Assembly (NCBI GenBank): GCA_963170185.1
Contig: CAUJGS010000079.1
Location: forward strand, 1 to 63,156
Source of the DNA: Bdellovibrionota bacterium
GTDB taxonomy: Bacteria; Bdellovibrionota; Bdellovibrionia; Bdellovibrionales; JAMPXM01
DNA: 63,156 nt
Direction: 5' to 3'
Of this stretch, positions 1 through 63,156 are shown piece after piece. The notes under the pieces are model-generated. The model searched no databases. It saw only the letters and a program-made list of their open reading frames with translations, and was not told the DNA's origin. Positions within the stretch are counted from its first letter, which is position 1. Each line of letters begins with the position of its first letter. The position numbers and the translations under genes were made by a program.

Positions 1-760
<760 letters not shown>

Positions 761-793
761 CTACTCCTCCACTTAGCTCAACTACAAAAGTTT

Positions 794-1948
794 CTATTGG
801 CGTTCGTCGCCAGACAAAGAATCAAAAAAACTGGGAGCCTTGTTTTTCGCAAGCGCTTGCTTTGTCTGCGTAGAGCGCTCGCCAACCTTGCTCACCACCG
901 TCACCTGTCCCACCGGAACAACGGGCGTAAAAACTTCGGACTCAAGCGGCACGTCCGCCTGAAGCAAACTCGCGGCCCGACGAATCACTTCGGGAGCTTC
1001 TTGTGAAACTCGGTCCCAAGACGTTCGGCGAACCATCGCCTCGGCGTTTACCTTCGTGGACCCGACGACACCCGAAGCGCCACGCAAAACTGTGATCATC
1101 TGTTGGGCTCTAGCGAAGTAATCACCAAGCTTATAAATTTCATGAAGCGCGAGCTTCATGCGTGTCTCGTGCTCCCCAGAAGCTTTCACTGGCGCCATCG
1201 CCGGTGTCGCTCCCACGGCAGCCTTCATTTTCTGAAGTTCCGTTTCACGGTCCGTCAGCGCCCGACGAGTCGCCTCGAGTTCCCGTTGCGCATTCGCGAG
1301 ATCCACGAGAATCGTGCGCAAAAGTTCCGGCGAAAGCGACGGCACTTCGTGAGACGACATATTGGTCATCGGCACAAACGGAACTTGGCGCTCGGAAAAC
1401 TCGATCAAGACACTGCCATTGGACCAAGAGACATGCGAACGCGCTTTGCCGATATACTCGGGCAGAGCTTCGAACGCCGCGCGCAGATAGCGTGCCGTGT
1501 GCGGCATACGATCATCGGAGAAATCGATGCGAAACTCGGTGCGCTCGATCCCGTCGCTGTGAGAATGTTTGAGCCCACGAATCACCGGCTGCGGAGAAAT
1601 GAAACTCGCCAAAAAGCGATCGGGCTGGTGATAGAGTTCACGTATTCCAGGCACGATACGAAGAACGCTGTCGAGAGCTCCCCAGGCACGAAGCTGTGGC
1701 GACGCATGGCCGACGACTTCGAAAAACGACTGGCCTGTTTCTTTCAAGATGCGGGGGCCGTAGAGCTCTTCGAGAGTCGCGAGGACGTATTCCAAACGAT
1801 CGGCTTCAAGCCAAGACGAGGAATCGCGTAGGTAATGCAAAGGCCAGTCGAATCGCTCGTAAAGCGGTTCGAGATCTTCTCCGCGACGCTCAAGAAACTT
1901 GAGTGCCGCGTTTGTCAGTTTACAGCTCAAAAGTAATGGCGGTTGCAC
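794..1948 (-). CDS. Possible sensor-type protein with central coiled coil, upstream of eno
   Basis: 384 residues with no signal peptide or membrane segment. Residues about 8-180 resemble the N-terminal ligand-binding region found in some AraC-type regulators and myxobacterial-style sensors (a run like LEADRLEYVLATLEELYG, then an aromatic-rich core). The similarity is weak and judged by eye. Residues about 205-255 are heptad-like and charged, probably a coiled coil. The C-terminal 120 residues match nothing I recognise; there is no DNA-binding helix-turn-helix and no kinase or GGDEF domain. The start is GTG, with only a weak Shine-Dalgarno, so a start further in is possible. Its position just ahead of eno on the same strand is the only functional hint. 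Product unknown. Confidence 0.7.
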   Translation of the reverse strand: MQPPLLLSCKLTNAALKFLERRGEDLEPLYERFDWPLHYLRDSSSWLEADRLEYVLATLEELYGPRILKETGQSFFEVVGHASPQLRAWGALDSVLRIVPGIRELYHQPDRFLASFISPQPVIRGLKHSHSDGIERTEFRIDFSDDRMPHTARYLRAAFEALPEYIGKARSHVSWSNGSVLIEFSERQVPFVPMTNMSSHEVPSLSPELLRTILVDLANAQRELEATRRALTDRETELQKMKAAVGATPAMAPVKASGEHETRMKLALHEIYKLGDYFARAQQMITVLRGASGVVGSTKVNAEAMVRRTSWDRVSQEAPEVIRRAASLLQADVPLESEVFTPVVPVGQVTVVSKVGERSTQTKQALAKNKAPSFFDSLSGDERQ

Positions 1949-2136
1949 CGCCTGAGAGTTCTAGTGGAAAACAACTGGGAGGGAATGGAAAAATGCGGGC
2001 GCCAGCTAGAGGGATGCTATGCAGCATGCCGAACTGTGTCCCTGCTACCGGCTACGCTTCCCAGGAAGTGATCAGAGAATAACCAGAGGAGCAATCGGTC
2101 GGCAAATGGCTCCCCGGTTTGATTAAAAAAGCCGCA

Positions 2137-3282
2137 TTAGCTAGCTTTTGACGTGCCGCCCCCACGATTCGGAGCGACAAACTTCGAGCGCGGAAACGGA
2201 ATCTTATTGTCTTCAATTTCATGCATGAAAGACGGCAAAACACCCGAAGGCTCGATTTGCCCGGAAAGCTTTCCGTCCGGTCCACGCGTAAGTGGTCCCA
2301 TCTTGTAGATCGGGCTCATGACAAAATTGAAGTCCTCATCAAGACCCAAGCACTCGGTGATTTCCATGATTCGACGGCTTCCATCCGAAAGACGTGAGAT
2401 CTGAACAACCAAATGAATCGCGCTGCCGACCGTGTAGCGCATCGCTTTTTCAGAAATTTTCGCATCGCTTCCCATCGCAAGCGTTTCGATACGAACCATC
2501 GCATCGGCGGCCGTGTTGGCGTGGACGGTGCCAAGACAACCCTTGTGACCGGTGTTCATCGCCTGGATGAGTTCCAAACCTTCTGAACCACGAACCTCAC
2601 CGACGATGATGCGATCTGGACGAAGGCGAAGAGCCGACTTTAGAAGATCGCGCATCGAAACTTCGTATTTGCCCTGTTCATTTGGCATTCGCGTTTCAAA
2701 ACTCACGACGTGTTCGTATTCCAAATTCAATTCGCGTGAGTCCTCGATCGTGATCACGCGTTGGCCTTTGGGAATGCGCGAACAAAGCAAATTCAAAAGC
2801 GTTGTCTTACCAGAACCCGTACCACCGCTGACCAGAATGTTTTTTCCGAGAAACATACAAATCTCAAGAAAGTTAGCCGCATCCGGAGTGATCGCGCCAA
2901 GCTTGATATAGTCCTTAAACGACATCTTGGTTTGAAAGAACTTACGAATCGAAACGATCGTCCCGCAGCTAGCAAGCGGCTTTAAGACGGCGTGAATCCG
3001 CGAACCGTCTGGAAGACGAGCATCCAATCTAGGTTCTTCGTCGCTGATACGGCGACCGATTGAGTTGGCGATGGCGTTTACTGCCGCGACCAAATCATCT
3101 TCGCTACGAAACGCGGCATCGACGCGTTCGAGTTTTCCTTTTCGCTCGACGAAAATCTCATTTGGCCCGTTGATCAAGATCTCGCTGACCGTAGGGTCTT
3201 CGCGAAGATGCTGAACAGGGGCCAAATTGTTTATCACCGCTTCCGCGGCGACATTGGACATATTTCCCTTCGAGCTACTCAT
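2137..3282 (-). CDS. cpaF: CpaF/TadA-type secretion ATPase
   Basis: Hexameric ATPase of the VirB11/GspE superfamily, CpaF branch, which powers assembly or retraction of Flp/Tad (type IVc) pili at the inner membrane. Visible motifs: Walker A GGTGSGKTTLLN near residue 155, an Asp box ITIEDSRELNL, Walker B RIIVGEVRGSEGLE, and the His box HANTAADAMVRIETL. All are intact, so the enzyme should be active. Total 381 residues, usual for CpaF lacking the long N-terminal extension. An upstream in-frame ATG at 3303 lies inside the preceding gene; the ATG at 3282 has GGAGAGGG 12 bases ahead. It is the last gene of a three-gene operon with a cupredoxin-like protein. No other tad genes (tadB/C, rcpA, flp) are nearby. 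Confidence 0.93.
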   Translation of the reverse strand: MSSSKGNMSNVAAEAVINNLAPVQHLREDPTVSEILINGPNEIFVERKGKLERVDAAFRSEDDLVAAVNAIANSIGRRISDEEPRLDARLPDGSRIHAVLKPLASCGTIVSIRKFFQTKMSFKDYIKLGAITPDAANFLEICMFLGKNILVSGGTGSGKTTLLNLLCSRIPKGQRVITIEDSRELNLEYEHVVSFETRMPNEQGKYEVSMRDLLKSALRLRPDRIIVGEVRGSEGLELIQAMNTGHKGCLGTVHANTAADAMVRIETLAMGSDAKISEKAMRYTVGSAIHLVVQISRLSDGSRRIMEITECLGLDEDFNFVMSPIYKMGPLTRGPDGKLSGQIEPSGVLPSFMHEIEDNKIPFPRSKFVAPNRGGGTSKAS

Positions 3283-3286
3283 ACGA

Positions 3287-3886
3287 TCATTCACCCTCTC
3301 CACGCATAGCGGTGGCCGGCATTCTCACTGTCGGCGCCTGCGGGCCCGACGAGAACACGATGAATTTTCCTTCGACAGCCGTCTCAGGAGACATGAACGA
3401 GAACACACCTTCTCGGCGCGGCTCCAAACGAAACGTCTTCACTTTTCCAAAGAACGTCGCGTGATGTTCAGAGAATCCATCCAAGATAAAGCTCACGTTC
3501 TTTTCTTTTTCGTTCACGTTCACGACGTGCACCATGTAGCGGCCGTCTTTACGAACGCGAATCGTGTTTGGCACAAAGCCGCGCTCGGTATTGAGAATCA
3601 CGATGTCTTGAGTCGGTTCGCCGGCATCGAAAATCTTGTCCACGAAAGAACGCTCTGGTTCTTTGCTCTCCGTCGGCACGGATGCCGGGTCCACGACTTG
3701 AACACTATCGGATTCCGCCGCTTTGCGAAGAGCCGCGGGTGCGCGATTCAATTCTTGTTTTCGCATCTGCTGCGTGCGACGCGAAAGATCCACCGACCAT
3801 TGAGCGCTTGCCGTCGAGGAACCCAAGGCGACGACGGAGAACGCAATCGATACTAGCGCTGTGAGGATGAGGCTCTTGTTTTTCAT
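3287..3886 (-). CDS. Secreted cupredoxin-like protein in the cpaF operon
   Basis: 199 residues. Residues 1-28 form a signal peptide ending ...STASA/QW. The C-terminal half (about residues 95-185) reads as a cupredoxin-like beta-sandwich: DIVILNTERGFVPNTIRV, then MVHVVNVNEKEKNVSFIL, then HHATFFGKV and a final strand FIVFSS. Whether the copper ligands (Cys, Met, two His) are present is unclear; I see an HH pair but no Cys in this part, so the fold may be used without copper. The start at 3886 is preferred over the ATG at 3892 because AGGGGAG then has normal spacing. The stop lies 4 bases before the cpaF start, indicating translational coupling. Likely a periplasmic accessory factor of the pilus or secretion ATPase; this is inference from context. 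Confidence 0.8.
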   Translation of the reverse strand: MKNKSLILTALVSIAFSVVALGSSTASAQWSVDLSRRTQQMRKQELNRAPAALRKAAESDSVQVVDPASVPTESKEPERSFVDKIFDAGEPTQDIVILNTERGFVPNTIRVRKDGRYMVHVVNVNEKEKNVSFILDGFSEHHATFFGKVKTFRLEPRREGVFSFMSPETAVEGKFIVFSSGPQAPTVRMPATAMRGEGE

Positions 3887-3898
3887 ATCCATCTCCCC

Positions 3899-4210
3899 TT
3901 AGTGAACAACCGAACGTGTGTGAAAACCTGCGTACTCGCGCGCCACTTCGACCGCAAGAAGCTCGAGCGTCGATGGGTCCATGCGACCGAGTTCGTTGAA
4001 AAGTTTCTGACGATCATCGCCGCAACCATTGACGATCTCGACGGCGCGACGAACCTTGAACGAGTTCTGCTCGATCGCCTCGAGATGCTGCGACCAATCG
4101 GCTTTGAGAACAGGATCAATGACGCCCAACTCATAGAGAGCGTCGAAGACGTACTGCAAATTGCCTTGAAGACCTTGTAGCACTCGCGCATTTGATTCTC
4201 TAAAGCTCAT
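3899..4210 (-). CDS. Small cytosolic protein, first gene of the cpaF operon
   Basis: 103 residues, largely helical and charged, without signal peptide or membrane helix. I do not recognise the family. An upstream in-frame ATG at 4255 exists, but the ATG at 4210 follows an AAGGAAGG ribosome-binding site at good spacing. The gene ends 12 bases before the secreted cupredoxin-like protein and is on the same strand as cpaF, so all three are probably one transcript. Residues such as LGVIDPVLKADWSQHLEAIEQNSF suggest a helical bundle, perhaps a regulator or adaptor of the ATPase. Function unknown. Confidence 0.7.
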   Translation of the reverse strand: MSFRESNARVLQGLQGNLQYVFDALYELGVIDPVLKADWSQHLEAIEQNSFKVRRAVEIVNGCGDDRQKLFNELGRMDPSTLELLAVEVAREYAGFHTRSVVH

Positions 4211-4513
4211 GGGAAACATCCTTCCTTGGCCAAATTCCCGATCAACCTCATCCATGAAATCGATCTCTTCCTCTATCTCTTCGGCACAAATCCGCCTCGA
4301 GTTGAGACAATTTAAGGTACCGCCTTGTTTTTTGATTTGCGGCGCGCCAGCCGTAGGGCCAGGGGCGAGGAATTACTTCTGAATGGATCGCCAGATCACA
4401 GTCGGCAGGCTCGAAGATCATGAAAATTTCAACAAATGGCCTTCAGGCCTTCGCCAAGCTTGAGCTTGATGAACTAGAAGCGTTGCCAAGACTTAAAAAT
4501 GAAAGGAATGCCC
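4211..4513. other. Divergent intergenic region
   Basis: About 300 bases between the cpaF operon (minus) and a small secreted protein (plus). It should contain both promoters. I see no near-consensus -35/-10 pair, no convincing terminator and no further coding capacity. Confidence 0.5.
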
Positions 4514-4939
4514 ATGCGCCTACTTGCAATTGGTCTAGTCACATTCTCGCTGGTATCGACAAGCTACGGCACCGAAGCCAACAACAACGATCTGGGCTCC
4601 TTCGACGTGGTGGGCACTCCTTGCCAAGACCGACTCAACGCCATCACAAACGGAACCGAGTCGGTGATCTCGATCACTCACCTAACCTACCGCCACGCAG
4701 GCGCAGCGCTGAAGCACTATCGTGAAGATGTGGTCAACGGCGAGGCCGACTTTGAAGTTCACATCTCGGAAGCGACGGAGTTCCAAGACGTAAACGGTCG
4801 CGTTCTCGGACGCAAAGTCTCCGTCACAGACGGCGGCGACGAGTCGCTCGTGGAATACTTCTACGACCACCGCCGTAAACTCGTATCGGCTTTCTGGCAC
4901 AATCAGAGCCCCGTCCGCTACTGGTTCTGCCGCCGCTAA
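4514..4939 (+). CDS. Small secreted protein, unknown
   Basis: 141 residues with a short signal peptide (MRLLAIGLVTFSLVSTSYG) and a mature domain of about 120 residues containing two Cys, one near the start of the mature part and one at the extreme C-terminus, which could form a disulphide. The chosen ATG at 4514 follows AAAGGA at normal spacing; an ATG 15 bases earlier lacks a site. The gene converges on rnhA with a gap of one base. No family recognised; the pattern of alternating charged and hydrophobic residues suggests a small beta-rich periplasmic protein. Confidence 0.7.
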   Translation: MRLLAIGLVTFSLVSTSYGTEANNNDLGSFDVVGTPCQDRLNAITNGTESVISITHLTYRHAGAALKHYREDVVNGEADFEVHISEATEFQDVNGRVLGRKVSVTDGGDESLVEYFYDHRRKLVSAFWHNQSPVRYWFCRR

Positions 4940-4940
4940 G

Positions 4941-5699
4941 CTACGGCAGGCGCGAGGGATCAACACCCCAGGATTTTAGAATGGCGACTTCATCTTCGGC
5001 CGAAGTCGCTTTTTTGAATTTGGCGCCGGGTTGGCCTTTCACACGTCGCTCGCACTCGGGCCAAGTCTTGTGCCGCATAGGCGTACCGCCCAGCAGGCTT
5101 AAATAGGAATATGCTGGTTTCTTTTCCTGCTTAGGCTTCGGTTCCGGCAAGGCCTCTTCCGGCGGGAGATCGTGAACCGCGACGCTGTAGTTCAAAAGCG
5201 AACCGCTGAAAAGACGAGCCCTTCCGGTCTTAGAAAACTCGACCGCGATTTTATCGACGCGTTCGTTGCCCGGAACGCCGATGTGACCGCGCACATAGCG
5301 CCACGTGATTTGGCCGCGATCTTGGCGAGCTCGCACTTCGCGCGCAAGCTCTTGCCAGAGCTCGCGGTTCACGACGTCGCCGCCTTCCGCCGTTTTCCAA
5401 CCGCGCTTTTGCCATCCCCAAATCCACTGGGTGATCCCACGAATGACGTACGTCGAATCCGTGCAAAGCAAAACCGGCCCATCGTCATCACGCACTTCGC
5501 GCAGGGCCGCGATCGTGCCGTAGATTTCCATTTGGTTATTGGTGGTTTGCGACTCAGCCCCACCAAGCTCTCGCACACGACCGTCAGGCCTTACGACAAT
5601 AGCGCCCCAACCGCCCGGGCCGGGGTTCCCCGAACAGGCGCCATCGGTGTAGATCAAAATACCTTTAAAAAAGTCGCTGGCTTGAGCCTGTTCCGTCAT
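4941..5699 (-). CDS. rnhA: Ribonuclease HI with C-terminal viroplasmin-like domain
   Basis: RNase HI cleaves the RNA strand of RNA-DNA hybrids during replication and R-loop removal. The catalytic carboxylates are all visible: Asp in YTDGACSGNPG (about residue 19), Glu in NNQMEIYG, Asp in CTDSTYV, and Asp in GNERVDKIA. Residues 1-155 make a normal RNase H fold. The protein is 252 residues, about 100 longer than E. coli RnhA. After a Pro/Lys-rich linker the tail contains TWPECERRVKGQPGAKFKK, matching the caulimovirus-viroplasmin / hybrid-binding motif. In eukaryotic RNase H1 this domain is at the N-terminus; here it is at the C-terminus. Identification of the catalytic domain is secure; the tail assignment rests on motif match by eye. 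Confidence 0.95.
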   Translation of the reverse strand: MTEQAQASDFFKGILIYTDGACSGNPGPGGWGAIVVRPDGRVRELGGAESQTTNNQMEIYGTIAALREVRDDDGPVLLCTDSTYVIRGITQWIWGWQKRGWKTAEGGDVVNRELWQELAREVRARQDRGQITWRYVRGHIGVPGNERVDKIAVEFSKTGRARLFSGSLLNYSVAVHDLPPEEALPEPKPKQEKKPAYSYLSLLGGTPMRHKTWPECERRVKGQPGAKFKKATSAEDEVAILKSWGVDPSRLP

Positions 5700-5750
5700 G
5701 CCTGAACTATGCGCCGATTTGGCGGCTCACGCAATCAATGACCAGGGCAA

Positions 5751-7211
5751 TCAATGCCCGTGATCCTTTCCAAGCCCCCCTCCCTCGGCGTGCGCTTCGG
5801 GTAAATCTCCTAGCAGCGCGCGTGCTTCGACAGGCTGTTCAGAAATCGACTCACTCGGTAGACCGATCTGACTCAGAATCTGAGTCGCCTTCGCGATCTC
5901 CTGACCGGCGCGAAGAATACGAGTCTCAACGATGGCATTTTGCCCACGCAGCGCTTGGCGCCAAGCTCCCCCGCCTTGAACAAGACCACCATTCAATCGC
6001 GTCTCTATGCGATCTCCCGCGCCGAGACGACCGTCGCGCCCGCGTAGTTCAACCGAGTACCCTTGAAGAGTTCGTGCCGCCGCACTTGAGGCCACCATGC
6101 GCACACCAAGATCATATGTCGGAAGCCCTTGCGCCAATCGAAGCGATGGCAGCTTGTCGAAAGCCCCACGGCGGTAGGCTTCTATTTCTTGTGGCTTCTT
6201 AGAGTCCATGAAGTCAGCAAGCTCACGGTAGGTCACGCACTGCACTTCCGGACGCCCACACACTGCGAGCGCAAACTCTTGCATCGCTTCCCAGTACGCG
6301 CCGTCATTCCATTTCGAAAAATGATGGCCGATGTGAACAGGCGCACGATTGCCATTGTAGTTGCCTTCGAAATACTGAAGGTACGTTTCAATCATCTGGT
6401 TTTTGAATCGAGCCTTCTGCGCGGGGTTTGGTTTTGCCGCTGAATCCGCGACATAGAAATTGTAGTCCATCGAGAGCGTTCGTTTGCCAGTTCCTGCGAT
6501 GGTAAGCGCCGCTAGCGGAAAATTCCAATGTCCGCCTTGAGCATGTCGCTCGGGCCAGTAGTTCGCTTTCGCGACCAGCGATGTGTCGTAGCGATAGCCT
6601 TTGGCACGGATCACGTCCCAAAGCCCTTTGCTTACACCCAATTGTGGCGCGCGAAATCCCGTCATCGAATCTTCTTTAAAGACCCAGCCGTTTGGAAAAC
6701 GCGAACTTGGACGAACACCATTGAAATTGAAGAAATCAAAAATGATCGAATGAAACTGCGTGAACTCGCTCGACCATTCTTTTACCGTCCACTTGTCGCC
6801 GCTGAAGTGTGCGTTGGCGTGCGACGCGATCTCGTGCTCTTCGATCGCCGCTAAATTCGTTTGGTCGTAACGCGCCAAAAGATCGGCCGCATCGTCGCCC
6901 CAACCGATTGCGGAAACTCCCGCCCCGCGAGTTGGCTCGATGTACTTTTTCCGATTCGCTTTTCCGACGTAGTACACACCTGAAATGAAATACGTGAACT
7001 TGACCGGAGCCCCTTTGGCTTTCGCGCGCCTTGCGAAGTCGCGCGTTTCCTCCCACATCGGGATCGACGACGAACCGTCGAATGCGAGAAGCACAAACTG
7101 CGGCGGCCTTGAGCCAGACGCCGACGCCGACGCCGCTCCAAGCAGTGTTCCAGCCAATGTTCCCGACAATGTGGAGATAAGCGCGATAGAGAAAAGACGA
7201 GACACCGACAT
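5751..7211 (-). CDS. Secreted polysaccharide-deacetylase-like protein
   Basis: 486 residues with a signal peptide ending around ASASA. The first 330 residues follow the carbohydrate esterase 4 (NodB) layout: LLAFDGSSS at the position of the TFDDG motif, EIASHANAH giving an HxxxH zinc pair, then MTGFRAPQLG resembling the RxP motif, and VHIGHHF near the end. CE4 enzymes deacetylate chitin, peptidoglycan or other polysaccharides. The usual second Asp of TFDD is replaced by Gly (FDG), so metal binding or activity may be altered. Residues 340-486 form a separate beta-rich tail of unknown type ending in a His-containing GKDHGH. Start ATG has GAGGGGG at ideal spacing. Likely periplasmic or outer-surface, acting on own or prey envelope polymers; this role is inferred. 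Confidence 0.8.
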   Translation of the reverse strand: MSVSRLFSIALISTLSGTLAGTLLGAASASASGSRPPQFVLLAFDGSSSIPMWEETRDFARRAKAKGAPVKFTYFISGVYYVGKANRKKYIEPTRGAGVSAIGWGDDAADLLARYDQTNLAAIEEHEIASHANAHFSGDKWTVKEWSSEFTQFHSIIFDFFNFNGVRPSSRFPNGWVFKEDSMTGFRAPQLGVSKGLWDVIRAKGYRYDTSLVAKANYWPERHAQGGHWNFPLAALTIAGTGKRTLSMDYNFYVADSAAKPNPAQKARFKNQMIETYLQYFEGNYNGNRAPVHIGHHFSKWNDGAYWEAMQEFALAVCGRPEVQCVTYRELADFMDSKKPQEIEAYRRGAFDKLPSLRLAQGLPTYDLGVRMVASSAAARTLQGYSVELRGRDGRLGAGDRIETRLNGGLVQGGGAWRQALRGQNAIVETRILRAGQEIAKATQILSQIGLPSESISEQPVEARALLGDLPEAHAEGGGLGKDHGH

Positions 7212-7258
7212 TACGACCCCCTCTGGTCAAGTAATGCAGCGCATCTAACATGCATTTG

Positions 7259-7288
7259 CCCAAAATAAAAGCACCCATAAGGTGCTTT
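7259..7288 (-). terminator. Rho-independent terminator of the phoH-slyD operon
   Basis: A perfect 8-bp stem (AAAGCACC / GGTGCTTT) with a 5-base loop is followed on the minus strand by TTATTTT. It sits about 80 bases after the stop of the SlyD-type gene, in the correct orientation for it. Confidence 0.8.
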
Positions 7289-7369
7289 CCAAGAGATTCA
7301 TGTGCCGGTCATCAGGTATCCGATATGAGATACCCGATTTTGATACCCGGCAGCCTTAGCCGGCGGGAT

Positions 7370-7855
7370 TTAGTGGTTATGACCACCAGGTCCGTGTGCA
7401 TGACCATGTGCGAGCTCTTCTTTTGTCGCTTCACGAACCGAATCGATTTCCACTTCAAACGTAAGATCTTGGCCCGCCAAAGGATGGTTGCCGTCGATCG
7501 TGACGTGCGTGTCCGTCACCTTGGTCACCATCACGACTTGTGCGTGGCCATCGCCAGCGTCCGCATGAAAACGGTCGCCAACTTCGACGTCTTTTTTAGG
7601 AAGGCGCTCGCGAGGAACTTCGACGATCATTTCAGCTTCGACTTCGCCGTAGGCCTCGGCCGCTTTAACCGTCACTTTTTTGCGATCACCGGGCTTCATC
7701 GCCTGAATTTCACGCTCAAGGCCAGGAATGATCTGGCCGACGCCTTCGAGAAACATCAAAGGATCCGAGCCGAAAGAAGATTCGAGTTCTTCGCCTTTCG
7801 CATTCGTCAGTTTGTAGTGAAAACTCACAACTCGTGGATTCGCGCTCAAAATCAT
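7370..7855 (-). CDS. slyD: SlyD-type FKBP peptidyl-prolyl isomerase
   Basis: 161 residues. Peptidyl-prolyl cis-trans isomerase and chaperone of the FKBP family, SlyD branch. The FKBP core opens with VSFHYKLTNAKGEELESS and GQIIPGLEREIQAM, is interrupted by the insert-in-flap chaperone domain (AEMIVEVPRERLPKKDVEVGD...), and closes with NHPLAGQDLTFEVEI, the SlyD signature. The C-terminal tail HGHAHGPGGHNH is His-rich, as in metal-binding SlyD that assists nickel insertion. The start is ATG at 7855 with GGGAGA 5 bases ahead; a TTG 12 bases earlier is unlikely. It follows phoH by about 40 bases on the same strand and is followed by a terminator. Confidence 0.95.
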   Translation of the reverse strand: MILSANPRVVSFHYKLTNAKGEELESSFGSDPLMFLEGVGQIIPGLEREIQAMKPGDRKKVTVKAAEAYGEVEAEMIVEVPRERLPKKDVEVGDRFHADAGDGHAQVVMVTKVTDTHVTIDGNHPLAGQDLTFEVEIDSVREATKEELAHGHAHGPGGHNH

Positions 7856-7896
7856 CTTGTCTCCCAAAGCAGTACGGCCAGAGGCTGTTACGACAC

Positions 7897-9246
7897 TTAC
7901 AATATATTTGCCGCCAGCTCGGCGAGTTCGGAGCGCTCCCCTTTCGAGAGGGTCACGTGAGCCGAAATTCGCTGCCCCTTCATTCGCTCAACCGAATAGG
8001 TCAAACCGGAAGTGGCGCTGTCGACGTAGGGGTTGTCGATCTGATACGCATCTCCGGTCAAGACGACTTTTGTCCCCTGTCCAGCGCGCGTCACAATTGT
8101 TTTGATTTCATGGGGCGTAAGGTTCTGGGCCTCATCCACAATCAGGTACTGATTCGGGATCGACCGACCGCGGATATATGTCAGAGGTTCGATATTGAGC
8201 ATTCCCTGATTGATCAGCTCCTGCGCGCGGCCAGCCGCTTTTTTGTCGGCCCCCATCAGGAATTCGACGTTATCAAAAATCGGCTGCATCCATGGATTCA
8301 GCTTTTGCTCAACATCCCCAGGAAGATAACCGATATCGCGCCCCATTGGAAAGATCGGACGGCTGACAAGAAGACGCTGAAAGCGGCCCTCGTCGAGAGT
8401 TTTAAAGAGTCCAGCCGCTAGCGCCATCAGGGTTTTACCGGTTCCGGCTTTACCCACAAGCGAAACAAACAAGATCTCATCGTTCAAAAGACAATCCATC
8501 GCAAATGTCTGTTCAACGTTTCGCGGGTGAATTCCCCAGATCGATTCGTTGGGAACCATGATCGGAACAATGCCTTGTTCCTTCTCGCTGAAACGACCAA
8601 TCGCGGAATGATTGTGATTCGAACTATCGCGCATCACCACGTACTGGTTCGCCTTTAGCCCAAAGGTTTCCGAAGTGATGATCTTCTCTGCGTAAAACTC
8701 TTCGATGATCGAAGGTGGCACGTCGATTTCACGATGCCCCTGGTACATTTCATCGATCTCAACACGCTCGGGTTCGTAGTCTTTTGCGAACACACCAAAG
8801 ACATCGGCGCGAATACGAAGGTTGATATCTTTCGTGACAAGCTCAACCGAGGCCTTTGGATACTTCGTTTGAATCGCCAGAGCCGTGGCCAAGATACGGT
8901 TGTCCGCCTTCTCGGGATCAAGCTCCTTGGGCATTTCGTGATGATTGACGTCCGTGTTGATGTAGACCGTGGACTTTGAGCTCTCAAGCGCTACCCCTTT
9001 TGCCAGGGGCCCGAGTTCACGAAGTTCATCGACAAAGCGACTGAACTGACGAGCGTTGCGACCGTTTTCACCAAGATCGCGCTTGAAGCGATCAACTTCT
9101 TCGATGACGGAAATCGGAATGTGAATGTCGGCATCGGTGAATTTTTTAATCGCTAGGGCATCGAACAAGATCACGTTTGTGTCGACGACGATTTTACGAT
9201 TGCGGGCTCCACTTTCGATTTCTGCGCGTCCAGGTGCAACAACCAC
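7897..9246 (-). CDS. PIN domain-PhoH ATPase fusion (YlaK-like)
   Basis: About 449 residues. An N-terminal PIN-type nuclease domain opens with KIVVDTNVILFDAL and has further acidic residues in DADIHIPISVIEEVDRFKR and ADNRILATAL; a C-terminal PhoH domain has Walker A VGKAGTGKTLMALAAG, Walker B NQYLIVDEAQNLTPHEIK and the arginine/sensor segment VVLTGDAYQID. PIN-PhoH proteins are RNA-associated ATPase-nucleases, some acting as toxin-like RNases or helicases (PhoH2); the longer YlaK-type proteins are housekeeping. No upstream ATG exists in frame; the GTG at 9246 with GGAGGA nine bases ahead is chosen, but other GTG/TTG starts up to 9333 are possible. Probably co-transcribed with slyD. Confidence 0.9.
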   Translation of the reverse strand: MVVAPGRAEIESGARNRKIVVDTNVILFDALAIKKFTDADIHIPISVIEEVDRFKRDLGENGRNARQFSRFVDELRELGPLAKGVALESSKSTVYINTDVNHHEMPKELDPEKADNRILATALAIQTKYPKASVELVTKDINLRIRADVFGVFAKDYEPERVEIDEMYQGHREIDVPPSIIEEFYAEKIITSETFGLKANQYVVMRDSSNHNHSAIGRFSEKEQGIVPIMVPNESIWGIHPRNVEQTFAMDCLLNDEILFVSLVGKAGTGKTLMALAAGLFKTLDEGRFQRLLVSRPIFPMGRDIGYLPGDVEQKLNPWMQPIFDNVEFLMGADKKAAGRAQELINQGMLNIEPLTYIRGRSIPNQYLIVDEAQNLTPHEIKTIVTRAGQGTKVVLTGDAYQIDNPYVDSATSGLTYSVERMKGQRISAHVTLSKGERSELAELAANIL

Positions 9247-9403
9247 AGTCTTGGTTCCTCCATGCACTCGAGATGCCCTCGAGGTACGAGTCGTGGGCGT
9301 CTTGCCCACGCTACATAGATGATTGCAGACCAAGACCTGCGTCTTGTCGACGCAATTCCTAGACTCGACCGAAAGCTGGCGCGCCGCATCTGCGACCGTA
9401 ACC

Positions 9404-9437
9404 GAAAAAAAACCCGCCGGTTCTGGCAGGTTTTTTA
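9404..9437 (-). terminator. Rho-independent terminator after the PilZ gene
   Basis: A-rich left arm, GCC/GGC core with one mismatch, 6-base loop and a right arm with six T's; the sequence is nearly symmetrical, so it may work on both strands. It lies about 60 bases downstream of the PilZ gene stop. Confidence 0.75.
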
Positions 9438-9494
9438 GTCTCCGTAACTTGTCTATACTTGTCTATTTCTTGTGCGTGCTTGCTGAAGTACGTC

Positions 9495-10043
9495 CTAACG
9501 ACGAAGACCCGATACCATGACATCGCCATGATCCGTTCGCAGCGAAGCGCTGACGGTTTCAATGAACTTCACGAAGTGCTGAAGCGCATCCTGATTGGGC
9601 GTGTCCTTCACAAACCCACAACCGTGACGAGTCACGCCTTCATCATGAAGCGCACGCACGTTTGCGATAGAAACAACGAATGGGAAGTACGTGAACTGGT
9701 TGAGATAGACGCGCATAGCGACCTCTTCCCCTTCGCGCAAGCCCCCGCCTGAGAGGTCGAGATCAAACGCGATCCCATTTTCAGAGATATCGTAGATCGA
9801 AACACGCTGCAGACCTTTTTCCGGAACAAGAATGAAGGCGCCGATAAACTCCGAGAGAATTGTGCGCTTCACCTCGCGACGTTCCGACGAGAGAATCGCC
9901 TCACGTCGTTCCGTCATATCGACAATGTCCGCCGCCACGATTTCCGCCGTGACCGATCTACCCAATTTCGAACTCGGCTTTGCGCCCGACTTCACCGTCT
10001 TACGGCGCTTGGAAATATCGATCACATTCGACGTACGACTCAT
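9495..10043 (-). CDS. PilZ domain protein (c-di-GMP receptor)
   Basis: 182 residues. A basic N-terminal tail of about 70 residues precedes a PilZ beta-barrel: RREVKRTILSEFIG supplies the RxxxR switch motif and IYDISENGIAFDLDL the (D/N)xSxxG motif, both intact, so c-di-GMP binding is expected. PilZ proteins relay c-di-GMP levels to motility, pili or secretion. In Bdellovibrio relatives PilZ proteins are numerous and linked to gliding and invasion. Start ATG at 10043 has GGGGGG upstream; an upstream in-frame codon at 10103 lacks one. The only other c-di-GMP gene nearby is the DgcB-like cyclase at 21281-22312. Single gene with its own terminator. Confidence 0.85.
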   Translation of the reverse strand: MSRTSNVIDISKRRKTVKSGAKPSSKLGRSVTAEIVAADIVDMTERREAILSSERREVKRTILSEFIGAFILVPEKGLQRVSIYDISENGIAFDLDLSGGGLREGEEVAMRVYLNQFTYFPFVVSIANVRALHDEGVTRHGCGFVKDTPNQDALQHFVKFIETVSASLRTDHGDVMVSGLRR

Positions 10044-10214
10044 GAAAATCCCCCCTACCCCTATGACATCTTTTCGGTGTGAGATCGTCCTAACTTGAGT
10101 CATTTCGAGGACAAACCCGCTGGACCATTGTCGTGCAGCTCATCCCTCGACATTTTGAACATCGGGGTGTATTGTTATGAGAATCCATCGTACTTCCGGT
10201 GGGTTAAGGGGAAT

Positions 10215-11312
10215 ATGAGCCAGGACCTTCAGAACCACATCCGTTCAAAGGCTTCTCGCGATGAAAGCTCGGCGCAGATCGCGTCGGACAGCTCTCGTTT
10301 CTGGGCCCGTGTCTTTTTGGGCATCAGCATCAGTATCCTTTTACATCTTCTGACCACGCTCGCGACTTGGAAGTGGGCCGAGTACGTCGCTCAAGAAAAA
10401 CAAACACCTCGTCGTATCCTTGTCGAATGGATCGAACCTTCGAAGGTGCAAAACAACGAATGGGAAAACCCTCAAACACAGATCGTGAGAAAAACAGAGC
10501 TGCCACCCGAGGCCCTCTTGCCCGATCGCGAAGACGTTCGTCGCCGCTTTCTTTCTGAGAATCGACAAACCGTGAAAGAAGAAAGCCAAGCCGCACGCAG
10601 CGGGCTCACGGAAAATCGCAGCAACAACGAATCGCGACCGCAAGCCGGTCGACAACAAGCCAGCCGCCCTCAGCAACAAGCTCGGCAAGCGACCGGCAAA
10701 GAAAAATCCCCCGCCCGCGATCCGCGCCGTCGACTACCCGAACTAGATGCTTTCGCAGGCGGTATCGCTTTACCAAAATTCTCGCGCGAAAACGGTAGCG
10801 GCAACGAGGAAACAAGTGCTCCGCATGAACTTCTGATGCCGGCCGACCCACGACGTCTTTCCGGCGTTTCGACAAGTGGCGAGCGCCTGCCGGAAGACGT
10901 TCGCATTGGAAACTTCACCGCGCTGAACACAGACCGGTTCGTCTACTACACGTTTTACGCTCGCGTAGAAGAGCAGATTCGCAATCGCTGGGTTCGTTAT
11001 GTCAAAGCCGCTATCTATGGCGGTGGCGACGTCTCGATCGGAAAAAACGAGTTCCTGACAAACGTGGAGATCATACTCAACCGACAAGGCGAATTCGTGC
11101 GCGCACTCGTGCATCAAACTTCCGGCTCAAAGGATCTCGATGCAGCACCCATTCTGGCATTTCGCGAAGCGCGCATGATCCCCAACCCGCCCAGGGAAAT
11201 GATTAAGCCCGACGGAACCATTCGCCTCTTGTACTCATTCAGTGTCGACAATTTACCGGCCGTCGCACGTGCTCCGACCGGCGGCAAAGCCCCCGAGTCC
11301 GACACCGAGTGA
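10215..11312 (+). CDS. TonB-like energy transducer / AgmX-type protein
   Basis: 365 residues: cytosolic N-terminus of about 35, one membrane helix (FLGISISILLHLLTTLATW), a long Arg/Gln-rich, Pro-poor periplasmic spacer, and a C-terminal TonB-like domain (about residues 250-350) with YARVEEQIRNRWVRYV and ILNRQGEFVRALVHQTSG, then IPNPPREMI. TonB-type proteins link inner-membrane proton motive force (ExbBD) to outer-membrane receptors; no exbB/exbD lies nearby. ATG at 10215 has AAGGGGAA directly upstream; longer starts back to 10095 lack signals. The basic Q/R spacer instead of the usual Pro-Lys spacer is unusual. Could equally serve a gliding or adhesion complex. Confidence 0.8.
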   Translation: MSQDLQNHIRSKASRDESSAQIASDSSRFWARVFLGISISILLHLLTTLATWKWAEYVAQEKQTPRRILVEWIEPSKVQNNEWENPQTQIVRKTELPPEALLPDREDVRRRFLSENRQTVKEESQAARSGLTENRSNNESRPQAGRQQASRPQQQARQATGKEKSPARDPRRRLPELDAFAGGIALPKFSRENGSGNEETSAPHELLMPADPRRLSGVSTSGERLPEDVRIGNFTALNTDRFVYYTFYARVEEQIRNRWVRYVKAAIYGGGDVSIGKNEFLTNVEIILNRQGEFVRALVHQTSGSKDLDAAPILAFREARMIPNPPREMIKPDGTIRLLYSFSVDNLPAVARAPTGGKAPESDTE

Positions 11313-11365
11313 CGACACGCTCTCCCGGCACAGACCTTTGTCTTGCATTCCTCTCATCTGGACGC

Positions 11366-11381
11366 GAGCGCCGAGGCGCTC
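11366..11381 (+). repeat. Short palindrome before the beta-barrel gene
   Basis: GAGCGCC-GA-GGCGCTC lies 18 bases before the start codon region of the next gene. It could be an operator or a small mRNA hairpin; no regulator is known. Confidence 0.4.
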
Positions 11382-11398
11382 TGGGGTAAAATGAAACT

Positions 11399-12001
11399 AT
11401 GAAAACGTGTCTAAAATCCGTGATCGCGGCCCTGGCTTTCTCCCTCTTATTCGTGGCGCTTCCTGAGGTCGCAAAAGCCGGATTTATAGAAGTCGGAGTT
11501 TCCGGGAGTTACAAGAAATCCAACATCGGAGAAAAGGCCTACGACGAGTCACAATCGCTGACAGGATCTGTTTCCTATTACTTCGATGAAAGCTCGGCCC
11601 TGGAGTTCAGCTACACCGACGGCATCAACCGCCGCATGATCGGCGAAGGCGAAGCCAACGGCCAATTGACCAACATGTACTACAAAATGACCGGTCTCGA
11701 CTTCGTGCTCACAATGGGAACTCGAGAGTCGACCATGCGCCCCTACGTCAAAGTCGGCGCGGTCTACATTCTTGAAAAACGCATCGTCAGCCAGACTTGG
11801 CTCAACAACGTCGTCTATAGCGCTGCTCCTATCGAAGATCCGCCAGCTCTCGTACCTAGCGCGGGCGTCGGCTTCAAACTGAGTCTTACCAAAGAATGGT
11901 CACTCAAAGTCGGACTCGAGGCATGGACGAGTCGTCCCGTTTCTCAAACTCCGATCACGATCGACTACGCCGGCCGAGTCGGTCTCTCGTGGCTTTTCTA
12001 A
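11399..12001 (+). CDS. Small outer-membrane beta-barrel protein (OmpW/OprG-size)
   Basis: 200 residues with signal peptide (cleavage after ...EVAKA) and a mature part made of alternating amphipathic strands: FIEVGVSGSYKKSN, LTGSVSYYFDESSALEFSYTDG, VLTMGTRESTMRPYVKVGAVYI, VPSAGVGFKLSLTKEWSLKVGLEAW, ending in AGRVGLSWLF with the terminal aromatic typical of outer-membrane insertion. Size fits an eight-stranded barrel. Exact family not assigned. The next gene begins 5 bases after its stop, so the two are an operon. Confidence 0.8.
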   Translation: MKTCLKSVIAALAFSLLFVALPEVAKAGFIEVGVSGSYKKSNIGEKAYDESQSLTGSVSYYFDESSALEFSYTDGINRRMIGEGEANGQLTNMYYKMTGLDFVLTMGTRESTMRPYVKVGAVYILEKRIVSQTWLNNVVYSAAPIEDPPALVPSAGVGFKLSLTKEWSLKVGLEAWTSRPVSQTPITIDYAGRVGLSWLF

Positions 12002-12006
12002 CGGCG

Positions 12007-13083
12007 ATGGCGGCGCTACGGCCGCTGGCCTTAATGGCGATGCTTGTGCTGACAACGGGCTGTCAGGCGGGCTATGTGCTTCGAAGCGCTTGGTCACAAG
12101 CCGACCTGCTCCTTAGCCGTAAATCGATCGAAAAGATTTTGAACTCTCCCGAGACGGACCGCGCGCAATCTCCAGAGGAACTCGCAAAACTTCGTCTCGC
12201 TCTTGAGGCAAAAGACTTCGCGGAAAAACATCTCGGACTAAAAAAGACCGGCAACTACACCTCGTTTGTACAGCTTGATCGACCCTACGTCTCGTACATC
12301 GTTTCCGCCGCCAAGCGCGATGAACTCACCTTTCACCGATGGTGGTTTCCCATTGTCGGCCATGTTCCCTACAAAGGGTATTTCAACCCGGAGCTCGCAA
12401 AAGAAGAAGCGCGCGACATGGAAGCCGATGGCTACGACACTTATGTTCGAGGCACGAGTGCATACTCCACGCTCGGTTGGTTCGAGGACCCCGTGCTCTC
12501 CAGCATGCTGCGCTACTCAAACTACGATCTCGTGAATCTCATCATTCACGAAACCGTCCATGCGACGATCTATATCAAATCCGAAGCCGACTTCAACGAG
12601 CGGCTTGCCACCTTCCTAGGAGATCTCGGCGCCGAACTTTTCTTCAAAACAAAAGAAGGGGAACACAGCTCAACCCTCAAAGACGCGCACGATGACCGCG
12701 AGGACGAGGAGCGATTTTCCGGATTTATCTCAAGAGAAATCGACGGCTTAAGAAAGTGGTACGAAGCCGAGCCAAACAAAGAGGCTCCGGATTTTCTGGA
12801 GCGCCGAAGAAAACGCTTCGAATTGATCCTCGCCTCTTTCGACAAAACGCTGGCACCGCAGATTAAAAACTCGCGCTATCGCGATCGCCTACGTCGTGAT
12901 CTTTCTCCGGATGTTCTCAACAACGCCTCGCTGCTGGCTTGGCGACTCTATGTTTACGATCTCTCGGATTTCAAACAAGCTTTCGAAAAGCTCGGGAGCG
13001 ATCCGATTCGCTTTCTTGAATTCGCCAAATCTCTAGAAAAAGAAGCAGCCCCCGAGGCCAAGCTCAAAGAGTTCACACGATAA
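12007..13083 (+). CDS. Lipoprotein of the predicted aminopeptidase family (COG4324/Aminopep)
   Basis: 358 residues. The N-terminus is a lipoprotein signal (MAALRPLALMAMLVLTTGCQAGY, lipobox TTGC). The rest matches the predicted aminopeptidase family of Gram-negative bacteria: GYVLRSAWSQADLLL near the start, VPYKGYFNPELAKEEARDMEADGYDTYVRG, and the metal-binding HETVHATIY (HExxH) with a downstream acidic residue in EADFNERLATFLGDLG. A zinc peptidase anchored to a membrane, substrate unknown. The start is the ATG just after the preceding stop; an upstream frame extends to 11896 but overlaps the barrel gene. Confidence 0.85.
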   Translation: MAALRPLALMAMLVLTTGCQAGYVLRSAWSQADLLLSRKSIEKILNSPETDRAQSPEELAKLRLALEAKDFAEKHLGLKKTGNYTSFVQLDRPYVSYIVSAAKRDELTFHRWWFPIVGHVPYKGYFNPELAKEEARDMEADGYDTYVRGTSAYSTLGWFEDPVLSSMLRYSNYDLVNLIIHETVHATIYIKSEADFNERLATFLGDLGAELFFKTKEGEHSSTLKDAHDDREDEERFSGFISREIDGLRKWYEAEPNKEAPDFLERRRKRFELILASFDKTLAPQIKNSRYRDRLRRDLSPDVLNNASLLAWRLYVYDLSDFKQAFEKLGSDPIRFLEFAKSLEKEAAPEAKLKEFTR

Positions 13084-13279
13084 ATCAATTTCCATGTCGT
13101 CAAAATCTTGGTCAGTTTTCTGAAGCGGCTTTTCGGCTTGGTCGTTAAAATCTTTTCTCGCCCTTTTTATGTCGGCTTCGAAAACACGTTCGGAAAATCG
13201 CGCCAGAACCGATATAGCCACTTTAGAAGGGTTCCCGACCGCCGATCGCTTAAGCCGGATTCCTGCTTAGGCAGAGGGA

Positions 13280-14398
13280 ATGCGTAAGTGTTTTACCGTG
13301 TTTTTGGCCACGTCATTCATTTTGGTCGGTTCGGCGCAAGCCAATGAACAGGCTGTGATTCGCATTCGCGCCGTCGGCGACACCATGCTCGGCAATGCCC
13401 CCAATAACCAAGTGCCAAGTTTCAACTTCTTGCAGGCGATCCAACACGAAACACGAAAAGCCGACGTCATGTTCGGCAACTATGAGGGCACCCTCTGTGA
13501 TCGCGAACTCACCAGCCATAAGTGCAAATCCGGCACAGGCCTTTGTTTTGCGTTCCGCGGGCCGACTCGCCTTGCGCGTGATCTTCGCCAAGCGGGATTT
13601 CATATCCTCAATCTCGCAAACAACCACATCTTCGACTACGGACACGACTGCGCAACGGAAACCAAAGCCGCGATCGAAAACGAAGGTATGACGGCCGTGG
13701 GCCTAAAGTCCTCACAGCGCTCAAGCGACACCGATGTCATCAGCACCGTTGAGGCCAAAGGAAAAAAGATCGGCTTCGTCGGCATCCACTACAGCAACGC
13801 TTGGGGACGAGTGATCTCGATCAACAACACGGCCACTGTGCGCAAACTCGTGGAAACCGCACGTCGTAGCCACGATCTCGTCGTTGTTTCCGTTCACGCC
13901 GGAGCCGAAGGCCCGCAATATACGCGCGTTCCCTACACTCACGAAACCCACAAAGGAGAGAACCGCGGAAACATGCGCGAGTTTTCTCGCATGGTCATCG
14001 ATGCCGGAGCAGATCTCGTAATCGGACATGGTCCTCATGTCTTGCGTGGAATGGAAGTTTATAAAAAGAAACTCATCATCCACTCTCTCGGCAATTTCGC
14101 TACGTACACACTCTTCGCATTTGATCATCCGATGCAACTGGGCGCGATTGTCGAAGTGGGACTCAGTGACAAAGGAAACTTCGTCGACGGGCGCATTATC
14201 CCGACCTATCAATACCACGAAAAAACAGCATCGGGACGCCGTGGACAAATTCGACTCGAGTTCGACCCAAAGGCACGAGCGATTTCGGAAATCCAACGCC
14301 TCTCGGCGATGGATTTTGAAACATATCCGGCTATCGAAGCCGACGGCAGCATGACGGCTCCACGGAGCCAACAGCCATCAGAACTGAGGTTGAAATGA
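13280..14398 (+). CDS. CapA/PgsA-family secreted protein 1
   Basis: 372 residues with a signal peptide (MRKCFTVFLATSFILVGSAQA). CapA-family proteins have a calcineurin-like phosphoesterase fold and in Bacillus take part in poly-gamma-glutamate production. Motifs: AVGDTMLG, GNYEGTLC, ANNHIFDYG, VSVHAGAEG, GHGPHVLRGMEV, IIHSLGNF. The metal-binding positions appear intact. It overlaps the L,D-transpeptidase gene by 4 bases (ATGA), so the two are translationally coupled. No pgsB/capB ligase or pgsC is present, so polymer synthesis itself is unlikely to be encoded here. The ATG sits directly after GAGGGA, an unusually short spacing. Confidence 0.9.
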   Translation: MRKCFTVFLATSFILVGSAQANEQAVIRIRAVGDTMLGNAPNNQVPSFNFLQAIQHETRKADVMFGNYEGTLCDRELTSHKCKSGTGLCFAFRGPTRLARDLRQAGFHILNLANNHIFDYGHDCATETKAAIENEGMTAVGLKSSQRSSDTDVISTVEAKGKKIGFVGIHYSNAWGRVISINNTATVRKLVETARRSHDLVVVSVHAGAEGPQYTRVPYTHETHKGENRGNMREFSRMVIDAGADLVIGHGPHVLRGMEVYKKKLIIHSLGNFATYTLFAFDHPMQLGAIVEVGLSDKGNFVDGRIIPTYQYHEKTASGRRGQIRLEFDPKARAISEIQRLSAMDFETYPAIEADGSMTAPRSQQPSELRLK

Positions 14399-15183
14399 GC
14401 AGGCTTTTAAAAGGCACGTTTCCCATTCTTACTGTCTTGGCAAGCGTCCTTGGCCTTTTGCCACAAGCCCGTGCCGCAACTCTTCTTAAGGAAACGCCCG
14501 AGGCGCTTATTTTTAATTGCTCAGGCTGCAACCCAGTTCCCGTCGAAGACTACGTGGTAAAGGGTGCGCTTCGTTTGAAAAACGAATTCAAAGTTCGCGA
14601 CGGTGAGATCGCCGTCATCTACGATTACAACGCCAACTACGTTCACGTCATCACGCTCGAGTCAGGCTCTCGCACACGCGTGCAAATCCAAAAGTCCTAT
14701 CGCTCGTCCGGTGGACGCGGCGGCGTCAGCAATCGTGTGAAATCCGGAGGCACTCCAGCCGGCGCACACGTGATCTACCGCAAACAGGGTGACGGTTTTC
14801 GTGTGGGACAGACATTTGATGCATCGAAATACGGCTACCAAGAGACCGTGCTGACGCCGACGACCGGCTACCAGGACTGGGAATCTGACATTGTCATGAC
14901 TCGCATCCTGCGCCTTCGTGGTCTTGAGGGCGAACTCAACAACAACTCCGACAAACGTAGCATCCTCTTTCACGGCACGGCGGAAGAAGGTCTTATCGGC
15001 TACGACGAGTCCGCCGGATGTATTCGTCTTTCCAATCTCGACGTCGTCGATCTCTTTGATCGCGTGAAGGTCGGAACCCTCGCCATCATGGTCAACAAAC
15101 ATCCACGCTCCAATCGTATCGACCGGAAGCTTTTGGAAAAAGTCGACGAGTCCAAAGTTCCAGAACTGCGGAGAATTCGATGA
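14395..15183 (+). CDS. L,D-transpeptidase (YkuD family)
   Basis: 262 residues with signal peptide ending ...PQARA. The YkuD catalytic motif is visible: ILFHGTAEEGLIGYDESAG followed by CIRLSN with the nucleophilic Cys (about residue 213) and His upstream. Such enzymes form 3-3 peptidoglycan crosslinks, attach proteins to peptidoglycan, or cleave crosslinks, in the periplasm. There is no LysM or other cell-wall domain. It is embedded between CapA-family genes with 4-base overlaps on both sides, so these proteins very likely act together on the wall or on a wall-attached polymer. Bdellovibrio uses many L,D-transpeptidases to remodel prey and self walls. Confidence 0.92.
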   Translation: MSRLLKGTFPILTVLASVLGLLPQARAATLLKETPEALIFNCSGCNPVPVEDYVVKGALRLKNEFKVRDGEIAVIYDYNANYVHVITLESGSRTRVQIQKSYRSSGGRGGVSNRVKSGGTPAGAHVIYRKQGDGFRVGQTFDASKYGYQETVLTPTTGYQDWESDIVMTRILRLRGLEGELNNNSDKRSILFHGTAEEGLIGYDESAGCIRLSNLDVVDLFDRVKVGTLAIMVNKHPRSNRIDRKLLEKVDESKVPELRRIR

Positions 15184-16457
15184 ACCGCATCTTACGACGT
15201 CGCGAGCTGAGGTTTGCTGCAACTCTTCTGCTGGCATTGGGCACCACAGGCCTCACACCTAAGGCTCATGGCGGCGCTTGCATTCCTCAGAACGCGCCAA
15301 CTGTCCGACTTCTTGGCGGCGGCGACGTGATTTACCATGGCGCCCTCCTGGTGCAGGCCATGACAGAGAAAAAGGGCTTCGAGAGCCTCTGGCGCGATAT
15401 GCAGCCCGCTTTCAAGCAAGCCGATATGATCTATGCAAACCTCGAGGGCCCAGCCGCTCGCAACGTCGGCCCCGACGGCCGCGACAACCCTCGAGCCTCA
15501 AGCGATTATGTTTCAGACGAAGGCACTTACTCGTTAGGCACCGAAGGCAAGAGCTACACCTTCAATTTCCATCCCGACGGTGTCAAAGCCATGCTCGCCT
15601 GGGGACGCCCCGGTACGCGCCTTGTGCTCTCCACGGCAAACAATCACAGTTTGGATCGTGGCAGCCTTGGCATCGATCGCACGGTCGAACTTTTGAACGA
15701 CCTTGGAATCCCGAATTTCGGAACATTTCATTCCAAACAAAAAACTCCGGCCCATGTGATCGTCGAAGAAAATGGTGTCCGTATCGGTTTCGTCGGCTGC
15801 ACGTATGGCTCGAACCGATCGGGCCCAAGCCAGCAAATTCTTGGCTGCTTCGACAAAGGCGCACCCAATCAGCGCGTTCTCGACGAAGTCCGCTACGCCC
15901 GCCAACAAGCCGATCTGGTGATCTTCACCCCGCATTGGGGTGCCGAGTACAGCAAGACCGCGCATGTTTCACAAAAGCGCATGGCGCAAGCCGTTCTTGC
16001 CTCAGGTGCAAGGATCATCCTTGGCCACCATCCGCACGTGCTTCAGCCCGTTGAAATTGAAAATGCCAATGAACCACGTCGCATGACCGTCACCGCGTAC
16101 TCGATCGGAAACTTCGTCACCAACCAACACCCGTACGATCTACGCGACTCTCAGAAACACGAGGAACGTTTCCCACAACGTGTATCGGTTTTGGTGGCGC
16201 TTCGTCTGGCGAAAGTCGGAGGCGACGTGGAAATTCAAAGTCTCAAATTTTTACCGACATACATGACGACTTCCCATGAAAACCGCCGACAAGGGCGTAC
16301 GCTCGTCCCCGCATTTCCCGAGCTTTACACTGGCAACGCGACTCTCAAACGTTCGGTGGAAAAAGCCTTGGGGCAAATTCAATCGATCATCCCTGCTTCT
16401 TATCTCGCTGGACGCGAACAAACTGAAGGACTCTTTAACGACTGCGGAAAACGCTAA
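15180..16457 (+). CDS. CapA/PgsA-family secreted protein 2
   Basis: 425 residues, signal peptide with an Arg-rich start (NRILRRRELRFA) and cleavage near KAHGG. CapA motifs: LLGGGDVIYHG, ANLEGPAA, ANNHSLDRG, TPHWGAEY, GHHPHVLQPVEI, YSIGNFV. It is about 50 residues longer than the first copy, with inserts after the second motif (residues 95-130, rich in Gly and Asp) and a longer tail with Cys at the end (FNDCGKR). It is only distantly related to the first copy and closer to the third, so this is not a recent duplication. The start overlaps the stop of the L,D-transpeptidase gene. Confidence 0.92.
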   Translation: MNRILRRRELRFAATLLLALGTTGLTPKAHGGACIPQNAPTVRLLGGGDVIYHGALLVQAMTEKKGFESLWRDMQPAFKQADMIYANLEGPAARNVGPDGRDNPRASSDYVSDEGTYSLGTEGKSYTFNFHPDGVKAMLAWGRPGTRLVLSTANNHSLDRGSLGIDRTVELLNDLGIPNFGTFHSKQKTPAHVIVEENGVRIGFVGCTYGSNRSGPSQQILGCFDKGAPNQRVLDEVRYARQQADLVIFTPHWGAEYSKTAHVSQKRMAQAVLASGARIILGHHPHVLQPVEIENANEPRRMTVTAYSIGNFVTNQHPYDLRDSQKHEERFPQRVSVLVALRLAKVGGDVEIQSLKFLPTYMTTSHENRRQGRTLVPAFPELYTGNATLKRSVEKALGQIQSIIPASYLAGREQTEGLFNDCGKR

Positions 16458-16480
16458 GAGAAAGCGCAAAGAGACATTGC

Positions 16481-17695
16481 ATGATGAACCTCACGTCTAG
16501 ACTGACATCAAAAAATATCAAAGCCGTGCTGTCGACGGCCGCCATCTTGTTTGGCGCCACGCTAGCCGCACCCGCATTTGCACACGCCCAGGCCCCCATT
16601 GCTCCGGTGAAGTTTTCCGACGCCTGCTCGGGTGTCTCCCATGTCACGATCGGCGCCGTCGGAGACTTTTTGATGCATGACCCTCTTCAGAAGAAGGCAG
16701 CTCGGCAAAAAACATTCGCCAACCAATGGCGCAAGTTTCACCGCTACACCACGGCCGCCGATATCATGTACGGCAACCTCGAAACTCCGACAGCGCGCGG
16801 AATCACTCGCGACCAACAACAGGTCGCGGACCCCGGCCTTGTCTGGGACAACGAGGTTTACACGTCTTACCAATGGTTCAACGTACACCCCAAACTAGTG
16901 GAGGATATTAAAGCGACCGGCTTTGATGTCGTCTCGACGGCCAACAATCACGCATTGGATCGCGGCGCCATCGGTGTCACCAAAACTGTCGACGAGCTCG
17001 AACGCGTGGGCCTACCCTTCACCGGCACAAGACGCTCCGGCGAGACTCGTGACTGGCACACCGTGATCGAAAAGAACGGTTTTAAAACCGCGTGGCTGGC
17101 CTGCACGTTCATCTTGAATTCGGACTTCCTCAAAAAAGGCGACCGTGAGGGCCAAGTTCTAAACTGCAACAACAAACAGGTCTTAAACATTATCAAAACG
17201 CTGGCTGCCGAAAACGACGCCGTGATCGTCACTCCGCACTGGGGGCACGAAAACCACGACGCTCCCGCGGCCTATCAGGTTAAAGCGGCCAAGATGTTTT
17301 TAAATGCCGGAGCCGCTTTGATCCTAGGGGCACATCCACACACCCTACAGCCCATGGAAAAACACGTGACACCAGATGGTCGCGAAACTTTCGTGATCTA
17401 TTCGCTTGCGAACTTCATCAGCTTTCAGCCTGCGATGAAAAACAAGGCAACCGTGATGCTCTTCGTAGGCTTAAGCAAAGACCGCAACGGCCAAACTTTC
17501 ATCAATGGTGTTCGTTTCATTCCGGCTTTCATGCTCAATCGCACGGGAAGCTTTATGGATGTCGAAGTCTTGCCGATTGAAGACGGCAAACCCCATGGGC
17601 AAGAGGGGCTCGAGCATATTCTAAAAATTCTGCCGAAAGAAAACATGATGCGCTACGGAGATGCCGTCGTTACAAACCCCGAATGCCGTCGCTAG
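16481..17695 (+). CDS. CapA/PgsA-family secreted protein 3
   Basis: 404 residues; signal peptide ends ...AFAHAQA. Motifs: AVGDFLMHD, GNLETPTA, ANNHALDRG, TPHWGHEN, GAHPHTLQPME, YSLANF. Ends with ECRR; two Cys pairs (near residues 50 and 210-225 plus the C-terminal Cys) are shared in position with copy 2 and suggest disulphides. The GHHPH of copy 2 is GAHPH here, and SIGNF is SLANF, so the metal site may be tuned differently. Begins 24 bases after copy 2 with an AGAGAC site; last gene of the four-gene operon. It converges on, and overlaps by 4 bases, the membrane-protein gene at 17692. Confidence 0.92.
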   Translation: MMNLTSRLTSKNIKAVLSTAAILFGATLAAPAFAHAQAPIAPVKFSDACSGVSHVTIGAVGDFLMHDPLQKKAARQKTFANQWRKFHRYTTAADIMYGNLETPTARGITRDQQQVADPGLVWDNEVYTSYQWFNVHPKLVEDIKATGFDVVSTANNHALDRGAIGVTKTVDELERVGLPFTGTRRSGETRDWHTVIEKNGFKTAWLACTFILNSDFLKKGDREGQVLNCNNKQVLNIIKTLAAENDAVIVTPHWGHENHDAPAAYQVKAAKMFLNAGAALILGAHPHTLQPMEKHVTPDGRETFVIYSLANFISFQPAMKNKATVMLFVGLSKDRNGQTFINGVRFIPAFMLNRTGSFMDVEVLPIEDGKPHGQEGLEHILKILPKENMMRYGDAVVTNPECRR

Positions 17696-18009
17696 CCGCG
17701 GAGGCCCTCGACTTCGAGGCTCCAGCTAAAGGCGAAAAAAACCGCCATCAAAAACAAGAGCCCACAAGAAGCGAGAAGAAGAAGATCCACCTTCTTCTCG
17801 CGCCAAAGTCGCCAGACCATGGCGCCAAACGCCGCCACGCACCCCAGTAAAATCTGAATCCAAGCGATGTCCGAGAGAACTTTCACTGTCGTTAAACCGA
17901 TGCCCCACGCCTGATGGGTTGCAACCAGAAGGTGAGCCGCCAATCCAAGAGCTGCCACCATACCCAAGGCCATCTTCAACGACCACAGCCCGGCAAAAGT
18001 AAACTTCAT
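17692..18009 (-). CDS. Small membrane protein, three transmembrane helices
   Basis: 105 residues with three hydrophobic helices (about residues 10-30, 45-67 and 75-98) separated by short charged loops (WRLWREKKVD). No family recognised. The start codon overlaps the stop of the upstream gene (ATGA), and it is the distal member of the ECF sigma operon or of a sub-operon with the periplasmic helical protein. Confidence 0.75.
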   Translation of the reverse strand: MKFTFAGLWSLKMALGMVAALGLAAHLLVATHQAWGIGLTTVKVLSDIAWIQILLGCVAAFGAMVWRLWREKKVDLLLLASCGLLFLMAVFFAFSWSLEVEGLRG

Positions 18010-18479
18010 AGTTTTCCAGAGGTGGAAAGCGCCTTTAGCTTTTCTGCCATCAGGGATTTTCCAACAAGGTATTGTCCCAATTTCTCGGGCCCCAAGATCG
18101 GCCGCATACGACTGATCTCCTTAAGGGGTAGCTCGCCGTATTGGCGCCAAGCTTTCTCATAACTCTTAAGCGCCGCCTCTCGCTCTTTTGCCGACTTGGC
18201 CTTTTCGATGGCCAGAAGCGTTCGCGAAAGCTCCTGGTTCACGCTCGCCTTCTCGCGATTTAAGGCACGAATAGCTTCGGCAAACGGCGTCTCCGTCTCC
18301 ACTGAGAGCTTCAGCTCTTCCGACATTTTCCAAATAAAGAGTTCTTCCAAGCGACGACGCTCGCGCTCGACCAATTGTTCGGTCGTGGAAGCTAAGCTGG
18401 GTGCAGACGACGCCGCGACGGAGGCATATGGGCCACAGCAAATCGTCAGTAATAGAAAAGAAAGAGGAGCTGATTTCAC
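18006..18479 (-). CDS. Periplasmic helical protein, possibly Spy/CpxP/ZraP-like
   Basis: 157 residues, signal peptide ending near SVAAS. The mature protein is almost entirely charged amphipathic helix (VERERRRLEELFIWKMSEELKL, EAALKSYEKAWRQYGELP), as in LTxxQ/heavy-metal-resistance periplasmic proteins, though a clear LTxxQ repeat is not seen. The start is GTG with GGGGAAG upstream. Sited between an anti-sigma factor gene and a small membrane protein, it could be a stress-sensing or chaperone partner of the sigma system. Assignment to that family is tentative. Confidence 0.7.
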   Translation of the reverse strand: MKSAPLSFLLLTICCGPYASVAASSAPSLASTTEQLVERERRRLEELFIWKMSEELKLSVETETPFAEAIRALNREKASVNQELSRTLLAIEKAKSAKEREAALKSYEKAWRQYGELPLKEISRMRPILGPEKLGQYLVGKSLMAEKLKALSTSGKL

Positions 18480-18566
18480 GCTTCCCCTACTTTATCGAGG
18501 AAGCCTCACGCCCGCAAACAACGGGCGAGGCCAAAGCCCGGTATCAGGCTTGGCCATCCAAAGGTC

Positions 18567-19244
18567 TTAGTATTTTTTCGATTCATTCGCGGCGCGAGAG
18601 TTTGCGGCCAGCATACGTTGCACATTTTCGCGAGCCATAAGGTCCATCGAAAGGTCCGCACCCGCCTCGAAGGAAACTATGGTTTCCGCCAATACCACCG
18701 GGGCCGCCTCTCGGGTTGCGTCAAGGGCCTCGTTCTTCATCGCAAGACCCCGATTTTTCGGCATCACGCCGTCAATTTGAAGAGGCCATTTTCCCGTCAG
18801 CAAAAGTGCTAAGCCAGCAAGTGCCGCGAAGTGCCCGGCACGGGCGGCCATCCCCCGAGGAGCCGAGCGCATACGGTTTGCCGCATAGGCACGCTCCAAG
18901 AGACCTGGCAAAATACCTTTGCCATCGGTCTCAGACAACTCCTGCACACGAGCGTGATCTTGCACATCGCCCGCTTCAATCGCGTGATCCAAAGCACCCA
19001 TGATACGGGTCTCAAGAGCGTCATAGTAGTGTCCGTCTTCGGGAAGCGCGACCTCACCGGAGTCCTTCAGGGCCTGGCGAAGCTGGCTCAAGATCTCCAA
19101 TTCGTCTTTGATATTGGAATCAGCACCTTCGGAGCTTTTCAGCCAAATCTCCAAATCCTTTTCAAACTCTTGATCCAGCTCACCTTCGACAAGGTCCACC
19201 AAGACGTCCTCGGGATGCTTCGGCCAAAGTCTTTCGTGACTCAC
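18567..19244 (-). CDS. Membrane anti-sigma factor
   Basis: 225 residues. N-terminal acidic cytosolic domain (HPEDVLVDLVEGELDQEFEKDLEIWL) of the type that clamps sigma region 2/4; a single hydrophobic segment AGHFAALAGLALLLTGKW at about residues 137-155; then a periplasmic tail of 70 residues. No zinc HxxxCxxC motif, so not a ZAS-type anti-sigma. The GTG start overlaps the sigma stop by 4 bases (GTGA), the usual sigma/anti-sigma coupling. It presumably holds the sigma factor at the membrane until an envelope signal triggers release. Confidence 0.85.
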   Translation of the reverse strand: MSHERLWPKHPEDVLVDLVEGELDQEFEKDLEIWLKSSEGADSNIKDELEILSQLRQALKDSGEVALPEDGHYYDALETRIMGALDHAIEAGDVQDHARVQELSETDGKGILPGLLERAYAANRMRSAPRGMAARAGHFAALAGLALLLTGKWPLQIDGVMPKNRGLAMKNEALDATREAAPVVLAETIVSFEAGADLSMDLMARENVQRMLAANSRAANESKKY

Positions 19245-19987
19245 AGTTCTACCTCCTGTTGATCTTGAGATCCTCGGGCCAGGCCTCCACCTTGCGGTTC
19301 AAAAGGCGAGCCAGAGTCGCTCTCGCTGCTAAATAGAGAATTCCAGTTTTCTAAATCGCCGCCGGTGCCCATTTCGAGCTCAAACCTCTCACGAAGCTTC
19401 AAAAGCGCATGACGGTAATTGGCTTTTGCCGTGTCATAGGGGCAGTTCATGATCTGAGCGATTTCCTTGAAACTCAGATCCTCAAACACCCGAAGTGTAA
19501 TCGCGATACGCTGACGCTCTGGAAGAAGATCGACTTCCGCACGCAGGCGTTTTGCGACGTCACCTTTTACGAGGTCGTTTTCCGCTCCTGCGGCTACGCC
19601 GCCTTGGAGCACGTCCGTCGTGAACTCTTCTTGAGGACGCGAACGGAAACGGTTTTTCGCCGTATTGAGACCGACCTGGTAGAGCCAGCTCTTAAAACTC
19701 GAGCGCCCTTCAAAGAGGCCGATTTTTTCGTAAGCTTTGATGAAGGTTTCCTGCACCACGTCCTCCGCCAAGGGAAGTTCACGCGTGAGTCTTAAGATGA
19801 TTCTCAAGAGACCGCGCTGGTGACGACGGACCAATTCTGCAAAGGCTTTGCGATTTCCCGCCTTCACCTGTGCCACGAGTTCGAGGTCCGAATGGACAAC
19901 TGACTCAGCAGCTTCACGGTTCGATCTCTCTACGGAAGATCGCTCCGCGGCAGAATTGGAATTTAGGCTCCTAAGGCTTGCGCTCAT
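19241..19987 (-). CDS. ECF (sigma-70 family) RNA polymerase sigma factor
   Basis: 248 residues. Region 2 is clear: LVRRHQRGLLRIILRLT, PLAEDVVQETFIKAYEKI and SFKSWLYQVGLNTAKNRFRS; region 4: LPERQRIAITLRVFEDLSF, EIAQIMNCPYDTAKANYRHA. The sequence carries about 35 extra residues at each end compared with a minimal ECF factor; the C-terminal one is Gly/Ser-rich (GSPFEPQGGGLARGSQ). The ATG at 19987 is preferred over GTG at 19990 because AGGAGG then has better spacing. Co-transcribed with its anti-sigma factor. Regulon presumably envelope-related; candidate autoregulatory promoter upstream. Confidence 0.93.
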   Translation of the reverse strand: MSASLRSLNSNSAAERSSVERSNREAAESVVHSDLELVAQVKAGNRKAFAELVRRHQRGLLRIILRLTRELPLAEDVVQETFIKAYEKIGLFEGRSSFKSWLYQVGLNTAKNRFRSRPQEEFTTDVLQGGVAAGAENDLVKGDVAKRLRAEVDLLPERQRIAITLRVFEDLSFKEIAQIMNCPYDTAKANYRHALLKLRERFELEMGTGGDLENWNSLFSSESDSGSPFEPQGGGLARGSQDQQEVEL

Positions 19988-20050
19988 CACGCCTCCTCTG
20001 GACCGCTGTCACCGTGCATGGGACACAGCTGGTCGGAAACTCGGTTAAAG

Positions 20051-20079
20051 TCTAGACGACTTTTTCTATTTTTCTTTCC
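20051..20079 (-). promoter_or_regulatory. Candidate ECF-type promoter of the sigma operon
   Basis: On the minus strand GGAAAGA and GTCTAGA are separated by 15 bases. This matches the general ECF (RpoE-like) layout GGAAC...GTCTA with 15-16 bases between, and lies about 64 bases upstream of the sigma gene start. It suggests positive autoregulation. Judged by eye only. Confidence 0.5.
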
Positions 20080-20141
20080 AAGTCGGCCTTAGGAAGGCGT
20101 CTCTAGTTGCGGGCCTCGTTTGGCTTTGAGGGGAGTTTAGG

Positions 20142-20165
20142 TGACTGGCGTCCCTTGGCCAGTCA
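20142..20165. repeat. Perfect 8-bp inverted repeat
   Basis: TGACTGGC - 8 bases - GCCAGTCA. Neither strand has a following T-run, so it is more likely an operator or an RNA hairpin than a terminator. Confidence 0.5.
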
Positions 20166-20539
20166 GCTTCGCACCTCGACAAGTATATGTAGCATTTGAG
20201 GTGCCAAGCTCTGTCACTTCGTCGAATCTCAAGACACTCTGTCGAATTTCGTGTCCAGCTCGAAGCAAGAGTGAATTGAGTCAGAAGATTTAAGATACAT
20301 CAGGAATCTGTTAGGACAGAAAATCCCCGATTCCATGAAGTCCTCACAGGAAGTGTCGAAAAGCTGGGCGCACTTTGATCCTTCGTTCTTGCTAATACCT
20401 CGATTCACAAATGCTTTGAGGACCGAGTTGATTCTATAGGGGAAGCAACGTGAGCTTTCTTTTTCTGACCACTTCTCAATATACTCCCGATCAAGTTTCG
20501 CTGGATGGGCAGCGAGATCACGAGGAGTTCACCGTCATT

Positions 20540-21259
20540 ATGCTCGCACGCACCTTCACTTTCCTGGCGCCACTGGCGATTGCATTTGCCGCACTTTCCG
20601 CGAAGGCCGCGCCAATTGATCTATTTATCTCAACAGACTACGGGATCGATCAAAGTACTGGTATGAAAGGCCCGGTCCTCGAGAACCCGTCCGGGAAGGC
20701 CGAACTCGTCTTCTTTGAACGAGGCATTGAGCTGCACTTCGAAGATTCGAAATCCGTAAAACGCGCTGTTCGCGTGCACCTCGATTTTGAAGGATTACTA
20801 GATGCTCCCGAGCAAGCACGAAGACTCACTACCCAGATCTACGACAACATCCAGCTAAACGGTCCGCGCGTCATGGGAACCCTTTTGCGACAAGTCTCCG
20901 AGGCTGCCGCTGCACAAAAGCAAAACTTGGTCGTGATGTTGGACTCTCGCAGAAATCCGGGCTTCATCAAAATGGACTACGACCTTGGCTCGGTCCGCTT
21001 ACTGATTTCAAATGGTGAAAATGTTCGTTTCCAAAATATGGTGGCGCAAACATTTATGCCGGAGCAGACCAACTCCGCTGAAAAAGCCGCAGCCAATGGT
21101 GAATCCGAAAAACCAACAGACAAACCGGCTCGAGAATCAGAGGGCCTAAAAAAGCCCTTAAACGGCGGAAAACCGACTTTTGTGTCGAATCAGCCGAAAG
21201 CTGATCTGGGACCTCAACCTTTGGTATCTTGCGAACTTCGCTTCACGCCGACGTGGTAA
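20540..21259 (+). CDS. Secreted protein, unknown
   Basis: About 239 residues from the ATG at 20540, giving a signal peptide (LARTFTFLAPLAIAFAALS...AKA) and a mature domain with PIDLFISTDYGIDQSTGM, then an ELVFFERGIELHFEDSKSVK strand pair, a helical stretch, and a Lys/Glu/Pro-rich tail from about residue 175 with one terminal Cys (LVSCELRF). A GTG at 20450 with AGGGGAAGC ahead would add 30 residues in front of the signal peptide and is the alternative. Family not recognised. It converges on the DgcB-like gene with a gap of 21 bases. Confidence 0.65.
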   Translation: MLARTFTFLAPLAIAFAALSAKAAPIDLFISTDYGIDQSTGMKGPVLENPSGKAELVFFERGIELHFEDSKSVKRAVRVHLDFEGLLDAPEQARRLTTQIYDNIQLNGPRVMGTLLRQVSEAAAAQKQNLVVMLDSRRNPGFIKMDYDLGSVRLLISNGENVRFQNMVAQTFMPEQTNSAEKAAANGESEKPTDKPARESEGLKKPLNGGKPTFVSNQPKADLGPQPLVSCELRFTPTW

Positions 21260-21280
21260 CACGCAGGCCTTTGGGCGGCC

Positions 21281-22312
21281 TTAGGCGGATGTGACACGAT
21301 TTCGACCGGCACGCTTCGACGCATAGACTGCGGTGTCGGCTACCGCAAACAGTTCTTCCCACGTCGACATCTCGGGTTGTTTGGCGGCAACGCCCACCGA
21401 GATCGTCACAGGAATTGTCTCCTGATTGTAGACGAAGGTGTGCGACTCAATCGTCTGACGTAGACGCTCACCAATTTCAACAGCCTGCTGAAGGTTCGAT
21501 CCAAACAGAATGACGACAAATTCTTCGCCACCATAGCGAGCCAAAAAGTCGTCCGTTCGAATCAATTTTGTCGAGATCACACTGACGAGTTCTTTTAAAA
21601 CGAAATCTCCCCCAGGGTGACCGAGATTGGGGTTGTCGTTGATCTTCTTAAAGAAATCGATATCAAAAACCGCGATCGAAATTGGAACTTTCAAGAGTTT
21701 GGCGCGTTTAAAGGCCTCTTGTCCGCGCTGCGCAAGCGCCCCTTTGTTGTAAGCGCCCGTCAGCGGATCACGTTCGGATTTCTCCTGAAGACGTTCATGT
21801 GCATGTGCTTCAAGACTTCCACGCTCGCGAAACTTAAAAAGAACGTTTCCAGTTTTTATGGTGTCGTTGTCTTTGAGTTTCACCGTCGTCATCGACGGAA
21901 TAGCCTCATCATTGACGACCGTCTTGTTGGAACTCTCAAGATCCATCACGTAAACATCATTGTCTTTAAGAATGATCTTGGTGTGTGAACGCGAAACCGA
22001 TTTGTCATCGACAAAAACATGCGACGTCATCGAGCGCCCGATGATCAGTTCACTCTTCTCGATTGGCCACTGCTTGCCGACGTATCCGGCAGGCCCCTCG
22101 AGCATCATGATAGACGGCGGCGTTTTGGTGGCTTCCGCCATACGACGATTCATCGTCGCGCCGCCGGAGATTACCGTCTTTTCAGATTCATCCGAGGAAT
22201 CCGTGGCGTTTGTTACCGTCACCGACTCATCGTCGGAAAGATCGTCCGGATTCAAATCAACTGCTTCTTCAGAATCTTGTTTCTTCACTTTTCCCTGAGC
22301 CATCCCCTTCAT
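21281..22312 (-). CDS. dgcB: FHA-GGDEF diguanylate cyclase, DgcB-like
   Basis: 343 residues: acidic N-terminal tail with a threonine patch (EKTVISGGATM), FHA domain about residues 55-150 (LIIGRSMTSHVFV, SVSRSHTKI, ESSNKTVVND with the conserved Arg, Ser-Arg-x-His and Asn), then a GGDEF domain with an intact active site ARYGGEEF and an inhibitory I-site RTDD directly upstream. It makes c-di-GMP from GTP; FHA binds phosphothreonine. The architecture is that of B. bacteriovorus DgcB (Bd0742), which is needed for prey invasion. This is recalled family knowledge; orthology was not tested. ATG at 22312 or 22303 are both possible; a GGGGG/CCCCC hairpin (22317-22330) lies just upstream. Confidence 0.88.
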   Translation of the reverse strand: MKGMAQGKVKKQDSEEAVDLNPDDLSDDESVTVTNATDSSDESEKTVISGGATMNRRMAEATKTPPSIMMLEGPAGYVGKQWPIEKSELIIGRSMTSHVFVDDKSVSRSHTKIILKDNDVYVMDLESSNKTVVNDEAIPSMTTVKLKDNDTIKTGNVLFKFRERGSLEAHAHERLQEKSERDPLTGAYNKGALAQRGQEAFKRAKLLKVPISIAVFDIDFFKKINDNPNLGHPGGDFVLKELVSVISTKLIRTDDFLARYGGEEFVVILFGSNLQQAVEIGERLRQTIESHTFVYNQETIPVTISVGVAAKQPEMSTWEELFAVADTAVYASKRAGRNRVTSA

Positions 22313-22316
22313 TCTA

Positions 22317-22330
22317 GGGGGTAAGCCCCC
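22317..22330 (-). promoter_or_regulatory. GC hairpin directly before the dgcB-like start codon
   Basis: Read on the minus strand: GGGGG-CTTA-CCCCC, ending 5 bases before the ATG at 22312. A 5-bp all-GC stem at this place could limit ribosome access or mask a purine-rich ribosome-binding site. Confidence 0.45.
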
Positions 22331-22396
22331 TTGCGAACAAAGAGTGAGAGCCCACCTGACCATGAGTCCGGGAGCACAGCGTGAAACCAGCGTTGA

Positions 22397-23725
22397 TTAA
22401 GACGGCTTGAGAATCGATTTCGCTATGAGCTTGCCGCGCTCGACTCCGGGCTGGTTGAACGCATTGATATGCAGAACTTCGCCCATCACCGCGATCACAA
22501 GCTGCCAGAACATGAAAAGTCCAGCCAAAGAGCGTTCGTCCAAGCGCTCCGTTGTAAGGCGTGCGGTCCTAAGACCGCTTTCGCACATCGCCTGCTCGGT
22601 CGCCTCTGCTTCAGCCTGAAAGAGTTCGCCTAAGGAGCGGCCCACCATGAGTTCTTGGCCTTCAAACAAAGTTCGTTCGAGGCGAGGTCCAGTGGTTTCA
22701 CTCTCCAACACGCGCTGAAACCAGACGAACTTGTCAGGGGCCCCCTCGATAACCTGTTGAAGCAGTGAGTGTTGATCGCAAGCCCCGACGGCTGCAACCG
22801 GTGTGCTGACTCGCGGAGCCGGCCCACCAGAGAGGTTTGCCTTCTTCGCCAAGCTCTCGGCCCAAAGCTGCTGCCACCAGCCGCCAAAGTCTCGCAAGCC
22901 GTCGGCGTACGACCAGAGCATCGTCACCCATTCTTCGCGAATGAACGAATCCAACGAGAGTGCCGCGGCTTGCGCGATCGTCTCGCGACTCGCCAACGCC
23001 CAGGCGGCGCCTTCTTGAACTCGGTCCAAACGAAGCCCCGCAAATACCGCTGGAAGTAGCCCAACCGCCGTGAGAACGGAAAAACGTCCGCCGACATCTT
23101 GAGGAATCTCCAAAATCGGAACGCCTTCTTTGCGCGCCCAATTGGTGAGAGGGCTTTCTTTTAATTCTGAGATCACTGTGCTGACTGTGCTCAAGCGACG
23201 ATGGCCCGACTGTCGAAGCTGCTGGTCGACGAAATCCGCCATAGCCAGAGTTTCGACCGTGTTTCCGCTTTTGGAAACCAAGACCCAATGAATCGTTCCC
23301 AAGTCGTTGCGACTTTTCAGCCAACACCAGAACTTTTCGGAATCCACATTGTCGAAAAACGAAACACTGCCTCGGCCGCGCGGCTTGGGCGTCGCCGAGA
23401 TCAGCGCACGACCACCAAGACTCGAGCCGCCCATTCCGATGACAACCATGTGCGTGGAACTGCGCGACACTTCTCGCGCCCGCGACTCCACGGCATTTAG
23501 CGCCGAGCCTCGCGACATAACTCGGGTAAAACCCAACTCCGGACGGGTTAAAATACGATCAAACGCTGTGCGAGATTGCTCGAGCAAAGAGTCCTTCGGT
23601 GCAGTCGAAGCCTTAAGCACCCAAAGCTGGGAGTCCTGTAGACCCGTACTCTGATGCTGATCTGAACCCTGCTCTGGGCTCTGATCAAGAGACTGACTAG
23701 GAGACTGATTAAGAGACTGCGACAT
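22397..23725 (-). CDS. pgi: Glucose-6-phosphate isomerase
   Basis: Interconverts glucose-6-phosphate and fructose-6-phosphate. 442 residues. Visible: VVIGMGGSSLGGRAL, HWVLVSKSGNTVETLAM (phosphate-binding SGNT), IPQDVGGRFSVLTAVGLLPA (the PGI signature region), and NAFNQPGVERGK at the C-terminus. The first 28 residues are a low-complexity Ser/Gln tract (SQSLNQSPSQSLDQSPEQGS) encoded by short imperfect DNA repeats and absent from typical Pgi. The gene start overlaps the end of the LpxH-like gene by 17 bases with GAAGAGG just upstream, so translation is coupled. Confidence 0.95.
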   Translation of the reverse strand: MSQSLNQSPSQSLDQSPEQGSDQHQSTGLQDSQLWVLKASTAPKDSLLEQSRTAFDRILTRPELGFTRVMSRGSALNAVESRAREVSRSSTHMVVIGMGGSSLGGRALISATPKPRGRGSVSFFDNVDSEKFWCWLKSRNDLGTIHWVLVSKSGNTVETLAMADFVDQQLRQSGHRRLSTVSTVISELKESPLTNWARKEGVPILEIPQDVGGRFSVLTAVGLLPAVFAGLRLDRVQEGAAWALASRETIAQAAALSLDSFIREEWVTMLWSYADGLRDFGGWWQQLWAESLAKKANLSGGPAPRVSTPVAAVGACDQHSLLQQVIEGAPDKFVWFQRVLESETTGPRLERTLFEGQELMVGRSLGELFQAEAEATEQAMCESGLRTARLTTERLDERSLAGLFMFWQLVIAVMGEVLHINAFNQPGVERGKLIAKSILKPS

Positions 23726-24788
23726 CCTCTTCGATCCTGTGGTAACCGCGCCATTCTTTCAAGCGCCCGCGTGGCCGACCGCCATCCTCTGGGTACTCGA
23801 TGAGAACATACGTGAGTTTTGTGATCTTCCCTAAGGATTGAATATCTAACGAAGTGAGGTCTGTCCACGTTCCCGTATTGAAGTACTCCTTATTGAGCCC
23901 CCATTGACGGTATTGATAGACGTGCGAGTGGCCAAAGATGACTGTGTGAACGCGTTCGTCATTTAAGACTCGGCGCGCCGATTCACTGAGATCCGGGAAA
24001 ATCGCACTCTCCGCTACCACCCTTAAGAGGCTCTGAAACGAAACGTGGCGTCTCGGATCACCGCGGAAGATAGCCTGCAAGAAATAAAGCGTGAGCTTAA
24101 AGAAGGCGTAAATCGTGAAGCGCGTTTCATTGAAAATCGCCCACCGAATAAGTGCGTTGAACGGCCGCACTTTGTCGACATGCGAGTGCCGATGTTTGAT
24201 CTTCAAAACGAACTCGACAAAAAAGTGAGATCCAAAAGGCAGATTCAAAATCGGCTCTGGCAGATTGCGCTTTAAGAAAAAACGTTTGGGGTCGAGCCGG
24301 TTGGCCGCTTCGTGCATGTGACCATGCTCAATATGCACGCCATCAAAGAAGTACACGATGTTCTTGTACTTGATGTCGGTCCCGATCGCCTCGTTTAGCA
24401 CCTGCCTTGTCGCAGGCCAGAGCATCGCTTGGTCGTGATTGCCAACCACGTACGTGATGGTGTGGTGCGGCTGACTGGCGAATGCCTTCATCGACTGGAA
24501 CACGTCGTGATGCCCATCTAGAATCGAATGCAGCTGTTCAACCGCCACGGCTTCCGTGACAACGGTCAGAAAGTGCCCACGATAATCTGTCTGGAGAAAG
24601 TTGAGGAAGTCGCCATTGATGATGACCTCGACTTCGGCATCGCGGAACTCGCCCGACGAATAGTAATTGAAAAATTCGATCAGTTTTTTACCGAAATAGA
24701 ATTCCTCAAGCGGATTCGTCGCGCCACCTTCTAAGGTGCGGCCCCTCCCGAGATGCAAATCTGAAATCACGACCTTGATGCGCTTCAC
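23709..24788 (-). CDS. Calcineurin-like metallophosphoesterase (LpxH-related)
   Basis: 359 residues. Metal-binding motifs of the family in order: ISDLHLGRG, INGDFLNFLQ, VVGNHDQAML, HIEHGHMHEA, VIFGHSHVYQY. Such proteins include UDP-2,3-diacylglucosamine hydrolase (LpxH) of lipid A synthesis, but this one is about 120 residues longer, with a hydrophobic helical insert near residues 225-245 (FTIYAFFKLTLYFLQAIF) that could attach it to the membrane. GTG start with a weak site. Upstream of, and overlapping, pgi. Whether the substrate is a lipid A precursor cannot be told from sequence alone. Confidence 0.85.
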   Translation of the reverse strand: MKRIKVVISDLHLGRGRTLEGGATNPLEEFYFGKKLIEFFNYYSSGEFRDAEVEVIINGDFLNFLQTDYRGHFLTVVTEAVAVEQLHSILDGHHDVFQSMKAFASQPHHTITYVVGNHDQAMLWPATRQVLNEAIGTDIKYKNIVYFFDGVHIEHGHMHEAANRLDPKRFFLKRNLPEPILNLPFGSHFFVEFVLKIKHRHSHVDKVRPFNALIRWAIFNETRFTIYAFFKLTLYFLQAIFRGDPRRHVSFQSLLRVVAESAIFPDLSESARRVLNDERVHTVIFGHSHVYQYRQWGLNKEYFNTGTWTDLTSLDIQSLGKITKLTYVLIEYPEDGGRPRGRLKEWRGYHRIEEDVAVS

Positions 24789-24803
24789 TTGTTGCTTGCC
24801 CTG

Positions 24804-26618
24804 CTATTCAGCTTTGCGAGACCCCGAATCCTCTTCGCCCTCTAGCACTGTCAGAGCGATTCGCAAAGCTCGAACCGCACGCCGTGCAGTTTCTTGCCGC
24901 TCTTTGAACTGACTAAACGTCTCTTGCACCTGTGCCTTGGCGTGATTGAGTTCGGAGGTGATCTGATCAATTTGTCGCTTCAGCTCAAGAATCATGCGAT
25001 CTTTGCTGGCCGCGATCGACTGACTCTCGGCTTTGATGATTTCGATGCGATGCTCGAGATCGCGCTCCCGCACTCGAATCTTGCGGAAGTTCGACTCCAA
25101 ACGGCCTTCTGCGTCGTCAATGCGACTCTTAAGCTCCGAGATCTCGCGATCACGGCTCGAAATCTGGCCACGCAAGACCTTGCGCTCTTCCTCAGCAATT
25201 TTCTTAGCTTCCTGAGTATTCAGTTCGGCCGCCTCGGCATTCGCCTGCAGCTCATCCATACGACGGCGCAACGTTTCGCCAGCCGAACGCAAGCTCTCGT
25301 TCTCGCGACGAACACGCTCGAGTTCACCTTCGAGATCGGAAATGCGCTTCTGCGCGACGCGCAGGTTCTCGGATTGTCGAAGAGCAGCCTCGGCCGACGA
25401 GAAAATCGCCGCCCCTGGCTGTGCCTGACGCGACTGTTCGCGGAAGCGGGCTCCTGGCGAGTTCGGTCGAATCTCCGTCGGCATAAACTGTTCGCCTTCG
25501 GGATCCGCATCGGGATTGTCAGCAGATGTCATTCGAGAAATGACTTCTGTCTTTGCATCCTGCCAAATCGGTTTGGGGCCTTCGCTGTTTTCGGACACCA
25601 AAATCGGCGACGGCGTCTGAGCCGCGGCGATGGTTTTTTCATCGTCCGCGCTCACTGGCATCGTCGGCGCACGCTCGGTCTGAGAGTTTGAAAGTTCAAT
25701 CGCCTTGATCTCCGGTGTCGGAGTCGAGTCTGGAAGCTTCGCCTTTGCCACCACGCCCGGTGGTTTCACAGGTGGCGGTTGCACGGAGTCAATCACCGGC
25801 TTCACGTCGGCTTTTGGCTCGGACTTAGGGCGTTCTTTCTTTTTATCAAAGCCCGGCGTCAGACGCTTAAGAACATCCTCGAGCTTTTGCATGCGAGCCT
25901 TGCTCTCGACGCGTGGCTTCTCTTCCTCGACTTCGATTTCCGACTCGATTTCGGCCTCGTAGGTCGGCGACGAAGCCGGATCGTCAAAAATATCAGCTGT
26001 GCGTCGGCGAATGGATTGCTCCATGCGCTCCCGCTCTTCTTCGACCGACACCGCTGCCACCCGTACCGGAGGCGGTTCTGGCGGAGAAGAATGACCGTGT
26101 GATTGCCCCTGTGAATGATCCGACGAATAGTCGTCCGCGACGTCGTCGGCTTGCTCCACGACTCGCGAAATCGATCGCTCGTAACGATTGGTGTGCTGGT
26201 CGTCTTCGAGATCATGATCCGTCACCCGCGCGACACGGGTTTTGGCCTCTTCCTTAGAAAGCGAGGCTTCTTCTTCATCAGCCGGAAGTTCGAACTTAGG
26301 AACCGAACGCGCCTCACCCCGAGGAACGACACTTAGCGTTTGTCCGCTTTGGCCTTCGTCGTCTTGATTTTCGATCTCGAAGTTCACACGTGAAGCATCG
26401 CCGGACTCAAAATTGAAAACAGCTTCATCGCCATCATCCGAAGCCGGAGGCGGCGGAGGTGGCGAATGGCGAACCGCAGAAAGACGACTCACCGTAGCTG
26501 TATTTGTCTGGCTATTTTTAAGCGCAGCGGACCCTTCGCTTTCATTTTCAAGAAGCGATTCGATGAGATCATCTTTTGGGGCCACCCGAGGTGGTGCTGG
26601 CTTTTTCAAACGGGACAT
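24804..26618 (-). CDS. Large disordered/coiled-coil protein
   Basis: 604 residues with no signal peptide or membrane helix. Residues 1-390 are low-complexity and acidic, Pro/Glu/Asp/Ser-rich, with a PPPPPP run and short clusters such as DDEKTIAAAQTP and KTEVISRMTSADN. Residues about 400-595 are a long heptad-like coiled coil (SENLRVAQKRISDLEGELE onward, RMDELQANAEAAELNTQEA). It looks like a cytoskeletal or polar scaffold protein. It is upstream of the phosphoesterase and pgi (gap of 15 bases), and two genes from the FHA-GGDEF gene. Start ATG preceded by GAGAGGA. Function unknown. Confidence 0.8.
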   Translation of the reverse strand: MSRLKKPAPPRVAPKDDLIESLLENESEGSAALKNSQTNTATVSRLSAVRHSPPPPPPASDDGDEAVFNFESGDASRVNFEIENQDDEGQSGQTLSVVPRGEARSVPKFELPADEEEASLSKEEAKTRVARVTDHDLEDDQHTNRYERSISRVVEQADDVADDYSSDHSQGQSHGHSSPPEPPPVRVAAVSVEEERERMEQSIRRRTADIFDDPASSPTYEAEIESEIEVEEEKPRVESKARMQKLEDVLKRLTPGFDKKKERPKSEPKADVKPVIDSVQPPPVKPPGVVAKAKLPDSTPTPEIKAIELSNSQTERAPTMPVSADDEKTIAAAQTPSPILVSENSEGPKPIWQDAKTEVISRMTSADNPDADPEGEQFMPTEIRPNSPGARFREQSRQAQPGAAIFSSAEAALRQSENLRVAQKRISDLEGELERVRRENESLRSAGETLRRRMDELQANAEAAELNTQEAKKIAEEERKVLRGQISSRDREISELKSRIDDAEGRLESNFRKIRVRERDLEHRIEIIKAESQSIAASKDRMILELKRQIDQITSELNHAKAQVQETFSQFKERQETARRAVRALRIALTVLEGEEDSGSRKAE

Positions 26619-26735
26619 GAGTCCTCTCTGATCTATCTATCGGGAAAATCAGAGCTTTTCATGAGCGGAACTAGCCCCTAAAACAGCGAAAACACGTGAA
26701 AAAGCCGCCCTTCGCCTAGGAAACCGCCTAAGCAC

Positions 26736-26757
26736 CCCCTAGACGACCCCTAGACGA
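26736..26757. repeat. Two tandem copies of an 11-base unit
   Basis: CCCCTAGACGA occurs twice in a row in the 184-base gap between the coiled-coil gene and the PfkB kinase gene; related CCTAG words are scattered nearby. No function evident. Confidence 0.5.
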
Positions 26758-26802
26758 CCGTGACAAAAGGCCAGAAACCTAGCCGTAGGTATGGCCTGCG
26801 GC

Positions 26803-27708
26803 TTACAGACGAGTAATGGTATTGAAGGCTTCGCCGCGCGATTGCAGCTTAGCTAAAGAGAGTTCGCGAAGACTTGCGACGCCGAAGTTTTCAACCGTGA
26901 AGCTCGCCATCAGGCAGCCGTTCACGCACGCTTCTTTCAGCGAAGCCAAATCAAGGCCGCGATCGGATTTCGCAAGTGTTCCAAAGAACGCTCCAGCAAA
27001 TGTGTCGCCCGCACCTGTCGGGTCAACGACGTTAGCAATTGGGAACGCCGGCAAGATGAAGAAGCCTTCGGCTGTGCGAAGCACAAAGCCGTACTCACCG
27101 CGTTTTACAACGACGGCCTTTGGGCCCATCTTGATCAACTCATCGCTTGCGGCGATCGCATTGGTTTTTCCGGTGAGCATTTCCGCTTCACCTTCGTTGA
27201 TCAAAAGCGCGTCGATTTTCGCTAGCACCTTCATCAGCTCGTCACGCTTCGAGCTGATCCAGAAGTTCATCGTGTCCGCTCCGACAAGCTTCGGTTTAGA
27301 AACTTGTTCGAGAACGCGAAGCTGAAGCGTTGGATCGATATTCGCCAAGAAAACATATTTCGAGTCGCGGTACGAAGCCGGAAGCTCGGGGTTGAAATCG
27401 CCAAAGACGTTGAGATCTGTCTGAAGTGTTTTGGCTTCGTTCATATTGCCGTCATAGGCCCCAGCCCAGTGAAACGTCTTACCGGCTTTCTTTTGCAGGC
27501 CCGTGACGTCGACTTTGCGATCCGTCAAAAGCTTCATGTCGGTTTCTGCGTAATCTTCACCGACGACTCCCACCACGCGAACAGGCGCAAAAAGGCTTGC
27601 CGCCAGCGAGAAGTAATTGGCGCTTCCGCCCAGAGTGCGATCCGATTTTCCTGCCGGAGTTGAGATCGAATCGTACGCAAGACTGCCGACAACCAAGATT
27701 TCAGACAT
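26803..27708 (-). CDS. PfkB-family carbohydrate kinase
   Basis: 301 residues. Ribokinase/PfkB fold: EILVVGSLAYDSIS and RTLGGSANYFSLAASLF (N-terminal GG substrate motif), C-terminal signature DPTGAGDTFAGAFFG with catalytic Asp. The enzyme phosphorylates a sugar or nucleoside with ATP in the cytosol; the substrate (ribose, adenosine, fructose or other) cannot be decided. It differs from the heptose kinase at 30729. Start ATG with GGGGAA upstream. Single gene. Confidence 0.9.
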   Translation of the reverse strand: MSEILVVGSLAYDSISTPAGKSDRTLGGSANYFSLAASLFAPVRVVGVVGEDYAETDMKLLTDRKVDVTGLQKKAGKTFHWAGAYDGNMNEAKTLQTDLNVFGDFNPELPASYRDSKYVFLANIDPTLQLRVLEQVSKPKLVGADTMNFWISSKRDELMKVLAKIDALLINEGEAEMLTGKTNAIAASDELIKMGPKAVVVKRGEYGFVLRTAEGFFILPAFPIANVVDPTGAGDTFAGAFFGTLAKSDRGLDLASLKEACVNGCLMASFTVENFGVASLRELSLAKLQSRGEAFNTITRL

Positions 27709-27758
27709 TTGGAATTCCCCTAAAGTTTCGTTTTACCGTTCTAGACAATTGTTTCTAG

Positions 27759-28958
27759 TCAGTGACGGGCGCTTGTCGCTATCCCCGCCGCATCAAGCTT
27801 TTCTGGACGACCTTCGTATAGCGAAGTTAGCTGTCCACAAGCGGCAAAGATGTCGCGGCCCATCGTGCGACGAAGCAGCACGTGTGCCCCCAAGCGAATC
27901 AGTTCGTTTTGAAAGCGAACGACTTGTTCGGGATCTGGTCGCAGGTACTCCGTACCCGGGTGCTCGTTAAATGGGATAATATTGATCTTGCACGGAACGT
28001 CTTTGGTGAGCTGATAAAGTTCGCGCGCGTGCTCAAGCTTATCGGTCACATCTTTTAAAAGAACGTACTCCAAGGTCACATGATCGCCCGATGCCGACGC
28101 GTGGGCGCGACAAGCATCTAAAAGCTGATAGATGTTCCAGCGTTTATTGATCGGCATGACTTTCGAGCGTGTTTCGTCGTTTGGCGCATTTAAGCTCACC
28201 GCCAAGCGAACTCCCGCTTCTGTGATTCTTGGCATAAGCGGCACGATGCCAGAAGTCGAAACCGTGATCTTGCGACGTGAGAAACCGATACCGTCTGGCT
28301 CATGCAAAATCTTGATCGATTTAAAAACTTCGTCTGGGTTATCAAGCGGCTCGCCCATACCCATGAATACGATGTTGGTCACGCGAAGGCCGTCTTTTGC
28401 GAGGCTATCGCTAGCATGCAAAAACTGACCGACGATTTCGGAAGCTTTCAAACGACGCTTCATCTTTTGTTTTCCGGTGTAGCAAAAGCGGCACGCCATA
28501 TTGCAGCCGACTTCCGACGACACACAAAGCGTCAGGCGATCTTTTGAAGGAATCAAAACTGTTTCAACGGTCATGCCTTGGCCGACATCAAAGAGCCACT
28601 TGCGTGTGCCATCGACGCTTTTAAGTTCTTGCACCGGCTTTGGCAGATCAAAATTAAAGAGCATCGGAAGTTCCGAACGAAACGCCTTTGAGACATTCGA
28701 CATCTCTTCGAAATCATGGGTGCGCTTTTGATAAACCCAGTTATAGAGCTGCTTGGCGCGAAAGCGCTCTTTACCCATTCCTGACAAACGAGCCGAGAGA
28801 TCTTCCAATGGGTAATCAAAGAAACAAACGCGCTCGGTTGCGGCCGTCTCGGGCATGACTTCGGGAAGCCCCGGTTGGGCCTCCAGAGCTTGCGCCACGG
28901 GGCCTAAAGTCGTTGCCAAATGCTGGGAAAGATCTTGGTTCAATTCGGATGTCGACAT
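27759..28958 (-). CDS. rlmN: Dual-specificity RNA methyltransferase RlmN
   Basis: Radical SAM enzyme that methylates C2 of A2503 in 23S rRNA and A37 in some tRNAs. 399 residues. Radical SAM cluster GCNMACRFCYTGKQ (CxxxCxxC), SAM motifs VFMGMGEPLDN and SRRKITVSTSG, and the C-terminal catalytic Cys in the IFAACGQL segment. The first 45 residues precede the normal RlmN start (FFDYPLEDLSARL) and carry no motif; the true start may be further in, as the ATG at 28958 has a poor ribosome-binding site. Confidence 0.96.
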   Translation of the reverse strand: MSTSELNQDLSQHLATTLGPVAQALEAQPGLPEVMPETAATERVCFFDYPLEDLSARLSGMGKERFRAKQLYNWVYQKRTHDFEEMSNVSKAFRSELPMLFNFDLPKPVQELKSVDGTRKWLFDVGQGMTVETVLIPSKDRLTLCVSSEVGCNMACRFCYTGKQKMKRRLKASEIVGQFLHASDSLAKDGLRVTNIVFMGMGEPLDNPDEVFKSIKILHEPDGIGFSRRKITVSTSGIVPLMPRITEAGVRLAVSLNAPNDETRSKVMPINKRWNIYQLLDACRAHASASGDHVTLEYVLLKDVTDKLEHARELYQLTKDVPCKINIIPFNEHPGTEYLRPDPEQVVRFQNELIRLGAHVLLRRTMGRDIFAACGQLTSLYEGRPEKLDAAGIATSARH

Positions 28959-29103
28959 GAGGGCCGGAATCTAACACAGCCGGCCATAAAGGGCTATGTT
29001 TAAGAGAGGCCCCGGCACCCTGCCCCGGGTCAAAGCTCGCCAATCCCCTTAAGTCGGGTCTTTAATAGCCTTTCTGAAAAAAACTCATGCGAGGTTACCG
29101 GCC

Positions 29104-29952
29104 ATGAACACCACACTCTCTAGAGGAATCTCTCTAGCAAAACGCTGCTTTTCTCTCCCAAATATGACCCTCACTTTGGCGACAATCCTACTTGGCGCCA
29201 GCTTCTCGGGTGCTGCGACGACACCCCCTCTGGAACTCTCGCCCTCCTCTTCGGCAATTCGAGAAAAAGGGGTTCCTGCCGAGTTTTATATCCGCCGAGC
29301 ACTTGGCGATCGCAAATCACTCTTCCCAGGCGGCTCATCAAGCGTCGTTGGCAACAAAGCGCCGTTCGACCAAGCCAATTGGGCTCTCGTACCAACGCTT
29401 GCGGAAAGTGAACTGCAGACGTCGTTTGAAACTGTACGCGACGAGCGCCCGTTTCACGACGAAGAGCTGCGTGCTCGACGCGCGACCTGGCTTTACCCGG
29501 ACGATGGCTGTTTCGTTCGCGCGGTGATCGCCGATAAAATCTTGCGTGAAAAATTCGCGGTGGCTCAATCGGCGAAAATCTTCGCCTTTGGCAATCTTCG
29601 CGTACAAACCAAGAACTCGCCCTATGGCGAAGTCGAGTGGTGGTACCACGTGGCCGCAATCGCCAAAGTTCCAACTGCTGCCGGCGAAGAAGCCTATGTC
29701 TACGACCCCGCAATGGACTCGAGCCGACCAATGCCCGTGAAAGAATGGCTCTCTCGAATGTCGGATTCAAACTTGGAAATCGCGATTTGCTCGGGAGCGT
29801 CTTACGATCCGTACTCGTCTTGCGAGGCGGAAAACGGCGATCTCTCGGCTTCCGTGAGCCGCGCTCACCGCGAAGCGGGTTGGTTTTTACCTAGCGAATG
29901 GGACCGCGTCGTTGAACTGGGACGCGATCCCCATCAAGAACTTCTGAAGTAA
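29104..29952 (+). CDS. Predicted secreted protein-glutaminase (glutamine deamidase)
   Basis: 282 residues. Signal region about 1-38 (LTLATILLGASFSGAA). The centre shows a papain-like deamidase layout: PDDGCFVRAVIADKIL (Cys), KIFAFGNLRV, EWWYHVAAIAKV (His), EAYVYDPAMDSSRPMPVKEW (Asp), matching the Cys-His-Asp triad of protein-glutaminase (Gln amidase) of Chryseobacterium. It would deamidate protein-bound glutamine to glutamate outside the cytosol. The C-terminus has two Cys (AICSG, SSCEAE) probably disulphide-linked. There is no neighbour to suggest a target; in a predatory bacterium it could act on prey proteins. Family call by motif; substrate unknown. Confidence 0.8.
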   Translation: MNTTLSRGISLAKRCFSLPNMTLTLATILLGASFSGAATTPPLELSPSSSAIREKGVPAEFYIRRALGDRKSLFPGGSSSVVGNKAPFDQANWALVPTLAESELQTSFETVRDERPFHDEELRARRATWLYPDDGCFVRAVIADKILREKFAVAQSAKIFAFGNLRVQTKNSPYGEVEWWYHVAAIAKVPTAAGEEAYVYDPAMDSSRPMPVKEWLSRMSDSNLEIAICSGASYDPYSSCEAENGDLSASVSRAHREAGWFLPSEWDRVVELGRDPHQELLK

Positions 29953-29959
29953 CAAAAAC

Positions 29960-30607
29960 TTACTTCGTCAGCGTGCAGGAAAAGGCGGTGTAGATTGCCA
30001 AAACATCTGTTGGCGCGATCTTACCGTCTTTGAAGAGTTCACGTGCCGCTTCCGCGAGGTAGAACGACTGCTGAACATCCATTTGCATCGAGTTAAATGG
30101 GTACTTCCCCCACTTGCCGGCGTCCTCTAGAACTTTTTTGAACTTCTGCGTGATCGCAACCGAGCCCGATTGACGAGTCAGGTATTCAAACTTGGTCGCC
30201 GTCGGACCTGGTTTGATCGTCCAACCGTTGTCTTTCGCCGGTCCCGCGTTCACCAAATAGTCCGAGATCAACGCCACGTACTGCGGCCCACGAGCCGGAA
30301 GCTCGGAAGCCGGTGTGAGAAGCAAAATCGTCGTGCTGTAGAGATCGGTGTACTCGTATTTGTTGGCCATGAATGCGATCGTCTCGCCGCCAACAGTGAA
30401 TTCCTTGTCGCCTTCGCCATCGACAATCGGAAGTGAAATCACGACGCCGTCATTTGACGCCTGATCTTCGTGTTCAATATCGGCACCCTTTAAGACACCA
30501 ACAAGGCAGTGCATTTCGGGCAAAGCCGCGGTCGGTTGCGCTTCTTCAACCGCCTGAGCTTGGGACGCAAAAAACGCGAACATAGAAACAAGAGCAAGTG
30601 TCTTCAT
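29960..30607 (-). CDS. Secreted protein, unknown
   Basis: 215 residues. Signal peptide MKTLALVSMFAFFASQAQA with start at 30607 following AGGAGG; an upstream in-frame start at 30634 lacks a site. Mature protein contains one early Cys (MHCLVG) and one near the C-terminus (AFSCTLTK), probably a disulphide, and mixed alpha/beta pattern. Family not recognised. It converges on the glutaminase gene, gap 7 bases, and the two stop regions form a 7-bp inverted repeat by chance. Confidence 0.75.
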   Translation of the reverse strand: MKTLALVSMFAFFASQAQAVEEAQPTAALPEMHCLVGVLKGADIEHEDQASNDGVVISLPIVDGEGDKEFTVGGETIAFMANKYEYTDLYSTTILLLTPASELPARGPQYVALISDYLVNAGPAKDNGWTIKPGPTATKFEYLTRQSGSVAITQKFKKVLEDAGKWGKYPFNSMQMDVQQSFYLAEAARELFKDGKIAPTDVLAIYTAFSCTLTK

Positions 30608-30728
30608 CAATCCTCCTAAAAGTACGAACGCCACGTGTGAACGTTCACCGGTTTAGAAGAGTGCGAGACGAAGGACAATTCGGCCCGGCAGTTGGCCGTG
30701 TCAGATTGAAAGAAACACCTTAAGACGT

Positions 30729-31739
30729 TTAAAGAGTCGCGATCGCCGCGAGCAATTCTTCACGGCGACAAGGCACGCAGCCGATTTTTCCAACCACCAC
30801 TCCTGCTGCGATGTTGGATAGCGCGCAAGCCTCGACCAAGGTAAAACCCGAACCCCAAGCCAAAGCCAAAGCCGCAATCACCGTGTCACCAGCTCCGGTG
30901 ACGTCGAAAACCTGTTTGGCATTCGTCGGTAGGTCCGTCACCTGACCGTTTTCAAAAACGCGCATGCCGTCTTTTCCGCGAGTGATCACCATCGTCTTCG
31001 AACCGACGCCTTCCATTAACACGCGACCGATTTCGTTCAGCGTGTCGTTGCTAGCGCGAAGCTCATCGGCCCCCACGCCGGAAAGCGCGATCGACTCGTC
31101 GTGATTTGGCGTCATCAGCTCGACGCCTTTGTAGGTCGCAAGCGGTGTTGAGCGATAGGGGTCCGCGAGAACTTTTACGCCCTTGGCCTTTGCAAGCTCC
31201 ACACAGGTTTTCACCAGGCTTTCGCTGATCACGCCTTTGGCGTAATCTTGAACGATAAGGGCGACGACTTTGGGAGATTCAAGCGCGGTCTTCACCTGCT
31301 TGATCACTTCGGCCTCCACCGCTTGGGCAAGGAACTTCTTTTTTTCGTAGTCCACGCGCACGATATGATGGTTTTGCACCATCACACGCAGTTTCCGAGT
31401 CGTCGGTCTCGAAGAATCGACCACGAGATGCTCCACGGGGACATCAGCGGCTCGCAAAAGCTGTCGAAGTTGATCGGCCCCCACGTCCTGGCCGACGACC
31501 GAGACCAAGCGCGGAACCCCGCCAAGACCGCTGATATTTTGGGCAACGTTAGCAGCAAGGCCCAGCCTCGCCTCTTCTTTTTCTACTTCGACCACCGGAA
31601 CCGGCGCCTCCGGACTGATCCGACGCACCTGGCCCAAGGTGTACTCGTCGACACCGACGTCACCCACGATCACAACCTCGCGACCGTCCAAGCGAGAAAG
31701 CCCCGCCGTCAGAGTTTTAGTGAAGTCCTTCATGGCCAT
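30729..31739 (-). CDS. hldA: D-glycero-beta-D-manno-heptose-7-phosphate kinase (RfaE domain 1)
   Basis: 336 residues. PfkB-fold kinase of ADP-heptose synthesis for the LPS inner core, corresponding to domain I of E. coli HldE. Motifs: VIVGDVGVDEYTLGQVRRIS followed by PEAPVPVVEVEKEEARLGLA, and DVTGAGDTVIAALALA. There is no C-terminal adenylyltransferase domain, so a separate HldC-type gene must exist elsewhere. The frame extends upstream to 31892, but conserved sequence begins after the ATGs at 31739/31733, with AGGTGA ahead. It diverges from gdhA. Confidence 0.92.
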   Translation of the reverse strand: MAMKDFTKTLTAGLSRLDGREVVIVGDVGVDEYTLGQVRRISPEAPVPVVEVEKEEARLGLAANVAQNISGLGGVPRLVSVVGQDVGADQLRQLLRAADVPVEHLVVDSSRPTTRKLRVMVQNHHIVRVDYEKKKFLAQAVEAEVIKQVKTALESPKVVALIVQDYAKGVISESLVKTCVELAKAKGVKVLADPYRSTPLATYKGVELMTPNHDESIALSGVGADELRASNDTLNEIGRVLMEGVGSKTMVITRGKDGMRVFENGQVTDLPTNAKQVFDVTGAGDTVIAALALAWGSGFTLVEACALSNIAAGVVVGKIGCVPCRREELLAAIATL

Positions 31740-31875
31740 ACGAGTCACCTGCATAAGGGTGAAAAGACCATGAAGTTGCCACAGGTGGCAAGCTTCACTT
31801 GCCAAGGCAATCGGGGTCTTCTCTAATAGCGGGGCAAAAGTGGGATCACTACTAGAGATTTCCAGGGAGACCGTC

Positions 31876-33207
31876 ATGAACCATTCTGGCACGGGCCATT
31901 CAGGCTCGGCACAAGCATCAAGCGAACAACCTCATTTCTATCAGGCCAGCGAAGAGCTTTATCGCGGCGAGATGTTCGACAACACCATCAAAATTCTCGA
32001 AGAGGCCGGCAAGGTCATCAACTGTGACCCGAACGTTCTGACTCGTATGAAGCGCCCCAAAAAGGCGATCATCGTTTCGGTTCCCGTTCGCATGGACGAT
32101 TACACAGTTCGCACATTCACAGGCTACCGCGTTCAGCACTCGTCAACTCTTGGGCCCTACAAAGGCGGGATTCGTTATCACCAAGACGTGACGCTTTCGG
32201 AAGTCGCGGCACTTGCCACACTCATGACGTTTAAGTGTTCGCTTTTGAACCTCCCGCTTGGCGGCGGCAAAGGCGGCATCACTGTCGATCCATTGAAACT
32301 CTCACGCACGGAAAAACAAAACCTCACTCGTCGTTACACATCGGAACTTGGGACTTTGATCGGCCCGCAAGTCGACATTCCGGCTCCCGACATGGGAACC
32401 GATGCGCAGACGATGGCGTGGATGATGGATACCTACTCGCAAGAAATCGGCTTCGCTCAACCAGGTGTTGTCACAGGCAAACCAGTTGAAGTCGGCGGTT
32501 CCCTGGGTCGTAACGGCGCCACTGGCCTTGGCGTGGTCTTCATCGCGGAAAAAGGTCTCGAGAAGCTTGGCAAAAAAATGAGCGGCACGACCATGGTCGT
32601 CCAGGGTTTTGGTAACGTCGGAAGCCACGCAGCTCTCTACGCTCACCAACGTGGTGCTAAAATCACGGCTGTCAGCGATGTCTCGGGTGGAATTCACAAT
32701 CCAAACGGTCTCGACATCCCGGATCTCTTGAAATACGTCGCGGAAAAGAAAGTCGTAAAGGGCTATCCTCAATCCGAGCCGATTTCAAACGAGCAACTGC
32801 TAGAACTTCCATGCGACGTGCTTGCACCTTGTGCGATGGAAAACCAAATCACGGAAGCCAACGCCGGCCGCATTCAAGCCAAGATCGTTGTTGAGGGCGC
32901 CAATGGACCGACCAACGGTGGCGCAACAAAGATCCTCCACGAACGCGACATCCTGGTTTGCCCGGACATCTTGGCAAACGGTGGCGGCGTTATCGTTTCG
33001 TACTTCGAATGGGTTCAGAGTCTTCAGTACTTCTTCTGGACAGAGAACGAAGTGAACGAGCGCATGCGCCAGGTTATCGTCGGCGCGTTCGACAAGGTGT
33101 GGGAACTAAAGACCGAGAAGAAAATCGACATGCGTACAGCAGCGATGGGCCAAGCCGTTCGTCGTCTGGAGCGCGCGATGCTTCTCCGCGGCCTCTACCC
33201 TCGCTGA
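31876..33207 (+). CDS. gdhA: Glutamate dehydrogenase
   Basis: 443 residues. Reversible oxidative deamination of glutamate to 2-oxoglutarate in the cytosol. Motifs: GGIRYHQDVTLSEV, LPLGGGKGGI with catalytic Lys, PAPDMGTD, the nucleotide-binding VVQGFGNVGSHAA, and GANGPTNGGA. Sequence is of the NAD-type Glu/Leu/Phe/Val dehydrogenase family, hexameric. ATG at 31876 has GGGAGA upstream. Bdellovibrio relatives burn amino acids from prey, so this is a central catabolic gene. It is followed after 22 bases by pyrD on the same strand. Confidence 0.96.
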   Translation: MNHSGTGHSGSAQASSEQPHFYQASEELYRGEMFDNTIKILEEAGKVINCDPNVLTRMKRPKKAIIVSVPVRMDDYTVRTFTGYRVQHSSTLGPYKGGIRYHQDVTLSEVAALATLMTFKCSLLNLPLGGGKGGITVDPLKLSRTEKQNLTRRYTSELGTLIGPQVDIPAPDMGTDAQTMAWMMDTYSQEIGFAQPGVVTGKPVEVGGSLGRNGATGLGVVFIAEKGLEKLGKKMSGTTMVVQGFGNVGSHAALYAHQRGAKITAVSDVSGGIHNPNGLDIPDLLKYVAEKKVVKGYPQSEPISNEQLLELPCDVLAPCAMENQITEANAGRIQAKIVVEGANGPTNGGATKILHERDILVCPDILANGGGVIVSYFEWVQSLQYFFWTENEVNERMRQVIVGAFDKVWELKTEKKIDMRTAAMGQAVRRLERAMLLRGLYPR

Positions 33208-33228
33208 TCGAGATTATCGATCGTGGCG

Positions 33229-34326
33229 ATGAAACCGTGGTTATGGCTTCCAGCGCAAGTTTCGCATGATCTTGCACCGCTAGCTTTGGAGCTCGGGACG
33301 CTGTTCACAGCGCCCGTGAGTTCCAAAGAGCGTAGCGTGCAGTCGCGCACCTGGAATCGCAAAGGCCACCGTATCCACTTTGAAAATCCACTCGGCATTG
33401 CAGGCGGCGTCGATAAGGACGGTCGCCAAGTCGAAGGTTGGCGACACTTTGGCGCGGGCTTCGTCGAAATCGGCACGATCACGCCGCGTCCGCAAACTCC
33501 CAACCCCGGCAAAATCATGGCGCGAGTCGAAAGCGACGAAGCACTGTGGAACCGCATGGGCTTTCCTTCGCCTGGGGCACTTAAGACACGTTCTTACCTA
33601 CGAGATTTTCGCATCGAAGAGTCACAAGACCTTCAAGCCAAGAAGGCCGCGGGCGCCGCGCGCTTTCCGATATTCGCCAACATCGGCAAACAGCGCGAAA
33701 CGACACTCGACAAAGCTGTTCACGATTACCTGGAGCTTATCGATCTCTTCACCGACGAGACCTCACACGTCGAAGGCGAAGCGCCCGTTGACGGATTTGT
33801 TATCAATATCAGCAGCCCCAATACGAAGGGGCTTCGCGACCTTTTTCAACCGGAAAGACTCGAAGCCTTCTTGCGGCCGCTAGCGGAGCGCTTAAGCGAG
33901 TGTCACCGCCCGGGGCTTCTGAAACTCAGTCCCGACATGGACGACGAAACGAGGCTCGCGGCCCTCTCGACGGTTAGTCGTCTCGATCTCGACGGTGTTG
34001 TCGTCACCAACACGACTGCAAGCCGCCCCAACGGACTCAATCTTCCTACGGAGGGCGGGCTTTCGGGGCGTCCGCTGCAAAAACTCGCGCGCGAGTTCTT
34101 GCAGAAAACCGCGCGCGATTTTGATCGCGGCTTGTCGCAAAGCGCTTTGCCAGAGCCGGTTGCCGGTGAACACGATCGGCGCCTCATCATTTCCGCCGGT
34201 GGAGTATTGGACGGACACGAAGCTCAGTGGCGTCTCGCCCATGGCGCCGACCTCGTGGAAACCTACAGTGGTCTGGTTTTTTCGGGACCAGGCTTCTTTC
34301 GCCAAAGTCTCAAGAACCTCGCTTGA
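33229..34326 (+). CDS. pyrD: Dihydroorotate dehydrogenase (quinone), class 2
   Basis: 365 residues. FMN enzyme oxidising dihydroorotate to orotate in pyrimidine synthesis, membrane-associated and passing electrons to quinone. Motifs: NPLGIAGGVDKDGR, GFVEIGTITPRPQTPNPGK, NRMGFPSPG, NISSPNTKGLRDLF with the class 2 catalytic Ser, LLKLSPDMDD, NTTASRP, GLSGRPL and ISAGGV. Both the GTG at 33223 and the ATG at 33229 are possible; neither has a strong site. The N-terminal helix for membrane contact is short. Probably co-transcribed with gdhA and mutT. Confidence 0.95.
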   Translation: MKPWLWLPAQVSHDLAPLALELGTLFTAPVSSKERSVQSRTWNRKGHRIHFENPLGIAGGVDKDGRQVEGWRHFGAGFVEIGTITPRPQTPNPGKIMARVESDEALWNRMGFPSPGALKTRSYLRDFRIEESQDLQAKKAAGAARFPIFANIGKQRETTLDKAVHDYLELIDLFTDETSHVEGEAPVDGFVINISSPNTKGLRDLFQPERLEAFLRPLAERLSECHRPGLLKLSPDMDDETRLAALSTVSRLDLDGVVVTNTTASRPNGLNLPTEGGLSGRPLQKLAREFLQKTARDFDRGLSQSALPEPVAGEHDRRLIISAGGVLDGHEAQWRLAHGADLVETYSGLVFSGPGFFRQSLKNLA

Positions 34327-34360
34327 TACAAGGGCCTCCCTTGGCTAGTGTGGAAATCTC

Positions 34361-34834
34361 ATGGCTACTCCTATTCGCACACCTCCTCATGGCACACGTA
34401 TTCAGCGCCCCGTCTGGATTCCCGTCGTCACCGCTTTGATTCGGCGCGGTGACCAGGTTCTTGTCGGGCAACGCCCACCCGGCCACACGCTTGCTGGTCA
34501 GTGGGAATTTCCAGGAGGAAAAATCGAAAAGGGCGAGTCGCCCGAGACAGCCCTCAAGCGCGAACTTCACGAAGAGCTCGGCATCGAAGCGGAGGTCGGC
34601 CCTTTGCGTTTCGCGGCCACGCACACTTATGGCGACATCTCGATTTTGATTCTCTTCTACGACGTCTACTACTGGAAAGGTGAACCCAAGCTTCAGCAGC
34701 ACACCGAACTCAAGTGGACAACACCGCGCGAGTTTATTCAGCTGCCAATTCCAGAAGCCAATCGCAAGATCGCGATGAATCTCGTCGAGATCCTTGAATC
34801 GCCGACCAACGCGGGCGAGCCAAAGAAGGGCTAA
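34361..34834 (+). CDS. mutT: MutT-type NUDIX hydrolase (8-oxo-dGTP diphosphatase)
   Basis: 157 residues. Sanitises oxidised dGTP. Complete Nudix box: GGKIEKGESPETALKRELHE followed by ELGI, matching GX5EX7REUXEEXGU; preceded by VLVGQRPPGHTLAGQWEFP as in MutT. Tail includes TELKWTTPREFIQLPIPEAN, also MutT-like. It ends one base before the GTG of the first glycosyltransferase gene, so it is translationally linked to the surface-polysaccharide genes. Confidence 0.93.
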   Translation: MATPIRTPPHGTRIQRPVWIPVVTALIRRGDQVLVGQRPPGHTLAGQWEFPGGKIEKGESPETALKRELHEELGIEAEVGPLRFAATHTYGDISILILFYDVYYWKGEPKLQQHTELKWTTPREFIQLPIPEANRKIAMNLVEILESPTNAGEPKKG

Positions 34835-34835
34835 C

Positions 34836-35891
34836 GTGAGAATCGTCTTTCTCTCACGCGTACTTCCGCACGAATCAGGCTCTCCTCTTGAGCGCCGATT
34901 CGCGGGGCGCCTAGCGGAACTGACCGATCTCGGTCACGAGGTCCTTATCCTCTCGCGCTGGCAAGAAGAGCTTCCGGAATTGAGACTTGGTAAACGCGTC
35001 GAAATTCGCTACCCGTTTCGACGATTCGGCGCCTGGGAGTGGCCGCAAGCACTTCCCCTGCTTCTGCAGTGGCGGCCCGACTTGATTCACATCGTCGATC
35101 CCGGACTCAGCGCCAGCCAACGACTGCTCGGAGCCGAAGCCTCGGTCTTTCCAGTCATCGAAGGCTTAAGACGCGGATTTCGCAGACTCACTGTGCCGCA
35201 CATTTTAGTTTCGACTCTCGAGCACGATGCCGAAACATGGGCCAACATCGGCGCTCGCCACATAGAACACCATTGGCTTAGCCTTCGCCCATCCCTTGAA
35301 AACCTCTCCCGAGCCGCCAATCGCACCGACTCCGAACGAGTTCGCGTTTTTTTGGCGGGAACGGATGCCGAACGTGCCGCATTTTTCGAAAAAATCCCCG
35401 CACTCTTAGAGGCGCTGGGTCTTTGGACCAATTTGGAGGTCGGATGCATTCTCGATCGTTCGACACTTTCACGGACCGACCGCCAGAAGCTGCTCAAATG
35501 GGAGCGCCAAGCCGGCGAAGCGGCCTCAAGGCTTCTGCTGATTCCTAAGGCTTTTTACAACGAGGCCCTCGAAACGCTGGAATGGGATCTTGGCATCGTG
35601 GCCGGACTCGAGCCTCAAGCATTTCGCCGGTGGCAAGAGACCCTCGCCATGCCGTTGGTGGTTTCCGAAGCGCAAATCAAACACGGCCCAGAAGACCCAC
35701 GGGTCATGGCGACCGTTTCGGAACTCGCGTGGCTCGAACAAAGTCTTGCCGCGAGTCAGAACACCGCGCTTCGCGAGGCCGCTTGGGCCTCCATTCAAGA
35801 AGGCGCGCATCATTTTCTGCAAGACGACGCCACCAATAGGATCTCTCGTTTGTACGCAGTGGCCCTTGCCGAGAGCGCTTCTCCCTCGTAG
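34836..35891 (+). CDS. GT4-like glycosyltransferase, divergent
   Basis: 351 residues beginning at GTG 34836 (GAAGGGC upstream). The N-terminus IVFLSRVLPHESGSPLERR and DLIHIVDPGLSASQRLLG follow a GT-B N-domain. The C-domain is poorly conserved: the usual E-x7-E nucleotide-sugar motif is not recognisable, though AGLEPQAFRRWQETLAMPLVV sits at its place. It could be a catalytically weak partner of the second glycosyltransferase, which begins 10 bases after its stop. Sugar and acceptor unknown; likely LPS or capsule. Confidence 0.75.
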   Translation: MRIVFLSRVLPHESGSPLERRFAGRLAELTDLGHEVLILSRWQEELPELRLGKRVEIRYPFRRFGAWEWPQALPLLLQWRPDLIHIVDPGLSASQRLLGAEASVFPVIEGLRRGFRRLTVPHILVSTLEHDAETWANIGARHIEHHWLSLRPSLENLSRAANRTDSERVRVFLAGTDAERAAFFEKIPALLEALGLWTNLEVGCILDRSTLSRTDRQKLLKWERQAGEAASRLLLIPKAFYNEALETLEWDLGIVAGLEPQAFRRWQETLAMPLVVSEAQIKHGPEDPRVMATVSELAWLEQSLAASQNTALREAAWASIQEGAHHFLQDDATNRISRLYAVALAESASPS

Positions 35892-35901
35892 CATTGTCCT
35901 G

Positions 35902-37245
35902 ATGTCTCAATCGCCTTTCGGATCGCTTATCGGGTCGCTTTTTGGAAATCGAGAGCCACTCCCCAGCCAGCTCAATATCGCGCTGATTTCTCAGTACGCG
36001 CCACTCATTCAAACGCGCCCGACTTCGGGACGCAGCGCAGGCCCCAGCTTCTTGCGTCTGATCGCGCGCGGCCTCGCCTTTCGCGGCCACAGCGTCACCA
36101 TCATCACCGGAGAAAGCATGGGTGGCGCGGCCGCCGTGCGTGAGGCCGACGGAGTTCGTATCGTGAGCATCGCTCCGAGTCGCGCTTCGCGCCTCCGCTC
36201 GCAGGCCCATCAGCCGCGCTTTCAAGACCTCGTGCGTTCGAAGTTCTTAGAGCTTCATCGCGAAAATCCGTTTCACATCGTGCACGCCCTGGACAGCTCG
36301 GCTCTTCGAGTCGGCATGATCAAAAGAGATCACGGCTTTGCCATGGCCTATGATGTTCAGGCCACGCGCATGGCGGATCTCTTTGCTATCATGGGTATGG
36401 GGCAAGAGACCTTGGGCAGCATTCTTGGCACGGGCTTCAGTGTCGGCTGGAAATTTCTTTCGACCTACTTCAGTCACGATCGGCAATTGCTCTCGACAGC
36501 CGATGGCGTTTTCGTCGCAAGCCCGCGCGAACGCATCTCGCTTGAACGGTATTACCTTTACCCAGATGCCAAAATTCACACGGTCCCGTATGGGATCGAA
36601 ATCGGCGCGCTAAAAGAGCTGACCGAGCTTCCAACCGAGGGCAATCAGCCTTGGCTAAAGATTCCCGAGTCCGTGCACGTCGCCGTCACCGTCAGCGACA
36701 TGAACGAGACCGGCGAGATGGTGAGTCTGCTTCGCGCGTTTGAACAAGTCGCCATTCGAAAACCGAACTCGCGACTCATTGTCATCGGCGATGGCCCGCG
36801 CTTTAAAGACATCGAATTCGAAGCCCTGATGCTTGCACTCGGGTCCAAGGTGATTTTCACCGGAGATCTTTCGCACGCCGATCAAGTGCACGCAATTTCT
36901 CGCGCCGATATTTTCGTCAACCTTTCGGCACGTACGTCGGGTTTTGAACCATCGCTCCTCGAGGCGATGGCGCAAAAGAAGGTCGTCATCGGCTCCGAGA
37001 TGAGTCCGATCTCAGCCATGATCGAACACGGCCTCGAAGGGTTTCTCGTACGTCCCGCCGATGTATCGGAAATTCGCGATCTTCTGTTGGCCGTTTTCGA
37101 AAAACGGGTCCCCACCGAGCAAATCGGTGAGGCCGCGAGCGCGAAGATCAACGCCCTCTTTGATCCTGAAAAGATGGTGGTCGAAACCCTTCGCGCCTAC
37201 CGTTCGATCATCGCCGCAACAGGGCGCTACAGGAGGACGGCATGA
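35902..37245 (+). CDS. GT4-family glycosyltransferase
   Basis: 447 residues from ATG 35902. GT-B fold: NIALISQYAPLIQTRPTSG, HIVHALDSSALRVG, then DGVFVASPRERISLERY, HTVPYGIE, NSRLIVIGDGPRFKD, ADIFVNLSARTSGFEPSLLE (E-x7-E in GFEPSLLEAMAQKK) and PISAMIEHGLEGFLVRPAD. Retaining transferase using a nucleotide sugar at the cytosolic face of the inner membrane. Stop codon overlaps the start of the O-antigen-ligase-like gene (ATGA). Together they suggest LPS core/O-chain or capsule assembly. Confidence 0.9.
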   Translation: MSQSPFGSLIGSLFGNREPLPSQLNIALISQYAPLIQTRPTSGRSAGPSFLRLIARGLAFRGHSVTIITGESMGGAAAVREADGVRIVSIAPSRASRLRSQAHQPRFQDLVRSKFLELHRENPFHIVHALDSSALRVGMIKRDHGFAMAYDVQATRMADLFAIMGMGQETLGSILGTGFSVGWKFLSTYFSHDRQLLSTADGVFVASPRERISLERYYLYPDAKIHTVPYGIEIGALKELTELPTEGNQPWLKIPESVHVAVTVSDMNETGEMVSLLRAFEQVAIRKPNSRLIVIGDGPRFKDIEFEALMLALGSKVIFTGDLSHADQVHAISRADIFVNLSARTSGFEPSLLEAMAQKKVVIGSEMSPISAMIEHGLEGFLVRPADVSEIRDLLLAVFEKRVPTEQIGEAASAKINALFDPEKMVVETLRAYRSIIAATGRYRRTA

Positions 37246-38687
37246 GCGAAATCGGTTCCCCCAGTGCGCGTCGCCGAGAGCACGTTCGCGGCAAATGGGA
37301 TTACGACGTCGACCTCTCCAATGGACGCGAACGAACCGTTCACGCCGTTAAGCAGTTGGTTGGAACACCGATTCCATGGCTCATGGTCATGCTTCCGGTT
37401 TTTCTTGCGACTTCACGCGCGGCAACCGAAATCGCCTCGTGGGGCCTGGCCTTTCTTATCCTTTCCTACATCGCAAGCGACTCCTTCGCCAAAAACCGCG
37501 AGTTTCATTTCTTCCGAATCGGTCCCGATATCGCCTTGGCGGTTTGTTTTATTGCGGGCCTGTTTAGCATCGTCTCTAGCCAAACACTGGCCTCAAACTT
37601 TTCCGAAGGCAGCAGCTCAACTCTCGATTCGTTCGGCCTTATCTTTGAAGGCCTCGGGCAATTGCGCTGGATCCCGCTCCTCTATCTCTTCGTCTATGCT
37701 TGGGAGCTTTTCCCAGGGCTCAATCGCGTCATCTTAAGCCTCATTGGAGCCGTCACCGCGATTTCCCTGCTAGCTTGGATTCAACACTTCCAAGGTGTCG
37801 ACTGGCTCACCGGCGAAGCGCTTACGCGCGCTCCCACTGGCGACGCCCCCTACTTTGTTCCGCGCGGATTCTTTGGCTCAACCGAAGCCCTCGCAACGCT
37901 ACTTGCCTGTGCTCTTCCGTTTCCCTTCGCGGCGGCCTGCCTTCGCCGCGAAGGCGACGAAACGGACCGCACCACGTGGATCGGCTTTGGCTTGGCGGTC
38001 TTTATCTCTCTTGCGCTGGTGTTCACGTATCGTCCCGAGTTCTGGTGGGCCGGCGTCGCCGGTCTTGTCGCTCTCCTTTTGTTTCCCGGCGATCGCCGCT
38101 TCAAACTGATTCTCGCCATCCTCGCTTCGATCGCCGCCGTTTGGTTCTTTCTCTTTCTCGCAGGCAACCTGGCCGGCCAAGAGGGCCGATCAAGAGCCGA
38201 TCACTCATCGTCCGTATGGACGTCAATTGTCGACGAGCAAGCCAAGCGCGAAGAGCTGCACCGAACGCAGATGAACGCTCTCGTGAAAGTTTGGGAAACT
38301 TCGCCTTTGCTTGGTGTCTCCGGAGCTGTCGAAGACATGCAGGCGAAAACAACCGACTCGGCCGCACGCTATGAAGCCGTGAATATCTACTTCCTGATTC
38401 TTGCCCGTGGCGGTCTCCTGGGCCTGGTCGCCTACCTCGTATTCATCATGCACCACTTGATGAACACACTTCGGCTCTTTCACGAGATCCCCGAGTCACA
38501 CCACAAGCACCGCATCCTGGCCGCGGGCTGCTTTGCCAGCCAATGTGCATTCCACGCCGCCGGACTCTTTTGGAGCACGATGACGGAGGCCTTTTCGATG
38601 AATCTTTTTGTGCTTGTCGGCTCGATCAGCCTCTATATGACGGAGCATTACGCACTTGGTCTGGTGCCAGACGACAACGCGCTCTAA
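37242..38687 (+). CDS. O-antigen ligase/polymerase-like membrane protein (WaaL/Wzy type)
   Basis: 481 residues with about ten to eleven hydrophobic helices and a large periplasmic loop in the C-terminal half (about residues 320-390) that includes HRTQMNALVKVWETSPLLGV, typical of the Wzy_C/WaaL family; the catalytic Arg and His of WaaL could be among those in this loop. The first 45 residues are cytosolic and basic. Such proteins join O-chain to lipid A-core, polymerise repeat units, or glycosylate proteins (PglL). Start ATG with AGGAGGA. Last gene of the mutT-GT-GT operon. Confidence 0.85.
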   Translation: MSEIGSPSARRREHVRGKWDYDVDLSNGRERTVHAVKQLVGTPIPWLMVMLPVFLATSRAATEIASWGLAFLILSYIASDSFAKNREFHFFRIGPDIALAVCFIAGLFSIVSSQTLASNFSEGSSSTLDSFGLIFEGLGQLRWIPLLYLFVYAWELFPGLNRVILSLIGAVTAISLLAWIQHFQGVDWLTGEALTRAPTGDAPYFVPRGFFGSTEALATLLACALPFPFAAACLRREGDETDRTTWIGFGLAVFISLALVFTYRPEFWWAGVAGLVALLLFPGDRRFKLILAILASIAAVWFFLFLAGNLAGQEGRSRADHSSSVWTSIVDEQAKREELHRTQMNALVKVWETSPLLGVSGAVEDMQAKTTDSAARYEAVNIYFLILARGGLLGLVAYLVFIMHHLMNTLRLFHEIPESHHKHRILAAGCFASQCAFHAAGLFWSTMTEAFSMNLFVLVGSISLYMTEHYALGLVPDDNAL

Positions 38688-38737
38688 GAGGGACGACTGA
38701 TGCGGCTGGCCAAGGCGTCTTTCTGGATGGATTTCAA

Positions 38738-38765
38738 TTGCTTAGAAAAGACGGCATCTTATAAT
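38738..38765 (+). promoter_or_regulatory. Candidate sigma-70 promoter of the HU/IHF gene
   Basis: TTGCTT, 16 bases, TATAAT (perfect -10). Transcription would begin near 38772, 17 bases before the start codon, leaving room for the AAGGGGGC ribosome-binding site. Confidence 0.6.
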
Positions 38766-38788
38766 TTCTATCGCAGAAGGGGGCGCTT

Positions 38789-39067
38789 ATGACCAAGGCT
38801 GATCTCATCAACATGATTGCTGAAAAAGCCGGTATCACGCGGGTCAAAGCCGAGACTGTCGTCAATACGATTTTTGACTCGATGGTGGAAGCCCTCATGC
38901 GTGATGACCGTATCGAAATCCGCGGTTTTGGCTCGTTCGTGAACCGCTATTACGAAGCTTATCAAGGGCGCAACCCGCGCACCGGCGAAGTCATCAACGT
39001 CGAAGAAAAGAAGCTGCCTTTCTTCAAAGTCGGCAAAGAGCTGAAAGAAGAGATCAACAAGATCTAG
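38789..39067 (+). CDS. HU/IHF-family DNA-binding protein
   Basis: 92 residues. Dimeric nucleoid protein that bends DNA. MTKADLINMIAEKAGITRVKA, then RIEIRGFGSFVNRYYEAYQG and GRNPRTGEVINVEEKKLPFFKVGK, the HU/IHF beta-arm signature with the tip Pro. It has IHF-like features (NRYYEA, EEKKLPFFK), but HU cannot be excluded. It has its own promoter and is separate from the polysaccharide operon. A second, histone-H1-like protein occurs at 53529. Confidence 0.95.
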   Translation: MTKADLINMIAEKAGITRVKAETVVNTIFDSMVEALMRDDRIEIRGFGSFVNRYYEAYQGRNPRTGEVINVEEKKLPFFKVGKELKEEINKI

Positions 39068-39069
39068 GC

Positions 39070-39417
39070 TTATTTGCGGGCTAGGTACTGTAGGACGTGG
39101 TCGATGTCGTAGAACGCGACCGCTTCGACGTCTGAAAAGTTCAGATAAACAATGTCACGCGCCTGATCCGTGTCGTTCTTAAGTACAAGACTCAAAATCA
39201 GATGGCGATCCTTCGAGTTTGGCTGACTTCCGGCGCTGACCAAGTAGCCATTGTAGGTCGAGCCGGATTTCATCGTGATCGCCACGCGCGGATTTTCGAA
39301 ATCCGGGCTGTCTCCGTATTTTTCGAACACTCGAACCCAGTGATCGATGGCGGCCTGGGGAGAAATCGGAAGAAGATGCTCACGAAGTGTTTTGACGCTC
39401 AACATGCCTACTAGCAT
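39070..39417 (-). CDS. Small cytosolic protein, unknown
   Basis: 115 residues. No signal peptide or membrane helix; two beta-rich segments (PRVAITMKSGSTYNGYLVSAG and RHLILSLVLKN...DIVYLNFSDVEAVAFYDI) recall an Sm-like or SH3-like small barrel, but this is only an impression. ATG at 39417 has GAGGGC close upstream; ATG at 39405 is the alternative. It lies between HU/IHF (convergent) and the EpmA-like gene, 32 bases from the latter on the same strand. Confidence 0.65.
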   Translation of the reverse strand: MLVGMLSVKTLREHLLPISPQAAIDHWVRVFEKYGDSPDFENPRVAITMKSGSTYNGYLVSAGSQPNSKDRHLILSLVLKNDTDQARDIVYLNFSDVEAVAFYDIDHVLQYLARK

Positions 39418-39449
39418 GCCCTCTTCGACCCTCGGTCGCCCAGTCCAGA

Positions 39450-40739
39450 TTAGACGAAGGTCGCAAACGGACGCGTGTGTTCGATCGCGTCGACTTCAAA
39501 CACCGCCATGAACAAGCGCTCAAGCCCCAGGGCGATCCCAGCAGCTGGCGGCACGCCCTCGTCAAAAACGCGCATCAGTTCTTCGTCGATCGGAACCGGC
39601 TCTCGCCCCGTCTGCCTCTTGGCGAACAGGTCGCGATCAAAGCGACGCTGGTTTTCGGAAGGATCATTGAGCTCATGGAATGCGTTGCAGAGTTCCAACC
39701 CCCGCCAGTAAACCTCAAACCGCTGGGCAAACCCATTGTCTCCGATCCGAGAAAGTGCGGCTTGTGAAGGTGGATAGTCCGTAATCAAGACCGGACTCCC
39801 GTCAGCGAGTTCCCCCAAACGAGACTCAATGCACTCGAGAAAAACCTTGTGAAAAAGGTCATCAAAACTGTCGTCCGGCAAAACGCGAATCCGCTTCTCA
39901 ACAGCCAGTCTCGCCAAGTCGTCGCGAGAGGAGTCACTTCGTAAATCGAATTCCACAAATCTTTTAAACAGAGCCGCCATCGTGGTTCTATATAGGCCCA
40001 CGCCTGGGCGAAAATGCCGAATCAGGCCCTCAACGTCATCCGCGATCTTTTCCAAGTCAGAAAAAGCGCGATACCACTCGAGCATGTGAAACTCGATTCG
40101 GTGCTGATGCCCACTTTCTTTGTTGCGAAAACATTTTGCGATTTCAAAAATTCGCGGCACGCCTGACCCAAGAATCTTCTTGAGATGAAACTCCGGACTC
40201 GTCACCAGGTAGCGTCGCTCATGAAGGCCCGCAAACTCGATCTCAATTGAAAGCGGATCAAGAAACGGCTCGGTGCCAGGAGATACCGCCAAAGCTGGAG
40301 TCGTCATTTCCTGAAATCCACGAGCCTCGAAAAACTGTCGAACTCCGGTTAAAAATGTCGACCATTTCCGAGCTTTGTCGCAAAGCAGATCGCCTTCTTG
40401 TACAGCGACCGGCCTCACGCAAGGTGCGAACAAAAGAACCTCGCCGCTTTTTGAGATCCCGACCCAATCTCCAACACGCAAGACCTCTTGAACAGGTGGC
40501 GCCGACTCACCGGCCTTGGGTTCACGAAAGCTCTCGACATGCCAGCGAAGTTCATCCGAGTTCAGACGCGACTCCGGGGCCTCGAAAGATCGATAGTCGC
40601 GAAGTACAAACTCGTCTTTGTCGCGACCGACGACACGACCGATGCGAAATCCCTCTAAGCTCTCTTGCCAAGCCGGATACCGACGCCAGTGGTGCCCCAA
40701 GAAAAGATCGCGCGCAGTGATAAAGTTGGCCGCCGTCAT
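39450..40739 (-). CDS. epmA: EpmA-like EF-P beta-lysine ligase with N-terminal extension
   Basis: 429 residues. The C-terminal 310 residues are a class II LysRS-like catalytic domain: FFEARGFQEMTTPALAVSPG, LVTSPEFHLKKILGSG, IFEIAKCFRNKESGHQH, EFHMLEWYRAF, ELCNAFHELNDP, GIALGLERLFMAVF. This matches EpmA (GenX/PoxA), which attaches lysine or beta-lysine to elongation factor P. E. coli EpmA is about 325 residues with no anticodon-binding domain; here 115 extra N-terminal residues look like a small OB-type domain (RIGRVVGRDKDEFVLRDY ... VLRVGDWVGISKSGE). It may be a modified EpmA, or a paralogue with different substrate. Neither efp nor epmB is in view. Confidence 0.82.
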   Translation of the reverse strand: MTAANFITARDLFLGHHWRRYPAWQESLEGFRIGRVVGRDKDEFVLRDYRSFEAPESRLNSDELRWHVESFREPKAGESAPPVQEVLRVGDWVGISKSGEVLLFAPCVRPVAVQEGDLLCDKARKWSTFLTGVRQFFEARGFQEMTTPALAVSPGTEPFLDPLSIEIEFAGLHERRYLVTSPEFHLKKILGSGVPRIFEIAKCFRNKESGHQHRIEFHMLEWYRAFSDLEKIADDVEGLIRHFRPGVGLYRTTMAALFKRFVEFDLRSDSSRDDLARLAVEKRIRVLPDDSFDDLFHKVFLECIESRLGELADGSPVLITDYPPSQAALSRIGDNGFAQRFEVYWRGLELCNAFHELNDPSENQRRFDRDLFAKRQTGREPVPIDEELMRVFDEGVPPAAGIALGLERLFMAVFEVDAIEHTRPFATFV

Positions 40740-40762
40740 GATGCTTCTTTCGATTTGAAATT

Positions 40763-42508
40763 TTAGAAGGAAAAGACGAGGCCCGTGCCCAGAATAGATT
40801 GGCGCTCTTGAACCCCGCTCTGTCCCTCGATAGGACGACGGATGTAGCGAAGCTTGCCGGAAACTTCAACCCCTAGCTGTGACGTCACTGCCAGCTGAAG
40901 CTGAACACCAGCCCCCGCTCCGAAAGCAAAGATCAAAGCCCCAAGGTCCGCGCCTGTCGTGTAAACCGGCCAGAAAAGCTCGCCGTGGAATCCCAAGCGC
41001 ACGCGTCCCTTGGGAACATAGTTGTAACGAGCCTCAGCAACCGGAGAAATGATCGTCGTCGTGGTAAGTGCCGAGATCTGATTCGGCAGCGGCACCACAT
41101 TGATCATGAACACACGGCCACCAGCGGAAAAGCTCCAAGCCGACTGCGCCCCACCTAATTGATAGACCGAATACAACCCCTGGAAGTCGACGAAGTTCAA
41201 CGTCTCACTTGTCGAACGAGCGCTGCCGAAAGCGCCCTGCAAGGTCCACACATCGTTGCCCCCCGCAAGATAACCAAACGGAGCACCATTTACTTTAAAG
41301 AGCTGCGATTCGTACTTCGGCGCCGCGGCCTCCGCCCCAAGAGATTGCAACTGGCCTCCGACACCAATCCACCAACGTCCCGAGACGATGCTGTGATCCG
41401 TGGCCTCCGTCGCCATCGCCTGAGAAACACGAAAACTCACCTTCGCAAACGGTTCCGCGCTAAAGCGTCGACCCGAAATCGGACCGATCACACTCTCGGT
41501 GGGGCCGTTGACCTTCTGTACAACCGCTTCACCAATCAGCCTTCTCGTCGAATTCAAGTTGGGGCGGCGAAACTCGAAGAGCTCTAGAATATCGCCTTCT
41601 TTGATCTGATGATTGGCTCCAAGGTTGACCGTCGCTTGTCCCTTGCCCATCGACGTCACGAAACCGCGATAAGGTGTCGCTTGCACGATCCCTTCGACAA
41701 TACGCTCGCTAAGAAGAGACACCGCGTTTTTCTCTTCCATCTCGCCGACCAAGTAGCGAAATTGAAAGCCTTTGATCTTGGCGCCGTTCACCGTGTTCAA
41801 CGTCCCAAGGATTTCCTCAAGGCCTATCTCGAGAATCAAGACTCCTTCGACCTGATTTTTCTTCGCCGTCTGCTGAATCAAAGAAGGACGAGCGTTTAAA
41901 GTTAACGCCCCTTCGATCGCACGAGGCTCATAGTAGGTCTTGGCCGCGAGATCTTGTAGTAAGCGCTCGGCCAAACGAGTCTCCAAGCCGGCCGGAACAT
42001 AGCGTCTCGCGCTGCGTGCGACACCGATTTTGACCAAACCCAAAGTGCGAATCGAAAGCTCTTTTGCATTGGCGCTGATCTTAACGGGGTCTTGCTCTTC
42101 AGGCCCGTCGTCAACCGCCTCCTCATCATCACTTTCTATTTCATCATCATCACTCGTCGCTTCGACGGCGGCTTTTTTAGGAGCCGCTTTCGTCGGACGC
42201 TTCGGCGCTTTGGCTTTGGGTTTTGTCGCTGGCTTTGGTGTCGGTTTCGCTTTTGGCTTCGAGCGGCTGGTCTTTTTTTTCTCTTGCGACTTGGCCGCCG
42301 CCTTCTTGACCTTGGACGAGGTCCGTTTGCTGGGTTTTACAACGGCACCCGGTGAATCCGAATCCGTTGAAGGCAAGCCACCTGGATCCGCCATGTTTTC
42401 AATCTCATCTGGCGTCGGCACATCGTCATCTTGAGCAAATGCCGCAGGACCCCAGCTCATCAAGCTGAGAGTCAACCCTGTCGCCAGCAAAAATCGCACG
42501 ATTGCCAT
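40763..42508 (-). CDS. Outer-membrane protein with Lys/Pro-rich linker and beta-barrel
   Basis: 581 residues from ATG 42508. Signal peptide (MAIVRFLLATGLTLSLMSWG...AFA); residues about 40-150 are a low-complexity Lys/Pro/Ala and then Asp/Glu tract (SKPKAKPTPKPATKPKAKAP; TSDDDEIESDDEEAVDDGPE); residues about 155-300 an alpha/beta domain (ELSIRTLGLVKIGVARS, RLAERLLQDLAAK) similar in style to FlgT/TolB-N or LpoB-like periplasmic domains; residues about 370-581 a C-terminal beta-barrel ending in LGTGLVFSF with terminal Phe. A Lys/Pro tract could span the periplasm and touch peptidoglycan. Function unknown. Confidence 0.8.
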   Translation of the reverse strand: MAIVRFLLATGLTLSLMSWGPAAFAQDDDVPTPDEIENMADPGGLPSTDSDSPGAVVKPSKRTSSKVKKAAAKSQEKKKTSRSKPKAKPTPKPATKPKAKAPKRPTKAAPKKAAVEATSDDDEIESDDEEAVDDGPEEQDPVKISANAKELSIRTLGLVKIGVARSARRYVPAGLETRLAERLLQDLAAKTYYEPRAIEGALTLNARPSLIQQTAKKNQVEGVLILEIGLEEILGTLNTVNGAKIKGFQFRYLVGEMEEKNAVSLLSERIVEGIVQATPYRGFVTSMGKGQATVNLGANHQIKEGDILELFEFRRPNLNSTRRLIGEAVVQKVNGPTESVIGPISGRRFSAEPFAKVSFRVSQAMATEATDHSIVSGRWWIGVGGQLQSLGAEAAAPKYESQLFKVNGAPFGYLAGGNDVWTLQGAFGSARSTSETLNFVDFQGLYSVYQLGGAQSAWSFSAGGRVFMINVVPLPNQISALTTTTIISPVAEARYNYVPKGRVRLGFHGELFWPVYTTGADLGALIFAFGAGAGVQLQLAVTSQLGVEVSGKLRYIRRPIEGQSGVQERQSILGTGLVFSF

Positions 42509-42515
42509 AGGTGAT

Positions 42516-42543
42516 AGACTAGGGTTTGGCACTATTTTGTCAA
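42516..42543 (-). promoter_or_regulatory. Candidate promoter giving a near-leaderless mRNA
   Basis: On the minus strand TTGACA (perfect -35), 16 bases, TAGTCT (weak -10). Transcription would begin about at 42509, next to the ATG at 42508, which has no visible ribosome-binding site. Confidence 0.4.
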
Positions 42544-42597
42544 TCAACTCTATTGGATTGATTGACCAGACGTTTGCACATCTGAACACTGGGAGAT

Positions 42598-43359
42598 GTG
42601 AACATCCTTCTCGCGGCACTTTTAGTTTTTGTCATTGATGCGACATTCAACGCATCTCAATCCCATGCCGCTCTCACGCTTTCAACACTTGCCGACAACG
42701 TCCCGGTTTACACGGGCCCTAGCGAACGTTTTCGCCTCTTGGCCGTGCTCCCCGCCAAAGCGGAGGTTAAGGCCTCGAATCAGATCGTCACCAGCGAGGC
42801 TGGGCGGTTTTATCGCGTGGTCGTCACACTCGGCGAGAACATGAAGGGCGTGGGCTTTATTCCGGTCAATGCCCCCATCAAAGTCGGTGGCGAAGACGAA
42901 GATGAGGACGATCTCTCGAAATATGGAGCAGTTGCTCTGATCAGCCGTGCCGCCCAAGTGACTTTCGGCAACTACAAAGACAAACAGTCCATGTGGACAG
43001 CGGGCTACATGCACTACCTAAGTCCCGGGTTTTACGCCAAGGGCATGGTCGGTCAGTGGATCACTCCGACCACCAATGCCTCACTCCTCGGCGCGGAGAT
43101 CGGGAACGACTCGCTGCTTATCGGGTCGATTTCAGGCTTCGTGTCTTACGGAATGGGACTCCTTAGTCCAGGCAACGACAACACGCTTTTTGCCGGAAGC
43201 GCGAAGCTCAACATCTTCATGAATGCCACAATCGGCGTTCGCTACAATATCGAGGGCTTCGCCTCCGTCGCCCTCGCCGGCACACAAGTCGCCTTCTACA
43301 ATCAGAACAACAGCATGGTGTCTAACGGCGTCCAAGTCAGTCTTGAGGTGGGCCTGTGA
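42598..43359 (+). CDS. Secreted SH3-like plus beta-barrel protein
   Basis: 253 residues, GTG start after GGGAGA. Signal peptide to about residue 24 (SQSHA). Residues 30-95 read as a bacterial SH3-like module (DNVPVYTGPSERFRLLAVLP, GRFYRVVV, VGFIPVNAP); residues 115-253 are amphipathic strands of a beta-barrel (QVTFGNYKDKQSMWTAGYM, FYAKGMVGQWITP, GVRYNIEGFASVALAGTQVAF) ending VSLEVGL. An acidic linker EDEDEDDL joins them. Its stop overlaps the start of the DUF3570 gene (GTGA), so the two are coupled. Probably an outer-membrane partner. Confidence 0.78.
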   Translation: MNILLAALLVFVIDATFNASQSHAALTLSTLADNVPVYTGPSERFRLLAVLPAKAEVKASNQIVTSEAGRFYRVVVTLGENMKGVGFIPVNAPIKVGGEDEDEDDLSKYGAVALISRAAQVTFGNYKDKQSMWTAGYMHYLSPGFYAKGMVGQWITPTTNASLLGAEIGNDSLLIGSISGFVSYGMGLLSPGNDNTLFAGSAKLNIFMNATIGVRYNIEGFASVALAGTQVAFYNQNNSMVSNGVQVSLEVGL

Positions 43360-44504
43360 TACATTTTGACCGTCATCACCCCACTCTGCGAAATCGACTT
43401 CGGCCCCTTGCCTTATTCGCCGCCTTTGTCGGCCTACCCATGGTTCTACCGTCTAAGGCACAGGCCGAACGTGAATTCTCCTCGGTGGTGCGCATGTACG
43501 ACGATAGCCGCACACGCGTCATCTCCCCGGCTATCGAAGTCGGATCGACCTTCAACGAAGACCGTATGAAAGTCTCAGTCCATGCGACTCAAGACATTCT
43601 CACGAGCGCTTCGAGCGAAGTAAAAACCTTCTCCTCCAAGGGGGAGATCGACGATCTTCGCAACGAGTACTCGGTGAACTTCGAAACTCAGATTCCCGAC
43701 GGAACGTTGAGCCTCGGTGTCGTCACTTCTGACGAAAAAGACTATAGCTCGAGAGTCATCAGTGCCGGCGGCACGCGCGAGTTTTTCACCAAAAACACGG
43801 TCGTCGGTTTCGGCTTTTCGTCTGGAAGCGACGTCATCACGGCAACCGCCAATGCTTCTTTCCGCGAAACCAAAGAGCACCAAAACTACTCGCTCTCGCT
43901 TTCGCAGATTCTTTCCAAAGAATCCCTGATTCAGCTCATCTACGACTTCCGCGTGGAAAGCGGTTACAACGCAAGCCCCTATCGCCGCGCCAAACTGATC
44001 ACGGGAAACTCGATCAGCGCCTTGAACGAAAACCATCCGCGCACAAGAAACCGTCATGCCGTCGGGGTAAAGTACAATATCTATATCCCGAAAATGAAAA
44101 CGTCGTTCGCCACGTCTTACCGGATCTATCAAGACAGCTGGGACGTTCTCTCGCACACGTTAGAAGAACGCATGACAAAAGAATTCAGTCGAAAATTCGA
44201 AGTCGCGCTCAGTCTGCGTTACTACATGCAGTCGAAAGCGAAGTTTTATCAGGACTACTACAATGGTGACCCTGGCGTTTTCTATTCAGGGAACAACACT
44301 CTAGCTACGTACAACTCTTATACAGTGGCACTCCGACCGGCTTACAATTTGACAGAGAAAACCAATTTGTCTCTCAAATTGGAATACTTCGCACAAAAGT
44401 TCCAAGATGCGACCGATGCCGGTAATCTTTCGACTCTTTCTGACGATAAGAAACTCGAGATTTCGGCGTTTGTCGTTGGCCTTGGTCTTTCGACAAAATT
44501 CTGA
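43356..44504 (+). CDS. DUF3570 outer-membrane beta-barrel protein
   Basis: 382 residues, GTG start with GAGGTGGG upstream. Signal peptide about 1-37 (cleaved at SKAQA/ER). Strong match by motif to DUF3570: YDDSRTRVISPAIEVG near the start, SLSQILSKESLIQLIYDFRV, ENHPRTRNRHAVGVKYN, TSYRIYQDSWDVLSHTLEE, LSLRYYMQSKAKFYQDYY, final strand LGLGLSTKF. DUF3570 proteins are predicted barrels found next to DUF4266 lipoproteins, thioredoxins and ApbE, as seen here. Function is not known; exporter or receptor for the DUF4266 partner is a reasonable guess. Confidence 0.88.
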   Translation: MIHFDRHHPTLRNRLRPLALFAAFVGLPMVLPSKAQAEREFSSVVRMYDDSRTRVISPAIEVGSTFNEDRMKVSVHATQDILTSASSEVKTFSSKGEIDDLRNEYSVNFETQIPDGTLSLGVVTSDEKDYSSRVISAGGTREFFTKNTVVGFGFSSGSDVITATANASFRETKEHQNYSLSLSQILSKESLIQLIYDFRVESGYNASPYRRAKLITGNSISALNENHPRTRNRHAVGVKYNIYIPKMKTSFATSYRIYQDSWDVLSHTLEERMTKEFSRKFEVALSLRYYMQSKAKFYQDYYNGDPGVFYSGNNTLATYNSYTVALRPAYNLTEKTNLSLKLEYFAQKFQDATDAGNLSTLSDDKKLEISAFVVGLGLSTKF

Positions 44505-44517
44505 TTTCGTTTATACT
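44490..44517 (+). promoter_or_regulatory. Candidate internal promoter for the thioredoxin-DUF4266 genes
   Basis: TCGACA, 16 bases, TATACT; each hexamer matches the sigma-70 consensus at five of six positions. It overlaps the end of the DUF3570 gene and would start a transcript near 44524, ten bases before the thioredoxin start. Confidence 0.5.
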
Positions 44518-44533
44518 ACTAGTGGGGGCACAC

Positions 44534-45058
44534 ATGAATTCATCTCGTTTTGAGACGCTCAAGCGTTCGGCGGCACTGTTTTCCGTAGCGTTTGGCTTGG
44601 TTTTATCTTCGCCAGCAGAGGCAAAGCTTAAAGAGGGCGAAGATTTCCCTGTCATTAAAGTCTCTCAATTCGCCGGAAAACCCAAAGTGGACATGGCCAA
44701 AAAGCTCAAAGGCAAAGTCGTTATCGTCGACTTCTGGGCGAGCTGGTGTGAGCCTTGTAAACTCGAGCTCCCGGCTCTTGAGAAGCTTCACAAGAAATAC
44801 AAAGGCAAACTGACCATCATCGGTGTCAACGTTGACGACGATGTGAACTCGGCAAAAGGGTTCCTAAAAGACCACCCTGTCAGCTTCGACCTCGTGTATG
44901 ATAAGGGTCAGAAGATCGCTGGCGAAATTGGAATCGAAAAAATGCCGACGTCTTTTATTCTTTCAAACGGAAAGATCGTGAAAGTCCACGAAGCCTTCCG
45001 TGCTGGCGACGAGAAAAAGATCGACGCCGAAGTTAAAAAAATCCTCACAGGGGGTTGA
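44534..45058 (+). CDS. TlpA/ResA-like periplasmic thioredoxin
   Basis: 174 residues from ATG 44534 (GGGGGC upstream). Signal peptide ending SSPAEA. Thioredoxin fold with active site DFWASWCEPCKLELPAL (WCEPC), then TIIGVNVDDDVNSAKGFL and the cis-Pro loop KMPTSFILS. TlpA/ResA-type proteins reduce disulphides in the periplasm, for example in cytochrome c maturation. The neighbours are a Cys-tailed DUF4266 lipoprotein and several c-type heme proteins, either of which could be its substrate. Gap to the next gene is 3 bases. Confidence 0.93.
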   Translation: MNSSRFETLKRSAALFSVAFGLVLSSPAEAKLKEGEDFPVIKVSQFAGKPKVDMAKKLKGKVVIVDFWASWCEPCKLELPALEKLHKKYKGKLTIIGVNVDDDVNSAKGFLKDHPVSFDLVYDKGQKIAGEIGIEKMPTSFILSNGKIVKVHEAFRAGDEKKIDAEVKKILTGG

Positions 45059-45061
45059 TCC

Positions 45062-45307
45062 ATGATTCAGCAAACCACAAAGAAGCTCGTGATTCTTTCA
45101 TTGGCTGCGGTAGCTCTTATGACGCTGCCGGGTTGTGGTTTGCTTGGACGTCGGGTCAGCGCTTTCGAACGCGGAACTCTCTCGAAAAACGGAATGCAAC
45201 TCGTTGGCGCTCCCAAAGAACAAGCGAGCGTCAACCATATGCTGAACGCTCGAGAAGGCTCCGTCGGAGGGTTCGGTGGAGCCGGGGGCGGTTGTGGTTG
45301 TAACTAG
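45062..45307 (+). CDS. DUF4266 small lipoprotein with Gly-rich Cys tail
   Basis: 81 residues. Lipoprotein signal with canonical lipobox (LPGC, Cys at about 25). The mature peptide is under 60 residues: VSAFERGTLSKNGMQLVG, the DUF4266 hallmark (ERGxLxxxxM), and a C-terminus of Gly runs ending GAGGGCGCN. The only Cys after the lipid-modified one are the two at the end, separated by Gly, so a metal or cofactor could bind there or they may be linked to a partner by the adjacent thioredoxin. Family uncharacterised to my knowledge. Overlaps the next gene by 14 bases. Confidence 0.9.
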   Translation: MIQQTTKKLVILSLAAVALMTLPGCGLLGRRVSAFERGTLSKNGMQLVGAPKEQASVNHMLNAREGSVGGFGGAGGGCGCN

Positions 45308-45713
45308 GGCCGCTGGTACTTCTCTGCTCTCACTCGCTCTTCTCGCGATCGCGACTTTTCTTACCGGTTGTTCGGTTGATCTCTCAAATACGACTCCCGG
45401 CGCGTCTACCACAGGCGCTTGCGGCACGGCGCCGACTCAAGCACTAACCGATATTCAACCGGTCATCGAAAACTTTCTGAAAACAAGCTGCGCCACCTGC
45501 CACGGCGTCACCACGGGTTCGGTGCAAACAGGATTCTTCACGCCTGATATGGGCTCGGTCTCAACAGACCCGGCCGTTCAACAGTTCGCCTACACCCAAC
45601 TCTGCGCACGTGGCGGAAAAGCGGTGTCGACAAAGATCGCTCCGGGCAACGGTCACGGCGGCGGCGATTTCACCAATCCGGACTTCGACAATTTCCTCAA
45701 TACCTACTTCTGA
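45294..45713 (+). CDS. Monoheme c-type lipoprotein
   Basis: 139 residues. Start taken as GTG 45294, inside the end of the DUF4266 gene, with GGGGGC ahead; other starts are possible from 45276. Lipobox FLTGC. Heme attachment motif CATCH in FLKTSCATCHGVTTGSV, preceded by IQPVIENFLKTSC, as in cytochrome c-like domains of planctomycete and Bdellovibrionota proteins. The rest is short; the distal Met ligand could be that in PDMGSV. Probably an electron carrier or a heme-bearing structural protein at the outer membrane. Confidence 0.82.
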   Translation: MVVTRAAGTSLLSLALLAIATFLTGCSVDLSNTTPGASTTGACGTAPTQALTDIQPVIENFLKTSCATCHGVTTGSVQTGFFTPDMGSVSTDPAVQQFAYTQLCARGGKAVSTKIAPGNGHGGGDFTNPDFDNFLNTYF

Positions 45714-45919
45714 AGTTCGCCGCTTCGGCCATTGCTAACTCTTGATGTCTAGAGTTCAGTCGCCGTCTCAACCTGATGTGCAAAGAAGTTTGACTGCGAC
45801 GAAGTCGGCTGGCGAGCTCGCACTCACCCGAAGCAGGCCAAGCAAGACATAATCATCAAAATCATCTCAATTCGAGGAAACCCATAGCTCCCACTAAAGG
45901 CGCTTATGGCAAGCGACCG

Positions 45920-45948
45920 AGAAACTGTCTCACGCCGAGACAGTTTCT
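45920..45948. repeat. Perfect 12-bp inverted repeat, probable terminator hairpin or operator
   Basis: AGAAACTGTCTC - ACGCC - GAGACAGTTTCT. Very stable stem with a 5-base loop, about 207 bases after the monoheme lipoprotein gene. There is no T-run after it, so classic rho-independent termination is uncertain. Confidence 0.6.
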
Positions 45949-46045
45949 GTATGCAAGATAACGAACTATGAGCCTTCGCACATGCTTCCAAGCCGTTCTA
46001 AATTCGAGTCACCACTGACGATTTCAACTTAGCGTCAACAGACTG

Positions 46046-46055
46046 GACAATTGTC
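46046..46055. promoter_or_regulatory. Palindrome GACAATTGTC
   Basis: Ten-base perfect palindrome flanked by CTG...AG, upstream of the heme/DUF1501 cassette; possible operator. No matching regulator gene is known nearby. Confidence 0.3.
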
Positions 46056-46174
46056 AGAACGTGAACAGATGTAAACCAACCTATACGTTTATGCCCGAAA
46101 ATGTCACGGCATCAGCCTTGCTCTACTACTCCATAGGGATTGCACCATTTGTTCGTTTGTCTTTGGGGGGTACG

Positions 46175-47473
46175 ATGAAAAAGTCTCGAACTGAGACCCT
46201 TAACGGGTTCACGAATCTGGGAGTCGCCGTAGTTGGCGCCACTCTATCAGTTCTTGCCGCTCCATTTATGATGTCGGAAGCCCAGGCTCAGGTAACACCG
46301 ATTCCTGCTGTCGCTCCGAATCCGACTGGTGAGATCTCAGCGGAACGCCAACGCGCTCAAAAGCTCTTCCAAGCCATCACTGGCGTAAAGGTAGCGATTG
46401 ATGACTCGCGCTTGGTGCAAATGGAAACTCAGCTGAAAGCTGGTAATCCACGAGCGGCGGCGGCGATCGCATCGCAAGATCCGCTCTTCTTGGACGTGCA
46501 AATCCGAGACGTCGCAAAACTCATGTCGACTCGTGAACAAACAATTCGTGCGCCAATGTCGGACTTCGTCGCGACTTTCATCGGTGTCGTTCGCGATAGC
46601 GATACTCGCAGCGCAAAAGAGTTGCTGACAGGTAACTTCTATTACCGCGTCGATCCGGCGGTCATCGCGACTCTTCCAGCCAACGCGACGATTCGTCAGG
46701 CTGAACAAGCCGACATCATTCAAAGTAACAACCACTACAATGACTTGGCGACGCGCAACCTTTCGCCTTCGGCGGTCCTAATCGCTCAGTCACCACAACG
46801 CGCTTTGCAAAACAACGCCGTCGTAAACCACCCGGATCCGGCTGGTCTTCTTACCACACGTGCGTTTGTTGAAGCCCACGCGGTAGCAGGTACTAACCGC
46901 CGCGTTGTCGAAGAGATGATGCAAGAGTTCATGTGCGTGAAGATGGAAGAGTGGGCAGACGGTAACGCGCCAGACGACCGCGTCTCGCAAGACGTCACGC
47001 GCACGCCATCAGGTAGCGTAAACCTCTACCTCACGACCTGTAAGACATGTCACTCGGGCATGGACGGTATGCGCGGCGCTTGGGCGTTCGTCGACTTCAC
47101 GAACAACGCGCAAACGATCTCGACCAACGTTCTCGGCAAGATGACTCGTAACCAAACGGAATATCCGCAAGGTTACCGCATCACCGACAACAGCTGGGTT
47201 AACAACGCGATCTACGGCAAAAACGCCGATCAATTTGGCTGGAGAAGCTCGCTTTCTGGTAACGGCATCGGCGGTCTCGCCCGCATGGTCGCAGACTCGC
47301 GCGGTTTCTCACGCTGTATGGTTCGCAAAGCCTTCCAAGCGGTCTGCCGTCGTAGCCCGCTTGCTGGAGAAGAAAACCTGGTCCGCACGCTCGCTGATCA
47401 GTTCGAAGCCGATGGCTACCACGCTCGTCGTATGTACGAGAACGTAGCTGTGAACCCTAACTGTGTGCAGTAA
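46175..47473 (+). CDS. Secreted DUF1588-like c-type heme protein
   Basis: 432 residues, ATG at 46175 after GGGGGG. Signal peptide ending near SEAQA. C-terminal half resembles the DUF1592/DUF1588/DUF1585 proteins of planctomycetes and myxobacteria: NHPDPAGLLTTRAFVEAH, TNRRVVEEMMQEFMCVKMEEW, then LTTCKTCHSGMDGMRGAWAFVDF with heme motif CKTCH. Late Cys (FSRCMVRK, AVCRRSP, NPNCVQ) probably pair. First gene of a four-gene plus-strand cassette. Such proteins are always near DUF1501/DUF1552-type Tat proteins; their biochemical role is unknown. Confidence 0.82.
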   Translation: MKKSRTETLNGFTNLGVAVVGATLSVLAAPFMMSEAQAQVTPIPAVAPNPTGEISAERQRAQKLFQAITGVKVAIDDSRLVQMETQLKAGNPRAAAAIASQDPLFLDVQIRDVAKLMSTREQTIRAPMSDFVATFIGVVRDSDTRSAKELLTGNFYYRVDPAVIATLPANATIRQAEQADIIQSNNHYNDLATRNLSPSAVLIAQSPQRALQNNAVVNHPDPAGLLTTRAFVEAHAVAGTNRRVVEEMMQEFMCVKMEEWADGNAPDDRVSQDVTRTPSGSVNLYLTTCKTCHSGMDGMRGAWAFVDFTNNAQTISTNVLGKMTRNQTEYPQGYRITDNSWVNNAIYGKNADQFGWRSSLSGNGIGGLARMVADSRGFSRCMVRKAFQAVCRRSPLAGEENLVRTLADQFEADGYHARRMYENVAVNPNCVQ

Positions 47474-47498
47474 GAGAAGAGAAGAAGAGGTTATCGCC

Positions 47499-48182
47499 AT
47501 GAAAAACTTTAAAGAGATGACACTCTCGCAAAAGCGCAAACTCCTGGCCTCTACAGGCCTTCCGATGGCTGCGCTGGTTCTCATCATCGGCTTCCAAAAC
47601 TGTAGCCCAGGACTCGTTCAGAGTACGAAGTTGCAGTCGACAGGGCCGTCAGGCAACTCGCCTCTGAATATCGAGGAAGACACCAAGCCGGTGACCACTG
47701 TGAATGCGGAAAACCTTCTGGTTTCGATGCAATCACTGACTGGAATCCAAGCGGTGTCGGCTCGTACGATTACAGCGGCCAACAACGCAAAGACCAAGGT
47801 CACGGAAACAGGAAAAGCCGACTCGATCAACGGCCCGATGTGGCTCTCGATCACCAACTTGAGCGGCGAGGTCTGTCTTGATCTCGTGACCGACGAGAAG
47901 GCGAAAGCTCAGGGCGAACGTCGTTTCTTCGGTCAGGTGAACTTCAACGCGGCTCCAAGCGCGATGACGGCCGATATCAAAGACGACATGATCCGCCGTA
48001 TGGCTCGAAACTTCTGGGGACGTAACGAGTCTGTCGCAGAACGAGCCGTTATCAAATCGTCTCTAGATGAGGCACTGGCTCAACCTCGTCGAAACGGTGT
48101 CTCCGATGCCGTTGAAACGGAAGATGCGCTGATTTTCACTTGTTCAGCGATGCTTGCATCACTGGATGCGATGAAATTCTAA
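47499..48182 (+). CDS. QNC-type lipoprotein-like protein
   Basis: 227 residues; ATG 47499 with GAAGAGG ahead. Membrane-entry segment LPMAALVLIIGFQNCSPG places a Cys after a hydrophobic helix, but with Gln-Asn before it instead of the normal lipobox Gly/Ala/Ser. The mature region has a Thr/Ser-rich linker and then a helical part (MTADIKDDMIRRMARNFWGR) and Cys at VCLDLV and FTCSAML. No heme motif. Coupled to the heme protein upstream (gap 25 bases) and the DUF1501-like gene downstream. Probably an envelope subunit of the same complex. Confidence 0.75.
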   Translation: MKNFKEMTLSQKRKLLASTGLPMAALVLIIGFQNCSPGLVQSTKLQSTGPSGNSPLNIEEDTKPVTTVNAENLLVSMQSLTGIQAVSARTITAANNAKTKVTETGKADSINGPMWLSITNLSGEVCLDLVTDEKAKAQGERRFFGQVNFNAAPSAMTADIKDDMIRRMARNFWGRNESVAERAVIKSSLDEALAQPRRNGVSDAVETEDALIFTCSAMLASLDAMKF

Positions 48183-48256
48183 GGGGTTCCGGGCTGCGGG
48201 GGTAATTATTGGCAGACTTCTGCCGATAAAGAAAAGCAAGGCAATTTGGGGGAATT

Positions 48257-49825
48257 ATGAAAGAACGTACAGACGATAATATGTTCATCAAGAAAGTCGT
48301 CGACGAACAAACCGGCGAAGAGAACACGATCGTCCTCCACAAGGATAAACCGAAGCCAACTACACGCCGCGAGTTCCTTTCAAGCGGTCTCCTCGGTTTC
48401 TCCGGAACCATGGTTGCGCCTTCCATCCTCAACGTCCTGGCTCGACCAGAGTTCGCATTCGGTCAGACAGACGACTCGTGTTCCGTACCGGCCGCGGGAC
48501 TTCCGGCATTCATTGTCGTGAACCTCTCCGGTGGCGCATCGATCTCTGGTAACCTTCCACCACTTGGTGAAGACCGCCAACCTCTTGCTCGATACGATCT
48601 CCTAAGCCTTGGGCCCGATAACAACGTTTTCACAAACGACGCCATCGGCTCAAACTGGTTCCAGCAACAAGGTGACACGGGCGACTTCCGCATGAACGTA
48701 CGTGTTGCGGGAACTCGTAACGCCGGCGTTCCGCGCGGTCACATGTTCTTGGGCATCAGCTTGCGCGCATCGCAAGCGACAATCGACAAAACAGCGCTCG
48801 TCAACGCCTGTACGGCATCGGGCGACGATACGTCCAACAACCAAGCCGATCCGACAGGTGGAGTCTTGGCTGCGGGTCTTACCGGTGAATCTCTTCCCAA
48901 CCTCGGTACTCGTGACGGTACGGGCACAGGCGTCGGTCAACAGCCGGCCGTCGTGCGCCCAGCAGCTCCTCTTATCGTTCGTAACTTCACGGACATCTCA
49001 GGAGCGCTCGGTCCTGCCGGTACGCTTGCGACCCGCTTAACTGCGAGTCGCCGCACTAAGCTTCTTGAACTCGTGAACTCACTCTCCGGCTCTCAGGCAC
49101 GTGCCGTCGCTTCGCCAGGAAGCGCGACAGGTACGATGATCGCGAAGGTTGTCGAGTGTGCGACCGGTAAAAACATCGAGCTTGCGACGCAAGATATGTC
49201 GACGGCGATCGACCCAGGTCTCGACCCAGGTGTCGCCGCTGTTTGGGGTATCAACCCGAACAACAAAGCCGGTGCGGCCTACGCGCAAGCCGCGATGGTG
49301 TTCAACGCCCTCAAAGGCAACGCCTCGACTTGTTCGATCGATATGGGCGGATACGATTATCACGGCACGGGAACTGCGAACTGTAACACACGCGACCAAC
49401 AAGCCGGTGAGATGATCGGCCGCATCCTAGAAACTGCGGCCGTCATGAGCAAACCCGTCTTCGTCTACGTGGTCAGCGACGGTTCCGTTTCCGGCCCAAG
49501 CGGTGGCGCTTTCGGTACAGGACCGACGAACGACTCAGGTACTCGCGGCGAGCTCTTGTTCTTCGCTTTCCACCCGTCTTCGCGTCCTCGTATCAAAGAC
49601 GATCGCTGGGGTCGTCAGATCGGGTACTTCACCGCGGGACAAGGTGCTTCCGACCAGACGGTCGTGGGTACCGTCCAAAAAGGTGCCGCAGCAGCAGTCG
49701 CAAACTGGCTGGCACTTGCGGGCGGAAACAACTTAAGCAAGTTCGAAGCGATCTATCCGGGCCTCTTCCAGCGCTCGGAGATCGACGGCGAGTTGGTTCG
49801 TATCGTGCCGACATCGGGATCGTGA
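48257..49825 (+). CDS. Tat-exported DUF1501-like protein
   Basis: 522 residues. Tat signal TTRREFLSSGLLGFSG at about residue 36, placed unusually far in behind a charged tail (KVVDEQTGEENTIVLHKD). The mature protein starts with FIVVNLSGGASISGN, the DUF1501 opening, and has NAGVPRGHMFLGISLRASQ, IDMGGYDYHGTG (sulfatase-like metal region of the alkaline-phosphatase-fold DUF1501 family), AAVMSKPVFVYVVSDGS and AFHPSSRPRI. Folded in the cytosol, perhaps with a cofactor, before export. In other bacteria DUF1501 genes pair with heme proteins of the type encoded just upstream. Reaction unknown. Confidence 0.85.
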   Translation: MKERTDDNMFIKKVVDEQTGEENTIVLHKDKPKPTTRREFLSSGLLGFSGTMVAPSILNVLARPEFAFGQTDDSCSVPAAGLPAFIVVNLSGGASISGNLPPLGEDRQPLARYDLLSLGPDNNVFTNDAIGSNWFQQQGDTGDFRMNVRVAGTRNAGVPRGHMFLGISLRASQATIDKTALVNACTASGDDTSNNQADPTGGVLAAGLTGESLPNLGTRDGTGTGVGQQPAVVRPAAPLIVRNFTDISGALGPAGTLATRLTASRRTKLLELVNSLSGSQARAVASPGSATGTMIAKVVECATGKNIELATQDMSTAIDPGLDPGVAAVWGINPNNKAGAAYAQAAMVFNALKGNASTCSIDMGGYDYHGTGTANCNTRDQQAGEMIGRILETAAVMSKPVFVYVVSDGSVSGPSGGAFGTGPTNDSGTRGELLFFAFHPSSRPRIKDDRWGRQIGYFTAGQGASDQTVVGTVQKGAAAAVANWLALAGGNNLSKFEAIYPGLFQRSEIDGELVRIVPTSGS

Positions 49826-49887
49826 TACGAGTCCAACAGAAGCCTGGGTTATAGCGGAACGTCGGATGGCAAAGTAGGGGGCTAGAT

Positions 49888-50793
49888 ATGTCTGAGATCC
49901 GTCTCGAGACATCAAATGAAAAGGACTCTAGAAGTGCGAGTGGGCAAAAGCCCACTCGTTCCTCGCGCGGCTTCGCCCAACGCCTTCTTATCGGATTGGC
50001 TTCCGCTACTTGCATCATCTTTTATCAAAACTGCGGGACTGACTTTGTTCCGCTAGATGAATCGGCTCTTTCTGGTTTGGGTAAATTCGTCTGCGGATCG
50101 ACTCTTGAAGAGACCTTCGCAAAGACCTACCACCCTTTCGTGGTACAAAACTGCGCCGGTTGCCATGGCGGAGCCCAAGCTCCACGCTTTGCCCTTAGTG
50201 ATTCAAGTCTTGCCTACAACGACTTCTTGCTCACAACTCAAAGCACGTTCCGAACTTACGCTCTTAACCCGAGTCATGGAGGAGCTGCGGGCGGCCCGAA
50301 AAACGAAGAAGCCGTCACGCTTGCAGAATCCAACTACAACAGTTGCAAACCAACAGGCGGCGACGACGGCGAGAGCCACGTCATCACGGCTCGAACGCAG
50401 CCTCTGGCACTCAACGCCACGGCGGCTCTTCAAGTTCGACTACTTAACAACTTGGGTGGCCAACTGCAGCTTGGCAACACAAACCTAAGTGGCGCGCAAT
50501 TGGACTTCCAAGTGCGCATTGATACAACTGCAAGTCCACCCGCCTATGTCATCGCTCGACCACGCCTTCAAACCGGCGCAGCGGCGATCCGGGTTAAGGG
50601 TATGTACATCATGATCAACGGGGTACGTATCCAAACCGCAAATGCCTTTATGAGTCTGGATCGAACAATCAATGCCAATACCACTTTGGCAAATGGAACG
50701 CTTGCAACGGGCTCGGCGATCTTCGAGTACCCGGGCGCTCAGCCGACCACCGACACCGTCCAGTTTGAATTCGAATTGCTCGCACCCCAGTGA
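49888..50793 (+). CDS. Monoheme lipoprotein-like protein (QNC type)
   Basis: 301 residues from ATG 49888 (AGGGGGC upstream). N-terminal tail of 28 charged residues, hydrophobic segment LLIGLASATCIIFYQNCG with the same non-standard QNC motif as the protein at 47499, then a heme motif CAGCH in VVQNCAGCHGGAQAP. Residues 80-150 include two Cys; residues 170-301 are beta-rich (QLQLGNTNLSGAQLDFQVRI, ATGSAIFEYP). It ends the cassette, 34 bases before the methyltransferase. Likely an outer-leaflet or periplasmic electron-transfer protein working with the DUF1588-like one. Confidence 0.82.
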   Translation: MSEIRLETSNEKDSRSASGQKPTRSSRGFAQRLLIGLASATCIIFYQNCGTDFVPLDESALSGLGKFVCGSTLEETFAKTYHPFVVQNCAGCHGGAQAPRFALSDSSLAYNDFLLTTQSTFRTYALNPSHGGAAGGPKNEEAVTLAESNYNSCKPTGGDDGESHVITARTQPLALNATAALQVRLLNNLGGQLQLGNTNLSGAQLDFQVRIDTTASPPAYVIARPRLQTGAAAIRVKGMYIMINGVRIQTANAFMSLDRTINANTTLANGTLATGSAIFEYPGAQPTTDTVQFEFELLAPQ

Positions 50794-50817
50794 TCTTAAG
50801 GCGAATTATGAATTACG

Positions 50818-50843
50818 ATGAGGAGGTATGAAAACCTCCTCAT
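50818..50843 (+). promoter_or_regulatory. Perfect 10-bp hairpin enclosing the start codon of the methyltransferase gene
   Basis: ATGAGGAGGT - ATGAAA - ACCTCCTCAT. The left arm contains the ribosome-binding site GAGGAGG, the loop begins with the start codon ATG, and the right arm is coding. In mRNA this would hide the ribosome-binding site. TTTCGTTTTT follows, so on the DNA level it also resembles a terminator for the upstream cassette. Confidence 0.7.
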
Positions 50844-52231
50844 TTCGTTTTTGGTCATGTCCCGCGACGGGCCTGCCTCTCATCGACGACGGCCGAGACT
50901 TTCGGTCAGCGACAGAAGAAGCAATGGTCTATCCAAAGGTCGGTGGAGTTCCTTGGCTTTTTCCAGATCCAAAATTCGTGCTCTCTCACTGGCGAGAGCG
51001 AATCGACCTTTTTCTTGAATCTCGCACACACGAAATCGAAGAGCTAAAGAGCTCCATCAAGTCCGCGGCATCACCGAACACCAAATCGCGTCTTGAAATT
51101 CTCCGCCAATCAAAAATCACACAGCTAGAGCTTCTCAAAAAAGTGCTCGATCCGATGAAACCAGGAACAAAGCTATCACTCCCCAAAAAACAGGCTTTCG
51201 GCTACCGACTGCCATTCAATCAGGGGCTTTTAGGCTACTTTCCAAATATGGCGCGGGACTGGGCGGTTGGCCAAACTGGCTTCTCTCAGGAAAACAAAAC
51301 GCTTCTCGATGCCGTACTTGCGATCATTCCAGAATCGGCCAAAACGTCGATGGCGGCCTCCGAGCGAAACATCGCCGTTCTCGGTTGCGGAGCCGGTCGT
51401 CTTCCCTATGATATCGCAAATCAGTTTCCAAAATCTCATGTCGTTGCGGTCGACTTGAATCCACTTCTCTTGCTCGCCGCTCAGCAATTAAATTCCGGAG
51501 CAAAGCTAAAAGGAATATTCCCAACGGTTTCGCCCAAAGACCGAATGAAGCCCGCAATTGAAGTCGATTTGGCTGCGCCAAAAGGCCCGGCGAAAAATCT
51601 GGAGTTCGCGTTTGCCGATGTGTATGCACTTCCATTTCAACCTTCGAGCTTCGATCTTGTTATCACCCCGTGGTTAGTCGACATTCTGCCTCGACATTTC
51701 TCTCTACTGACCTCTTCCATCGCACAAATCGTAAAACCAAGCGGACTATGGATCAATTCGGGTGCCTGGGCCTTCAACTTCCAAAACGAAGAAGACAACT
51801 TAAGCCTTCTTGAAGCTGAAGAAGTTGGAACCGCGACGGGATGGACGCCACTCACAAGCCGCATTGTCGAAACCGCTTACTTACAAAGCGAAGTCGACGC
51901 TCATCGACGCTTTGAAACTATGACGACTTTTGCCTGGGAGCGAACGGAAGCGGCGGTGCCCTACGATTCGCGTGCACGCGTCACCGACAAAATCGAATGG
52001 CTCTCGAACCCTTCCCTGCCGATTCCTCGTTTGCCGGCATTCGCTCAAAGCATAGAGTCGCTGTCGACAATGACCTGGGTGCTTTCGCAAGTCGATGGCC
52101 ATCGAACTCTTACTGACCTTGTCAAAATTCTTTCTGAGCAAAGCGGCCTGGAACCCGAGGCCTCGCGCGATGCGCTGGAGTCGTTCTTTGACCGCTATCT
52201 GAAAGACCGAACGTTTCGCGAAAGGACTTAG
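50828..52231 (+). CDS. SAM-dependent methyltransferase, carnosine N-methyltransferase (N2227)-like
   Basis: 467 residues, no signal peptide. Residues 1-45 contain a short Trm112-like segment (RFWSCPATGLPLIDDG, PKVGGVPWLF). Residues about 55-100 are helical. The methyltransferase core has NIAVLGCGAGRLPYDIA (motif I), VVAVDLNPLLLLAAQQLNSG, FAFADVYALPFQPSSFDLV and KPSGLWINSGAWAF, resembling the N2227 family (carnosine N-methyltransferase of eukaryotes), which also has a RDW/E segment upstream (here MARDWAVGQTGF). Residues 390-467 are a separate helical tail with a PqqD-like pattern (VDGHRTLTDLVKILSEQSG). Substrate unknown; a peptide-modification role is conceivable because of that tail. Confidence 0.75.
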   Translation: MKTSSFRFWSCPATGLPLIDDGRDFRSATEEAMVYPKVGGVPWLFPDPKFVLSHWRERIDLFLESRTHEIEELKSSIKSAASPNTKSRLEILRQSKITQLELLKKVLDPMKPGTKLSLPKKQAFGYRLPFNQGLLGYFPNMARDWAVGQTGFSQENKTLLDAVLAIIPESAKTSMAASERNIAVLGCGAGRLPYDIANQFPKSHVVAVDLNPLLLLAAQQLNSGAKLKGIFPTVSPKDRMKPAIEVDLAAPKGPAKNLEFAFADVYALPFQPSSFDLVITPWLVDILPRHFSLLTSSIAQIVKPSGLWINSGAWAFNFQNEEDNLSLLEAEEVGTATGWTPLTSRIVETAYLQSEVDAHRRFETMTTFAWERTEAAVPYDSRARVTDKIEWLSNPSLPIPRLPAFAQSIESLSTMTWVLSQVDGHRTLTDLVKILSEQSGLEPEASRDALESFFDRYLKDRTFRERT

Positions 52232-52338
52232 GGTGGCGCTACGCCCTCCGGGCTACGCTGCTTTCCGCGCAGGCGGCGCGGAAAGATTTGGGGGTGGCGC
52301 TACGCCCTCCGGGCTACGCTGCTTTCCGCGCAGGCGGC
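52231..52338. repeat. Duplicated 47-base element with hairpin between convergent genes
   Basis: Two identical 47-base copies (52231-52277 and 52292-52338) separated by 14 bases. In the first, CTTTCCGCGC and GCGCGGAAAG form a perfect 10-bp stem with a 5-base loop, the second arm running into the spacer. It resembles a REP-type extragenic element and may act as the terminator between the methyltransferase and apbE. No third copy seen in the window. Confidence 0.85.
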
Positions 52339-53463
52339 CTATTTTAATTCGCCTACGACGATATAACCTTCGCCCCAAGGGCCTTTGGTTTTTTTCAAAC
52401 CTTTGGTGAGATGCACCCGACCGTCCGCATCGACGAGGACTGCGCGAAATCCTTTTTCCTCAAGAATTGGAATTGCTTTTTGCGGCCCCATTACAAACGC
52501 GGCCGTGTCCCACGCATCGGCATCCAAGCCACGTTTGGAAATCACCGTAACCTGCCTAGAGCGATTCGCAGGTCTTCCAGTTTTAGGGTCGATCACATGG
52601 TGCACCCGACGTCCGCCGCGCATAAAAAACTTCTCGTCATCCCCGCACGTCGTGATCGCAAAGTCCGAGCCATAAATCCGCAGAAGCACCTCTTGCTGAC
52701 CGGGTACGCCCGCTTGCCAAAGCGGGTTGCGAACGCCTGTTGTCCAAAGGGCTCCGCCAGGCTTGTGTCCCCAAAAGACTGTGTCACCGCTACCGTCGAC
52801 ATAACCACCGCGATAACCTTTAGCTTTGAAAAACTTCATCAGTTCATCGGCGGCGTAGCTCTGGCCAACCGCACCAAGCCCGAGCTTCATACCCGTTTTT
52901 TCTAAAAACGCGGTCGACTTTTCGCTGTCGAGTCGCACCTTGCGCCAATCGATGAGTGGCAAGCGAGTGCGAAGTTCTTCTTCGGTCGCCTCTCGCTCCT
53001 CGCCTTTTTTAAAAACGTAGGTTCCCCACATCACGTTAAAGGTGGGATCAAAAGCTCCATCCGAATCTCGCGCAACGTCTAGCGAAAACTTAAGCAGATC
53101 AAAGAGCTCTTTTCGTACCTTCACAGGCGACTGGCCGGCGCTGGAATTGACTTTGGAAAGCTCTGTCTCGGGAAGCCAGTCGCTCATCCACTCGTTCATT
53201 TTCTTGATTTGCAAAAAACCCTCTGTCATGTCGGCCCGCGCCCGTGCCTGCTGAGAAGCTAAAATCACCAGACAGATCTTAAAAGGCGTGCCCATTTCCG
53301 AGCGGGTTCCGCACTCGAGATACTCTGTCTCCTTGGCTAGTTCTTCGGTCGCCGTTTGTTCCGCTGGCCCGGCATTCGACACCATGGAAAATGCTACGCT
53401 CGACAGAACTAAACAGAAACTCAAACCCTGACAGAGCTTCACCATTTTTGACGGCTTCACCAT
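52339..53463 (-). CDS. apbE: FAD:protein FMN transferase (ApbE)
   Basis: 374 residues. Signal peptide (LCQGLSFCLVLSSVAFSMVSNA). ApbE attaches FMN from FAD to Thr/Ser of periplasmic and membrane proteins using Mg. Motifs: ETELSKVNSSAG, GAFDPTFNVMWG, GMKLGLGAVGQSYAADELMKF (usual D/KG...KG region), DPKTGRPANRSRQVTVI and LDADAWDTAAFVMG (metal-binding Asp and Thr). About 40 residues of spacer follow the signal. ApbE often sits with DUF3570/DUF4266/thioredoxin genes, which are 7 kb away here on the other strand. No obvious flavin acceptor (S/TGAT) was noted among the neighbours. ATG at 53463; other starts near. Confidence 0.93.
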   Translation of the reverse strand: MVKPSKMVKLCQGLSFCLVLSSVAFSMVSNAGPAEQTATEELAKETEYLECGTRSEMGTPFKICLVILASQQARARADMTEGFLQIKKMNEWMSDWLPETELSKVNSSAGQSPVKVRKELFDLLKFSLDVARDSDGAFDPTFNVMWGTYVFKKGEEREATEEELRTRLPLIDWRKVRLDSEKSTAFLEKTGMKLGLGAVGQSYAADELMKFFKAKGYRGGYVDGSGDTVFWGHKPGGALWTTGVRNPLWQAGVPGQQEVLLRIYGSDFAITTCGDDEKFFMRGGRRVHHVIDPKTGRPANRSRQVTVISKRGLDADAWDTAAFVMGPQKAIPILEEKGFRAVLVDADGRVHLTKGLKKTKGPWGEGYIVVGELK

Positions 53464-53528
53464 GTTTGCTCGACCTCGCAATAAATCTCGTGTAGATGCT
53501 CCCTAACGACATAACGAGGAGACGATCT

Positions 53529-53867
53529 ATGGCCAAGTTCGCAAATATCAATATCGAACTCAATAAGATCAAACAGGTAGCGGACGTCGGACTTCTAAAA
53601 TCCGAAGTAAACCGTCTCGCAACAGAGATCAAAAAACGCGGTGAATCGGAACTCGCACAGGTTGAACGCTCGGTAAAACGTGCGCGTGCAAAAGCTCAGA
53701 AGCTTCAAAAGCAAGTAGAGCTGGAACTCGCAAAAATTCGCAAACAACTGACCGGCAAAAAAGCCAAGGGTGCCGCGAAAGCGAAACGCGCGGGCGCCAA
53801 AAAAACCACCGCGAAGAAAACTGTTAAGAAATCGTCTGGCACAAAGCGCCAAGTCACTCGTAAGTAG
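53529..53867 (+). CDS. Histone-H1-like Lys/Ala-rich protein
   Basis: 112 residues from ATG 53529 (GAGGAGA upstream). Residues 1-75 are helical and probably coiled coil (IELNKIKQVADVGLLKSEVN, SVKRARAKAQKLQKQVELEL); residues 76-112 are an H1-like tail of Lys/Ala/Thr (KKAKGAAKAKRAGAKKTTAK). Such tails bind DNA without sequence preference and in some bacteria compact the nucleoid (HctB/AlgP-like). A compacting protein would suit a non-growing attack phase. Function is inferred from composition only. A terminator-like stem overlaps its stop codon. Confidence 0.8.
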   Translation: MAKFANINIELNKIKQVADVGLLKSEVNRLATEIKKRGESELAQVERSVKRARAKAQKLQKQVELELAKIRKQLTGKKAKGAAKAKRAGAKKTTAKKTVKKSSGTKRQVTRK

Positions 53868-53885
53868 GCGCTTGGTTTCATTTTT
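53844..53885 (+). terminator. Candidate terminator overlapping the H1-like gene stop
   Basis: AAGCGCC and GGCGCTT pair (7 bp, 16-base loop) around the stop codon, followed by GGTTTCATTTTT. Loop is long, so only moderate support. Confidence 0.45.
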
Positions 53886-53976
53886 GGCGCTGAATCGCGT
53901 CGGGGCTTTGGGCTGGCTTAAAGCTCCGACGTTTATCGCTGTTTGATCCCCGCCAGGGTTACTCGCAATATGGGGT

Positions 53977-54537
53977 ATGGCCGGAAATCAAATCGAACAA
54001 GTGCAATTCAAAGCGGGCGATATCCTCTTTCAAGAGGATGAGAACACCTTCCACTTTTTCATCATTCAAGAAGGCGAAGTCGAAGTCTTCAAACGCAGCC
54101 CCGGTGGCGGCGAACTCAAGCTCGCCAAGGTTTCAGCAGGCACCAGCTTAGGCGAGTTCGCCATGATCGACCGCAAGCCCCGCTCGGCCTCGGCCCGCGC
54201 CCTCACGGATATCGTGGCGGCCCGCGTAAGCCCGGAAGCCTATGAACAGCTGCTTAACGAACTGCCAGATTGGGCCGTTTCCGTGATGCGCGCCCTCGTT
54301 GAACGGGTGCGGCACACCAACGAAATCGTCCGTGCCCTGCAATCCGGCCTCGAAAAAACGGCAACGGGAACAGGCCTCAGCGCCAAACTCGGTAAAGCCG
54401 TCGACGCGGTCGAGTATTCCGATTCCAGCCGAAGTGTCCGCATCCGTGCCGCCGAAGCTGACGAGACTGTCACCGACTTCGATTTCTCAGTTTATGAACC
54501 CGACTCTCAGGTCACCTCGACAGCCAAAAAACCCTAG
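53977..54537 (+). CDS. Cyclic-nucleotide-binding domain protein
   Basis: 186 residues. Residues 5-120 form a cNMP-binding domain: [30 protein letters not shown], and the phosphate-binding cassette [22 protein letters not shown] with Glu and Arg. There is no helix-turn-helix, so it is not a CRP/FNR regulator; the C-terminal 60 residues are helical then acidic ([12 protein letters not shown]). It could be a stand-alone cAMP/c-di-GMP receptor. ATG at 53977 with TGGGGT very close upstream. gcvP begins 36 bases after it, same strand, probably in one transcript. Confidence 0.88.
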
Positions 54538-54572
54538 CGACGTGTCTAGCCCACATGCTAGCTATGGGGGCC

Positions 54573-57500
54573 ATGACAAAGACACCGTTTTCCTCGCTCG
54601 AAGCCCATTCCGAATTCACGTCTCGTCACATCGGTCCACGCGATGCCGATCTTCCGGCTATGCTCAAAACCGTGGGCGTTGGCTCCGTCGATCAGCTGAT
54701 CGATGAGACGGTTCCAAAAGCCATCCGTCTAAAAAAACCTCTCGACCTCCCCGCGGGCCGCCCCGAAGGCGCCGTCCTCGCCAGAGCTTGGGAAATCGCC
54801 TCGTCCAACCAGGTGCTAAAGAGCTTTCTCGGCCAAGGTTACTACGGCACCGTCACACCTCCGGTAATCTTGCGAAACATTCTGGAAAACCCAGGTTGGT
54901 ACACGGCTTACACGCCCTACCAAGCCGAAATCTCGCAAGGCCGCCTCGAAGCGATTTTGAACTTTCAGACGATGATCATGGAGCTCACCGGCATGCCGAT
55001 CGCAAACGCGTCCCTTCTCGACGAAGGAACCGCGGCGGCCGAAGCAATGGCGATGGCGTTTCATGTTTCAGACAATGTAAAGAACGACGGTTCCGGTGCA
55101 CGCAAGTTCTTCGTCGCCGACACCTGCCATCCTCAAACTATCGAAGTCCTCACCCGTCGCGCGGAGCCCATGGGCATTGAAGTCGTCGTCGACGATGCTT
55201 CGAAATTTCAATTCACGAAAGACAGCTTCGGCTGCTTGATCCAATACCCTTGCACGCGCGGTGGTTTGCCAACTGCTGCGGCCGACCTCAAAGGTCTCTG
55301 CGACAAAGCTCATTCGGAAAAAAACCTCGTCGTTGTGGCGGCCGATCCGCTTGCGTTGACGCTTCTCGAATCGCCCGGAGCATTGGGTGCCGACGTCTGC
55401 GTTGGAAACTCGCAGCGCTTTGGTGTTCCAATGGGCTTTGGCGGACCGCACGCTGCGTACTTCGCGACACGTGACGAATACAAACGCTCGATCCCAGGTC
55501 GCTTGGTCGGCGTTTCTATCGATAGCCAAGGTAAACCTGGCCTTCGCCTCGCCCTTCAAACGCGCGAGCAACATATCCGTCGTGAAAAGGCGACGTCGAA
55601 CATCTGTACGGCGCAAGTCCTCTTGGCTGTCATGGCTTCGATGTACGCTGTCTACCATGGCCCCGAAGGGCTTAAGCGAATCGCTCGCCGCGTGAACCGC
55701 CTGGCGACGACCTTCGCAGCCGGTCTGGAAAAGAGCGGCGTAAAGCTTGAGACGAAAAATTTCTTCGACACAGTCGTTGTACCGATGACCGACGCGGCTA
55801 AAGCCAAGGCAACGGTTCAAGCCGCAAAAGATCTCGGCATGAACATTCGCTTCTACACGTCGAAATCAAGTGTCGTTGACTCTCAAATCACAGCTCTCGG
55901 CGTTTCGTTCGACGAAACCAGCACCCGCGAAGACGTCGAATCGCTTCTCAAAGCTTTCACTGGCCAAAAGCTCTCGTTCGACGAACTCGAAGTCAAAGCA
56001 GCGGACTCGATCCCTGAATCGCTCTATCGCAAAACCGAACTTCTTCCGCAAAAGGTCTTTAATTCCTATCACTCAGAAACCGAGATGCTTCGCTACCTAA
56101 AGCGTCTTGAGAATAAAGACTTGTCGCTGGCGCACGCGATGATCCCACTTGGATCGTGCACGATGAAGCTTAACGCCACGGCCGAGATGATCCCCGTGAC
56201 GTGGCCTGAGATGGGGAACATCCATCCGTTTGTTCCTGTCGACCAAGCCAAAGGCTATCTCACATTCATCCGCGATCTCGAAGGCTGGCTCTGCGAAGTC
56301 ACTGGCTTTGCTCGCGTGAGCCTCCAACCAAACGCAGGCTCGGCTGGTGAGTACGCAGGTCTCCTCACGATCCGCGACTACCACCGCTCGCGCGGCGACA
56401 CCAACCGCAACATCTGCCTGATTCCTTCAAGTGCCCACGGAACTAACCCGGCTTCGGCTGTCATGGCTGGAATGAAAGTCGTCGTTGTCGCGTGCGACTC
56501 CAATGGCAACGTCGATATTCCTGATCTCAAGGCGAAGGCCGAGCAGCACAAAGCGAATCTCGCGGCGTTGATGGTCACGTACCCTTCGACTCACGGAGTT
56601 TTCGAAGAAGGCATTCAAGAGATCTGCGAGATCATCCACTCAAACGGCGGCCAAGTGTACATGGACGGCGCCAACTTCAACGCGCTCGTTGGTCTTTGCC
56701 GTCCTGGTGAGTTCGGACCAGACGTGTGCCACTTGAACCTGCACAAGACGTTCTGTATCCCGCACGGTGGTGGCGGCCCAGGCGTTGGACCAATCGGCGT
56801 ACGCGAGCACCTAAAAGCCTTCGTCCCTGGTCACAAGGGAGCGGATGCAAGTACAGGTCTTCGTCACGACGGCTCGGCCGTTTCGGCGGCACCTTTCGGA
56901 AGCGCTTCGATTCTTCCTATCTCGTGGTCTTACATCGCGCTCATGGGGCGCGATGGCTTGAAGCGCGCAACTGAGATGGCGATCTTAAACGCGAACTACA
57001 TCGCAAAACGCCTCGAAGCTCACTACCCGATTCTCTACAAAGGGAAAAACGGACGCGTGGCGCACGAGTGCATCTTGGATCTTCGCTGGATGAAGACCGT
57101 CACGGTCGAAGACGTCGCAAAACGCCTCATCGACTACGGCTTCCACGCGCCAACGATGTCTTGGCCCGTTATCGGAACTCTGATGGTCGAACCCACGGAG
57201 AGCGAATCAAAAGAAGAGATCGATCGTTTCTGCGAAGCGATGATTCAAATTCGCAAAGAGATCCAAGCGGTCGAAGAAGGCAAAGCCGACGCCAGCCAAA
57301 ACGTTCTCAAAAACTCGCCTCACACCGTGCGCATGGTGATGGACTCCAATTGGAATCGTCCCTACACACGCGAAGAGGCGGCGTTCCCACTTCCGTGGGT
57401 GCAAGAACACAAGTTCTGGCCGGCGGTGGGTCGCGTGAACAACGCACATGGCGATCGCAACCTGGTCTGCTCGTGCGCACCGCTCGAGAGTTATCAGTAA
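54573..57500 (+). CDS. gcvP: Glycine dehydrogenase (decarboxylating), P protein of glycine cleavage system
   Basis: 975 residues, single-chain (fused P1-P2) form. PLP enzyme that decarboxylates glycine and passes the aminomethyl group to lipoyl-GcvH. Motifs: [53 protein letters not shown], the PLP-Lys region [19 protein letters not shown] (Lys at about residue 727), [11 protein letters not shown]. The start at 54573 follows GGGGGCC; starts upstream are unlikely. gcvT and gcvH are not next to it, and the 35-base leader has no room for a glycine riboswitch. Two large hairpins follow its stop. Confidence 0.97.
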
Positions 57501-57507
57501 AACGAGA

Positions 57508-57547
57508 CCTAAACGGGCGCCTGGACTTAAGATTCCACCCGTTTAGG
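57508..57547. repeat. Hairpin after gcvP
   Basis: CCTAAACGGG and CCCGTTTAGG, perfect 10-bp stem, 20-base loop, 7 bases after the gcvP stop codon. No T-run follows. Confidence 0.6.
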
Positions 57548-57585
57548 GCCGCAGCACGTAAGACACCTTTTTAAAAGTTCGACAC

Positions 57586-57613
57586 CCTGAGCAGCCCTAA
57601 AGGCCAGCTCAGG
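57586..57613. repeat. Second hairpin in the gcvP downstream region
   Basis: CCTGAGC and GCTCAGG enclose an inner GCC...GGC stem. No T-run after it. May end the gcvP transcript with the first hairpin, or form a leader structure for the next gene 80 bases on. Confidence 0.5.
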
Positions 57614-57693
57614 TGAGTGGCTCTATATCGCTTCTCACCTCAAATATAAGAAGACTCGCTAAAACCCCAGTCTTGCACTGTCTTAAATTCGCT

Positions 57694-58665
57694 ATGAATA
57701 AAAAGACACTTACCAAGACGGTAAACCCCACACTCGTAATCGTCCTTTGCGCCCTCACAGGGATCTCGTCGTCCGTGAACGCGCAAGAGGTTCGTACTCG
57801 TTCCAACACTCCGACCCAGCGTGCGGCAGCGGCACCACCGGCCACGGCCGCCGGCGCTCCTCAACAAGCCTCCCGCACCAACTCCTCTGACTCTCTTGGA
57901 GCATGGCTTGAAATGCATGGACAGGCTTTCGGACTCTTTAAAGACGAGCCAACTGACAGCGGCAAGGCAGAAGGCACAAATCCCCCCGCACCAGTCACGC
58001 TCAAGGTGGAACCCAAACGCTTCACACCGCCACCGGCAGCGATCGCAACGTCGGACGCTGCCGCGCAAATCAAAGCCGTGATGGACGATTTGAAATTCCA
58101 AGGATCATGCGACAAGTTTGCCGATGAAAAAGGTTTTGGTCCATGGGGTCAGGCCGTCATCGATTCACTCAAGCGCGGAAACGGTCAGGCTCTTCTAGAA
58201 GGCACTAGTGACCTACGTCGTGCGTGCCCCAACTACGAAAACCTCGGCGTCGAAGAGCGTTCGTATGTTTGGGTCAATATCTTCGCGACGATGGCATTTA
58301 AAGAAAGCTCGTGCGATCCGACAGCGGAAATTCCGGGAATTAAAAAAGGGCGCTACGCGCGCGGAATCCTACAATTGCACAAAGACTCTGAGCATGGATA
58401 CGCCGAAGGCTGCAAACGCGGCGACTCGCGCTCTCCGATCAAAACACTGACTTGCGGAATTTCGATGTTGAACGATCAAATCGAAAAGTCAGGTCGTCTG
58501 TTTTATGAAAAGACATACTGGGGCGTCCTTCGTCCCCAAGGTGACCTACTAAAAGGAAAAAACGGAAAGAAACGACGCGTGGTACTGACTCGACTCACAA
58601 TCGGCGGTCTGAAAGAGCTCCCTCTTTGCCAACGCGGAACCACGCCAGCAGTCGCAAAGAAATGA
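57694..58665 (+). CDS. Secreted lytic-transglycosylase-like protein
   Basis: 323 residues from ATG 57694. Signal peptide (VNPTLVIVLCALTGISSSVNA); residues 30-115 Ala/Pro/Thr-rich low complexity; residues about 140-300 show a lysozyme-like layout with a candidate catalytic Glu in ATMAFKESSCDPTAEIPG, then RYARGILQLHKDS in place of the usual GLMQ segment, and GISMLNDQIEKSG. Several Cys (GSCDK, RACPN, SSCDP, EGCKR, LTCGIS, LPLCQ) suggest disulphides. It would cut peptidoglycan glycan strands in the periplasm or in prey. Family call moderately sure; the variant motif may point to a distinct subfamily. Confidence 0.72.
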   Translation: MNKKTLTKTVNPTLVIVLCALTGISSSVNAQEVRTRSNTPTQRAAAAPPATAAGAPQQASRTNSSDSLGAWLEMHGQAFGLFKDEPTDSGKAEGTNPPAPVTLKVEPKRFTPPPAAIATSDAAAQIKAVMDDLKFQGSCDKFADEKGFGPWGQAVIDSLKRGNGQALLEGTSDLRRACPNYENLGVEERSYVWVNIFATMAFKESSCDPTAEIPGIKKGRYARGILQLHKDSEHGYAEGCKRGDSRSPIKTLTCGISMLNDQIEKSGRLFYEKTYWGVLRPQGDLLKGKNGKKRRVVLTRLTIGGLKELPLCQRGTTPAVAKK

Positions 58666-58680
58666 TCAGCTGATCCGATT

Positions 58681-59826
58681 TCAGGAAATAAATGCGGTGA
58701 TCTGATCCTTCTGCGCAAGGGCGTCTTCACGCCCAAGGCGCACCAGCTCGCCGCAGAACTCCGGATCGAACAGTAGGTAGCTCGTAAGCTCCGAAGACTC
58801 TTTCTGCGAGCCAAGCCCCGCAACCAGATAGCGAATGACAGATGGTAGACGCTCGTAGAGACCCGCCGCGATCGCGCCGATATCCTGACTCGGACGAATC
58901 CAGAGATACTCGATCTTGCGAAGCTGAAGCCCGGTGCGCACACCGGAAGGGATTAAATCCACCGTTTGGTTGATCCTTCCCAAACGCTCCATATCGAACT
59001 CGACGGCGTCCATCAAAAGCGCGTTCAAGATGACGCCCGTTACACGCGCCAACGACGGCGACACGCCCGCCGGAGGCAGCTTCGCCAAATGATCAGGCCT
59101 ACGCACGCCGATTACGATGATCCGGTCCGAGCCCAAGTGAATGGCGGGACTTAAAGGTGCCGTGTTGCGAAGACATCCATCACCGTAGAAATCATCGCCG
59201 ACCGCGACTGGCGGAAAGAAAATCGGAATCGCACTTGAGGCCATCACGTGCTCAACACCAATCTTGGCGTGAACGCTCTTTCGGCGCGATCTATCCCACA
59301 TGACGGGTGTGTCCTTGGCCTGCACGAAGGTCATCGAGTGCGCATTGGTGTAATTCATTGCAGTCAATGCCAGCGACTGGATCCCGTCTTCACGAAAGCG
59401 CGAAGGAATCTCATCAAATGGAATCAACTTCTCAAGATACGCTCTCAGCGGAGCTGTATCGAGAAGTGACCTCGCCATCTTCTTTTCCTTCATATTGCCA
59501 AGAGCCGTGTCGATCAGAAACTTGATCCCCAAACGACCAGCTGTGACGGCGTCGGTTTTGAAAACATCACTCGCCGTGATCGTGGTCCAATTTTTCACAA
59601 GCTGCTCGGCACCGTCGGCAAAATCTCCAGGCCAAGCCACGAGGCCCGCCGCATTCACAGCTCCAGCACTGACACCCGTCACAACCTGAAAAGGATTGGG
59701 TTTCCCACTGGCCGTCGCGATTTCGGCGATCCCAGCAAGAACTCCGGCCTGATAGGCTCCACGAGCCCCGCCACCAGAGAGTACAAGTCCTAGCTTTTTG
59801 GAATCTGCAGGTTCGCCAAGCGTCAT
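58681..59826 (-). CDS. Patatin-like phospholipase
   Basis: 381 residues. Motifs: VLSGGGARGAYQAGVLAG (oxyanion), VTGVSAGAVNAAGL (nucleophile Ser in GxSxG), and FYGDGCLRNTAPLSPAI where the catalytic Asp is in DGC rather than the usual DGG/DGA. No signal peptide, so cytosolic or exported by a non-Sec route. Patatins release fatty acids from lipids; in Bdellovibrio one is used against prey lipids. The last 70 residues are helical and unassigned. Convergent with the transglycosylase gene. Confidence 0.93.
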   Translation of the reverse strand: MTLGEPADSKKLGLVLSGGGARGAYQAGVLAGIAEIATASGKPNPFQVVTGVSAGAVNAAGLVAWPGDFADGAEQLVKNWTTITASDVFKTDAVTAGRLGIKFLIDTALGNMKEKKMARSLLDTAPLRAYLEKLIPFDEIPSRFREDGIQSLALTAMNYTNAHSMTFVQAKDTPVMWDRSRRKSVHAKIGVEHVMASSAIPIFFPPVAVGDDFYGDGCLRNTAPLSPAIHLGSDRIIVIGVRRPDHLAKLPPAGVSPSLARVTGVILNALLMDAVEFDMERLGRINQTVDLIPSGVRTGLQLRKIEYLWIRPSQDIGAIAAGLYERLPSVIRYLVAGLGSQKESSELTSYLLFDPEFCGELVRLGREDALAQKDQITAFIS

Positions 59827-59978
59827 GACATTAAGCCTAACGCGAGCTTACGCCAGATTGGAGGCTCCTTAAGGCCTCACAAGGCTTTGGTCCATGCTGG
59901 TTCGGGTTTGAACTCCCGTTGATTGTGCTGCTCGGGTTGATTGCACGGACCTGCCGCATCTGCTAATCCAGAATCTCC

Positions 59979-60638
59979 ATGACATCGCAAACGACCGACC
60001 AAACCTCTGATTCCGCCAACTCGTACAATGAAACCGAGTCGGAAGCCCGCGCCAGACGCTCCGTCCACGTGGTGGGTGCTGTTATTATCTTACTCACCAT
60101 GGTCGGCGTGATCTGGGGAGTTACCGGCGGAAACGTCTGGGCTAAAAAACGCCAACTCAAAGCCGTCCAACAAGTCGTACGTGCCGATCTCGAACTGGTT
60201 CACGCCGCTCAAACCAAGTTTTTTAAAACTCACGGCTTCTACACGACGGACCTCAATGCTCTCGAGCTCTGGCCCAAGCGCGTGATGTACGCCTTTGGTT
60301 TCGTGAAACCCGCAAGTTTTCCCGAAGCCGCGCAAAATGGATTCGACCCTGAAATGCGCGACATCATCAAGCTCGCCGCAAAGCGAGCACAAGACGCCAT
60401 CGACAAGGCCAAGGCCGATCGCTCGTACAAACCCGATGCGCCCATCATCTTAAGCCCGATGACTCAGATTCGAAATATGGACTTCGATCGCCTTTCTTCG
60501 TTCTGCCCCGACTGCACGGCAACCAAGACCGGCTACAAAATGATCGCGGCCGCCAATCTCGACGACGATTCGATTTTGGATGTCTGGACGATCGACCACA
60601 CGGGCAAGATCGAACATCTCATTGATGATTTGAAGTAA
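59979..60638 (+). CDS. Pilin-like membrane protein
   Basis: 219 residues. Short charged N-terminus, one hydrophobic helix HVVGAVIILLTMVGVIWGVT, then a periplasmic domain with helix QLKAVQQVVRADLELVHAAQ, KFFKTHGFYTTDLNALELWP, Cys pair FCPDC, and a C-terminal AAANLDDDSILDVWTIDHTG strand motif that recurs in type IV pilin-like proteins of Deltaproteobacteria-type genomes. The prepilin G/F-T-x3-E cleavage site is absent, so it is not a classical pilin; it may be a minor-pilin relative. Its end overlaps the convergent radical SAM gene by 20 bases. Confidence 0.75.
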   Translation: MTSQTTDQTSDSANSYNETESEARARRSVHVVGAVIILLTMVGVIWGVTGGNVWAKKRQLKAVQQVVRADLELVHAAQTKFFKTHGFYTTDLNALELWPKRVMYAFGFVKPASFPEAAQNGFDPEMRDIIKLAAKRAQDAIDKAKADRSYKPDAPIILSPMTQIRNMDFDRLSSFCPDCTATKTGYKMIAAANLDDDSILDVWTIDHTGKIEHLIDDLK

Positions 60639-61563
60639 ACGAACGCCCTTGGTAAACGCCGGCCTCGTTGATCCGGTCGATCATTCCTTGAAAGCTTCTC
60701 ATCTTGTGGCGCACCCACTCTGGCGCGATGAGCTCGTCCCAACGATTCGAAAGTGCCGCCAGCCGATGAACCGCAATGCGCGGATCAAGATGATCTAAAA
60801 AAAGCGCCACGCGATGTGCGTAGAGATCAAGATCAATCGGTTGAAATTCGCCTGCGTGATACATGTCGGCCAGAGGCGTATTCGCCAGCACGTGCAGGTT
60901 ATGAAGCTTCACATTGGAAATCGGAAGCGAGTTACAAAGACGAGCTGTCTCGATGATCTGCTTATCGTTCTCAGTCGGCCAGCCAAACATCAGGTGAATG
61001 CCAACTTCCGCGCCGGATTCTTTGGCGATGCGCTCAATCCCACGAATCGCCTGCGCACCGTTGTGCCCACGCCGCATCCACGACAATTGATCGTCATCAA
61101 AACTCTGCACACCCACTTCGACGGCGACATAGGTCTTTTCGCCATATTCGCGCCACGTGCGAAGCACAGCTTCCGAAAGACAATCCGGTCTCGTGCCGAC
61201 GACAAGACCGACAGTGTCGGGATACGAGAGCGCGATCTCAAAGCCGTCTTTGAGACGGTTTAAAGCCGTGAACGTGGTCGTGTAGGCTTGAAAGTAAACC
61301 AAGAACTTTGCGGCATTAAAGCGCGAAGCGACTTTCGCGCGATGAAGCTCGATCTGATTTCTTAGCGATTCTTTTTGCGTGTCCGCATACGCAAAACTTC
61401 CGTGCTCATCACAGAAGATGCACGTCTTCATCCCTTTTAAGCCTTCGCGGTTCGGGCATGAGTCCGCAATCGAAACCGGAACCTTGACGACTTTTCCGCC
61501 AAAGCGCTTTCGATACTCAAGACTGATTGGATGATAGGGTTTTCCGTCCCATTCCGCGTTCAC
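60619..61563 (-). CDS. Radical SAM protein, YhcC family (TIGR01212)
   Basis: 314 residues. N-terminus SLEYRKRFGGKVVKVPVSIA then cluster Cys SCPNREGLKGMKTCIFCDEH (C-x14-C-x2-C, the family's spacing), FLVYFQAYTTTFT, VGLVVGTRPDCLSE, EVGVQSFDDDQLSWM and GIHLMFGWPTEND. Same family as E. coli YhcC; biochemical reaction unknown, possibly RNA or cofactor modification. Start GTG 61563 with GGGGC just upstream, chosen because an upstream TTG is less likely. Divergent from the MnmC-like gene. Confidence 0.92.
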   Translation of the reverse strand: MNAEWDGKPYHPISLEYRKRFGGKVVKVPVSIADSCPNREGLKGMKTCIFCDEHGSFAYADTQKESLRNQIELHRAKVASRFNAAKFLVYFQAYTTTFTALNRLKDGFEIALSYPDTVGLVVGTRPDCLSEAVLRTWREYGEKTYVAVEVGVQSFDDDQLSWMRRGHNGAQAIRGIERIAKESGAEVGIHLMFGWPTENDKQIIETARLCNSLPISNVKLHNLHVLANTPLADMYHAGEFQPIDLDLYAHRVALFLDHLDPRIAVHRLAALSNRWDELIAPEWVRHKMRSFQGMIDRINEAGVYQGRSFTSNHQ

Positions 61564-61644
61564 GCCCCGACCTTGCGGCCAAACGCAGCAGAGTGTCAAT
61601 AGCGCCTAGCGGTTTTCAAAGAAACCCGCTACTCATAGCCTCGT

Positions 61645-62550
61645 ATGTTTGATTTCGACCCGAAAAGTGACGCCCGAAATGTCGGCCCAGAAATTCTTTT
61701 CCCTAGTGGAATTCGGTTCCAGCTGGTCGAAACCGCAGACGAAAGCCTCACCGCCCGTCTGATCTATGCGTCGGGTACAGTATCTGGCACGGTGTCCGGC
61801 ACAGCATCGGCCTCCGAACCCGCCAACACCAGCGAGACCATGCATTCGCTCCGCGGAGCGTTCCTTGAAACCGTCTACATTTACGGTACTGCCTACGACA
61901 CGGCCGTTAGGCTCCTCGACCAAGCCGTATTAAATCCCGTATCGGAATCGGCTCCTCTTACAACTCGTCACCCACGCGTATTCTCACTTGGCCTAGGCCT
62001 TGGCTACGTGGAGCTTCTCTCAAGCGCTCTTTCCATTCGTCACGATCGCGAGCTTCATGGCGCAAGCTTCGAGGCAGTACCTGAACTGAATTCAAGCTTT
62101 CTCAGCTGGCTCGGTCTTCACGGTATTGATTCAAATCCTTCGACCGGCACAGGGCTGGTTCCTACGCATGTCTACGACGACATCTTAAGTCGCACATCAA
62201 AAGAAACAGGTGTCTCAGACGCACTGATCAAGTCTCGCCTCAAAGAGGCTATTCAGTCGCAATCATGGTTGATTGAAGGGCCATTGACGTCCGAACTCGC
62301 AAGCACGTCGCTTGAAACACCATTTCACTGCATCGCCTTCGATGCGTTTTCTGGTAAATCAACGCCGGAGCTTTGGACGCGTGAGTTTCTAGATAGCTTC
62401 CTCGCCAAAGCCTGCGCACCTGTGTGCGCACTTTCCACTTACGCTTGCACCGGTCACTTAAAACGCGCGCTACAAGCCGCCGGTTTCACCCTCAACATCC
62501 GCGAAGGCTACGCCAGCAAACGCGACTCCACCCTCGCCACCCGCCCATAA
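61645..62550 (+). CDS. MnmC-like methyltransferase domain protein
   Basis: 301 residues. The C-terminal part HCIAFDAFSGKSTPELWTRE, CALSTYACTGHLKRALQAAG, and TLNIREGYASKRDSTLA matches the methyltransferase domain of MnmC (tRNA mnm5(s2)U34); SAM site RVFSLGLGLGYVELLSSAL. There is no FAD oxidase domain. A Thr/Ser/Gly-rich tract (GTVSGTVSGTASASEPANTS) at residues about 44-63 is inserted near the N-terminus and carries short DNA repeats. Probably modifies wobble uridine in tRNA, in the cytosol. Confidence 0.85.
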   Translation: MFDFDPKSDARNVGPEILFPSGIRFQLVETADESLTARLIYASGTVSGTVSGTASASEPANTSETMHSLRGAFLETVYIYGTAYDTAVRLLDQAVLNPVSESAPLTTRHPRVFSLGLGLGYVELLSSALSIRHDRELHGASFEAVPELNSSFLSWLGLHGIDSNPSTGTGLVPTHVYDDILSRTSKETGVSDALIKSRLKEAIQSQSWLIEGPLTSELASTSLETPFHCIAFDAFSGKSTPELWTREFLDSFLAKACAPVCALSTYACTGHLKRALQAAGFTLNIREGYASKRDSTLATRP

Positions 62551-62905
62551 ACTTTCTCGGAAAGTGTTTCGTTCCGAAACGATCCGTCGGATTTAAGCCC
62601 AACAGATACATGCAATCGAGCAAGGCAGATTCTTCGCATGACTCGGGAGGCATTTTATCCACTCGCCGTCACTTCGAGGACGAGTGGATGTCGAGAATGA
62701 AATCTGAAAAAGTCAAAATTAAGATTTCTTCTTAACCTCGAAATAAAATCTCTCGCGCGTTTCAAAATAGATTCCGAGCTTGTTAGAGAAATATCAAAGT
62801 TGCGAGCACACGCATCTGTTTCGACTTTTAGGATTTAAGTCGAACTAAAAACCACCGATCTATTCCTTCAACTAGACCATGCAGAACGTGTGTTGGAGGT
62901 TTTTA
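62551..62905. other. 355-base intergenic region
   Basis: Several hairpins: ACTTTC/GAAAGT and GTTTCG/CGAAAC near 62553-62580, and a perfect 9-bp repeat at 62657-62689. Ahead of the next gene the DNA is AT-rich (62720-62880). I see no gene; a frame at 62424-62735 on the plus strand has poor composition. Confidence 0.5.
62657..62689. repeat. Perfect 9-bp inverted repeat
   Basis: ATCCACTCG and CGAGTGGAT with a 15-base loop. No T-run; possible operator or RNA structure. Confidence 0.5.
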
Positions 62906-63156
62906 ATGGCAGGCATAACGAAGTTCGCAGCTACGCTTTCTCGCATCACTTTGGCTGCAATGATGTTCACGGCCATGAGCACAGCCTCACTCTCGACCGC
63001 GAATGCGGCACCTCTAAATGGTATGGGCGAAGAGGACTGCGTACTCTTGTTTGGCCCCAAAGCCTACCGCAGTCCCCTTATCGGCAAACGTACGACAACC
63101 GAACAACTGTCTATTGCCCCCGCTCCCCAAGCTGCACAGCTCTTTATCGTCAATGG
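62906..63156 (+). CDS. Secreted protein, N-terminal part (cut by window edge)
   Basis: Open frame running off the right edge, 83 residues visible. ATG with TTGGAGG seven bases ahead. Signal peptide with hydrophobic core ITLAAMMFTAMSTASLS and cleavage around TANA/AP. The mature start GMGEEDCVLLFGPKAYRSPL has one Cys. Family unknown; cannot be assigned without the rest. Confidence 0.8.
   Translation, partial: MAGITKFAATLSRITLAAMMFTAMSTASLSTANAAPLNGMGEEDCVLLFGPKAYRSPLIGKRTTTEQLSIAPAPQAAQLFIVN

Follow-up and report, generated by a model that had tools for sequence, protein, structure and literature searches.

The DNA analysed here, a 63,156-nucleotide stretch of a Bdellovibrionota contig that we call the window, carries a gene run that consists of two adjoining modules: module 1, made up of genes A–E and ApbE, and module 2, made up of genes F–I and usually followed by gene J. 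The set of DUF3570, DUF4266, thioredoxin and ApbE has already been published (Meheust et al. 2021, PMC8238504), and with its own heme lipoprotein and an adjoining heme cassette the locus is a new variant of it. Computation establishes the gene families, their order, their conserved linkage, the promoter site, the homology of E and I, and the predicted barrel. We lean, a little beyond even, toward reading the locus as a heme-bearing variant of the known flavin/thiol system, including the relay proposed below, that stands beside an independent sigma54-type heme/Tat-protein cassette. Both the DUF3570/DUF4266 system and heme cassettes of the DUF1501/DUF1588 type are widespread and unexplained, and a lineage in which they adjoin, with a heme lipoprotein of the module 2 type inside module 1, gives a practical way to test what each is connected to.

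Layout and division into two modules

The original prediction described a nearly continuous run of ten plus-strand genes with a converging ApbE, and an ORF check of the window located all eleven at the coordinates below. Continuity holds within each module, where neighbors overlap or lie no more than 74 bp apart, but breaks between E and F, which are separated by 461 bp. The prediction had also read gene A as a secreted SH3/barrel protein; the SH3 label rests on reading by eye.

42598–45713 (plus) and 52339–53481 (minus): module 1, with DUF3570, TlpA thioredoxin, DUF4266 and a monoheme lipoprotein, plus ApbE
46175–50793, plus: module 2, with a DUF1588/1585 monoheme protein, a QNC lipoprotein, a Tat protein and a second monoheme lipoprotein
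42598–43359, plus: gene A, secreted protein, SH3-like/barrel by eye, no Pfam match
43356–44504, plus: gene B, DUF3570, predicted 16-strand outer-membrane beta-barrel (Pfam E 4e-47)
43593–43613, plus: predicted flavinylation motif D80-I-L-T-S-A-S86 in DUF3570 (rule from PMC12052999)
44522–45058, plus: gene C, TlpA/ResA-like periplasmic thioredoxin, WCEPC (Pfam Redoxin 2e-19)
45062–45307, plus: gene D, DUF4266 lipoprotein (Pfam 6e-15)
45276–45713, plus: gene E, monoheme (CATCH) lipoprotein, overlapping the end of the DUF4266 gene
45919–45947, plus: perfect 12-bp inverted repeat inside the E–F gap, candidate terminator or activator site
46107–46122, plus: sigma54 (-24/-12)-type promoter CGGCATCAGCCTTGCT, roughly 50 bp upstream of the start codon of F
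46175–47473, plus: gene F, secreted monoheme (CKTCH) DUF1588/DUF1585-type protein, likely start ATG 46175
47463–48182, plus: gene G, QNC-box lipoprotein, no family match, between F and H in the loci read
48257–49825, plus: gene H, Tat-exported (RR invariant), predicted alkaline-phosphatase-superfamily fold, DUF1501-like
49888–50793, plus: gene I, monoheme (CAGCH) QNC-box lipoprotein (alignment)
50828–52231, plus: gene J, CARME-like methyltransferase (Pfam CARME 1e-13) with a weak PqqD-like C-terminus
52339–53481, minus: gene K, ApbE, FAD:protein FMN transferase (Pfam 8e-67)

Other genera of the window's family (f1) keep nearly the full gene order at protein identities that mostly range from 25 to 80%, and the run is therefore not a product of chance. 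Rfam returned zero matches over the whole window, terminator-like sites, set aside here, number 21 against 14 expected, and a scan for sigma70-type promoters gave matches at chance level.

The flavin module and its predicted barrel

In the only paper that our literature search found to name DUF3570 or DUF4266, ApbE flavinylates DUF3570, whose gene is grouped with those for thioredoxin, DUF4266 and often DsbD (PMC8238504). Like this system, module 1 brings together ApbE, DUF3570, a thioredoxin-like protein and DUF4266 with a C-terminal CXC in a single cluster. A DsbD-type protein is present in all 15 genomes searched and lies outside the locus in the window's genome; clusters without adjacent DsbD are described in the published set too, where they number 316. 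The window differs in carrying one D-x-x-T-S-[AS]-S motif rather than the two [S/T]GA[S/T] motifs of the published DUF3570s, in having gene A and, after DUF4266, the monoheme lipoprotein E, and in placing ApbE on the opposite strand. Plain DUF3570–thioredoxin–ApbE operons in f18, another family of the phylum, have the same core genes and in several cases a small protein ending in GGCGCN, whereas most of their DUF3570s have two motifs 11 residues apart, and in the loci read no F–I cassette adjoins them. When the profile of the heme-type DUF3570 was compared with named genomes, it retrieved seven records, all of them, to judge by their titles, from Bdellovibrionota-type metagenome-assembled genomes.

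A structural model of DUF3570, built from 28 sequences (pLDDT 80.6), has about 16 strands and resembles outer-membrane export and porin barrels, with Z about 20 against those of PelB and PgaA; the protein also ends in an aromatic residue, F382, as outer-membrane barrels do. The candidate flavinylation motif spans the end of the modelled strand 71–83 and the start of the next loop. In the alignment of the 28 sequences, D80 and S86 are invariant and T83 nearly so, and all nine heme-type DUF3570s keep D-x-x-T-S-[AS]-S, with D, T and Ser invariant among them; theirs is a single motif, without the second one present in related DUF3570s. At the position where the window's motif has Ser, the published rule calls for Gly; a Gly-to-Ala change elsewhere halved flavinylation, with Ser not reported there (PMC12052999). 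One f18 DUF3570 (L114) has TSAS at both motif positions, which suggests that the Ser variant may work. We infer that flavinylation would occur at Ser86. The motif loop probably faces outward, with the flavin at the cell surface, because counting strands from the C-terminus puts this loop (pLDDT below 50) on the long-loop side of the barrel. An outward-facing flavin is a prediction of the model that can be checked. Four other f18 DUF3570s that adjoin ApbE (L110, L111, L112 and L113) have no match to D-x-x-[ST]-[GSA]-A-[ST]; in the alignment their motif regions read AES and GES or GQS.

Both f1 and G016, a genome of another family of the order, keep gene A directly ahead of DUF3570. The DUF4266 protein has a lipobox and ends in GGCGCN, a Cys-x-Cys terminus that is invariant in the 11 aligned sequences. 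ApbE occurs in 11 of 11 genomes with DUF4266 and in 2 of 10 others (p = 0.0002, for a hand-chosen genome set). In G011, the sequenced locus holds no ApbE and two ApbE genes lie elsewhere in the genome; a second, plain-type DUF3570 there is followed by ApbE (L050, 5570–7829), with the heme-type locus on another contig.

Gene E is the component that distinguishes this variant. Its matches at E < 1e-40 are confined to ten genomes (G000–G004, G007, G010, G011, G012 and G016), where they adjoin DUF4266; the profile was built from the sequences of these same ten, so that their strength is by construction, and no comparable match falls anywhere else. Several weaker matches of the E profile fall in I genes, and the E and I profiles match each other at E 6e-10, with part of the match falling on the signal peptide. 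By profile comparison, then, the heme domain of E is homologous to that of I, and this match, together with the confinement of strong matches to the neighborhood of DUF4266, makes E a member of module 1 that resembles a module 2 component.

In the reading we prefer, ApbE would attach FMN to DUF3570 at Ser86 while both are in the periplasm, and DUF3570 would insert as a 16-strand outer-membrane barrel that presents the flavin on a loop facing outward. A DsbD-type protein could feed electrons to the thioredoxin, which would hand them to the Cys-x-Cys end of DUF4266 and so to the flavin, and the heme lipoprotein E, peculiar to this variant, may connect the flavin branch to c-type heme carriers. 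Module 2 (F–I, usually with J) would be read from its own sigma54-type promoter, and because I carries the same heme domain as E, the two modules may share redox partners. We infer the path and direction of the electrons, as well as any electron exchange between the modules.

The F–I cassette and the site upstream of it

Module 2 is an order-wide four-gene cassette, with the order F-G-H-I kept in about 30 loci. Where J is present it comes after the cassette, and it was not found in L051 and L052. F is probably of the expected 'DUF1588-like heme' type, to judge by its relatives, which match DUF1585 in 14 of 16 cases and DUF1588 in 4 of 16; F's own Pfam DUF1585 match, at 9e-5, lies just below the cut-off. 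For H, the Tat part of the expected 'Tat DUF1501-like' label is borne out, but Pfam DUF1501 (PF07394) matched none of 30 sequences (H and 29 relatives) at E <= 1. A model of H (pLDDT 77.1) predicts an alkaline phosphatase/sulfatase superfamily fold, with Z about 11 to sulfatases, nucleotide pyrophosphatases/phosphodiesterases (NPPs) and EptA-type domains, and Foldseek on this model returned no match at E <= 0.001. H shares its Tat signal and predicted fold with DUF1501 and that superfamily, and its family differs from DUF1501 proper in lacking the Pfam match across those 30 members.

The nearest described counterparts of the cassette are the PSCyt/PSD (DUF1588/DUF1585) heme genes of Planctomycetes, reported without known function, in which a DUF1588/DUF1585 heme protein likewise stands beside uncharacterised families (PMC5615132). 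A Laminin_G_3 domain in one F relative adds to the likeness. Unlike those pairs, the cassette in the window's family is fixed at four genes, includes two lipoproteins and has a sigma54-type promoter. Three longer F relatives from other families (L057, L059 and L061) carry about 300 extra N-terminal residues, and it is there that L057 matches Laminin_G_3.

The E–F gap contains CGGCATCAGCCTTGCT, with GG at -24, GC at -12 and the fixed spacing between them, and nowhere else does the window match the sigma54 type strictly; rpoN is present in the genome. With the pattern CGGCA-N6-TTGCT settled after the loci had been inspected, relatives' F starts placed by eye, and five loci coming from one genus and not independent, a site of this type lies 59–130 bp before F in 10 of 11 f1 genomes, against 0.017 expected per 350 nt. 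The exception, L048, has a near match only, two of the ten (L055 and L056) have the site before F though they are without module 1, and none of three outgroup loci has it upstream of F. Given the 461-bp gap and a conserved site that also precedes F where module 1 is absent, modules 1 and 2 appear to be transcribed as two separate units. If the conserved block before F is read with longer spacing (TGTCACG...), it misfits sigma54 spacing, which CGGCA-N6-TTGCT fits. Genome-wide, the motif count fell below that of a reversed control pattern and is uninformative on any regulon. The hairpin at 45919–45947, which 0 of 2000 shuffles reproduced, occurs in this genome only, and we rejected it as a named element given its absence from relatives' gaps.

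Linkage and shared function

The joining of two modules of known type, as originally predicted, is real and conserved across f1. DUF4266 and H occur together in nine f1 genomes, all of which fit one locus: seven have the two genes about 5 kb apart or less on a single contig, and G001 and G002 have them on separate contigs that both end within gene G, consistent with the same arrangement. Four f1 genomes have H without detected DUF4266 (two of these genomes are 57–64% complete), and G006 and G008 keep F–J with DUF4266 not detectable. Outside f1 but within the order, G016 and G060 have DUF4266 and no match to H, and H occurs in 52 genomes without DUF4266. In f18, H is found in 17 of the 26 genomes carrying DUF3570. 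The neighborhood comparison therefore splits: the modules are linked in f1, but the co-occurrence of DUF4266 and H across the order is not significant (Fisher p = 0.20).

By itself the linkage argues only weakly for shared function, because f1 conserves the surrounding gene order in general; the flanking HU, the gene at 39450 and GcvP are kept in order as well. We regard it as quite possible, if short of probable, that the two are unrelated redox modules that have stood side by side since the f1 ancestor, kept there by general gene-order conservation with no shared function. The sigma54-type promoter that F–J have of their own, the order-wide result, the f18 loci, in which the modules were not seen linked, and the F–J genes of G006 and G008 all agree with such an account. 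It sits less well with the homology of E to I, given that E is confined to the DUF4266 variant, and with G016, where a similar juxtaposition involves a different DUF1501/DUF1588-like pair. That genome has A-B-C-D, two E-type monoheme proteins and ApbE, and this flavin module adjoins a DUF1588/1585-like protein and a Tat protein that matches DUF1501 weakly. As a single genome in an order where such heme genes are common, it is no more than suggestive of a functional tie. The G016 Tat protein was considered as an H orthologue, and despite its weak Pfam DUF1501 match the profile comparison failed.

The original prediction went further, to one pathway, and E–I homology and G016 leave room for this, but a single co-expressed run is not supported, given the gap, the sigma54-type site and the order-wide result. 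We think it very doubtful that the genes form one co-expressed heme/flavin/thiol operon serving one substrate, for example DUF4266 maturation or metal uptake. Their common strand, the tight spacing within modules and the linkage conserved in f1 would suit such an operon, as would the iron transporter sometimes found in published DUF3570 clusters (PMC8238504); against it stand the 461-bp break with its conserved site, the presence of each module alone in other genomes, the lack of any recognised transporter within the run, and DUF4266 itself. The proposed maturation or export of a DUF4266 peptide is unsupported: by sequence DUF4266 looks like an ordinary lipoprotein partner with an invariant Cys-x-Cys, not a precursor peptide, and the modified partner in the literature is DUF3570. 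A ribosomally synthesized peptide (RiPP) scheme, in which the PqqD-like end of J would act on DUF4266, was likewise set aside, as DUF4266 has a lipobox and the PqqD match of J exceeds the Pfam cut-off only in the relative L056 among the members scanned. A single relay, in which the surface flavin barrel, the thiol carriers and the sigma54-controlled heme/Tat cassette would exchange electrons through the paired E and I, also strikes us as unlikely.

One further gene borders the flavin module. A secreted 618-aa protein with no clear Pfam match, encoded at 40763–42619 on the minus strand and divergent from gene A, is kept in f1 and is probably tied to the flavin module; a relative of it adjoins ApbE in G016.
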